DNA of 32,413 bases from a virus: the IMG/VR virus record IMGVR_UViG_3300044766_000011, positions 1 through 32,413 of that record; one strand, given 5' to 3'. Below are positions 1 to 32,413 of the stretch, one piece after another. Under the pieces are notes generated by a model. It was given only the letters and a program-made list of their open reading frames with translations. It ran no database searches and was not told the DNA's origin. Positions within the stretch are counted from its first letter, which is position 1. The number at the start of each line of letters is the position of its first letter. The position numbers and the translations under genes are program-made.

Positions 1-555
1 TTTCCCCCAGGGGTTTTTCACGATTTCACGGATTCGGTCCGCCTGCCACCTGCGCTCTTCCGCCCTCGCCTCACTCGCCGCATCCGACGCACTCGCCGCC
101 CAATACGCCGCACTCTCCGCCCGCGCCGCCCAATACGCCGCATTCGCCGCCCGCGCCGCGCAATACGCCGCACTCTCCGCACTCTCCGACGCCCAATACG
201 CCGCACTCGCCGCCCAATACGCCGCACTCGCCTCACTCGCCGCATTCGCCGCCGCACTCGCCGCACTCGCCGACGCACTCTCCGCACTCTCTCGAGTTCG
301 GTCCTCCCCACTCAGCCACCGGTCTGCCCACGAGTTCCACTCGGGATCGCGGCAAACGTGTTTTACGCATACAATCGCGATCTCTACCGCCTGCTCTTGC
401 GTGAGATTTCCCGTTTTGCATAGGAGCCAAATCATCCAATCCGCACGCTCGCAGTTATCGTACGCGTTACGGATGGATTTCTGTGTTTTTGCCCACGCCA
501 ACCCGTCCGCGCATGGGCGCAACGATTCCAGGATTTTTAGATCAGTTTTGTTCAT
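1..555 (-). CDS. Ala/Tyr/Trp-repeat phage protein, copy A (3' end beyond window)
   Basis: The frame is open from the ATG at 555 to position 1 (185 codons, no stop inside the window), so the gene ends just outside. Residues 1-85 form a non-repetitive domain rich in Trp and Cys (GLAWAKTQ, NCERADWMIW, CVKHVCRDPEWN). The next ~80 residues are a low-complexity helix-like run of ASAAS, AAYW and AAR units. A conserved tail resembling QADRIREIVKNPWGK closes it. This layout matches a widespread phage/prophage class with a GL.WAK...DWL.W head and an Ala-rich repeat (possibly called Imm-5-like putative immunity protein), whose function is unknown. A second copy sits at the right window edge and a decayed copy just upstream. 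The ribosome site is GGGGGAAAAG, which lies in the 3' end of the decayed copy. Family link is from memory; the repeat structure is seen directly. Confidence 0.8.
   Translation of the reverse strand, partial: MNKTDLKILESLRPCADGLAWAKTQKSIRNAYDNCERADWMIWLLCKTGNLTQEQAVEIAIVCVKHVCRDPEWNSWADRWLSGEDRTRESAESASASAASAAANAASEASAAYWAASAAYWASESAESAAYCAARAANAAYWAARAESAAYWAASASDAASEARAEERRWQADRIREIVKNPWGK
61..290 (-). repeat. Imperfect tandem repeats inside copy A
   Basis: On the plus strand the stretch is built almost wholly from CGCCGCACT, CGCCGCCCAATA and similar 9-12 base units in irregular order. In the coding frame they give Ala-Ala-Ser and Ala-Ala-Tyr-Trp units. Unit length is a multiple of three, so gain or loss of units would keep the frame open. 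This also creates long spurious Arg-rich open frames on both strands. Confidence 0.85.
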
Positions 556-671
556 CTTTTCCCCCACGGGTTTGAAACTATTTCACGGATGTGCCCCGCC
601 TGCCACTTGCGCTCCGACGCACTCGCCGTCGACCTCTCAGCCCAATACGCCGCACTCGCCTCACTCCAGGA
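552..671 (-). pseudogene. Decayed 3' remnant of the repeat-protein gene
   Basis: Reading from 671 to the TGA at 554-552 gives a frame with SEASAAYWAE, then a tail of the form ERKWQAGHIREIV-NPWGKR, the same C-terminus as the two large copies. Immediately upstream in this frame is a TAA (674-672) and there is no plausible start, so the N-terminal domain is missing. The TGA overlaps the ATG of copy A as ATGA. The remnant also overlaps the last bases of the gene ending at 661. It reads as a truncated duplicate left after recombination, still supplying the ribosome site of copy A. Confidence 0.7.
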
Positions 672-1020
672 TTAACTCCCAGACTGCGGGGACAGAAGAG
701 TCCCACAAATCGGGGATGGCCACTAGGCCTTCCCCTACTTTCCACAATTTGCCCTCGCGGGCGAGCCACTGCAGAGTGGCTCGATCTTCGGGGGACGCCC
801 GATGACCCTTATACCTACCCGGGGCGTAAAACACCCCCTCTCCGATGGGTACCAGCCTCTTGTACCCCAGGGCCAAACATGCCTCCGTAAAGCGGCTATG
901 TTCGGATTGGAAAACCTCCTTCATTTTTAGGTGGTTTTCATCCACCTCTTTTTCATAATCCGCCTTGCGGCGGATTTCCTCCGGCGTTAGGGGGTACTTA
1001 TCATCGATACCGTGTCCCAT
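661..1020 (-). CDS. Hypothetical protein, 119 aa
   Basis: I do not recognise the family. The start is well supported by AGAAAGGAGGT, an almost perfect Shine-Dalgarno, seven bases before the ATG at 1020. The protein is soluble-looking: residues ~9-40 are a charged helix (LTPEEIRRKADYEKEVDEN), followed by a mixed region with ACLALGYKRLVPIGEGVFY and a C-terminal WLAREGKLWKVGEGLVAIPDLW stretch in which GEG-V occurs twice. No membrane segment or cysteine pattern is present. The ATG sits in a small hairpin (GTCCC GAAT GGGAC), which could limit access to the start. It lies between the gene ending at 1051 and the decayed repeat gene, in the same direction. Confidence 0.7.
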   Translation of the reverse strand: MGHGIDDKYPLTPEEIRRKADYEKEVDENHLKMKEVFQSEHSRFTEACLALGYKRLVPIGEGVFYAPGRYKGHRASPEDRATLQWLAREGKLWKVGEGLVAIPDLWDSSVPAVWELILE

Positions 1021-1050
1021 TCGGGACCTCCTTTCTGTTTCGTACTAAAA

Positions 1051-1431
1051 CTAGACGAATATCCAGCTTTTGTGCCGGAATACCGCCACCTTCTTGATCC
1101 CCCCATCGGGGAGGACCTCCTCTACGCTCTCCCGCGTGGAGTGAGCGTATGCGACGCTCACGCGCGACCGCAGGGCCAACTGGCCCAGAATGAACTGAAA
1201 CGCCGGGGAACCCCCCGGCTGATACAAACAAACAGAATCGTATCCTCCCTCAACCTCCTGGCCCGAGGCATAGGCCAACAGCACCCTCCCCAGGTGCTCC
1301 AACTCCCCCACCTCGGATGGGCACTGGTTTAGTGCCCCCTGCAGGTCTTCAGGGAGGTACATGAACCCTCCCTCAACCCCCTGATCGGGGGTATTCTTGT
1401 GGGACGACGCCCACAAGTTTAATTGTTTCAT
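1051..1431 (-). CDS. Hypothetical protein, 126 aa
   Basis: Family not recognised. I place the start at the ATG at 1431 because GAGGAGGAAAAG precedes it directly; the frame extends further upstream only through the leader hairpin. The sequence begins MKQLNLWASS, has a PEDLQGALNQCPSEVGELEHLG helix near residues 25-50 and a C-terminal VAYAHSTRESVEEVLPDGGIKKVAVF strand-like part. It looks like a small soluble accessory protein. It is preceded by one of two near-identical 39-base leader elements, so its translation or mRNA processing may share control with the gene at 1743-1516. Confidence 0.65.
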   Translation of the reverse strand: MKQLNLWASSHKNTPDQGVEGGFMYLPEDLQGALNQCPSEVGELEHLGRVLLAYASGQEVEGGYDSVCLYQPGGSPAFQFILGQLALRSRVSVAYAHSTRESVEEVLPDGGIKKVAVFRHKSWIFV

Positions 1432-1448
1432 CTTTTCCTCCTCTAATT

Positions 1449-1503
1449 TTGATCCCGGTCGATCCGGGTTAATCACTCCCGCACCCCTCCGGTTGGGGAG
1501 GGG
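1449..1503 (-). promoter_or_regulatory. Leader element copy 1: two stem-loops before a start codon
   Basis: The 39 bases at 1449-1487 match 1761-1799 at 37 positions. On the minus strand the order is a 7-bp GC hairpin (1503-1484), a conserved GTGCGGGAGTGATTAA spacer, a CCCGG/CCGGG hairpin, then ATCAAA and the ribosome site of the gene starting at 1431. The upstream hairpin differs in sequence from copy 2 but keeps seven base pairs. Role is unknown. Confidence 0.6.
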
Positions 1504-1515
1504 GGGCGACGGGGC

Positions 1516-1743
1516 TCAATCTGATACGACGATGGTGTCGGCATACCCGTCACCATCCGGGTGTGCCTTGGCATACCCACGAGATGGGTACACCTCATAA
1601 TATTCGGATCCCTGATCCATGTAGGATGGCGCAAGCACCATCCCTACATTTTTTCGGTATTTTTTTATTTCTTTGAACGCCGCTCGAACGTTCAAAAATT
1701 CGGCCGAATCACGCCGCCCATCCTGCCACATTATTCTTACCAT
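1516..1743 (-). CDS. Hypothetical protein, 75 aa
   Basis: The ATG at 1743 follows GAGGGGGAAAAAG, the polypurine ribosome site repeated before several accessory genes here. The protein starts MVRIMWQDGRRDSAEF, continues with a basic helix (AAFKEIKKYRKNVG, residues ~20-35) and ends with a Tyr/Asp/Gly-rich part (EYYEVYPSRGYAKAHPDGDG). The opening resembles small phage proteins that begin with a short beta strand and then a basic helix, but I do not recognise the family. It is the first gene after the non-coding region and after the promoter proposed at 1854-1827. Confidence 0.6.
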   Translation of the reverse strand: MVRIMWQDGRRDSAEFLNVRAAFKEIKKYRKNVGMVLAPSYMDQGSEYYEVYPSRGYAKAHPDGDGYADTIVVSD

Positions 1744-1760
1744 CTTTTTCCCCCTCGAAT

Positions 1761-1810
1761 TTGATCCCGGTCGGACCGGGTTAATCACTCCCGCACCCCC
1801 TCTGGGTGCG
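1761..1810 (-). promoter_or_regulatory. Leader element copy 2: two stem-loops before a start codon
   Basis: Second copy of the leader. On the minus strand a 7-bp hairpin (CGCACCC/GGGTGCG, 1810-1792) is followed by the same GTGCGGGAGTGATTAA spacer and a CCCGGT/ACCGGG hairpin. The two substitutions relative to copy 1 fall inside the second hairpin and lengthen its stem by one pair. The gene at 1743 starts 17 bases downstream of the conserved block. Confidence 0.6.
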
Positions 1811-2196
1811 TCATCTGCATACCCATATATTATCATCCCCCGGCATAAAGCCAATGGTTTTATTTTTAATTTGAAATTATTTTTACCGTTATTCCCTGGA
1901 AATTAAGGCCATTTCAGAATAAAACTAACGGGAATACTTTGCAATATGATTCGATTTTAGACGGGTGTAACGCGAGTAACGTGAGAATGTATGGCCAAAC
2001 CTTGTTGGGAAATGCTTGGGAATTGTGGGGTTGGAACCGTTGGGAAATAAGGGGAACGTAAAACGGGTGTCATGTCCTATCCTGATATGCTTGGTTTGCA
2101 TTTAAACTGGTCAAATTTGAAAGATTTTATAACTGATATAACCGTGCAGATACCCATAACCATGAAATCCCATATAATTCAACGATCCCGGGAAAT
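1811..2196. other. Non-coding region with clustered TTGGGAA motifs
   Basis: I see no convincing gene here on either strand; the longest ATG frame with any leader is about 24 codons. The region separates the AT-rich cassette from the small left-hand genes. It holds TTGGGAA at 2005, 2016 and 2040 with TTGGAAC at 2031, a repeated GTAACG, and two ACGGGTGT strings, besides the promoter proposed at 1827-1854. It may be a regulatory or replication-control region, but this is only suggested by the repeats. Confidence 0.5.
1827..1854 (-). promoter_or_regulatory. Candidate sigma70 promoter for the 1743-1 genes
   Basis: On the minus strand TTGGCT (1854-1849) and TAATAT (1832-1827) are separated by 16 bases. 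This lies just upstream of leader copy 2, so the leader would be near the transcript 5' end. The -10 box is good and the -35 box moderate. No start site is proven. Confidence 0.4.
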
Positions 2197-2343
2197 TTAG
2201 GCTCCCAGGACGCGATTCTTTCGGGGGTGAGCCTTAACCCAATTTTTGTTCCCGCATGATCTAGAACAAAACTTGGACTTACTCGCCCATGTCTTATATT
2301 TCCGACCGCACTCCGAGCATTTTTTATTTATCGGTTTTAACAT
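2197..2343 (-). CDS. 48-aa zinc-finger peptide
   Basis: The ATG at 2343 follows GGGGGAAAAAA and overlaps the end of the methyltransferase-like gene by 20 bases in another frame. The product has CSECGRKY at residues 9-16 and FCSRSC at 25-30, giving a CxxC...CxxxC metal site like those of HNH or Zn-ribbon peptides, followed by a basic tail (VKAHPRKNRV). That suggests a small nucleic-acid-binding protein. There is no HNH catalytic core in it. It is the last gene of the 4207-2197 cassette and is probably translated from the same message. The coordinates fit a TAA at 2199-2197. Confidence 0.65.
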   Translation of the reverse strand: MLKPINKKCSECGRKYKTWASKSKFCSRSCGNKNWVKAHPRKNRVLGA

Positions 2344-2905
2344 TTTTTTCCCCCGCTTGAAATCCAAAATACAATGTTTTTTGGAAGTTTATAAAAAATA
2401 CTTCTTTGAGACCAAAAGAAGACAAAACCCGCAAAATTTGTTTTTCTCGGTTTTTTGAAAACAATGTGGGGCATTTCTTAATCATGCGTTCGGTGTATCC
2501 AATTTTCTTTAGTGCCCCAAATGGGAGTTGACCGAATCCAGACGTTCCAGCAGTAAAAAAAACAAGACCATGAAAACCAGAAGACAAAATAATTTCAAGC
2601 TGAGCGAAAGGAAATCCGTAGCTATCCAGATCCACAATATCTACGTTTTCCAGATTCATTCCTAATAGGACTTTTAGATTATCTAATTTAATTGCTCCTT
2701 TTTTCTTATCGGCTTTTTCGATTGAAACAACATTAAGCTTTTTATCAGGTAATTGTTTTTTTAACTTATCGTAGATCGTGCCATATCCAGAAAACGCATC
2801 CAAAACGTTGAGTTCTTTTTTTCCAAGTCCATCTATCAAAAACTTACGAATCAAAACTTTTTTATTCAGATTTTTGTTATCCGTTTTAATTGCCTGTTGT
2901 TTCAA
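2324..2905 (-). CDS. Rossmann-fold SAM methyltransferase-like protein (Trm1-like motifs)
   Basis: Using the TTG at 2905 (after GGGGGTCGAAA) gives 193 aa and only a 20-base overlap with the ParB gene; a longer start at 2956 is possible. LNVLDAFSGYGTIYDKL near residue 35 is the glycine-rich SAM-binding motif I, VVSIEKADKKKG the acidic loop after strand 2, and DIVDLDSYGFPFAQLE near residue 95 corresponds to motif IV. The D-YG-P form is like the DPYG/DPFG-P motif of Trm1-type guanine-N2 methyltransferases rather than the NPPY/DPPY of DNA adenine or cytosine-N4 enzymes, with Ser in place of the first Pro. The middle TAGTSGFGQLPFGALKK is not typical. Base composition is clearly AT-rich compared with the virion genes. 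Substrate is unknown; nucleic acid is likely. Confidence 0.65.
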   Translation of the reverse strand: MKQQAIKTDNKNLNKKVLIRKFLIDGLGKKELNVLDAFSGYGTIYDKLKKQLPDKKLNVVSIEKADKKKGAIKLDNLKVLLGMNLENVDIVDLDSYGFPFAQLEIILSSGFHGLVFFTAGTSGFGQLPFGALKKIGYTERMIKKCPTLFSKNREKQILRVLSSFGLKEVFFINFQKTLYFGFQAGEKNVKTDK

Positions 2906-3431
2906 TTTCGACCCCCTCAATTCCAGATAAAGAGTCAATGGATTTTTGAATCTCAAATAGTTTATCTTTGGGAGCAGATATTAAAAAGTGAATCATATCA
3001 ACGGGAACCAATTCAACTTTATTCGGTGTATCGTTTTCAGTTTCTGCAAGAGAAACCAAATCTGAAAATTCAAAACCTGAAAGGTCAAAAGTGTTTGTGA
3101 AGTCAAAATCTAAAAATTCAGTTAATTCGGACATGTCAAACTCACCGCCAATCTTGTTCAACGCGACATTCATCGTTTTTATTTCTCTATCGCTGTATCC
3201 CTCAATTCTCAGGATGGGAACGGTTTTTAATCCAAGTTCCTTCACCGCCCTCAATCTCTGATTCCCCCCAACCACTCGATTATTTTGATCAACAGTTAGG
3301 GGTGCCACAACTCCAAACTCATGTATATTTTTTTTAAGTTTTTCAAAAACAGAACTAGACATTTTCCTGGGGTTTCCAGGAAACGGGATTAGATCTGAAA
3401 CATTTGCGATCTCAGCAGTTCTTTTTTTCAT
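2886..3431 (-). CDS. ParB/Srx-fold (ParB N-terminal domain) protein
   Basis: The 181-aa protein has the ParB N-domain pattern: a PFPGNPRKM box near residues 16-24, a LKKNIHEFGVVAPLTVD helix-strand unit and VVGGNQRLRAVKELG near residues 53-67 (the GxxRxxA-like box). The C-terminal ~80 residues are acidic and lack the ParB DNA-binding HTH, so plasmid-type partitioning is unlikely. Members of this fold act as CTP/ATP hydrolases, nucleases or small-molecule kinases, and in phages they often sit beside methyltransferases or base-modification enzymes. Its ATG overlaps the radical SAM stop as ATGA, so the two are translationally coupled. A role in nucleic-acid or nucleotide modification is inferred from context. 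Confidence 0.75.
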   Translation of the reverse strand: MKKRTAEIANVSDLIPFPGNPRKMSSSVFEKLKKNIHEFGVVAPLTVDQNNRVVGGNQRLRAVKELGLKTVPILRIEGYSDREIKTMNVALNKIGGEFDMSELTEFLDFDFTNTFDLSGFEFSDLVSLAETENDTPNKVELVPVDMIHFLISAPKDKLFEIQKSIDSLSGIEGVEIETTGN

Positions 3432-4207
3432 GGATTGCCCTTTATCGCGTGAGCATCGGCGTTTCTTTCGTCTCCAACAAAAACAAATCCTTCGGGTGCG
3501 TGTTTTGCCAATTCGTCTTTGATATAAAACCTTTTTCCGAGTTTACGAAGCAATTTCACAGAATCCAAAAGAAACTTTTGCCAATCGACATCTATTTTTT
3601 GGTAGTTCATCTTTCCGACTTTGTAACCATCTACAAACTTGTTGGATTCTTTAATCAGCTCCAGAGTTTCTTCGGATTTTATCACCGGTTCCAACGAAGC
3701 CCAGGTTTCAATTCCTGATTCATGAGCTTTTTTTAACGCGTTTAGTCTTTCTTCGGGAGAAGCCGCACCTGGTTCCCACTCTATCCAGGTTTTTTTTTCC
3801 ATGCATGACAATGTAGCGCCGAGTTTAACTCTCTTTCCCATTGACTTTAATATGTCCATATCAGCCAGGGAACGGACCCCCCCTTTACTCAATATTGCGG
3901 TTGGTGTTCCACACTTCGCGAAAATTTCCAGAACTCGACGTGTTAATCTGTGCTTGGGTTCTTCCTCAGAGTATGGATCACACGTGAACGATAGCAAAAC
4001 TTGTTCTTTTGCTTTTAACGCCGATTTTTCAAGCCCTTTCAAAACATCAAATCTTGGTATCACATTTTTTTGATCGTAACCGGATTTAAACTTTTTCATC
4101 ATCGGTACGACATAACAATAGGTGCATCCATGAGTGCATCCGGCGTAATGGTTCAGGGCTTTTGGCGAGTATTCTCTTGCTCTTCCTGCGGGCGTGTAAA
4201 TATTCAT
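3428..4207 (-). CDS. Radical SAM protein, spore photoproduct lyase-like
   Basis: The start at 4207 follows AAAGAGGTGAAT at good spacing (a GTG two codons earlier is less well placed). In the 259-aa product C24, C28 and C31 form the CxxxCxxC [4Fe-4S] cluster motif of radical SAM enzymes within NHYAGCTHGCTYCYV. That opening, the LLSFTCDPYSEEE strand and the WASLEPVIKSEET stretch resemble the SPL-like branch known from spore photoproduct lyase and related proteins. SPL acts on a thymine adduct in DNA, so a DNA base is a reasonable but unproven substrate. It is the first gene of an AT-rich cassette with its own promoter and is coupled to the ParB-fold gene. Confidence 0.8.
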   Translation of the reverse strand: MNIYTPAGRAREYSPKALNHYAGCTHGCTYCYVVPMMKKFKSGYDQKNVIPRFDVLKGLEKSALKAKEQVLLSFTCDPYSEEEPKHRLTRRVLEIFAKCGTPTAILSKGGVRSLADMDILKSMGKRVKLGATLSCMEKKTWIEWEPGAASPEERLNALKKAHESGIETWASLEPVIKSEETLELIKESNKFVDGYKVGKMNYQKIDVDWQKFLLDSVKLLRKLGKRFYIKDELAKHAPEGFVFVGDERNADAHAIKGNP

Positions 4208-4228
4208 ATTCACCTCTTTCTGTGGGCC

Positions 4229-4256
4229 ATGATAGTCAATTATGGTCGATTGTCAA
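4229..4256 (-). promoter_or_regulatory. Consensus sigma70 promoter of the radical SAM cassette
   Basis: The minus strand has TTGACA (4256-4251), 16 bases, then TATCAT (4234-4229), about 20 bases before the start codon at 4207. TTGACA is a perfect -35 box. It is the strongest promoter-like sequence I found in the window and suggests that the cassette can be expressed apart from the late operon. Confidence 0.65.
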
Positions 4257-4271
4257 TCAATAATAATTGAT
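4256..4271. promoter_or_regulatory. Operator-like palindrome ATCAAT-N4-ATTGAT
   Basis: A perfect 6-bp inverted repeat with a 4-base centre abuts the -35 box of the promoter at 4256-4229. Its size and position fit a dimeric regulator binding site. Half-site-like ATTGA/TCAAT sequences recur over 4236-4260. No cognate regulator is identified in the window. Confidence 0.45.
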
Positions 4272-4283
4272 AATTTTTTTCAA

Positions 4284-4329
4284 ATAAAAACCCGGAGAGC
4301 TGGACCCCTGAGGCCCGCGCTTTCCGGGT
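4284..4329 (-). terminator. Candidate rho-independent terminator upstream of the cassette
   Basis: On the minus strand ACCCGGA (4329-4323) pairs with TCCGGGT (4296-4290) around a GC-rich 26-base interior, followed by TTTTATTTG. It would stop transcripts coming from the gene at 4620-4399 before they enter the radical SAM cassette. The loop is longer than usual, so confidence is moderate. Confidence 0.5.
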
Positions 4330-4337
4330 GTGTGTGG

Positions 4338-4358
4338 CCCCTGCCTTGCGGCTCGGGG
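4338..4358 (-). other. Small hairpin with GCAA tetraloop
   Basis: The minus-strand RNA CCCC-GA-GCC-GCAA-GGC-A-GGGG folds as two stacked helices with a small internal loop and a GNRA-type GCAA tetraloop. It lies just before the terminator at 4329-4284, between the stop at 4399 and the cassette promoter. It may be part of the 3' end structure of the upstream message. Confidence 0.35.
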
Positions 4359-4398
4359 TCATGACGGATTTTAGGCCGCCATTTTATCTGGGGAGATA

Positions 4399-4620
4399 TT
4401 ACACCGATCCGGGGATGGATTCAAAATGAAAAAACGAAGGTCCGACGACAACCGTGAAAACGAACCATCTTTTAAATCCGACTTGCGGACTGCCTTTGGG
4501 GAACTGGACCCCGATTGAAAACGAGAACGAATCCCAATGGATTCCCCATTCAACAAAATTACAACGGCGCGGGGGATAGACGTATTCGGGTTTGACCTTT
4601 TTTGAATTTGTTTTTTTCAT
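4399..4620 (-). CDS. Small hypothetical protein, 73 aa
   Basis: The ATG at 4620 is preceded by CAGGGGGATTCG, a good ribosome site. The product has a basic N-terminus (KKTNSKKVK) and is then rich in aromatic residues (EWGIHWDSFSFSIG, KRWFVFTVVVG, FFHFESI), with alternating hydrophobic residues suggesting beta strands. No family is recognised. It is transcribed after the terminator at 4665-4637, so it would depend on read-through or on a promoter I did not identify, and it is followed by a second terminator. Confidence 0.5.
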   Translation of the reverse strand: MKKTNSKKVKPEYVYPPRRCNFVEWGIHWDSFSFSIGVQFPKGSPQVGFKRWFVFTVVVGPSFFHFESIPGSV

Positions 4621-4636
4621 CGAATCCCCCTGAGAT

Positions 4637-4665
4637 AAAAAAAGCGGGAGGCCTGAACCTCCCGC
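4637..4665 (-). terminator. Strong rho-independent terminator
   Basis: A perfect 8-bp stem GCGGGAGG/CCTCCCGC with a 6-base loop is followed on the minus strand by seven T residues. It begins 14 bases after the stop of the membrane protein gene at 4680 and probably marks the end of the late virion/lysis operon. Confidence 0.9.
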
Positions 4666-4679
4666 CGAACGAACAACTT

Positions 4680-5453
4680 TTAAAACAGCTTCACAATCAC
4701 CGAATTGAGCAGGTTTAGCGGGATGTTCATCGTTACGACCGTCGTTCGCGACCCGTCTTTAACGTTCCAAACCAGTTGTACGCCGGGGGTGATGCCACAC
4801 ATCTGCGGGAGAATCACGCCGACGCCGACTTTAAGTTTCGGATCTGTTTTAAAATTAGACTTTAGCCAATCCCCAAAATCACCGTAAGCGGCGGCACCCA
4901 CACCGAATTTTGCGGCGAGTGTAGAGGTTGTCCCGGCGGCGTCCCCTTTCACATGACACCAGAGCGCGGAATAGGCAACGCTAAGGCCGTAGGAGGTCGA
5001 GACGGTCCCGATAGCCAGCGCGGCGGTCGGGATGCCTACGACCATGTTCGTGTCGACTCCCGAAGGAATCTCCGAAATTGTTTTCAGCTTATCGGACTTG
5101 ACGGCGCTCGACGGGATGTTCCACTCATACGCCGACGCCGAGCCCACCACAGAGAAGCAGAGCCCCAACATGAGCATGAGTTGCAATGTTCGTTTGAGCA
5201 TTGCCACGGGTGACGAATTTCCTTTAGTGATAGAACTTGGCGCGTTCGCGTTTTGACTTTGCAACCAAACCTCAAAAGCATGAACCAATCCAGAAGCAAC
5301 GGCGAAACCTAATCCAACGAACCAAGCCTTTGTCGGGAGGAACTGAGTCGCGGTATAATACCCAACCGCGCTGTCTCGACCCACTTTGAATACCCATTGG
5401 AAAATTGGGTTTGATCCTAACAGCAACAAAAATGCTTTCATCTTTGCGAACAT
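4680..5453 (-). CDS. Membrane protein with an internal signal-peptide-like segment
   Basis: The 257-aa frame starts at an ATG preceded by CACGGAGGCAGTT. Residues ~5-25 and ~43-65 are hydrophobic, giving a small holin-like or membrane-anchor domain. Residues 85-108 then look like a complete Sec signal peptide: Lys-Arg, a Leu/Met-rich core, and a VGSASA cleavage-like site before YEW. The remainder is Gly/Val-rich with alternating hydrophobics and ends in Phe, a pattern seen in small outer-membrane beta-barrels. An in-frame ATG at 5201 or GTG at 5207 could start a separate secreted product. Function is not recognised. It follows the cysteine peptidase and precedes the operon-end terminator. Confidence 0.65.
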   Translation of the reverse strand: MFAKMKAFLLLLGSNPIFQWVFKVGRDSAVGYYTATQFLPTKAWFVGLGFAVASGLVHAFEVWLQSQNANAPSSITKGNSSPVAMLKRTLQLMLMLGLCFSVVGSASAYEWNIPSSAVKSDKLKTISEIPSGVDTNMVVGIPTAALAIGTVSTSYGLSVAYSALWCHVKGDAAGTTSTLAAKFGVGAAAYGDFGDWLKSNFKTDPKLKVGVGVILPQMCGITPGVQLVWNVKDGSRTTVVTMNIPLNLLNSVIVKLF

Positions 5454-5488
5454 AACTGCCTCCGTGTTTTTTTATTTAACCTACTAGG

Positions 5489-6280
5489 TTAATGAAAAAG
5501 TTTCGACAACCACTGTTTGAACCTGGACCACAATGACGACTGAGACACGCCCACCGGATCATCCCCAACCGATTCCAAGTCCAAAACCAGTTGCACATAA
5601 TTAAACCCGTTCGGCGCGAGGTTGTCCGATCCCGTCCAGTCGTTAGACAACACGGCGTAAGCCTCGTCACACCATGCTAGATAAGCGGCCCAAGTCATTT
5701 GCTTTCTTTCTCCCCACGTCACAACGACAGGACCAACGGAATTATAACCCACAACCGGAACGGCGTGTCCACCCCAAGACCCCGGAGTCTCTCCGGTGGT
5801 TGTGTCCCAAACGGTTTGGTTTTGGGCCTCGACCGGAAGGGAGACTCCGATGTACACACCACCGAACAACCACCCCGCCGATTTCAAATGGTCAAAGCTT
5901 TTCTCTTCAAGTTTCACGAATGCAAGTATTTTACGACCTGCAATTCCGTGTTTACGCCAGTATTTAAGCACATCCAATTCCACGGCCCCGTTGTCGTTCA
6001 TCCCGGTTTTTTGATCGTAACCCGAAATGTCGTGGTAAGCCGAAATGATTTGGTCGTCAGTCGGGATAAACTCCGTGTTGTCGTTCGAGGTCCAGGCCAT
6101 GAGCATGTGACCAGCGCTTGCGCAAGTGCAGTCACCGGTGACATCATTTTTGAGCATCCCCCACGCTGGGACTTTAGATCCCCAATCGCACACGGTCGGG
6201 AACGTTGGAAACTGTGCGAGATATTTTTTTAGATGCAGGGTTCTAGGATCGTGACGAACGGCAAGTTTTCCGAGTTTCAT
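5489..6280 (-). CDS. Papain-like cysteine peptidase
   Basis: This 263-aa protein has a NDVTGDCTCASAGHM motif with candidate catalytic Cys51 (or Cys53) and GGHAVPVVGY with His172, followed by a VTWGE strand, the Cys-His order of papain-fold (C1/C39-like) peptidases. Such stand-alone peptidases with a GNDxxGDC box occur in many phages and are unassigned in role. The third catalytic residue is not obvious. There is no signal peptide. It starts after GGGGGAAAA and lies between the tRNA and the membrane protein, next to the lysis genes, so it may act in lysis, virion maturation or on a host protein; these options cannot be separated here. Confidence 0.65.
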   Translation of the reverse strand: MKLGKLAVRHDPRTLHLKKYLAQFPTFPTVCDWGSKVPAWGMLKNDVTGDCTCASAGHMLMAWTSNDNTEFIPTDDQIISAYHDISGYDQKTGMNDNGAVELDVLKYWRKHGIAGRKILAFVKLEEKSFDHLKSAGWLFGGVYIGVSLPVEAQNQTVWDTTTGETPGSWGGHAVPVVGYNSVGPVVVTWGERKQMTWAAYLAWCDEAYAVLSNDWTGSDNLAPNGFNYVQLVLDLESVGDDPVGVSQSSLWSRFKQWLSKLFH

Positions 6281-6376
6281 TTTTCCCCCAATCGAAAAAA
6301 CCGCGAGGCTTTGAACCCCAAGCGTCCGAGCCTTTCGGATCGGGCCACTCTCATAACTGTTTTCTCGATGGTATTT

Positions 6377-6451
6377 TGGTTGCGAGGGCAGGAATTGAAC
6401 CCGCGATTTTCTGAGTATGAGTCAGACGACCCACCACTGGTCCACCTCGCG
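6377..6451 (-). tRNA. tRNA with CAU anticodon, C1-A72 mismatch, CCA encoded
   Basis: The 75-base minus-strand sequence folds into a full cloverleaf. The acceptor is CGCGAGG/CCTCGCA with six pairs and a C1-A72 mismatch. The D stem is GACC/GGTC with loop AGTGGTG. The anticodon stem TCTGA/TCAGA carries loop CTCATAC, anticodon CAT. The variable loop has five bases and the T arm is GCGGG/CCTGC with loop TTCAATT. Discriminator A and CCA follow in the DNA. C1-A72 is the hallmark that marks bacterial initiator tRNA for formylation, but the three G-C pairs of the initiator anticodon stem are absent. It could be initiator-like, elongator Met, or Ile with a lysidine-modified C34. Confidence 0.9.
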
Positions 6452-6502
6452 TATGTATTATTGTCCGAAAAACTTTCTTTTCAACCAAAAACAGTCCCGA
6501 AC

Positions 6503-6643
6503 TTACTTCGTGGACCGATTAAAATCTTTCGGATTCTTCTTCCACGCCTCGCCGCAAACCCATTGCCTCAAACCCTTATCTATCCCGTAGATGCCCACTA
6601 TTTCATAATTTTTACCGCTCCCTTTCCAAACTTCGTTTATCAG
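6503..6643 (-). CDS. Possible 46-aa ORF with non-standard start
   Basis: A frame open from just after a TAG near 6668 to the TAA at 6505-6503 encodes a coding-like peptide (INEVWKGSGKNYEIVGIYG, then RQWVCGEAWKKNPKDF). There is no ATG or GTG at its head; a CTG at 6643 is the best candidate and has only a weak ribosome site. It follows the endolysin stop at once. It may be a real small gene, the tail of a frameshifted gene, or chance. Confidence 0.25.
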   Translation of the reverse strand: MINEVWKGSGKNYEIVGIYGIDKGLRQWVCGEAWKKNPKDFNRSTK

Positions 6644-6659
6644 TTTTCGGCGTTCTTCA

Positions 6660-7397
6660 TTAGAGGACCCCTAGAATTTTGACGTAAAGCGCCCTTCGGA
6701 CCTCGGCCCCGTTCATCCCACCATTTACGATCAATGACCGAAACGGCTCTAATGCGAATTTGTACGCGCATGTGAGTTTATCAAAATCCCCAGTATCCGC
6801 AACGGCATTCATTTTGTGCGCAGTCCAGAACCAACCGGCGGACCTCATACCCGTCATGGGGTCAAGAAGTTTTTCAGGGAACGAAACTAGGTCAACATTT
6901 AAATACGTTCCGCAACGTTTGTAATTATCTTTCCCAGTTAACTGCAACGGGCCTTTCCCGCTGTAATTGTATCCGTCACCGCTTGATTCGTCTCCGTTCC
7001 CCATGCGGTTAGCGTAGACGCGATTAAATATTCGTTTCGGGTTGTGCTGGTAGTCATTGGCTTGTTCGAGGGTGAAATATTTTGGGAATACCTGTATGAG
7101 TCGTTGCGCGGTGTAGTTCCCATTTTCCTCGAACGTCGTTAGCATTCCGCACTCGGCGAAAACCTGGGCGAGGAATGAGGCAATACGTTGGGATGTGTTT
7201 AGATTCGCTTCCAGCATCACGGTACGGATCGGGATGATCCAGGTTTGGGCCGTCGCGTAGTGGATCCCTATTTTTTCGAGAGTATCAGCCGTGATTTCCG
7301 GGTTCTCGGACGATGGAGCACGACCCGGAACCGGTGAGGGCGTTATGTTCGCCTTCAAGATTAGACAGTCTCTGATCCATCGGATTAATCCGATCAT
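6660..7397 (-). CDS. Endolysin, glycoside hydrolase family 19-like
   Basis: The 245-aa product would cleave peptidoglycan (lysozyme/chitinase fold) at the end of infection. Motifs are the FLAQVFAECGMLTTFEENGNYT stretch, with the conserved Glu in the place of the HES box and the EENxNY box, then GDGYNYSGKGPLQLTGKDNY, the GDG-Y-GRG-QLTG-NY signature. The C-terminus ends in a helix with GMNGAEVRR. The start is uncertain: the ATG at 7397 follows GGGGGTGTTT and is used here, but it lies 113 bases inside the upstream gene, and a later non-ATG start near the upstream stop is possible. No signal peptide is evident. Confidence 0.85.
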   Translation of the reverse strand: MIGLIRWIRDCLILKANITPSPVPGRAPSSENPEITADTLEKIGIHYATAQTWIIPIRTVMLEANLNTSQRIASFLAQVFAECGMLTTFEENGNYTAQRLIQVFPKYFTLEQANDYQHNPKRIFNRVYANRMGNGDESSGDGYNYSGKGPLQLTGKDNYKRCGTYLNVDLVSFPEKLLDPMTGMRSAGWFWTAHKMNAVADTGDFDKLTCAYKFALEPFRSLIVNGGMNGAEVRRALYVKILGVL

Positions 7398-7698
7398 AAA
7401 CACCCCCGATTTTTTCCTTCATCGCGAGGTCGTTCAATTTCAGATCCTCGCGGAATCCCACAATTATTTGGTTAAATCCTTCTGTGAGTTGCCGATGTTG
7501 CGCGGCGTTTAACGTCTCCATATCCTCGGCGTGTTTGCTGATTTCATTTGATCGTTGGTTCACTGCGGCGATGTCGTCCTGAGTCGCGATGTTTCCCTTT
7601 GCCCACCATCCCAAAAGTATTAGCAGGGACGCAATGACCACAACCGCCGTGGGCCAAGTTTTGAGAAAGTCAAGTAGAAAAGTTGCTCCGAGTTCCAT
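7285..7698 (-). CDS. Single-TM coiled-coil protein, holin or spanin candidate
   Basis: The 137-aa protein has one strong hydrophobic segment at residues ~17-35 (AVVVIASLLILLGWW), then a hydrophilic, coiled-coil-like stretch with SNEISKHAEDMETLNAAQ and a C-terminal DRINPMDQRLSNLEGEHN helix. Position directly before the endolysin fits a lysis protein: a holin with one TM or an Rz-like inner-membrane spanin. Family not certain. Its ATG follows the upstream TAA without a gap, and its 3' end overlaps the endolysin reading frame. Confidence 0.6.
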   Translation of the reverse strand: MELGATFLLDFLKTWPTAVVVIASLLILLGWWAKGNIATQDDIAAVNQRSNEISKHAEDMETLNAAQHRQLTEGFNQIIVGFREDLKLNDLAMKEKIGGVYDRINPMDQRLSNLEGEHNALTGSGSCSIVREPGNHG

Positions 7699-8484
7699 TT
7701 ATTTCCACCAGACAGGGAAGTTGTTTTTCGGTTTGAACACGGTCGGAGCCGTGTAACCTGATTTTGCGGTCAGGATAATGTTGTCAACCCAAAATGTTAA
7801 TGTCACGGGTGTAGTTATGTTTGGGCTTTCGGTCTGCCATTGAATGGATGTGATTTGGGACAGCGCACGGGACAGACTCATGGTTGTGCCATCGGATAGT
7901 GTCAACGGACATGAGTTAGTACCCCACGACTGGCAGGACAGTGTGGAATAATCCAGCCCAATTGTTTGCCACGCCGACGGCGTATTTACTTGAAACGTAT
8001 AACCATACTGATTATCGTTTCCATTTCCGCCTATGGGCCCACCGTTCCAGGTCACCGGGCCATACTGAATATTCGGGTTGTTGAAATTTATTCGCAATGT
8101 GCAAGCCGACGATGTCATGACAGAAAATGTAACCGACTGCATCCACGACATGTCGCAATACGTTGGGTTAATCTCAGTACCTAATCCGAACCCTGCATAA
8201 GTCGTGGGACCGTTGTAATTCCACCATCCCGTGCATTTTGCAGAGTATGCCGACGTGGTGTATTGATCCGTTGAAACAATGTACGAGTTATTGTTAACGG
8301 CAGAGTATGCAGGCGTTACCTGCACACTGTTAACGGATGTCCAACAAAACGTAAACCAAAGACGCCCGGTAGCATTGATATTTTGGCCGCCCGCGAAGCC
8401 GTCCAAAATAAAACTGGACGACTGAGCTGAACAGGTCAGGGTCAGGGTCAGGGTCAGGGTCAGGGCCAACAAAAAACGTTTCAT
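7699..8484 (-). CDS. Secreted jelly-roll / carbohydrate-binding-like protein
   Basis: The 261-aa protein opens with Lys-Arg and a hydrophobic core formed by Leu-Thr repeats, ending in TCSAQS, a typical Sec signal peptide with a cleavage site near residue 20. The mature part is beta-rich, begins SFILDGFAGG and ends with QITSIQWQTESP and FWVDNIIL, a pattern seen in jelly-roll carbohydrate-binding modules of the CBM11/CIA30 type. Six or more Cys residues could form disulfides. That fits an exported protein rather than a virion protein made in the cytoplasm. It belongs to a block of three genes with N-terminal signal or anchor segments after the tail fibre. Function unproven. Confidence 0.65.
   Translation of the reverse strand: MKRFLLALTLTLTLTLTCSAQSSSFILDGFAGGQNINATGRLWFTFCWTSVNSVQVTPAYSAVNNNSYIVSTDQYTTSAYSAKCTGWWNYNGPTTYAGFGLGTEINPTYCDMSWMQSVTFSVMTSSACTLRINFNNPNIQYGPVTWNGGPIGGNGNDNQYGYTFQVNTPSAWQTIGLDYSTLSCQSWGTNSCPLTLSDGTTMSLSRALSQITSIQWQTESPNITTPVTLTFWVDNIILTAKSGYTAPTVFKPKNNFPVWWK
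8434..8465 (-). repeat. Hexanucleotide repeat GGTCAG x5 in a signal peptide
   Basis: Five exact copies of a 6-base unit plus two bases run from 8434 to 8465. On the coding strand they give (Leu-Thr)5 in the hydrophobic core of the signal peptide at 8484. Slippage by one unit changes the core by two residues and keeps frame. Confidence 0.9.
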
Positions 8485-8487
8485 CCG

Positions 8488-9018
8488 TTACCGCCCGTTG
8501 GAGATGTATGAGCCGTTCCAAAAAACTTGGGTTACGGCGGCACCCAACGTGAAAATGTACGACTGAGCCGCCGTACCTCCGCAATACAGCGCGGGGATAA
8601 ACGTGTATGTGCCAGCGTCGGAGATATCGGACCACAGAATCGTCGTTCCTTTTTTGACCGTGAACGCGACGGACGTTGACGACGTGTTGTGTACCACGGA
8701 AGGTCCAATGTCCAAAAACATCGACGTGCCAGCGGTCGCAATCGTGACAGGCGTGGTCACCGAAGTGGATACTGAAAAAGCAGATACATTGTCCCTAGGA
8801 CCATTCGGCCACGCATATTGCTGACCAGACCCACTCAATGCAATCGGAATAGTCGATCCCTGCGTTGACGGGGTGGGCAAAACGGTTGGGCATGCCGATC
8901 CAAAGCTTATGACACCGTACCCAAAAGGATTTGCCGCCGGGTCCGACCATGACCGCAGAAAAACAAACCCCAGAATTGAAATCACCAAAAATATTAAAGC
9001 CAGCGTTTTCGTTTTCAT
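8488..9018 (-). CDS. Membrane-anchored or secreted beta-rich protein, 176 aa
   Basis: An AAGGAAAAAAC site supports the ATG at 9018. Residues 1-24 are Lys-rich then hydrophobic (LALIFLVISILGFVFL), an uncleaved anchor or signal peptide. The rest is Ser/Thr/Gly/Val-rich beta sandwich-like sequence with SVSTSVTTPVTIATAGTSM and a C-terminal QVFWNGSYISNG. No family is recognised. It lies between two other genes with signal peptides, four bases from the next start, so all three are likely made together. Confidence 0.6.
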   Translation of the reverse strand: MKTKTLALIFLVISILGFVFLRSWSDPAANPFGYGVISFGSACPTVLPTPSTQGSTIPIALSGSGQQYAWPNGPRDNVSAFSVSTSVTTPVTIATAGTSMFLDIGPSVVHNTSSTSVAFTVKKGTTILWSDISDAGTYTFIPALYCGGTAAQSYIFTLGAAVTQVFWNGSYISNGR

Positions 9019-9027
9019 GTTTTTTCC

Positions 9028-10170
9028 TTACAGTTCAGAGTAGCCGACGTGACCGTACAACACCCCCGTTGAAGCCGTCCCTGGAATCCAAATGTAGATT
9101 TGTTGACCGGGACGAAGAAGAACAGGTTTTCGATAAACACTCGAGGACATCGGCCACAACACCGGCTGATAGGTTGCCCCGTTGTATCCATAGAACAGGT
9201 GCTTGGTTGCAGCGGGCGGAGTCGGTTGCACGTTTACGTATCCAGTGACTGCGGCGCTCGACGCGGTTGAAATATCAGCCGACAGTATTGTCACGGGAAT
9301 GGGAGTAGTATTTGCCTGCACCGTGCAAGGTCCAGTCCCGTTATCAACAGAAAAAGACATGTTTTGCACGTTCGAGTACAGCGCAATCTCATCGATTTGC
9401 ATTGTTACGCCCGACGACGAGGGATTGAACAAACTATATATAATTGCATTTGTCAACGATCCGGTTATAACCACCGAAACAGCCGCACTGTATGACCGGG
9501 AAGGGCCCACTAGAGCCGCCATCATGACGGTGGTAGAAGTCGGCGTGAGCGTTGCGCTTCCCGTTGGAGTTGGCGTGTCCTGAACGATATGAACTTGAGA
9601 CACGGTGGTGGATGTAAATGTTGGCGTCGCACTTCCGGTCGGTGTACTCGTTGATGGCACCACGTAGACCGGTTGGATCGTCGTAGGAGTATTTGTAGGC
9701 GTTGCGCTTCCCGTGGGTGTTGGTATCTGAGTGTTGATGGAGATATTTCCGTGAACATTAATGTCGGGAGTAACGGCGAACGCAACACCCGGCATCGAAA
9801 TGATGTTCACATTCGGAGTAGCTGTAGCGACCGCGTTCAGAATTCCTTCAACCTTTCCCGCAATGGACGTTGTTTGAGCCTGAAGGGTGGCAATCATTTG
9901 TTGCACTTGGGTGGGATTTGGAGTTGCGGTGGGTGATCCGTCCTGATGCACAACCACCGTCCCAGTGATTCCAACGTTTCCACCATTGATGGAAACGCTT
10001 GACGCTGTTCCCGTTGTCCCGCCGCCTTCAAGCGCCGCTAGGACTTTTCGCTGAGTGATTTCAAGCGCGATGGTGTCTGGGTTCAAAGTGGGGGTAAATG
10101 TAGCCGTGGCGCACCATCCACCGGAATAAATCCCAAGGATTGCCGAGAGAGACAGAAGTATTTTTTTCAT
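9028..10170 (-). CDS. Secreted Thr/Pro-repeat protein, 380 aa
   Basis: The start at 10170 follows AAGGGGAACACG and gives a clear signal peptide (KKILLSLSAILGIY...GWCATA); a longer frame upstream would hide it. Residues ~35-100 have a QITQRKVLAALEGG-like helix and a beta segment with VVVHQDGSPTATPNPTQ. Around residues 145-215 three imperfect copies of a ~25-residue unit carry TPTGSATPT followed by TT and a V-V/HIVQ strand, a flexible Thr/Pro linker. The C-terminal ~160 residues are a beta-rich domain. It resembles surface-exposed or stalk proteins; it could be a fibre accessory protein or an exported protein. Function unknown. Confidence 0.65.
   Translation of the reverse strand: MKKILLSLSAILGIYSGGWCATATFTPTLNPDTIALEITQRKVLAALEGGGTTGTASSVSINGGNVGITGTVVVHQDGSPTATPNPTQVQQMIATLQAQTTSIAGKVEGILNAVATATPNVNIISMPGVAFAVTPDINVHGNISINTQIPTPTGSATPTNTPTTIQPVYVVPSTSTPTGSATPTFTSTTVSQVHIVQDTPTPTGSATLTPTSTTVMMAALVGPSRSYSAAVSVVITGSLTNAIIYSLFNPSSSGVTMQIDEIALYSNVQNMSFSVDNGTGPCTVQANTTPIPVTILSADISTASSAAVTGYVNVQPTPPAATKHLFYGYNGATYQPVLWPMSSSVYRKPVLLRPGQQIYIWIPGTASTGVLYGHVGYSEL
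9530..9740 (-). repeat. Three tandem Thr/Pro-rich units in the secreted protein gene
   Basis: Repeats of about 75 bases encode TPTGSATPT-type units. The plus strand shows TTGCGCTTCCCGT, TCGCACTTCCGGT and TTGCGCTTCCCGT anchors at about 9551, 9627 and 9700. Units are a multiple of three. Confidence 0.6.
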
Positions 10171-10180
10171 CGTGTTCCCC

Positions 10181-11578
10181 TTAAAGTTCTGCCGAGAATG
10201 ATAAAGCACCATCGGCAGTAAGCGTCAACAACAACCCTTGCCCGATGGTTGGCATGGTAGTGCCATTTAACAAAAAATTGCAACATTCATTCGTGAGAAT
10301 GTTGGTTCCGTATGTCTCTAATTGAGATGGTCCGTAAGTCGTTGATCCGCCATGAACTGAAAAATTTGTTCCATCAAAAGTCATGGTCGGAATTTTAAAC
10401 ATTCCGTTGGGGAAACGAATGGGGAAAACGCATGAAGAAGCTCCCATGAAGTAACTTCCAACCATTGCGCCGAGGAAAACATCTTGGCTTTTGTTCTGCC
10501 AGTAGTACCGTCGAGCGTCAATGATTTCCTGATCGTAACTACGGATTTGCGGGGCCGGAGGATTATTATTTACTCCAACCGAAGCGCCGGGGGTGGAAGA
10601 GAAAGACGGACGACTGATTCCAATACGCTCCGCGCCGCCAGCCGCCAATCCTTCTGGAATTCCGATAACAAATTCTAACCCATGAGTTGATCCAAATCCT
10701 AAATCAACGGTGTATGCACACACATGCCTTTCTAAGCTCATTATTGTACGAAGGTTTTTTGATGGTAAAATATTTGTTGTGCTTGAAAAATCATTATCAG
10801 CATTGGCTTCGTTAATTGTTAACGTCGGAGTAATAGCAGCGGGACTTTCATTATATATTGTCACCTGGAAAGTCCACATTCTTTCGGTTATTCCGAAGTC
10901 ATGAATATCAAGATTTTCTTTTGAAATTCGTTGTTTTAGTTGGACCTGACCAAGCTGAAGAGACGTCGAAGAATTTCCAATAAGTAAAATGTTTCCGTAG
11001 TATTTTTCAATAGTCCAGATAGCGGCACCAGAAAAAACACCCGGCGTATAACTGGATTTCATGATCCAACCATCGACGGTATATTTTTCTTCTCCCGTGT
11101 CGGACCAAGTCCCTCCGACTCCTCTTTGAGCAACGGAAAAACCAGCATTACGGAAAAGATTTTCTCCCGATCCCCCAGAAGGAATCAACGTGGTCCAATA
11201 GGCACTTGCCCCGCCGGGTGTATTTCCCGTGTTTGAGTCAGTTGCGGAAATGTACAGCACACCCGCATATTGACAAATCGAATCGGTGTAGTAGGTGGTA
11301 TTCGCATTGTATTCTGCAATACCCTGTTGCATGAGGTAAGCCAACTGATACGAAAAAACGTATGGGAGAGCGTTGAAATCCTCAAGTGCTGGGGAATTGG
11401 AGCCAATAACCGCCGCGTTCCAACCAGACAACCAAGCCGACAGACCTTGGATTGTTTCAGGATCTTTGCTGTAAGCCGGTGTCCCTCCGGCGAGGCTTCC
11501 GAATTGACCAATTCCAAGAGAACCCGCCGAAGCGTTTTGTCCGAAAATTTTCATCAGCTTACGAGTGATCTTGCTCAT
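10181..11578 (-). CDS. Tail fibre / receptor-binding protein
   Basis: The 465-aa protein follows the last baseplate gene. Residues ~88-135 (YNANTTYYTDSICQYAGVLY, then NTPGGASAYWTTL) match the CBM5/12-like carbohydrate-binding pattern common in tail fibres. From ~145 the NLFRNAGFSVAQRG and YTVDGWIM motifs mark the C-terminal fibre domain of many phages, ending with SYDQEIIDARRYYWQN near residue 350 and a beta-rich tip. It would recognise a surface glycan. The ATG is preceded by GAGGTGTAGG. No separate chaperone is recognised downstream. Confidence 0.75.
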   Translation of the reverse strand: MSKITRKLMKIFGQNASAGSLGIGQFGSLAGGTPAYSKDPETIQGLSAWLSGWNAAVIGSNSPALEDFNALPYVFSYQLAYLMQQGIAEYNANTTYYTDSICQYAGVLYISATDSNTGNTPGGASAYWTTLIPSGGSGENLFRNAGFSVAQRGVGGTWSDTGEEKYTVDGWIMKSSYTPGVFSGAAIWTIEKYYGNILLIGNSSTSLQLGQVQLKQRISKENLDIHDFGITERMWTFQVTIYNESPAAITPTLTINEANADNDFSSTTNILPSKNLRTIMSLERHVCAYTVDLGFGSTHGLEFVIGIPEGLAAGGAERIGISRPSFSSTPGASVGVNNNPPAPQIRSYDQEIIDARRYYWQNKSQDVFLGAMVGSYFMGASSCVFPIRFPNGMFKIPTMTFDGTNFSVHGGSTTYGPSQLETYGTNILTNECCNFLLNGTTMPTIGQGLLLTLTADGALSFSAEL

Positions 11579-11579
11579 C

Positions 11580-12233
11580 CTACACCTCTATCAGGTATTG
11601 GTATAACATCATCGGCCAAGTCGTGACGTAATCGGCGTATGTGTTCAGCGGATAAACCGTGTCGGGAGCAGAAGACGCATAAGTTCGAAGTCCGAAAAAC
11701 GCAGTCGCTGGGGAAGTGTAAGCATAGATGATGTCCTCGCCCACGCCTTGGGGCCTTGGAAGTTTTCCCAACTTTATGAAAAACTCCGCAACAATGTTCG
11801 TCCCTGTTTTAACTAGATAATACCAGTGAACGCTCATCGACCGTCGATCAAAAACTTTAATCACACCCGAAAAGTATGTGTGAATGAAAGCCTGGATGTC
11901 CTTGAGCGTTGCCGTCATGATGTTTCGAGCGATCAGGATTTTCAAAAGTTGTCGGTACTGAGTGTCATTCAAAGTCACGGGACCGGAGAAATCAAAACCC
12001 GAACGCTTTGCGCCAATGTATTTTCCGAGAATGTCTAGCTGAACGCCCACCGCCGTATCAACGATGAAAGCGTTTTGAATCGCCAAAGGCAAAGAGGTAT
12101 CGTCGGACGCAAGCGGCATCGTTGCAGGATAAGCGGTTGATTCAATCACTGAAATCGCGTTTGGCTTCCCGCGATATTGAGCGATCAAAAGTTTTCCGTA
12201 GTATTCGGCTAATTCCGTTCCGGTAATTGTCAT
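11580..12233 (-). CDS. Baseplate/tail protein, DUF2612-like
   Basis: The start is the ATG at 12233, which overlaps the stop of the baseplate J gene as ATGA; a longer frame is not needed. The 217-aa product has a helix YGKLLIAQYRGKPNA, then VDTAVGVQLDILGKYIGAKR near residue 65 and NDTQYRQLLKILIARN near 95, the D--GvqLD-LG--iG-R and d--yr-llk-ki--N pattern of DUF2612 (gpI-like) proteins. These link the wedge to the tail fibre. It is followed at once by the fibre gene. Confidence 0.75.
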   Translation of the reverse strand: MTITGTELAEYYGKLLIAQYRGKPNAISVIESTAYPATMPLASDDTSLPLAIQNAFIVDTAVGVQLDILGKYIGAKRSGFDFSGPVTLNDTQYRQLLKILIARNIMTATLKDIQAFIHTYFSGVIKVFDRRSMSVHWYYLVKTGTNIVAEFFIKLGKLPRPQGVGEDIIYAYTSPATAFFGLRTYASSAPDTVYPLNTYADYVTTWPMMLYQYLIEV

Positions 12234-13645
12234 ATCACTGTCACCGTCGCAGTCGCGGTATTGGATTCGGAATCCGTAGCCGTTATAATGTCGGTTCCGG
12301 CTGTACTCCCCGCAGTGTAAAGCCCAGTCGAAGAAATCGTACCGCCGCTCACGTTGGTTGTGATCGCATACGTCCACCCGGTTTGACTTCCGCCGTAGGG
12401 CGTGAATTGCTGGGTATTCGTGCGCGGGACGCTGATTGTTCTCGGGGAAAGAAGCGCAGGAAGAATGTAGATATTTCCCGTAGAGAGAACAAACTTGTTT
12501 TTGATTGAGGAAGTTTCGAGCGTGTCGGTGTAAGTCCCGTCAACGGAAGTCGAAAATCCCGCGCCTGTCACCAAACAATTTCCGTCAATGACCCGTATTT
12601 CAGTAACGAGATCATTGATGTTCACCTCAGCGCTCACGCCGGGAACAAACGAAGAAGGCAACGTGCTCAAAATTTCCGATATGTTGACATCGGTTGTACC
12701 GTTGAGGGATGAAACGTTGAATTTCGCAAACAAATCTTCTTCGACAACCACATCCCAATTTACCGTGAAATCCGTACCATCGTCTTGATGGATTGTGTAT
12801 GACTCGTCACCCTTCATGTCGCAACCTAACGAACGATTTGAATATATCGCATTTGCGATATCGGAATCGGTCGCCGATCCGTCGATGATCGGCCAAATGC
12901 AATGCGGGGGGGTTCCGTATACATCAACCGCGCTCGTATAATTTTCGTGCGGATTGCAGGACGTCACCCCAGATATATTCATCAAAGCCGCGTAAAGTTT
13001 TTCATTGAAACCCTTGCTTTGGATTGCCGTTGATTTTTGACGGCGTATTTTTGCGCTTGCGTCAGTTTCCTCATCAATTCCCAACGTGGTATACGCCGAT
13101 GGATTGTTTACGGACGTGACCCCCAATGTGACAGTAACAATCGTGGTAATCGTGTTCAACGATGGGATGATACGGCCAGGGTTCGCGGCTCGGAACGAGC
13201 AGGAATATGAACCAGCCGCCGAAATGTTTTTTGTTTCCGAAAGCTCGTATTGATTCCCCGATTTATCCGATACGGTGAAAACATCCTCAGTGGATTGATC
13301 TAACCCGTAGAGCGTGAGGGATTTGGAAACAACAACCGTGATCGGAACATAGCTATAGGTCCCGGCCTGACGTTGAATGCCGTTGACCGAAAGTCGTTGA
13401 TCCAACACGACGCCTACGGCCTGGTCCGGGTCAACGGATGTGTGAACCTGCAAAACCAAGTCGGCCATGTCCGAATAAACCTGGGAAAGTATGTTAAGCC
13501 ATTGAGAGTCTGGACTTTCGGAATCCAGGTCAATGTCAGTGCCATAAATTTCCTGAAACTTTTCGGTCAGGAACGTTAAAAGCTCCGTAAGTGTTGGAAC
13601 TTGAACCCCGTTCGCATCAATTACAAAATTTAGGGTAGTTGACAT
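12230..13645 (-). CDS. Baseplate J-like wedge protein with C-terminal Ig-like domain
   Basis: Residues 1-390 fit the baseplate J family: GVQVPTLTELLTFLTEKFQEIYG at the start, SPDSQWLNILSQVYSDMADL, DPDQAVGVVLDQRLSVNGIQRQAGTYS, and DASAKIRRQKSTAIQSKGF. Residues ~400-471 form an extra Ig-like domain with GWTYAITTNVSGGTISSTG followed by LYTAG and a final ATVTV strand, the bacterial Ig-like pattern. J proteins form the wedge ring that triggers contraction. The extra domain would project from the baseplate. The ATG overlaps the TAA of the gp25-like gene by one base (TAATG). Confidence 0.85.
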   Translation of the reverse strand: MSTTLNFVIDANGVQVPTLTELLTFLTEKFQEIYGTDIDLDSESPDSQWLNILSQVYSDMADLVLQVHTSVDPDQAVGVVLDQRLSVNGIQRQAGTYSYVPITVVVSKSLTLYGLDQSTEDVFTVSDKSGNQYELSETKNISAAGSYSCSFRAANPGRIIPSLNTITTIVTVTLGVTSVNNPSAYTTLGIDEETDASAKIRRQKSTAIQSKGFNEKLYAALMNISGVTSCNPHENYTSAVDVYGTPPHCIWPIIDGSATDSDIANAIYSNRSLGCDMKGDESYTIHQDDGTDFTVNWDVVVEEDLFAKFNVSSLNGTTDVNISEILSTLPSSFVPGVSAEVNINDLVTEIRVIDGNCLVTGAGFSTSVDGTYTDTLETSSIKNKFVLSTGNIYILPALLSPRTISVPRTNTQQFTPYGGSQTGWTYAITTNVSGGTISSTGLYTAGSTAGTDIITATDSESNTATATVTVI

Positions 13646-14010
13646 TAGATCACCGATCCTTGATAGATAATCGTATCCGTCAAAGTGGAATAGATCGTCT
13701 GGCAGGTGTATGTCGCTGAAAAGTCTCGAGTCTCAGGATCCAAATCATATGCGGTAGACGTGAGTCCCAAGACCCCAGTTGTTTTCAGAATTTGGGTACA
13801 TATTGCGAGTTTGAGCGCCGTCAAATCCTTCGCACCGAGTAGATGCCGCCAGTCAATCCCGTCTCCCATGTCGAAAAAACAATCATTGTTGAAACAGTAA
13901 AGACGACATTGTATTTTTTGACGCAATGAGGCCTTTACGGGCAGGTAATCAGCTCTACCATGACCGAAGGACCAATCCCCATTTGAATCAAGTGCCCGTA
14001 CTCGGTTCAT
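13645..14010 (-). CDS. Baseplate wedge protein, T4 gp25/P2 gpW-like
   Basis: The 121-aa size, the position between spike and J genes, DMGDGIDWRHLLG near residue 50 and the LKLAICTQILKTTGVLGL helix fit the gp25/gpW-like family. This protein joins the sheath-like wedge to the baseplate hub. The gene overlaps the spike gene stop as ATGA and the next start as TAATG, so expression is coupled. Confidence 0.75.
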   Translation of the reverse strand: MNRVRALDSNGDWSFGHGRADYLPVKASLRQKIQCRLYCFNNDCFFDMGDGIDWRHLLGAKDLTALKLAICTQILKTTGVLGLTSTAYDLDPETRDFSATYTCQTIYSTLTDTIIYQGSVI

Positions 14011-14729
14011 TCTAAAAGCTCCGCAATTTTGTTGGCCGTGGTCGTAAGTGAGGTGGAAACCGCCGTGATTGTCGCGGCATTGACTGGTACCGCGCTAACC
14101 CCTCCGCCTGTCGTCACACCCGAAACTGTAATTTGAGATGTTGCCGAAACCAAGTCTTTCACGCTTGAAATCAGTTCGGTAAGAAGCGCATTCAACGTGT
14201 ATTTTTCGTTTGCGATCTTTACCAGTTCCGGCCCCACAGCCACAATGGCGTTTTTGTTTCTGAGGCAAGCCCGGACGTTATCAAAATTCTGTATCGCGTT
14301 TGGCTTTGACCTGAATCCGACAATCACAAGCGCGTCGGAATACGAATGAGTCCTTGGCGTGTCGGGCTCACTGGAATTTGAACCGGCCCACCACGCATCA
14401 ATGTCTCTGTCGTTGAAAAGTATAAGGCACTCGTCACCTTGTGCAACTGGAAAAGTCTGTGAAGCGGTACCGCCTCCGGCAAAAAATACCGGACATGTGA
14501 TTATCGGGGTGTAGTCCACCACGTTTCTTTTGTATACGCTGTTCGTCACCTGATAAAAAACTTTTTTGTAAGCGATCTTCACCGTCGCCGTCTGGGTTTC
14601 GGTATCGAAACTTTCAATGACCCCAACATCGTGACACTTGAAAGTCAAATTCAAATGCTTCTCGAACACGGCGAGAACGTCGGTGAGAGTGGGATTTAAT
14701 GGCAGTGGGGTTAATGGATTGTTGCTCAT
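14007..14729 (-). CDS. Central spike protein, Gp138 N-terminal domain type
   Basis: The 240-aa product has CHDVGVIESFDTETQTATVKI near residue 33 (the OB-fold entry of Gp138_N/gpV-like spikes), PIITCPVFFAGGGTASQTFPV and GDECLILFNDRDIDAWW. This is the characteristic sequence c-Pl-dvPv-f-gG----tfPi--GD-gll-f-e-sid-w. The C-terminus is a Thr/Val-rich repeat and a helix rather than a long beta-helix. It would form the membrane-piercing tip below the hub. It overlaps both neighbours by 4 bases. Confidence 0.85.
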   Translation of the reverse strand: MSNNPLTPLPLNPTLTDVLAVFEKHLNLTFKCHDVGVIESFDTETQTATVKIAYKKVFYQVTNSVYKRNVVDYTPIITCPVFFAGGGTASQTFPVAQGDECLILFNDRDIDAWWAGSNSSEPDTPRTHSYSDALVIVGFRSKPNAIQNFDNVRACLRNKNAIVAVGPELVKIANEKYTLNALLTELISSVKDLVSATSQITVSGVTTGGGVSAVPVNAATITAVSTSLTTTANKIAELLE

Positions 14730-15637
14730 GTTGCCGACTTGTGAGGTTTTAGTTTTCCCTGCTCTAATATTTTTCCCGTGGTTGAGTCAACAAATCCCAG
14801 ACTCGGGGCTAGGAGTCCAACGCCCGTCTTTGCATCCCCGCAAACGGAATCAGAAATCATCCCCGAATGATGCAGGGATATTAGTCGGAAATCTCCGTTC
14901 ATCCATGTTTCAGTCGAACTTTTTAAGGTCACTTTTTGACCAACGATCAAACGAGGCTCGAAAACCATTAAAAGGTTTAAATATGTTCCTTCTCTGACGG
15001 GTGTTTCCAAAAGCCCATAACTCGCATCAATGACCGTATCGGGACCGTCTATCTCAATGTATTCTTCCGGTCTAAGGATATTCACTTTTCCGTTGTCGAT
15101 GAACGTTGTGCCGTCGGAAAGTTGCTGAAGAATCGTATAGGCTTTTCCGTCCATCGAAATCCCGCGATTTAAAACACCGTCGTAACCGTCACCGATTGCG
15201 CCGAGTTTAACCCCCGGCATACTTTTAGCTAGTTTTTCAATCGCTTTTTTTCTGGTTAATCCGGCGGGAAATGTTTCTTGAACGGACCCGTCAAAAATAC
15301 CAGCCACCGCATCCTGGCATGAAATGTTGGTGAGGTAATCAACGCCCTGCCGATACGAATTGCACTCAAGAACTTCTCCGGTGTATGCAACGGATATATT
15401 GCCAGCGTATCCGGCGACGAATGTAATGTATCGTTTAGACGCAAAGTTAAACTGGTTTTTTTGCAAAAGTCTTCGATGATCTGCGGACAAATTATACAAA
15501 GTAAACTCGGACGTATTTAAGGACTGCATCGAATTACGGTTTATATCAAACTCAATCGTTACGGGGAGTTTGAATGTCAAACTTTTTCCGTCGATGGTTC
15601 CGATTTCAATTGAGTAGTTACGCCCGAATTTTTTCAT
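14726..15637 (-). CDS. Baseplate hub protein (gp27/gpD-like)
   Basis: A 303-aa protein just upstream of the spike gene. FDINRNSMQSLNTSEFTLYNLSADHRRLL near residue 30, FVAGYAGNISVAYTGEVLEC near 75 and YLNLLMVFEPRLIVGQKVTL near 220 match hub proteins of contractile-tailed phages, which trimerise below the tube and hold the spike. The start overlaps the preceding stop as ATGA. Confidence 0.75.
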   Translation of the reverse strand: MKKFGRNYSIEIGTIDGKSLTFKLPVTIEFDINRNSMQSLNTSEFTLYNLSADHRRLLQKNQFNFASKRYITFVAGYAGNISVAYTGEVLECNSYRQGVDYLTNISCQDAVAGIFDGSVQETFPAGLTRKKAIEKLAKSMPGVKLGAIGDGYDGVLNRGISMDGKAYTILQQLSDGTTFIDNGKVNILRPEEYIEIDGPDTVIDASYGLLETPVREGTYLNLLMVFEPRLIVGQKVTLKSSTETWMNGDFRLISLHHSGMISDSVCGDAKTGVGLLAPSLGFVDSTTGKILEQGKLKPHKSAT

Positions 15638-15978
15638 TGGTTTTTCAGGTAGCTTTCGTATTCTTCAACATCGTCGGAATCAAGAAGGTAGAGGATTGAA
15701 TATCCGTTTGAAAAATCCTCCAACTGAGTAGGTTCCCTATTGCCGTCCGTTTTACAAGCAATCCCGAAATCCAAAATGTTTTTCCACTGTCTCAGGATGT
15801 TTGGGACCGTGCAAATTCTAATCCCGTTAATGGTCACGGAACCGGCGGTTATTTGCTCGAAAAACCAACCGTATTGTTGCGGAATGAAACGCATACGCAT
15901 GACCATCTGCAATCCGCTGGGGAGCGTGATCGTTTGTTGCTGATATGCGTCGGATGTTATCCCGGTTATCTGTTGCAT
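15634..15978 (-). CDS. Baseplate plug-like protein (Pam3 gp18-like)
   Basis: The 114-aa product (ATG at 15978; a GTG three codons earlier is possible) has YQQQTITLPSGLQMVMRMRF, QYGWFFEQITAGSVTINGIRI and a C-terminal DVEEYESYL. This fits the small single-domain plug proteins encoded between Dit-like and hub genes in small myoviruses. It likely closes the baseplate channel. No RBS of note, so coupling to the upstream stop is probable. Confidence 0.65.
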   Translation of the reverse strand: MQQITGITSDAYQQQTITLPSGLQMVMRMRFIPQQYGWFFEQITAGSVTINGIRICTVPNILRQWKNILDFGIACKTDGNREPTQLEDFSNGYSILYLLDSDDVEEYESYLKNQ

Positions 15979-15979
15979 G

Positions 15980-16780
15980 TTACACACTCAGCCCGAAAGC
16001 GGATAAGATCGTTTTGGACGATGAAATAGGGGACTGGGTACTCACGTTTTTTAGATCGCTTTTTTGAGCGCCAAGTCGTCCGTCGTAAATCCCGCTTCCT
16101 GCGTTTTGATCTTTAATGTCTGCAACGAATCTCACGCGCTTGAACGTTATAAAAAAGTCCGTCATGGTTCGGGTGCTTTCATCCTGTACCGGTCGCATGG
16201 TTTCAATCATCATATTTTCAAACACGGCCCACGGGGTTTGCACCGTAAAAAGTGAACGTGAAAACCAGTATCCATAAAGCCAGTTGAAAACCGTTTGCTG
16301 ATTGTTTTGGGTTGACAATCCGGTTTTCACTCCGAATTTATTCAGCACGGAACCAGCAGAAGCCACAACACTTTTTGCCTCAGATATCGCAGACGCGGCG
16401 GAGTTGTACGCATTTAACGCGGTAACGGAAAGAGACGGAGAAAGTCCCGAAATCAACGGAAGTCGGCTTACTGTATCAGCGGCTTTGGCAATCGTTGACG
16501 AATTGTCATCAATGACAACCTCTCCCACAAATCCATGAACGGATATTTTTTCAGGTCTAAGGGACGCATGGTCTTGAAGCGTCGTGTTGTCTTCGGCGTA
16601 GTGATCGGTGATATCGCTTGCTATTTCGATTTGATTCAAACCCTCGTAATGGAATATCAATGGTGTTTGATTTTCGAGATCAACACCATTTGAAAATGTG
16701 GGGGTGTATCCCGAATTTGAATCAGGAATCACGAGGGCGATATTGTCGAGTACACCGGAAACGTTGGTTATGTCGGACAT
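15980..16780 (-). CDS. Dit-like baseplate/tail protein
   Basis: In this 266-aa protein LIFHYEGLNQIEIASDITDHYAEDNTTLQDH at residues ~40-70 is followed by RPEKISVHGFVGEV, the pattern of Dit-like proteins of contractile tails (H--v----i-dHi---P--I---Gf-gE). A Ser/Ala-rich helix lies at ~100-150 and a beta domain with FENMMIETMRPVQDESTRTMTDF, then FKRVRFV, closes it. It would attach the tube end to the hub. It lies directly after the tape measure. Confidence 0.7.
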   Translation of the reverse strand: MSDITNVSGVLDNIALVIPDSNSGYTPTFSNGVDLENQTPLIFHYEGLNQIEIASDITDHYAEDNTTLQDHASLRPEKISVHGFVGEVVIDDNSSTIAKAADTVSRLPLISGLSPSLSVTALNAYNSAASAISEAKSVVASAGSVLNKFGVKTGLSTQNNQQTVFNWLYGYWFSRSLFTVQTPWAVFENMMIETMRPVQDESTRTMTDFFITFKRVRFVADIKDQNAGSGIYDGRLGAQKSDLKNVSTQSPISSSKTILSAFGLSV

Positions 16781-16781
16781 T

Positions 16782-17987
16782 TTATGGACCTACCGGTGAA
16801 TAAAAGTAACTTGCCGCCGCTGAGTTTTGTTTCGTTCCAATAACGGAAACGGCCCCGTCTCCCACGTTTTTTCCAGTCGTTTGAGAAGTCTCTCCGGGGT
16901 TTTGCTTTACGTTTACGGACACGTGGTTAACCGTGCTGAAGTAATTTTGTAATCCAGTTGGATTTAACGTCAAAGGGACGTGAAACTGGTTTGCAGCAAC
17001 CGGACCCGAGAACGCATCTTTAATGCCTTTTTTCATTGCGACATAAGGACTTTGTTTTTGAGAGTCCAATTTAACGGACTCTTCTAAACCTCTTGAAAAA
17101 GGGCTTGTTCCCGTACTGTCGGGCGTTATGTACGCAAGGGGAGCAAGTATTTTTCCCATTGCTTCAAAAATCTTCATCTTACCGTTAAGCTTTTCAAGAG
17201 CGCTTACTAACCCCGAAATAGCCGACGTGATGTTTTCAATCCCTTTAACAATGGTTTTGTCCGACATGAGTTTATCGAAACCTTTGGTCATGTCCTCGAC
17301 GGCTCTATACATGTTTTGTTTGTTTCGGGCCAAGTCTTTTATTTGTGCATCCGAAAGAGCCTTCCCCATAAACTTAGCGATTCTTTCAGGAGTTAATCCG
17401 CCCTTTGCCATCGCCACAATCTCGGAGTCCGAAAGTTGAAATGTTCTGGCAAGCCAATTTCGAGCCGATGTTTGTTGAGGACCTTGGATTTTGTCCATCG
17501 TCATAATCATTTGGGCAAGACGTTGCGTGAATTGTGGGATATTGTCTTTCCACGCGTTGATTTCTTTGGTGTCGGGCATCTTTATGGTTTTATTTTTGGA
17601 AAGAACATCCACCATCAGTTCGAGGCCCTGTACATTTCCCTTGGCGTCATAAGCGAGGCTAGAAAGACTGTTTTGCAGTTTTCCCATTGTTGCACCGAAG
17701 TCAATGGTTGTACCCATTGCATCGGAAGCGGCGAGATCGTAAGCCTGAATGGTTTTTGCCGCGACTCCCAAAAGCACCGATTGATTTTCGATGGACATCC
17801 CGAAATCGCCCGACGCACTAGTGGCTTTTCCAAGCTCATAAAAAGCCGCGACAATCGCGGCCTTCGCTTCAAGTGACGAAGATGTTAGACTTTTGAAACT
17901 ACTTTTGACGGAGCTAAGCGCATCGAGGGACTTTTCAGATCCCTTGATTCCAAGATTCACGAAAAATTCCCCGGCGCTCGTTGGCAT
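16782..17987 (-). CDS. Tape measure protein, short
   Basis: Position after the tail chaperone frames and the Ala/Ser/Lys-rich helical composition identify it. Residues ~1-60 have FFVNLGIKGSEKSLDALSSVK and a helix, ~70-110 LGVAAKTIQAYDLAA, and ~250-280 an amphipathic ITSAISGLVSALEKLNGK segment. At 401 aa it is short; at about 0.15 nm per residue (known ruler relation) the tail would be near 60 nm. There is no peptidase or lysozyme insert. A Gly/Asn-rich C-terminus ends in SYFYSPVG. Confidence 0.8.
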   Translation of the reverse strand: MPTSAGEFFVNLGIKGSEKSLDALSSVKSSFKSLTSSSLEAKAAIVAAFYELGKATSASGDFGMSIENQSVLLGVAAKTIQAYDLAASDAMGTTIDFGATMGKLQNSLSSLAYDAKGNVQGLELMVDVLSKNKTIKMPDTKEINAWKDNIPQFTQRLAQMIMTMDKIQGPQQTSARNWLARTFQLSDSEIVAMAKGGLTPERIAKFMGKALSDAQIKDLARNKQNMYRAVEDMTKGFDKLMSDKTIVKGIENITSAISGLVSALEKLNGKMKIFEAMGKILAPLAYITPDSTGTSPFSRGLEESVKLDSQKQSPYVAMKKGIKDAFSGPVAANQFHVPLTLNPTGLQNYFSTVNHVSVNVKQNPGETSQTTGKNVGDGAVSVIGTKQNSAAASYFYSPVGP

Positions 17988-17992
17988 GGTGG

Positions 17993-18205
17993 TTAGTCCT
18001 TCTTGTTTAGCTCGCGTGTCTCAATGTCGAAATCCACCAAAAACTGATCGTACTCCAAGGCCTGTATGACAGTTCGAGCGTCCATCTTTTCGGCTACCTC
18101 AACGCTCGACGCATACCCAGCTTTAACGAGTCGAAGACAGATTAGGAGGTTTTCTCCGTCTGGACGGATGGAGACACTTGGGAAGCGGACTCCTCCACGA
18201 TTCCT
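17993..18205 (-). CDS. Tail chaperone C-terminal extension reached by -1 frameshift
   Basis: A frame -1 to the tail chaperone gene is open across the chaperone 3' end and continues to the stop at 17993. It has no credible start of its own. The part beyond the chaperone stop encodes ENLLICLRLVKAGYASSVEVAEKM and ALEYDQFLVDFD, which resembles the second-frame half of G/GT-type chaperones. The A-AAA-GGA site at 18208-18202 lets the Lys tRNA re-pair after a -1 slip; this coordinate is my choice, and a second weak site lies at 18153. The fusion would be about 188 aa. It guides tape measure folding and tube assembly. Confidence 0.6.
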   Translation of the reverse strand, partial: RNRGGVRFPSVSIRPDGENLLICLRLVKAGYASSVEVAEKMDARTVIQALEYDQFLVDFDIETRELNKKD

Positions 18206-18558
18206 TTTAGCGTTGGGAATTGTGCAAATAGGCTCTTCACGAAAGGGTCGGTGTTCTCTTTTACAACCTCCACGGCGATTTCGTAAAAATCTTCCCGTTT
18301 TTCGGTGTCCTCGAAAACGTCGGGCGTGATTTTCACTCCGTCGTAAATGCAACGCCCCATACATTTCCAAAGAGATTCCTCGACCGGTTTGGATGAAATG
18401 ATTGAGCAAAGCATGTCCTTATAAACCCCAAGGATTCCAACGCGAAGATCAACCCCACGAACCTCGCTGGAAATTGCTTGGTACAAAGATTTTGCATCTG
18501 CAAACGGTGCCGGAGAAACTTTCAGAACACGACCACTTTTAAGCGTAACTTCCCGCAT
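18142..18558 (-). CDS. Tail assembly chaperone, zero-frame product
   Basis: An AAGAAGGAGGACGT site supports the ATG at 18558. The 138-aa product (MREVTLKSGRVLKVSPAPF at the start, helix-rich after residue 20, LLARE-like region replaced by KCMGRCIYDG) fits the first-frame chaperone encoded between tube and tape measure genes. It would bind the tape measure during tail building. Its 3' end carries the proposed frameshift site. Family assignment rests on position, size and the overlapping second frame. Confidence 0.65.
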   Translation of the reverse strand: MREVTLKSGRVLKVSPAPFADAKSLYQAISSEVRGVDLRVGILGVYKDMLCSIISSKPVEESLWKCMGRCIYDGVKITPDVFEDTEKREDFYEIAVEVVKENTDPFVKSLFAQFPTLKGIVEESASQVSPSVQTEKTS

Positions 18559-18570
18559 ACGTCCTCCTTC

Positions 18571-19026
18571 TTACCCGATCACACGGGCGCATTTCGCAAA
18601 CTGCATTTTGTAAATGGTTTCCGCCTGACTCGCTTCTCCCTCAACGTTCGACTTGACGGAGTTTTGCTTCTGGAAAATTCCACCAGAAAAAATGTATGTA
18701 TCGGACGAAACGTTACCCGCTCCATCACCCAGTTTTTTAACGAAACTTCCCGAAAGGGCGGTGAATCCAGTGAAATCGTTACGCTGTGAATTGAGTCTAT
18801 TTTGAAGGTATTTGTCATCGTTGGATCCACGCAAAATACGCAATTCAAAATCGGCTTGATTGCCGGTCTCGTTGAGTGCCATTAGCGCATTCCCATTTTT
18901 CCCGACGTGAATGGTCGCAAGGTTGTTTGGAAATTCAACGGTTGCAACATCGGCCACGGATAAATCATTCATCACATGGTCGTTAAAAACAATAGTATCG
19001 TTTCCTGTTAGGACTAAGGAATCCAT
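18571..19026 (-). CDS. Tail tube protein
   Basis: The 151-aa protein directly follows the sheath gene, as in most contractile-tail phages. It begins MDSLVLTGNDTIVFNDHVM, has DLSVADVATVEFPNN and ADFELRILRGSNDDKYLQNRL, typical of DUF3277-like inner tube proteins, and a FVKKLGDG...SDTYIFSGG beta region. It would stack as hexamers inside the sheath. AAAGGAG precedes the start. Confidence 0.75.
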   Translation of the reverse strand: MDSLVLTGNDTIVFNDHVMNDLSVADVATVEFPNNLATIHVGKNGNALMALNETGNQADFELRILRGSNDDKYLQNRLNSQRNDFTGFTALSGSFVKKLGDGAGNVSSDTYIFSGGIFQKQNSVKSNVEGEASQAETIYKMQFAKCARVIG

Positions 19027-19039
19027 TTTCTTTTCTCCT

Positions 19040-20479
19040 TTAGGCGTTTATGTTTACGATGACATCGGACGAATGGACGGCCCCGGCTTCCTTCAACGCA
19101 ATTTGAACCAAAGGGGCCTTTCGGGCCTCTCGGTTGATTTGGCTTTGTTCGGAAACGGGAGTCGAATAGATGTAGTACCCGACTTCCTCAATGTTTTTGA
19201 GCATTGCGTCTTGATCCCCAAACGTGGTTGAACTTGTCCACTCGCCCGGAGCTCCAAACGCATTCCGTATAGCCTGTTCGCAAACTTTCCGATATGCGCC
19301 CTTGAGCCCATCCATGCCTTTTTCGGTTTGTGGTATTTTCGTAGCTGTTTGTCGGAGATAATTGAATCCGGCTACTTCCAGCGCACCCACGAACCAAAGT
19401 AGGTTATAAACACGATCCGAAAACGTATTCGTGCCGGAGGTGAACACGCACGGGACGCCTTGGATGCTCACATAGTCGTCGGCCCCGGTGGTTGTGCATT
19501 CACCTAGGATTGTTTGTGTGGCCGTGGGATCAACATCAACACCCTTGAGCGTCTTGAGGTGCATCGTAATCGTGGTATTGGACCCGTCGAAATTTACCGA
19601 CATGAGGCGGGACGCATACGCGGACTCGGCAAGCATGGCATTGATCCCAGAATTGGACGAATCCCCGTAATAGATGCACCGAGTATGGGTATAACTGGAT
19701 GATGTGATGGTTCGGAAAAGTCCACCGGCTTGAATGTATGACTCGGTGTAGGCCGAAATGAAAAGCAACATTTTCAGGCTTTGAACCAATTCGGCGGCGG
19801 CGAGGGCATCCGTAGAACCCAAACCCTCGGCGGTTTTGGTGCATTCGATCCCAAAAAATGAAACCTGGGATTTCATGCGCATGATGCCTTCGTCCAGCGT
19901 TTCACCCGATTGGGTGGGAGCCACCGTCGACGTAACCACCGTCAGAACTCGAGTTAAAGTGTTGTCGGTAATGGTGATGGCATCAACTTCCCCGTAATTA
20001 CCATTGCAGGCAATAGCGAGTTGAAGCGACGCAATGCTTCCGGCAACAGTCCAATCCGATTGACCTGTCACGACCTGTAGCGCCGTTTGAATTGTCGATA
20101 GCGTCGCATCCCAAGCGATTGATGCAGTTGAACCATTCGAGGACGTGATCTTAAATGCCCCAGCATCGGGAGCGATATCAAACGTAATGGTCTGAATGGA
20201 AGGACGCAACGGAATGACGGCAAGATATCCGTCGCCTTGCAGTATGTTCGGGGCCTGTGAAAAAGTTTTCGCGGACTTTTTGTATGTCGCGGACGAAGAC
20301 CCGAAGTCCGTCATCACCTCGGACGGTTCCAAGTAAATTTTGTAATCATCGGACCCGAAAGAAGAAAGAGGCGTTTCGTGGGTGAAAAGGGCAATGGCAC
20401 TTGTGTTGTACTCACTCATGCCGGTTTGCGTTTCAGCCACCGATATATTGATTACGTTTGCAATCGAAAGATCAGACAT
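19040..20479 (-). CDS. Tail sheath protein, DUF3383-like
   Basis: The 479-aa product begins MSDLSIANVINISVAETQTG and contains NTSAIALFTHE, VMTDFGSSSATYKKSAKTFSQ, the marker order of DUF3383 contractile sheath proteins, then GYLAVIPLR and a large domain ending KAPLVQIALKEAGAVHSSDV. It shows directly that the phage is a myovirus. Within ~110-200 a beta insert (AGAFKITSSNGSTASIAWD) probably decorates the outside. AAGGAGAAAAAAAC precedes the ATG. Confidence 0.85.
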   Translation of the reverse strand: MSDLSIANVINISVAETQTGMSEYNTSAIALFTHETPLSSFGSDDYKIYLEPSEVMTDFGSSSATYKKSAKTFSQAPNILQGDGYLAVIPLRPSIQTITFDIAPDAGAFKITSSNGSTASIAWDATLSTIQTALQVVTGQSDWTVAGSIASLQLAIACNGNYGEVDAITITDNTLTRVLTVVTSTVAPTQSGETLDEGIMRMKSQVSFFGIECTKTAEGLGSTDALAAAELVQSLKMLLFISAYTESYIQAGGLFRTITSSSYTHTRCIYYGDSSNSGINAMLAESAYASRLMSVNFDGSNTTITMHLKTLKGVDVDPTATQTILGECTTTGADDYVSIQGVPCVFTSGTNTFSDRVYNLLWFVGALEVAGFNYLRQTATKIPQTEKGMDGLKGAYRKVCEQAIRNAFGAPGEWTSSTTFGDQDAMLKNIEEVGYYIYSTPVSEQSQINREARKAPLVQIALKEAGAVHSSDVIVNINA

Positions 20480-20491
20480 GTTTTTTTCTCC

Positions 20492-21250
20492 TTAAGCGTT
20501 TGTCGTTACGGCAACGTCCTGGAACGTGTCGTAGTATTCCGGCGTGACAGATTTCTTGATCTGGTAAAACAATTTGCACGGCATGACATACCGGTAAGGG
20601 ATTGCCGCCCCATCTCCGGTCGAAACATCCCGAAGGCTTCCCGGTACAGTGCTGATTTTGATGCCGCAATTTTCTTGCTGTTTGGTCGCGTACTCACTCA
20701 TCAAAGCCATGACCACGGCCTCTTTGCTGAAAAGAGCGGACGTGTCACGGCTGATGATGTTCACATCAATGGACGCGCAGACCTGGACGTATTGTTTTGC
20801 CTCACTCCATCCGTATGTTTTGTTCGGTATGACGTTGTTCCCGATGATTTTGTTATCCGATACAATACCGACGATGTAAAGACCGTCACTTTTTGGAACG
20901 AAAACTTTTTGATTCCAAAGAACGCAATGGTCGTCGTCAAGACCAAGAACGGTTTTAAAAATGTCCATGAAAATCTGGATGGGATGAGCAATTGTTATTG
21001 TGGTAGTTCCTGAATCTAATGGGACAAAATGTGAACTTAACATGTCCACATTTAAGACATCTGTTATTTTCATTGGGTTAAAATATTCGGGAGCAGTGTA
21101 AACACCACTTTGCAGAAATGTTCCTCCTGCTCCGCCTGCAGAAACGTACCAACAACCGTTGAAAGCTCCTGATACGTCTGATACAGCGGAAAGTGAAACC
21201 GAACCACCCGCACAAACTATGTTTTTTGTTTTTGAAATTGTAACGGTCAT
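20492..21250 (-). CDS. Neck/tail-terminator-region protein with N-terminal Ig-like segment
   Basis: The 252-aa protein lies between connector genes and the sheath, the usual place of the tail terminator. Residues ~1-55 contain SVSLSAVSDVSGAFNGCWYVS and GGAGGTFLQSGVYTAP, the Ig-like GG--i---G-YTAP pattern. The rest (IAHPIQIFMDIFKTVLGL, ASIDVNIISRDTSALFSKEAVVMAL) fits neck proteins with a central helix pair. The terminator call is from position; the Ig-like segment is seen in sequence. Its ATG overlaps the previous stop (ATGA). Confidence 0.6.
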   Translation of the reverse strand: MTVTISKTKNIVCAGGSVSLSAVSDVSGAFNGCWYVSAGGAGGTFLQSGVYTAPEYFNPMKITDVLNVDMLSSHFVPLDSGTTTITIAHPIQIFMDIFKTVLGLDDDHCVLWNQKVFVPKSDGLYIVGIVSDNKIIGNNVIPNKTYGWSEAKQYVQVCASIDVNIISRDTSALFSKEAVVMALMSEYATKQQENCGIKISTVPGSLRDVSTGDGAAIPYRYVMPCKLFYQIKKSVTPEYYDTFQDVAVTTNA

Positions 21251-21660
21251 TGGTTCCCCGATTCCGTCGGTCCTACGTTCGTGTAATCCTCAATCAGCAA
21301 GTAGGAAAAAACCCCGTATTTGGCAAGCGGGTTTACTGTTTTCACCCTGAATTGTTTTTCCAGGTACGTAATCACGTCGTCCACTTTCAGATCCACTTCG
21401 ATTTCCGTAAAAAGCGACCATGAATCCCAGATGCGTTCCCCTCGGTCGTAAATCTCCATCGTGTTCGGGTTAGGTACAAAAACCCCTTGGCATTCAACCG
21501 TAGTCATAACCTCGGAAGCCAAGAACCCAACGACCGTCTTTGTCACCACTCCGAACGTCAACGCTTGGAACCAATTTTTCAACGCACCCGAAACGTTTGG
21601 TAACGTGGGGCATGAGTCGTTCAGTGCAACCGATGAAGCGTTAAAAATTCCCTTAAGCAT
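21247..21660 (-). CDS. Head-tail joining (neck) protein
   Basis: A 137-aa protein with MTTVECQGVFVPNPNTMEIYDRGERIWDSWSLFTE in the middle and DDVITYLEKQFRVKTVNPLAKYGVFSY at the end. The q-G-f-p-----l-----R-w--w-----l--dd-i---g--yrV---kdy--yGf--Y pattern occurs in small neck proteins of myoviruses beside gp10-like proteins. The assignment is by pattern and position. It overlaps the upstream gene by 8 bases. Confidence 0.55.
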   Translation of the reverse strand: MLKGIFNASSVALNDSCPTLPNVSGALKNWFQALTFGVVTKTVVGFLASEVMTTVECQGVFVPNPNTMEIYDRGERIWDSWSLFTEIEVDLKVDDVITYLEKQFRVKTVNPLAKYGVFSYLLIEDYTNVGPTESGNQ

Positions 21661-22132
21661 CTTTCACGTCCGACGTGATGGATTGGCGTAGTTGCGTTGT
21701 CTCGACAAGAATTTGGGCATTGTGCTTTCGTTCGGGATGTTTGACGGGAGGCCACTTCCCATCACCGCCGCTGTCGAAAGCATCCATGACCACTTTTTCG
21801 GCAACTTTCCCGACTTTTTCGAGCCAGGGCTTAACCGATTTTTCCTTAACGACCGATTTCAATTCCTTGTCGCTGAACGCTCTTTCGGTTTCCAATGCTT
21901 TGTTCAGGTTGCTTGAGATAGGGACCCGAAGAAAAGAACGCTGAGGCAAACCACGCGCGGGGGCTCCGTATTCATGCGCCGCCGCTATTTCCGCGTTTGA
22001 CCCGCCGCCTTTTCTTTCGTCCTTGTTCAAAACTCCAACCCGGCAAACGACTTTGGAACTTGCTTTCACGGCCTTGAAAAACGCGTCAAACTTTTCTAGA
22101 TGGATTTCGTCGGGGTCAAAATGCGCAGTCAA
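21653..22132 (-). CDS. Tail completion / virion morphogenesis protein (gpG/gp10-like)
   Basis: SNAEIAAAHEYGAPARGLPQRSFLRVP near residue 50 is the classic IA---EfG----iP-RpFlR motif of phage virion morphogenesis proteins, and the C-terminal LVETTQLRQSIT matches the L-dTG-Lr-SI end. No ATG is available; the TTG at 22132, overlapping the DUF4054 stop as TTGA, is used, giving 159 aa, with GGGGA nine bases upstream. A TTG at 22153 is the alternative. It joins head and tail. Confidence 0.8.
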   Translation of the reverse strand: MTAHFDPDEIHLEKFDAFFKAVKASSKVVCRVGVLNKDERKGGGSNAEIAAAHEYGAPARGLPQRSFLRVPISSNLNKALETERAFSDKELKSVVKEKSVKPWLEKVGKVAEKVVMDAFDSGGDGKWPPVKHPERKHNAQILVETTQLRQSITSDVKDA

Positions 22133-22554
22133 TGCGTCATCCCCGGAACCCAAGACATCGTTCCAACGCTCCGCAAAATCAGCATGGATAGGTATTTCGC
22201 TCCGTAGTATGTGTCGGCCATTGACGCATAAAATGGATCGTTGACAATCTCCGGCGGGAACGCCGACGATTCCGAAACTCCCCCAACCGATTTTGATTGC
22301 CTAAGCCACGGATATTGCCCACTGATTCCCTGGCTACTCGCCTGCAAAGATTTCACCATCTCATGCGCGGAAAGGTACATGTAGGCCAAGGTGAAAACCG
22401 ATTGGTTTTCCCAGATGGCTTGATTGATTTCCGTGTCTGCAATGGTGAAAGCCTTGGAAATGTCCCCATCCACTATCGAAGTCACATCCGTCCCGTAGGG
22501 AAAGTCCCGCGAAAAGAACGCTTTAAAATCTTCGATGGATGGGGTCGAGTACAT
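22129..22554 (-). CDS. Head-tail connector protein, DUF4054-like
   Basis: The ATG at 22554 follows CGAGGTTTAGAA. The 141-aa product has DFKAFFSRDFPYG at the start, DGDISKAFTIADTEINQAIW, a central FTLAYMYLSAHEMVKSLQ helix and ADTYYGAKYLSML at the end: the F---yPeFa------I---i--A-----w----------a--YLtAH--- pattern of DUF4054 connectors. It would sit on the portal ring. It follows the capsid terminator. Confidence 0.8.
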   Translation of the reverse strand: MYSTPSIEDFKAFFSRDFPYGTDVTSIVDGDISKAFTIADTEINQAIWENQSVFTLAYMYLSAHEMVKSLQASSQGISGQYPWLRQSKSVGGVSESSAFPPEIVNDPFYASMADTYYGAKYLSMLILRSVGTMSWVPGMTH

Positions 22555-22566
22555 TTCTAAACCTCG

Positions 22567-22589
22567 AAAAAGTCTCCCCCTCCGGGGAG
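22567..22589 (-). terminator. Rho-independent terminator after the major capsid gene
   Basis: The minus strand has CTCCCC-GGAG-GGGGAG (22589-22574) followed by ACTTTTT. It lies between the capsid stop (22617) and the next start (22554). A partial terminator here would raise capsid transcript over tail transcripts. The T run is only five bases. Confidence 0.55.
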
Positions 22590-22616
22590 GAGCCGGAGGA
22601 GGAGGTAAACCAGAAC

Positions 22617-23690
22617 CTAGGTGTTGAAGGTGAAGTACAAAAGCTCGGCGGGGCGAGTCAACACTAACCCAGTGTGAGTCGCATACCCGACGTTTTGCCA
22701 CGAGAACCCGTTGATGGTGTTCTGCACCGTGGCCGTATAAGGGACCGGGCAGTCGATCCGCATCGAGTCCATGTCGTAGTTGTACAGCGCGTAAACCTGT
22801 TTCCCGTAGTTCACACTGTCAGACGGCATATCCTCGCGCAAGGTCGCATCCGCGTAACGCAGAGGCAAAACCTTGAACTGTTGATTGCTCGTCAAGGTAC
22901 GGAAAATGTTCTGAACCAAGGAGAACACGTCCGAACCGGCGAGAGGGAAAGAAGGATTCAACGGACGAGCCAAACCGAGGAAGTCGGATTCAGGGATGAC
23001 GAAATGCGTGGGCCACGCGGTGCTATTGCAGTTGACGCGGTAAGCGTCCAACACTGCGCTTACGAATGTGGTCCAATCCGCAACGCTCATGTCCTTGATC
23101 GCCTTGGTGATCGTAGTGGTGTTCACGTTCGCGCCGGGTTGATTCAGCAACCCCAGCACTGACCCGGAAGCGCCATTAAATCCATCGGAACCCTTGAAGC
23201 AAACGCTTTGGAAACCCAAATCCCAGTTTCGTTTGCGAGCGCGTTCCTTTTTCTCCACGATGTCCCAGTTTCCGAATTTCGCGGCGTAGTTCATCTCGAA
23301 CAAGTTGTATTGGATTCCCTTCGCCCAATTCAGAACCCGGCGATTGACCATGTCCACAGCCGCAGACGCCATCGGCACGTCACCGTTTCCGGTTGCCGTG
23401 TTGATGTAGCCTTCGGAGAAAGGACCGGCCAGATCGAAATCACGGGGGGAAACGATGTTCGTGGCCCACTGGTTTTCACCGGCGGCGATTGGCACGAAAT
23501 CAATGGGGCTGATTTCGTAGAATTTTTGCTCCGAAATTTTTTTAATAATCCCGGTGTAAGTCGTGATCGGAACTTCTAGGCCGAGCGAATTCTTGATGAC
23601 GGTTTCGCAGTATTCCGACGTGCGCTTTTCCATCTCGTTCAAGACAATCGGCTCGCCCTTGCTGTTCAAAACTTGATATTCAGGTTTCAT
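22617..23690 (-). CDS. Major capsid protein, HK97-fold, DUF2184-like
   Basis: The 357-aa protein follows protease, scaffold and decoration genes. Its N-terminus (VIKNSLGLEVPITTYTG) is followed by IVSPRDFDLAGPFSEGY, DVPMASAAVDMVNRRVLNWAKGIQYNLFEM and a KKERARKRNWDLGFQSVCFKG helix, matching DUF2184 capsid proteins: the -------G-A-------diP-v------------g--y-yt--E- order with a long spine helix. AYRVNCNSTAWPTHFVIPESD and the ENPLR-like C-terminal domain end it. AAGGAAAAATCAC precedes the ATG. Confidence 0.85.
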   Translation of the reverse strand: MKPEYQVLNSKGEPIVLNEMEKRTSEYCETVIKNSLGLEVPITTYTGIIKKISEQKFYEISPIDFVPIAAGENQWATNIVSPRDFDLAGPFSEGYINTATGNGDVPMASAAVDMVNRRVLNWAKGIQYNLFEMNYAAKFGNWDIVEKKERARKRNWDLGFQSVCFKGSDGFNGASGSVLGLLNQPGANVNTTTITKAIKDMSVADWTTFVSAVLDAYRVNCNSTAWPTHFVIPESDFLGLARPLNPSFPLAGSDVFSLVQNIFRTLTSNQQFKVLPLRYADATLREDMPSDSVNYGKQVYALYNYDMDSMRIDCPVPYTATVQNTINGFSWQNVGYATHTGLVLTRPAELLYFTFNT

Positions 23691-23701
23691 GTGATTTTTC
23701 C

Positions 23702-24475
23702 TTAAGCGTCGTATTTAAACGACGGAGTGTTGACTTCCACGCGAGCGAGGGTCCCGGCTATGGGCTTGTCATAGAAAACACCGACGATGTTTTCCCCACC
23801 AGAACCAGAAGCGGGAGCGACGCCGCCAATGGCCGTGATGTCAAGCACCGCTTGGCTACCGCGATTTCCCGTGGTGGTCGGCATGAGATAAACCGTGTTA
23901 CCCGCATTTCTGGCAACGGTGGCGATCATCCCAGCCGCGAAATACTGTTGCATTCCGTTGTAGATCACGAATCCCCAAACGTTGTCGGTGGATGCAGTGC
24001 AAGCAACCACTTCGGGGACTCCACCCGTCGAGGTTGAGACGATCTTGACCGCTTGGCCGGGGTAAAGCGTTCCGGTTTCGGTGTCGGCGATCTTGACCTC
24101 GTTAGTTTTGTTCGTCACACCGTTCGCAAGTTGTCCGACGATGCTCGTCTGAGCAAACTGGTTGGGCGAGACGGTGAGAATGCTCGTGGCCTGAGTGATT
24201 TGTGTGGCCGTGGCAGTCGCCGGAGTAGGCGTGGCCGTATCCGTCACGATGTTCGAGAAATAGTATGTCCGGCCAGGAACCAACCCCGTAACCGTGACTG
24301 TCTGGGCAGTCGCACCGGAAATGATGTTTCCCGCACCCGGAGTAAACCCGGATGTCGTGGACATGTACCACTGATAGGTGTAAGGAGAAGTCCCGCCCGT
24401 GGCGTTTGAAATAGCAAGCGCAACGCTGTTGGCCGTGACCTGAGTTTTGGTGATCGAACCGTTAGCAAGAGACAT
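23702..24475 (-). CDS. Head decoration protein with N-terminal FN3/Ig-like domain
   Basis: Residues ~5-95 have SVALAISNATGGTSPYTYQWY, TVTVTGLVPGRTYYFSN, a fibronectin-III/Ig-like strand order (tY-w-----------v-GL-pgt-Y-f). Residues ~105-257 contain QFAQTSIVGQLANGVTNKTNEV, LYPGQAVKIVSTS and NVWGFVIYN, the small beta-barrel pattern of capsid-binding decoration proteins encoded just before the capsid gene. The N-terminal domain would project from the head surface and may bind glycans. AAAGGAAAAAAAC precedes the start. Confidence 0.7.
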   Translation of the reverse strand: MSLANGSITKTQVTANSVALAISNATGGTSPYTYQWYMSTTSGFTPGAGNIISGATAQTVTVTGLVPGRTYYFSNIVTDTATPTPATATATQITQATSILTVSPNQFAQTSIVGQLANGVTNKTNEVKIADTETGTLYPGQAVKIVSTSTGGVPEVVACTASTDNVWGFVIYNGMQQYFAAGMIATVARNAGNTVYLMPTTTGNRGSQAVLDITAIGGVAPASGSGGENIVGVFYDKPIAGTLARVEVNTPSFKYDA

Positions 24476-24499
24476 GTTTTTTTCCTTTAGTTCTTTTTT

Positions 24500-25138
24500 T
24501 TACCTGCCAAACAATTTGCGACCGCGTTCCAGCCGATCCACATCAGTTTCGACAGTGATCTTGGTCACCTGAGAAGAAGCGGGGCCAGCGGCGCGGAGCG
24601 CGTCGGCGGCTACTTTATCGTTTTTGATCTGCTCGGGAGTTTTACCAACGGGAGCAGATATTTTTAGAGATGAACGAAGCGAAGCAATCTTCGCTTTCAA
24701 CGCCGTTTCTTTCTCATTCGTCTTTTGCTTGGCCGTTTCGATTTCTTCTTGTTCGTGCTCGGCCAGTTGCAAAAGTTCCTTCTTGGCTTTTTCGTCATCT
24801 TCGGGAGAGACGTTTTCCTTGGGCTTGTCGCCTTCGGGCTTTTCCTTGTCATCGGCACCCTTTTCCATTTCGTCGCACTTTTGTTTCAGGGTGTCGTAAG
24901 CGTTGGAAAGTTCCTTATGCTTTTCGAGCAATTCCCCGACGTTCATCACAGATCCGTCATGGGTCTTGACCTTGTGTTCGAGGTCGGCATAACCTTCCTC
25001 GCCCTTCTCGGCGCGTTCGTCGGCTTCGTTGATGATCTGTTCCAACGAAACTTCTTTCTTGCTTTTGGGAAGTTGAAGCGAAATGCCTTCAAGTTCCTTC
25101 GAATTTTTCACCAATTCCTTTTTGAAAAAGTTAAACAT
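24500..25138 (-). CDS. Nested scaffolding protein (in-frame internal start)
   Basis: Inside the protease gene an ATG at 25138 is preceded by GAAAGGGGAAAAGCCA, a ribosome site as good as that of the full gene. The 212-aa product starts MFNFFKKELVKN, contains SLEQIINEADERAEKGEEG and a long predicted coiled coil (KELLQLAEHEQEEIETAKQ) and ends in a basic helix that could bind capsid protein. Nested same-frame scaffolds are well known (lambda C/Nu3). The site is seen; use of it is inferred. Confidence 0.55.
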   Translation of the reverse strand: MFNFFKKELVKNSKELEGISLQLPKSKKEVSLEQIINEADERAEKGEEGYADLEHKVKTHDGSVMNVGELLEKHKELSNAYDTLKQKCDEMEKGADDKEKPEGDKPKENVSPEDDEKAKKELLQLAEHEQEEIETAKQKTNEKETALKAKIASLRSSLKISAPVGKTPEQIKNDKVAADALRAAGPASSQVTKITVETDVDRLERGRKLFGR

Positions 25139-25687
25139 TGGCTTTTCCCCTTTCTCGTTTTTGATTTCGTCAATTTCTTTCAGCTTTTCTTCGTTGTACT
25201 TCTTGAACTCCTCCGGTGTTAGAATTAACGACTCCTCATAACGCGGATCTGGAGTAATGACTAAATGCGTGTATTCCCCGTCATTGATTTCCTGCGAGTA
25301 ATCCACGTTGTGCCACTGCCCCGGAGGACCAATCTTCGTCGGCTTGTATGCGTTGGAAAGCTTTTCTCCCCTGGCAATGTGTTCAAGTGCTTCGTCGGTC
25401 GTAGCGATGAATTTCACCCAGTGCCGACCGTCTGGCTGATTCAGGAAACTTTCGACGACGTACCCTTCGGCTTCCGACTTGATGTTTTCCAAGTCGATCT
25501 TGTCCACATGGTGAAAAAAAATCGGCTTTCCCGGAAAAGTCGGGTCCATCTTTTTCAGGGTATCTTCGGGAAGAAGAATTCGATAGTTTTCCTTGGTTTC
25601 CTCGTTGGTGTATTCAGCAACACCAGCGGCGGCATGCAACCCGTAGAAAACCCGGGGAAAGTTTTTTTCGTTCTCGACGTGGTCCAT
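24500..25687 (-). CDS. DUF2213-type prohead protease fused to scaffold
   Basis: The ATG at 25687 follows CAGGGGAAAAG. Residues 1-180 fit the DUF2213 maturation protease: FYGLHAAAGVAEYTNEETKENYRILLPE, PGKPIFFHH, GYVVESFLNQPDG and LSNAYKPTKIGPPGQWHNVDY. From residue 184 the protein turns into an acidic, Lys/Glu-rich coiled coil ending in a basic LERGRKLFGR helix, the usual scaffold layout. The protease would mature the capsid and destroy the scaffold. Catalytic His/Ser residues are not assigned. Confidence 0.8.
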   Translation of the reverse strand: MDHVENEKNFPRVFYGLHAAAGVAEYTNEETKENYRILLPEDTLKKMDPTFPGKPIFFHHVDKIDLENIKSEAEGYVVESFLNQPDGRHWVKFIATTDEALEHIARGEKLSNAYKPTKIGPPGQWHNVDYSQEINDGEYTHLVITPDPRYEESLILTPEEFKKYNEEKLKEIDEIKNEKGEKPMFNFFKKELVKNSKELEGISLQLPKSKKEVSLEQIINEADERAEKGEEGYADLEHKVKTHDGSVMNVGELLEKHKELSNAYDTLKQKCDEMEKGADDKEKPEGDKPKENVSPEDDEKAKKELLQLAEHEQEEIETAKQKTNEKETALKAKIASLRSSLKISAPVGKTPEQIKNDKVAADALRAAGPASSQVTKITVETDVDRLERGRKLFGR

Positions 25688-25714
25688 CTTTTCCCCTGAA
25701 AACAAATTCCTCGG

Positions 25715-26695
25715 TCACTTGAACCTCAGTATCGGAGCGGATCGGCATCGGCATCGGTAATCCTGCTGAGGGTTATTGCGCCGGACCTTTTGGCCTGGTT
25801 CGCTGGTGATCGGTGGATCATCCCAGTTGTGCGTCGTTCCCTCAAGTTTTTTGTGCGCGGGTCGAACCGGATGAGCCGACGAACCCGCCGAACATCTCCA
25901 GACGTATTCGTTAAATCCACATTTCTTGCACGATGTCTCGTGGTATTGCTGGGTGCAAAGCTTCACTTCTTGCTGTGCAATAAACTCGGCTCGGCTTCGG
26001 GAAACCTCGTAATTGGTTTTTATTGAATCAACTAGAGTCCCGTACCGATTACCCGCAAACACCGATTCACGGACTTTTTTTCTTAGCTCTTGAATCTGTT
26101 CGACTGAAAACTTTTTGATCCCGATCTTGAGATTGTTTTCCCACTTCGTCGAAATCTCTTTTACTTGCCAGTCCGTGAGCGTGGGTTGAATCCCGACCTT
26201 CTTGACGTTTTCTCTAAAGCTCTTATCCGCCTTAAACAAAGTTTTGTCAAACAAATCTGAAAAAGAAATTTGTTCAACGATTTTTTCAGGCAAAATTTTC
26301 CGAAGCTTATCGTCAATAGACGCAATTTTTACCGAAAACCTATTTTCAGTCGCAAGAACGTTTGATTGAACTTCCCGTGTCAAATCTTTGAATGAAATCC
26401 TGAAAGTGGAAGTAGCCCGGTCCCATTTCGCCCCAAGTTTCCGGAGTTCCTTGGTTATCGTCGCGTTGAATTTTCCAGAGAACTTACCGCGATGGAATGT
26501 CACGGTTCCCTTGTTCAACGCATACCAAAGATCATCGCTCTTTGTGTTCTGTATTTCGTTATTCGGGATTTCAATATCTTTCAGGACTTCGGAATAAATC
26601 ACATCGAACAATCTGCGAATGATCCGACGCTCGATGTCCTCGACGTAATCCATCGGCGTATGGAGTTGAGAAAGTTCGATGTAATCCTTTTTCAT
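25715..26695 (-). CDS. Head morphogenesis protein, Mu gpF/SPP1 gp7-like
   Basis: A 326-aa protein after portal and HTH genes. The C-terminal ~90 residues carry the family signature: SRSRAEFIAQQEVKLCTQQ, EYVWRCSAGSSAHPVRPAHKKLEG, then WDDPP, PGQKVRRNNPQQDYRCRC, i.e. R-A--iA-te, Y-W-----RvRp-H--l-G, PG-D-gCRC. Cys pairs there may bind metal. N-terminal ~200 residues are helical. It acts in early head assembly. Start overlaps the upstream stop by ATGA. Confidence 0.85.
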   Translation of the reverse strand: MKKDYIELSQLHTPMDYVEDIERRIIRRLFDVIYSEVLKDIEIPNNEIQNTKSDDLWYALNKGTVTFHRGKFSGKFNATITKELRKLGAKWDRATSTFRISFKDLTREVQSNVLATENRFSVKIASIDDKLRKILPEKIVEQISFSDLFDKTLFKADKSFRENVKKVGIQPTLTDWQVKEISTKWENNLKIGIKKFSVEQIQELRKKVRESVFAGNRYGTLVDSIKTNYEVSRSRAEFIAQQEVKLCTQQYHETSCKKCGFNEYVWRCSAGSSAHPVRPAHKKLEGTTHNWDDPPITSEPGQKVRRNNPQQDYRCRCRSAPILRFK

Positions 26696-27165
26696 TTCTT
26701 CTTGCGACCTCGTTTCAGGTTTTTGATGCTGGATTCTTTTACATCGTGAGCGGTGACGCTTTTCGATGAAGCAAGGACTTCCATGATAGGGGTTGGTTTT
26801 GGATCTGTTTGATCGGGTTTGGTTTTAGAAAGTTCGATATTTTCGGAAGTTGTCGCGGGTTTGGATTCCTTGATTTCGGGCTTGTTCAAAGGCTTGTAAT
26901 ACGCGAACCCGTTGGCATCGTAGGCAAGTTCGCCTTTGACTCGGCGTTGAATGTCCGCATTTTTCACTTTTTGTTTTTCGATGCGCAACTTTTCGACTTC
27001 ATCAGCCCCTTTATACTTTTCAATCCAGTTATCCAACGTCCTAACGTCAATGCCGAGTGATTCAGAGGTTCGGGTTTTATTGCCCTTGAAATACAAAAGG
27101 GCTTGTTCAACAATCAAGCGATTGGCGCGGTCCACCGTCATGCCGACAGTCCAGACAATACTCAT
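26692..27165 (-). CDS. HTH (Fis-type) DNA-binding-like protein in the head operon
   Basis: The ATG at 27165 has GGAGG eight bases upstream; the GTG at 27171 is too close to it. Residues ~10-45 (ANRLIVEQALLYFKGNKTRTSESLGIDVRTLDNWIEKY) have the helix-turn-helix layout of Fis/NtrC C-terminal domains (HTH_8): A-l-f-GN---tA--LGi---TL---i. The rest is low-complexity, Lys/Pro/Thr-rich and ends in a KRGRKKK basic tail. It may be a terminase-linked packaging factor or a late regulator. The position between portal and gpF-like genes is unusual. Confidence 0.65.
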   Translation of the reverse strand: MSIVWTVGMTVDRANRLIVEQALLYFKGNKTRTSESLGIDVRTLDNWIEKYKGADEVEKLRIEKQKVKNADIQRRVKGELAYDANGFAYYKPLNKPEIKESKPATTSENIELSKTKPDQTDPKPTPIMEVLASSKSVTAHDVKESSIKNLKRGRKKK

Positions 27166-27183
27166 GTTCACATCCTCCGATTG

Positions 27184-28830
27184 TTATTTTTTCCCGCCAA
27201 GTTTTTCGTAGAGCCACATGACGAAAGGCCAACGCACCTCACCGTAAGACGATTTAGAAGCCTCTTTCGCCTTCTCCCACTTCGTCCCGTTCTGAATGTT
27301 TCCAAGAGCCTCCAAAAATTCTATGTGACTTATTTTCTTAGGTGCGTCCGAGGCCTCAAACTCCGGCGCGTAATTCATAACTTCGACCTCGTTCTTGACT
27401 TCTTTTTCTTCCTTGGGTTCGGGAGCTGTGGGAGGGTTCAACTTGGTTTCTTCGGTTCCAGATTCTTCGCCTTCGCCCGTAATCTTTTCATCTTTGGAGA
27501 TAGTATCGGGTATTTCGTCCGGGTCAATATGAACCCCAAAAATATTGGCTTTGTTCACGGCTTCACAGTAGTGATTTTTACCGATGAGCCCTTCGACACG
27601 CGCTTGGTGGATTCGATTGTAAAGCAGGGTCTTGACGTTTTCCTCGCCCTCGGCGCTCAACACCCGGAGAGGTTCAAACTCTATTTCCAGGTCGTCGGGG
27701 ATCATCCCAAAAAGTTCCTGGCATCTCACCTCGAGAACTTTCAAGATTAGAGGAGTTACGGGTTCTCGCACCTCGCCCTCTACCATTCCGTTGTAAATTT
27801 CAATGTCGTCCTCGCCGGATGAAAATCCAGCGGCGGAAACACCAAATACCCGTGTCAACGGCATACGAAGGTCGGAAGCGATCTGCATACGATTCCCGGT
27901 TTGGACCTCAGCCAGCCCAGCGAACGTAAGTTGTTTGTGATCGAAATCATCTTCGGAATCCATGACCAAAGCGTTCTGGTAACTTTTCATCAAATTGGTG
28001 ATAGTGACGCGCTTTTGAGCGGACGAAAGACCATCAGGCAAAGACAAAGTTTTGGCCAGTCCCTTGAGCTTGAAAATGTCCAGCTTGAATTCATCGAGGA
28101 CTTCGTACGAAAGATTCTTGGCCTTGTTGTATTGGTTCAATCCGCTGACTAATTTTTCAACGACAGACATGCCCCACCCGCGAAGACGAGGGCGAACGAA
28201 AGAAGGCGGTTCAATTCCGTTTATGCGTAAAACTCTCGACCTGTGCAACCTATCGACGTTGTAGTATCGATAATACTCAATGCTGTTTTCAACGGCGGTC
28301 GGGTCTGGGTTGTCGGAAATGGACGTGGGGTCAAATACAAGCTCCCACATGTCCACGGACCGTAATTCAATATTGCTGTCCGGCGTCAATGCTTCGAAGT
28401 CCAAAGGAGTGGCCGGGTCTTGGTCGGAAAGAATAATGATAGCCCCTCCGCCAAAAAGACGAGACCACTTTGTAGCCGAACCTATTTTCCTAAAGTCTCC
28501 CTTTCTTTTGCAATGCTTTCCCAGTTGGATGATTTGATCCTCAGACAGCTGTGAAGAAGAAATCTTTACGCCCCCGCGCAAAGCGTCGTCAACGGGAACG
28601 TCTACCACTGTTTGGACTAGGCCTATTTCTGCGTAGGCTTCGGAGATCAATTGTCGGTTGTTGGAAACGAGGTAATAACGTAGATTCTTGAAAAGTGCGT
28701 CGGGATTGGATGCGGATTCAACGCTGGGATTTATTCCAAAAATGTTTGGATTGGCTCCCCCGGTAAATTGGCTCATGTCGTTGAATATCTGAGTTTGGAC
28801 TTTAGGAGCTTTACCTATTTTTTTTCTCAT
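27184..28830 (-). CDS. Portal protein, DUF1073-like
   Basis: In the 548-aa product ISEAYAEIGLVQTVVDVPVDDALRGG near residue 60, WSRLFGGGAIIILSDQ near 125, PRLRGWGMSVVEKL near 220, and DLRMPLTRVFGVSAAGFSSGEDDIEIYN near 330 are landmarks of the DUF1073 portal family. The C-terminal ~110 residues are acidic low-complexity (EESGTEETKLNPP) followed by a small helical part ending KLGGKK. It forms the dodecameric DNA gate. The ATG overlaps the terminase stop. Confidence 0.85.
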   Translation of the reverse strand: MRKKIGKAPKVQTQIFNDMSQFTGGANPNIFGINPSVESASNPDALFKNLRYYLVSNNRQLISEAYAEIGLVQTVVDVPVDDALRGGVKISSSQLSEDQIIQLGKHCKRKGDFRKIGSATKWSRLFGGGAIIILSDQDPATPLDFEALTPDSNIELRSVDMWELVFDPTSISDNPDPTAVENSIEYYRYYNVDRLHRSRVLRINGIEPPSFVRPRLRGWGMSVVEKLVSGLNQYNKAKNLSYEVLDEFKLDIFKLKGLAKTLSLPDGLSSAQKRVTITNLMKSYQNALVMDSEDDFDHKQLTFAGLAEVQTGNRMQIASDLRMPLTRVFGVSAAGFSSGEDDIEIYNGMVEGEVREPVTPLILKVLEVRCQELFGMIPDDLEIEFEPLRVLSAEGEENVKTLLYNRIHQARVEGLIGKNHYCEAVNKANIFGVHIDPDEIPDTISKDEKITGEGEESGTEETKLNPPTAPEPKEEKEVKNEVEVMNYAPEFEASDAPKKISHIEFLEALGNIQNGTKWEKAKEASKSSYGEVRWPFVMWLYEKLGGKK

Positions 28831-30212
28831 GGACGCATCCCTGCGAATTTGTTGAAAACTTCGAACATGTTTACGTCATTGATGGATTCGTAAAACGCCC
28901 CGGACAGCGCATCCACTATGTCGTCGTGCCCACTGTTTTTAGGCGGCGGGAACGAATCAAGCTCATCGAAAAATTCTTTGTTCCATGGGGCGCGAAGCAC
29001 TCGAATGTTTCCGGCCTCGGCCTGGGCTGAAACGGGTTTGGCTCTTGTGGCTTTGTCGGCACCTGTCTTGTAAACCGAGACGTCGTATCCCGGCAACATG
29101 CGGACAAATGTTTCAGCTTCGCCAACCCCAGCACTTCCAGGGTCTTGCTGGGCGACGATCTTCGTAGACTGTCCATCGTGAGAGGCTACGGCACGAATTA
29201 GGTTTTCAACCTGCCCCGGTGTATCCCTCAGCGATCTCAAGTCACCGATAACATACGTCCCATTTGCATATCTGTAAAGTTTTATGCCTCTCGTCCAATC
29301 GGGGTCATTATTCGACGGGTTGGGTTTTGTGGCCGCCCGGTCCCACGAACGGACAACCTCGGACCATCCGCCGGGTATCGCATCCACGAGGGGGAACCAT
29401 TCGCGCCGGAAGAAATTGCCCGCAGTCGCACGTATATTCCAGTTTCCGCCCAGAAGCCTTTCACGGTCAACTTTCTGCAAAACCTCAATTCTCGACTTAT
29501 AGGTCGGATCTGATTTAATCAGGATTTTATTGTCCGACAGTTTCGCGGGGATGAACGTGAAAGACATGGGGGTGAATTCTTTCCCGTATTTTTCGGTTAA
29601 TTCCTTTCGGCTGTTCCCCCACTCAATTTTGTCCTCAATTCGTAGGAAATAACGGATTTTCCCAGAACGTTCAGCGATTGGGTATCCATCGGGACCAATC
29701 CACCAATCAATCAGGCCGCGCACAAATGAATCAGGGTCGGGGTTGCATGTGGCTCTCAACCTTCCGGGTATTCCGGTCATGGACCTCATCCGGGAAAACA
29801 TGTACCAGAATTGCGGCTCCAAAAAGTGCGTCAATTCGTCAAACCCGATGTAAGGGACCTGAGCCCCTTGGTAGATATAACAATCCTTTTCATATTCCAG
29901 GTGATTAAATTTCATCGACATGCCGGAAGGGAAAACGCAATCAAGAACATGTTCGCGAAGACTTCCATTGCACATCGAATAAAGGTTTCGGGCCGTGTCC
30001 CACAATCCGCCGGGGTTTGTTATCTGCGTGGTATTTCTGCGGAAAATAAGGCCCCGGAATCCTCCGCACTCAATATCCCTCAGCGGATCAAGCAAAAGAG
30101 AATATGTTTTGCCTCCCCCTGCGGCACCCCCATAAATTGCAACGGTGGCGGGAGTAGACAGGAACTGGGTTTGTGGTCCAGGCTGAGGTCCAATGTAAAT
30201 CTCTTCGGTCAT
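28827..30212 (-). CDS. terL: Terminase large subunit
   Basis: The 461-aa protein has a Walker A GGAAGGGKT at residues 28-36, a FRRNTTQI coupling segment, Walker B YIGFDEL near 122-128 with the catalytic Glu following Asp, then LRATCNPDP (motif III). The nuclease domain shows VRSWDRAAT near 278, VAQQDPGS, and SGHDDIVDALSGAF near 435, giving the acidic RNase H-like residues. It packages DNA into the prohead. It is coupled to the small subunit by an ATGA overlap. Confidence 0.95.
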   Translation of the reverse strand: MTEEIYIGPQPGPQTQFLSTPATVAIYGGAAGGGKTYSLLLDPLRDIECGGFRGLIFRRNTTQITNPGGLWDTARNLYSMCNGSLREHVLDCVFPSGMSMKFNHLEYEKDCYIYQGAQVPYIGFDELTHFLEPQFWYMFSRMRSMTGIPGRLRATCNPDPDSFVRGLIDWWIGPDGYPIAERSGKIRYFLRIEDKIEWGNSRKELTEKYGKEFTPMSFTFIPAKLSDNKILIKSDPTYKSRIEVLQKVDRERLLGGNWNIRATAGNFFRREWFPLVDAIPGGWSEVVRSWDRAATKPNPSNNDPDWTRGIKLYRYANGTYVIGDLRSLRDTPGQVENLIRAVASHDGQSTKIVAQQDPGSAGVGEAETFVRMLPGYDVSVYKTGADKATRAKPVSAQAEAGNIRVLRAPWNKEFFDELDSFPPPKNSGHDDIVDALSGAFYESINDVNMFEVFNKFAGMRP

Positions 30213-30598
30213 GCCTCATTTTTAGGCTCAAATCCATTTTTTGGCAACGTAATATTTACCCTCACGGCGTTTCCTTCGACGGACAATTCGTCTTTCACCT
30301 TCCCCACAATACGATTCATCACTTTGTCCCAACTGTCGGCATCGCCTTTTTCAATGCTCTTGATAACCAGAGAGGCTACCCAAACCTGAAGAATCGAAGC
30401 TTTCGGGTCTTTGACAATGGCTCTTATCTGATCGATGTTCCCCTTGACCAGCCACGACGCACACTCCGCAAGCTCGGCTTTTGTCAGTCGGCGCAAGCGT
30501 TTCTGTTCTTCGGTTTCTACCGGTTTTCCGCCAGGATTTCCGCTTTTACCCGGCTTAAATTGATATTCTTTTGGTGGATGCGGATTTCCTTTTGCCAT
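30209..30598 (-). CDS. Terminase small subunit-like, DUF5681-type N-terminus
   Basis: The 129-aa protein opens with YQFKPGKSGNPGGKP, the F-pGqSGNPkGRP box of DUF5681 proteins that often precede terminase genes. Residues 30-90 are helical (RLRRLTKAELAECASWLVKG, ILQVWVASLVIKSIEKGD). No classical HTH is clear. Position directly before terL supports the packaging role. The GTAGGATAAA leader is modest; transcription probably starts at the promoter at 30675-30647. Confidence 0.7.
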   Translation of the reverse strand: MAKGNPHPPKEYQFKPGKSGNPGGKPVETEEQKRLRRLTKAELAECASWLVKGNIDQIRAIVKDPKASILQVWVASLVIKSIEKGDADSWDKVMNRIVGKVKDELSVEGNAVRVNITLPKNGFEPKNEA

Positions 30599-30646
30599 TT
30601 TATCCTACCGTTTTACTGATTTTGTGGAAAATATTGGGATATTTGA

Positions 30647-30675
30647 ATCATACCCTTTCTGGTTCGCTTAGGCAA
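30647..30675 (-). promoter_or_regulatory. Candidate late promoter upstream of the terminase genes
   Basis: TTGCCT (30675-30670), 17 bases, TATGAT (30652-30647) on the minus strand, about 50 bases before the small terminase start. Spacing is optimal and the -10 box good. It lies at the boundary of the accessory operon and the packaging/virion operon. Confidence 0.5.
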
Positions 30676-30683
30676 TTTTTACT

Positions 30684-30749
30684 TTAGTCTCCGACATGAT
30701 CATCGATGGGCAGTGTCGCTATATCCAAAATGGCTTCAAACAATCTCAT
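30684..30749 (-). CDS. 21-aa ORF coupled to the VRR-NUC gene
   Basis: The ATG at 30749 overlaps the VRR-NUC stop as ATGA, like every junction in this operon. The product is MRLFEAILDIATLPIDDHVGD. The stretch DIATLPID recalls the DvvtLPvdVvkD core of small, very common phage proteins of unknown function, here apparently shortened. Translation is plausible from the coupling but unproven. Confidence 0.4.
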   Translation of the reverse strand: MRLFEAILDIATLPIDDHVGD

Positions 30750-31189
30750 TTCATCCTCTCCTTGTACTTTTGAATGGTTTCCTTGGCTTCGTCGAATCCT
30801 TTACACACGCAAGCTAAATATCCTATTCGGTTCAGCGCTTCAATCCATTCAAGCTGTTCGAAGGAAGTAACGCTTCCGTGTTCCCGCTTCATTTCGATGA
30901 ATAATCCGAGGAAAACACCGTTACGGCCTGGAATGAATAGGTCCGGCACCCCGCTTGTCCGCCCCTCAGACTTAAAATGATTCACTGATCCGTAAGACAT
31001 TTTACCAGCGTTGGGGATCGCAAAAATGGATTTAGAACCGTACTGCGCTCGGCACCACTGGACAACGCGTGACTGCTCGATGTGTTCTGTGGGGCAAGTG
31101 GATTTTTTACTAGTTCCCCCGATCTTTTCCACTACGTTTGAGGCGCGGGATTCGGTGGGCGAGTATGGACGACCTAGGGCTTTTTTCAT
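30746..31189 (-). CDS. VRR-NUC domain nuclease
   Basis: Residues ~35-140 of the 147-aa protein carry EHIEQSRVVQWCRAQYG, IFAIPNAGKMS, FKSEGRTSGVPDLFIPG, LFIEMKREHGSVTSFEQLEWIEALNRIGY: the E--q--v--w, iPN-g, K-eG---GvPDl, -iEmK---g--s--Q VRR-NUC signature with the PD-(D/E)xK-type D and ExK residues. Such phage enzymes act as structure-specific nucleases, perhaps resolving DNA before packaging. It overlaps both neighbours by ATGA. Confidence 0.9.
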   Translation of the reverse strand: MKKALGRPYSPTESRASNVVEKIGGTSKKSTCPTEHIEQSRVVQWCRAQYGSKSIFAIPNAGKMSYGSVNHFKSEGRTSGVPDLFIPGRNGVFLGLFIEMKREHGSVTSFEQLEWIEALNRIGYLACVCKGFDEAKETIQKYKERMK

Positions 31190-31308
31190 TCGTTTTCTCC
31201 TGGTTCTTCTTCTGTGTCATATTCTTGGGTGCATTCGTCACACAACGAATAATCTCCCCGTCTGTTCAAAGGCCCAACGCTTTTACACATGTCGCAAGGT
31301 CCGTTCAT
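31186..31308 (-). CDS. 40-aa zinc-knuckle peptide
   Basis: The product starts MNGPCDMCKSVGPLNRRG and continues with DYSLCDECTQEYD, giving CxxC...CxxC, a likely single-zinc ribbon, followed by an acidic tail (TEEEPGE). It is linked to both neighbours by ATGA overlaps. Small phage zinc peptides of this kind often bind host proteins or nucleic acids. No specific function can be given. Confidence 0.65.
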   Translation of the reverse strand: MNGPCDMCKSVGPLNRRGDYSLCDECTQEYDTEEEPGENE

Positions 31309-31475
31309 TTCAACATCTCCGGGTTCTCGTGGATGTTTCCGATTACCAAGACTGTCAATGATCCAAGCGGGGTGTAATGATTTTCGTCGTATTCCAAGGG
31401 CGCATAGTAACCCAAAAGATCATCATTCCATTTTTTTTCGTTAGCGTTCAATCCTCTGAATTTTATGTTTCTCAT
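31305..31475 (-). CDS. YopX-like short protein, 56 aa
   Basis: The start MRNIKFRGLNANEKKW matches the MreIKFRg--------W opening of phage YopX-domain proteins, which are normally 120-150 aa. The rest (LLGYYAPLEYDENHYTPLGS, then VIGNIHENPEML) keeps the ending v-GNi-enPel of that family but lacks most of the middle, so this looks like an internally shortened member. It is coupled to MazG-like and zinc-peptide genes by ATGA. Confidence 0.65.
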   Translation of the reverse strand: MRNIKFRGLNANEKKWNDDLLGYYAPLEYDENHYTPLGSLTVLVIGNIHENPEMLK

Positions 31476-31933
31476 TTCAGTAATTCCCCCAGTCTGCGTA
31501 TTTTTTCATTTTTCCAAAGGTCTATCTTCTCGTTGCCCCAGTATTCCCGCATCTGAGAGATGATGATTTCAACGTCCGCAATCTCCTCAAAAAAGTTTGG
31601 GATTGCATCACCCTTGCGTCGTTTGACTTTGTTCGTAGCTACAATCAATTCGGCACACTCTTCCTGTAGCATGCACATCTGATCATCAATTCCGAAACGA
31701 TCCACCGCGTCTTTTACTATTTTCCTTTCACTTGCTGATCCAACTTGTCCAATATAATTTTGACCTAACTGATATGCCCAGCTCAAAATCCTTAATCTGT
31801 TTTTTGCAACATCTTTTTTATATGGTCCAAAAAACTCCCCATCTTCCCAGATTGGTCCGGGTACAATAACCCAAGTATTTTCTGCTTTATCCCACACGCG
31901 CATTTTAAAGTAATTCGGTTCGTTACTGTTCAT
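31472..31933 (-). CDS. MazG-like NTP pyrophosphohydrolase
   Basis: The 153-aa protein starts at 31933, where ATGA overlaps the stop of the repeat-protein gene. The C-terminal half has MLQEECAELIVATNKVKRRKG and FFEEIADVEIIISQM, the EExxE and ExxD metal-binding boxes of the all-alpha NTP-PPase (MazG/dUTPase-like) superfamily. Phage members clean the nucleotide pool or alter ppGpp signalling. The N-terminal ~60 residues (KMRVWDKAENTWVIVPG) are an extra beta part of unknown role. The ribosome site TGGGGGAAAAA lies in the upstream repeat gene. Confidence 0.8.
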   Translation of the reverse strand: MNSNEPNYFKMRVWDKAENTWVIVPGPIWEDGEFFGPYKKDVAKNRLRILSWAYQLGQNYIGQVGSASERKIVKDAVDRFGIDDQMCMLQEECAELIVATNKVKRRKGDAIPNFFEEIADVEIIISQMREYWGNEKIDLWKNEKIRRLGELLK

Positions 31934-32413
31934 TTTTTCCCCCAGGGGTTTTTCACGATTTCTCGGATTTGGTCGGCCTGCCACTTGCGCTCCGCCGCAC
32001 TCACCGCACTCGCCGCCCAATACGCCGCACTCGCCGCCCTCACCGCCGCACTCACCGCACTCGCCTCACTCGCCGACGCCCAATACGCCGCCCTCACCGC
32101 CGCCCTCACCGCCGCCCAATACGCCGACCAATACGCCGCACTCGCCGCACTCGCCTCACTCGACGCATCCGACGCACTCGCCGCACTCGCCGCACTCTCT
32201 GCCGTCCGGTCTTCTCCACTCAGCCATTTGTCCGCCCACTCGTTCCACTCGGGATCGCGGCAAACGTGTTTTACGCACGTTATCGCAATCTCTACCGCCT
32301 GCTCTTGCGTGAGATTTTCCGTGTGATTGAGCAACCACAGCATCCAGTCCGACCGCTCGCAGTTATCGTACACGCCGCACAGTGAGTCCTGCGTTTTGGC
32401 CCACGCCAACCCG
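31930..32413 (-). CDS. Ala/Tyr/Trp-repeat phage protein, copy B (5' end beyond window)
   Basis: The open frame runs off the right edge; by comparison with copy A about 18 N-terminal residues are missing. The visible part begins GLAWAKTQDSLCGVYDNCERSDWMLWLLN, keeps CVKHVCRDPEWNEWADKWLSGEDR, then enters the AS/AAYW/AVRAA repeats and ends ERKWQADQIREIVKNPWGKK. Identity to copy A is high in the head and tail; repeat number and order differ. The stop overlaps the MazG-like start. Function unknown. Confidence 0.8.
   Translation of the reverse strand, partial: GLAWAKTQDSLCGVYDNCERSDWMLWLLNHTENLTQEQAVEIAITCVKHVCRDPEWNEWADKWLSGEDRTAESAASAASASDASSEASAASAAYWSAYWAAVRAAVRAAYWASASEASAVSAAVRAASAAYWAASAVSAAERKWQADQIREIVKNPWGKK
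31985..32205 (-). repeat. Imperfect tandem repeats inside copy B
   Basis: The same CGCCGCACTCGCC and CCAATACGCCG type units as at 61-290, here in different order and with CTCACCGC variants. The irregular order compared with copy A points to repeated slippage or unequal exchange in either gene. Confidence 0.85.

What the first reader, a model, noticed from the sequence alone, without database searches (positions are those of the whole stretch)
2197..4207. AT-rich radical SAM / ParB-fold / methyltransferase-like / zinc-finger cassette: candidate nucleic-acid modification system
Four overlapping genes form one unit: an SPL-like radical SAM enzyme with CxxxCxxC, a ParB/Srx-domain protein without its usual DNA-binding part, a Rossmann methyltransferase with a Trm1-like D-YG-P box, and a Zn peptide. 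Radical SAM and ParB/Srx-fold enzymes are known to occur in phage base-hypermodification clusters. The set has its own promoter and a base composition unlike the virion genes. It could modify phage DNA or repair/alter RNA to evade host defence. I know of no described system with exactly this set.
Basis: partly seen in the sequence, partly recalled or inferred. Interest (0 to 1): 0.75.

Follow-up and report, generated by a model that had tools for sequence, protein, structure and literature searches.

The report
Phage ParB–methyltransferase–radical-SAM gene cassette
Many uncultured phages, this one included, carry a linked trio of genes beside their DNA-packaging genes (a ParB-like protein, a new family of methyltransferase and a radical-SAM enzyme) that most likely puts an unknown chemical mark on nucleic acid, probably the phage's own DNA.

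Summary
A compact, AT-rich, minus-strand unit encodes a radical SAM enzyme (rSAM), a ParB_N protein, a class-I methyltransferase (MT) and a small zinc finger. The first three form a real, recurrent system; the zinc finger was found only in this phage. MT was used as an unbiased anchor in IMG/VR. After thinning to 52 lineages, 51 have ParB next to MT, 43 have this rSAM nearby, and 6 have the related DUF5131 rSAM instead. Parts are exchanged: on the MT tree the rSAM type switches about 15 times, and MT is sometimes replaced by an N6/N4 DNA methylase fused to ParB. The cassette usually sits within 2 kb of the terminase, of four large-subunit types. MT is a mostly viral family, closest by sequence and fold to tRNA methylase Trm1 but not a member. 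The nearest known system is the uncharacterised TcmP–DUF5131 pair (PADLOC PDC-M41/M30), of which this is not a member. Best reading: a modular two-SAM-enzyme nucleic-acid modification system, most likely acting on phage DNA. Substrate and product are inferred, not shown. I found no paper describing it.

The parts
3428..4207 (-). Radical SAM enzyme, 259 aa from ATG 4207 (GTG 4213 also possible); CxxxCxxC plus an SxEP motif; between the PA0069 family and DUF5131 families
   Evidence: PF04055 38.8 bits; NF033668 85.9 bits, far below its cut-off of 360; 45% identical to Dulem virus 36; profile comparison with DUF5131 prob 97.9, E 4e-13, SxEP in 151/152 relatives
2886..3431 (-). ParB_N/sulfiredoxin-fold protein, 181 aa, no HTH_ParB match; conserved C-terminal segment that usually ends in Asn
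   Evidence: PF02195 36.8 bits; AF2 model matches pNOB8 ParB-N and ParB CTPases; nearest relatives in isolated phages are mostly N-terminal halves of DNA modification methylases; family alignment
2324..2905 (-). Class-I SAM methyltransferase (MT) of a new phage family; SAM loop VLDAFSGYG and motif DLDSYGFP; likely start TTG 2905 after GAGGGGG
   Evidence: Family HMM; AF2 pLDDT 90.2; Foldseek top hit Trm1 3axs E 4.4e-6; profile hit to Trm1 2dul E 2e-4
2197..2343 (-). Small four-cysteine (HNH-like) zinc peptide, from ATG 2343; same transcription unit but not conserved, so probably not part of the system
   Evidence: PHROG 1271 E 3.6e-6; found only in the window among the loci searched
4229..4256 (-). 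Sigma-70-like promoter TTGACA-16-TATCAT about 20 nt upstream of the rSAM start
   Evidence: 11 of 12 consensus matches, but site number in the region not above shuffles
4643..4666 (-). Terminator-like hairpin with T run after the preceding gene; separates the cassette from it
   Evidence: 10-bp stem, TTTTTT tail

Best explanation
A modular phage nucleic-acid modification cassette with two SAM-dependent enzymes and a ParB-fold partner. ParB supplies DNA and nucleotide binding, and perhaps nicking or targeting. MT transfers a methyl group, probably to an exocyclic amino group judging from its D-x-[YF]-G motif IV. The rSAM, of an SxEP clade shared with DUF5131, carries out a radical reaction on the same nucleic acid, either elaborating the methylated base or modifying a second position. 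The target is most likely the phage's own DNA around the time of packaging. Shown here: gene linkage, predicted folds, conserved motifs, recurrent exchange of parts, position beside the terminase. Inferred: substrate DNA, N-methylation, order of steps, the radical product, and the benefit (escape from nucleases, or marking DNA for packaging).
For: MT-anchored scan: 78/80 loci have ParB next to MT; the same rSAM is near in 67, further away in 4, replaced by DUF5131 in 6; at 70% redundancy 51/52 have ParB, 43 rSAM, 6 DUF5131. rSAM-anchored: 54/80 have MT and 58/80 ParB. DUF5131-anchored viral loci: 20 of 79 have MT (15 with ParB too) and 10 have a ParB-N6/N4 methylase fusion. Seven rSAM loci have a ParB-N6_N4_Mtase protein instead of MT, and L060 and L078 fuse ParB to MT: same slot, DNA methylase. 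rSAM type switches about 15 times on the MT tree, 8-9 forced by well-supported branches. The nearest isolated-phage relatives of this ParB are mostly N-termini of DNA modification methylases (PADLOC MTase_II). Terminase within 2 kb of rSAM in 57/74 loci, four large-subunit types. ParB and MT frames overlap in 130/139 pairs.
Against: MT's closest relative of known function is a tRNA methylase. No nucleoside has been measured. MT and rSAM distances correlate only weakly (r 0.14, within the shuffled maximum), so the enzymes need not act in sequence. Fifteen of 80 rSAM-anchored loci have neither partner by HMM (some are cut by contig ends) and 43 of 79 DUF5131-anchored loci have none of the tested partners nearby, so the rSAM may also work alone.
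Confidence: 0.52

Rival explanations
1. An RNA (tRNA) modification system: the Trm1-like MT methylates guanine in host or phage tRNA and the rSAM adds a further group; ParB is regulatory.
For: Trm1 is the best sequence hit (2dul E 2e-4) and best fold hit (3axs); 17/38 members weakly match Pfam TRM; tRNA-modifying rSAMs are common (general knowledge); the window carries a tRNA-Met.
Against: MT is replaced by ParB-fused N6/N4 DNA methylases in the same slot; ParB is a DNA-associated fold and next to MT in 51/52 lineages; position beside terminase; MT is about 190 aa, half the length of TRM.
Confidence: 0.2
2. A repair or proof-reading device: the rSAM reverses a base lesion (photolyase-like), with MT/ParB marking or nicking DNA before packaging.
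For: The rSAM shows remote similarity to a photolyase-named PHROG and to SPL; a ParB-methylase fusion protein is reported to nick DNA (review PMC5512222); packaging-gene position.
Against: SPL model score far below cut-off (14.2 against 437); a methyltransferase is hard to explain in direct repair.
Confidence: 0.12
3. A phage-borne defence or exclusion module related in function to the TcmP-DUF5131 candidate defence pair (PADLOC PDC-M41/M30), acting against competing phages or plasmids.
For: DUF5131, which swaps with the rSAM here, is PDC-M30B/M41B, and TcmP is PDC-M41A/M30A; own promoter-like site and low GC resemble an accessory (moron) gene block.
Against: MT shows no detectable homology to TcmP (hhalign prob 1.4); conserved place beside terminase genes is unusual for a mobile defence islet; PDC systems are themselves untested candidates in that database.
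Confidence: 0.11
4. The genes are independent accessory genes that merely collect near the terminase, a place where ParB/methylase genes are common.
For: ParB-methylase genes are common in phages; many DUF5131 genes have no tested partner.
Against: Near-obligate ParB-MT pairing (51/52), ParB-MT fusions, overlapping frames (130/139) and 49/52 lineages with one of two related rSAMs are not expected of chance neighbours.
Confidence: 0.05

Closest known systems
TcmP-DUF5131 pair (three-Cys-motif partner TIGR04474 + PF07505; PADLOC PDC-M41/PDC-M30)
   Same: An adjacent rSAM of the SxEP clade plus a class-I methyltransferase-like protein with a D-x-[YF]-G box; DUF5131 itself replaces the rSAM in some cassettes
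   Different: MT is not detectably homologous to TcmP; ParB and the terminase neighbourhood are not part of the bacterial pair as seen here
Phage ParB-N6/N4 DNA methylase fusions (e.g. 'DNA modification methylase' of Streptococcus phages; Bce_0392 discussed in PMC5512222)
   Same: Related ParB domain; found in the same slot next to rSAM or DUF5131
   Different: Methylase domain from another branch, no rSAM required; here MT is a separate gene in most cases
Trm1 tRNA (guanine26-N2) methyltransferase, PF02005
   Same: Closest fold and sequence; shared IDLDxYG / IDxDPFG motif IV
   Different: MT lacks the second half of Trm1, scores below the family, lies beside terminase and ParB
PA0069/Rv2578c radical SAM families (NF033668, NF038135)
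   Same: Best named matches of the rSAM
   Different: About a quarter of the required score, shorter protein, SxEP motif shared with DUF5131
Phage thymidine hypermodification clusters with radical SAM enzymes (general knowledge)
   Same: rSAM in a phage nucleic-acid modification context
   Different: No link to those pathways was found here; the partners in this cassette are a methyltransferase and ParB

Membership tests
Radical SAM superfamily (PF04055) | Profile score above cut-off and CxxxCxxC | tested here: met
   38.8 bits against 29.5; the three Cys at least 99% conserved in 152 rows
PA0069 family (NF033668) | Score of at least 360 bits | tested here: not met
   85.9 bits
Spore photoproduct lyase family (TIGR03886) | Score of at least 437 bits | tested here: not met
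   14.2 bits
DUF5131 / Gp37-Gp68 rSAM (PF07505) | Score of at least 28.9 bits | tested here: not met
   P0004 19.9 bits, although profile-profile comparison shows homology, prob 97.9
TcmP-DUF5131 system (PDC-M41/M30) | TcmP-family methyltransferase-like partner | tested here: not met
   No NCBIfam or PADLOC TcmP hit for MT; hhalign prob 1.4
ParB/sulfiredoxin fold (PF02195) | ParB_N domain with pocket residues (N20, G56, R59) | tested here: met
   36.8 bits; conserved columns; AF2/Foldseek
Partition ParB | HTH_ParB DNA-binding domain | tested here: not met
   No HTH_ParB match in P0003; length 181 aa
ParB domains as nucleases or CTPases | Catalytic activity | not testable with these tools
   Needs biochemistry
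Class-I SAM methyltransferase | Rossmann fold with SAM loop GxG | tested here: met
   AF2 pLDDT 90.2, 72 PDB matches at E <= 0.001, those listed nearly all SAM methyltransferases
Trm1 (PF02005) | Score over 27 bits and full-length two-domain protein | tested here: not met
   Window MT has no TRM match; best member E 6.8e-6; about 190 aa against 376 model positions
Trm1 (PF02005) | N2-guanine methylation of tRNA position 26 | not testable with these tools
   Needs enzyme assay
Thymidine hypermodification cluster | Pathway genes such as the 5-hmdU DNA kinase in the same genome | not tested
   No dedicated search; none met among the genes examined, but the record is a 32-kb fragment rich in virion genes

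The most novel reading that the evidence does not exclude
A previously unrecognised class of phage DNA hypermodification in which an exocyclic amino-methyl group, or a neighbouring position, placed by a ParB-guided methyltransferase is converted by an SxEP-clade radical SAM enzyme into a new base (for instance an elaborated N-methyl purine). The same chemistry would be used, with exchangeable parts, by many phages and by the bacterial TcmP-DUF5131 candidate defence pair.
Probability: 0.3. Interest if true: 0.9.

Novelty: new variant of a known kind. Interest (0 to 1): 0.68.

Why it matters
It joins three gene families of unknown or loosely known role (PA0069-like rSAM, DUF5131, ParB–methylase) and one new methyltransferase family into one testable system. 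DUF5131–TcmP occurs in many bacteria (27 of 150 sampled genomes of one family) and is listed as a candidate anti-phage system, yet I found no paper testing its chemistry. A phage version with a fixed set of parts beside the terminase gives a handle on what these enzymes modify, and may reveal a new DNA base and a new way for phages to escape nucleases or mark their DNA.

Tried and rejected
Single-sequence scans of viral contigs with rSAM or MT found nothing; a two-sequence MT alignment also failed; the rSAM alignment and later the MT alignment A7 worked. TcmP identity of MT was considered and rejected. SPL and PA0069 membership rejected. An RNA element in the cassette: none. MT in plasmids: none; MT in isolated-phage records: only Dulem virus 36, itself from a faecal sample. 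Zinc peptide as a system part: rejected, no counterparts. A mirror-tree-type distance test gave MT-ParB r 0.34 and ParB-rSAM 0.21 (both above all shuffles) but MT-rSAM 0.14 (not above the shuffled maximum), which fits frequent rSAM exchange but does not prove co-evolution.

Full report
WHAT IS THERE. The window is a whole IMG/VR virus record of 32,413 bases. On the minus strand, 4207 to 2197, lie four overlapping frames: rSAM (3428-4207), ParB_N (2886-3431), MT (2324-2905) and a 48-residue zinc peptide (2197-2343). GC of the three main genes is 37.9%; no 2-kb window across 4700-32413 is below 44.3%. A sigma-70-like site (11/12) lies just before the rSAM start and a strong terminator-like hairpin separates the block from the preceding gene, although the number of promoter-like matches in the region is not above shuffles.

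FAMILY CALLS. The rSAM passes the radical SAM profile, but scores only a quarter of the PA0069 cut-off and fails SPL and DUF5131 cut-offs. Across 152 relatives, C26, C30 and C33 are the only conserved cysteines, so no auxiliary cluster is indicated. Profile-profile comparison puts it next to DUF5131 (prob 97.9, E 4e-13), and both carry SxEP (151/152 and 117/118). ParB passes PF02195 without a partition HTH; its family has a conserved C-terminal segment that usually ends in Asn, for which no counterpart was found in the PDB. Its nearest relatives in isolated phages are mostly the N-terminal halves of DNA modification methylases. MT alone matches nothing, but with its relatives it is a clear class-I methyltransferase: profile hit to Trm1 2dul, weak TRM matches in 17/38 members, AlphaFold model pLDDT 90.2 with Trm1 3axs as top Foldseek hit, E 4.4e-6, TMq 0.58, followed by generic methyltransferases.

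THE TRIO IS CONSERVED. Dulem virus 36 carries ParB-MT-rSAM side by side in another order (27% identity in MT, 45% in rSAM, 32% in ParB). An rSAM-anchored scan of IMG/VR gave 80 loci: 54 with MT, 58 with ParB, 47 with both. The reverse, MT-anchored scan, which does not presuppose the rSAM, gave 80 loci: 78 with ParB directly beside MT, 67 with the rSAM near, 4 with it farther off, and 6 of the remaining 9 with DUF5131 beside MT. Thinned to 70% identity, 51 of 52 have ParB, 43 the rSAM, 6 DUF5131 and 3 neither. ParB and MT open frames overlap in 130 of 139 neighbouring pairs and are fused in L060 and L078. In 85k bacterial and archaeal species representatives the MT pattern found only four relatives, three of them in metagenome bins, so the family looks mostly viral; that scan used one short peptide pattern and is not exhaustive.

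PARTS ARE EXCHANGED. Seven rSAM loci have, in place of MT, a ParB fused to an N6_N4_Mtase DNA methylase. DUF5131-anchored viral loci show the same two options: 20 of 79 with MT (15 with ParB), 10 with ParB–N6/N4 methylase, 4 with TcmP, 43 with none of these nearby. On the MT tree the rSAM type changes about 15 times; starred branches alone force 8-9 changes (quick tree, many weak forks). This is the strongest evidence that the two rSAM families do the same job for MT, and that MT does a job that DNA methylases can also do.

POSITION. In 57 of 74 rSAM loci the terminase large subunit lies within 2 kb, usually downstream; four large-subunit types occur (Terminase_3, gpA, TerL_ATPase/nuclease, Terminase_6). 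The cassette is thus a unit that moves among phage backbones but keeps its place by the packaging genes. In the window the terminase is at the other end (28827-30212). If the genome is circular or permuted, the cassette would again precede it, but the two record ends carry only a 77%-identical paralogous gene, so this is not shown.

HOW IT MOST LIKELY WORKS. Established or predicted: two SAM-using enzymes plus a ParB-fold protein. Inferred: ParB binds nucleotide and DNA; MT methylates an exocyclic amine (motif IV D-x-[YF]-G as in Trm1 and TcmP, and substitution by amino-methyltransferases of the N6/N4 class); the rSAM then performs a radical step on the same nucleic acid; the target is probably phage DNA near packaging. 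A ParB domain fused to an adenine methylase has been reported to nick DNA non-specifically (review PMC5512222), so a nicking or targeting role for ParB is possible. I put 0.52 on DNA modification, 0.20 on RNA, and the rest on repair, defence or unrelated genes.

WHAT IS KNOWN. The nearest described arrangement is TcmP–DUF5131, common in bacteria (27 of 150 sampled genomes over the TcmP cut-off; neighbouring genes in many of the loci read) and listed in PADLOC as candidates PDC-M41 and PDC-M30. The papers found hold these names once or so each, and I did not find one on their chemistry. MT is not detectably TcmP. Text searches for ParB with radical SAM in phage modification returned nothing on this system; the library holds only open-access papers, so absence there is weak evidence. 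I rate it a new variant of a known, still uncharacterised kind.

LIMITS. Loci were called by translated open frames, not curated genes; contig ends truncate some; rSAM- and DUF5131-anchored counts are biased towards rSAM presence, so the MT-anchored counts should be preferred. 'None nearby' means within 2.5 kb and for the tested profiles only. No chemistry was measured.

Noticed in passing
window 1-560 and 31936-32413: Both record ends carry diverged copies (77% identical) of a gene with in-frame tandem repeats encoding Ala/Ser/Tyr-Trp-rich repeats; the assembly probably broke inside a repeat gene family.
   Followed up: partly
window 1429-1487 and 1741-1799: A 59-base direct repeat (90% identical) precedes two consecutive small genes and holds a Shine-Dalgarno-like stretch and an imperfect inverted repeat (CCCGGTCGATCCGGG in one copy): a duplicated leader or regulatory element.
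   Followed up: no
window 6377-6451, minus strand: A tRNA-Met (CAT) gene sits between the lysis-type genes.
   Followed up: no
window 8434-8465: Five perfect copies of the hexamer GGTCAG in a predicted signal peptide (LTLTLTLT) of a phage protein; a possible slippage site.
   Followed up: no
window 2886-2930 and family alignment A4: The ParB family keeps a C-terminal segment, mostly ending in Asn at the very C-terminus, with no matching solved structure found; function unknown.
   Followed up: partly
L214 and similar DUF5131 loci: A cytosine-5 methylase-like gene lies near DUF5131 in four viral loci, hinting that DUF5131 rSAMs pair with further methylase classes.
   Followed up: no
L056 6751-7845, L067 4551-5729, L070 2824-4030, L082 6757-8185: In some phages the rSAM and the ParB-methylase genes face each other (convergent) instead of forming one operon.
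   Followed up: partly
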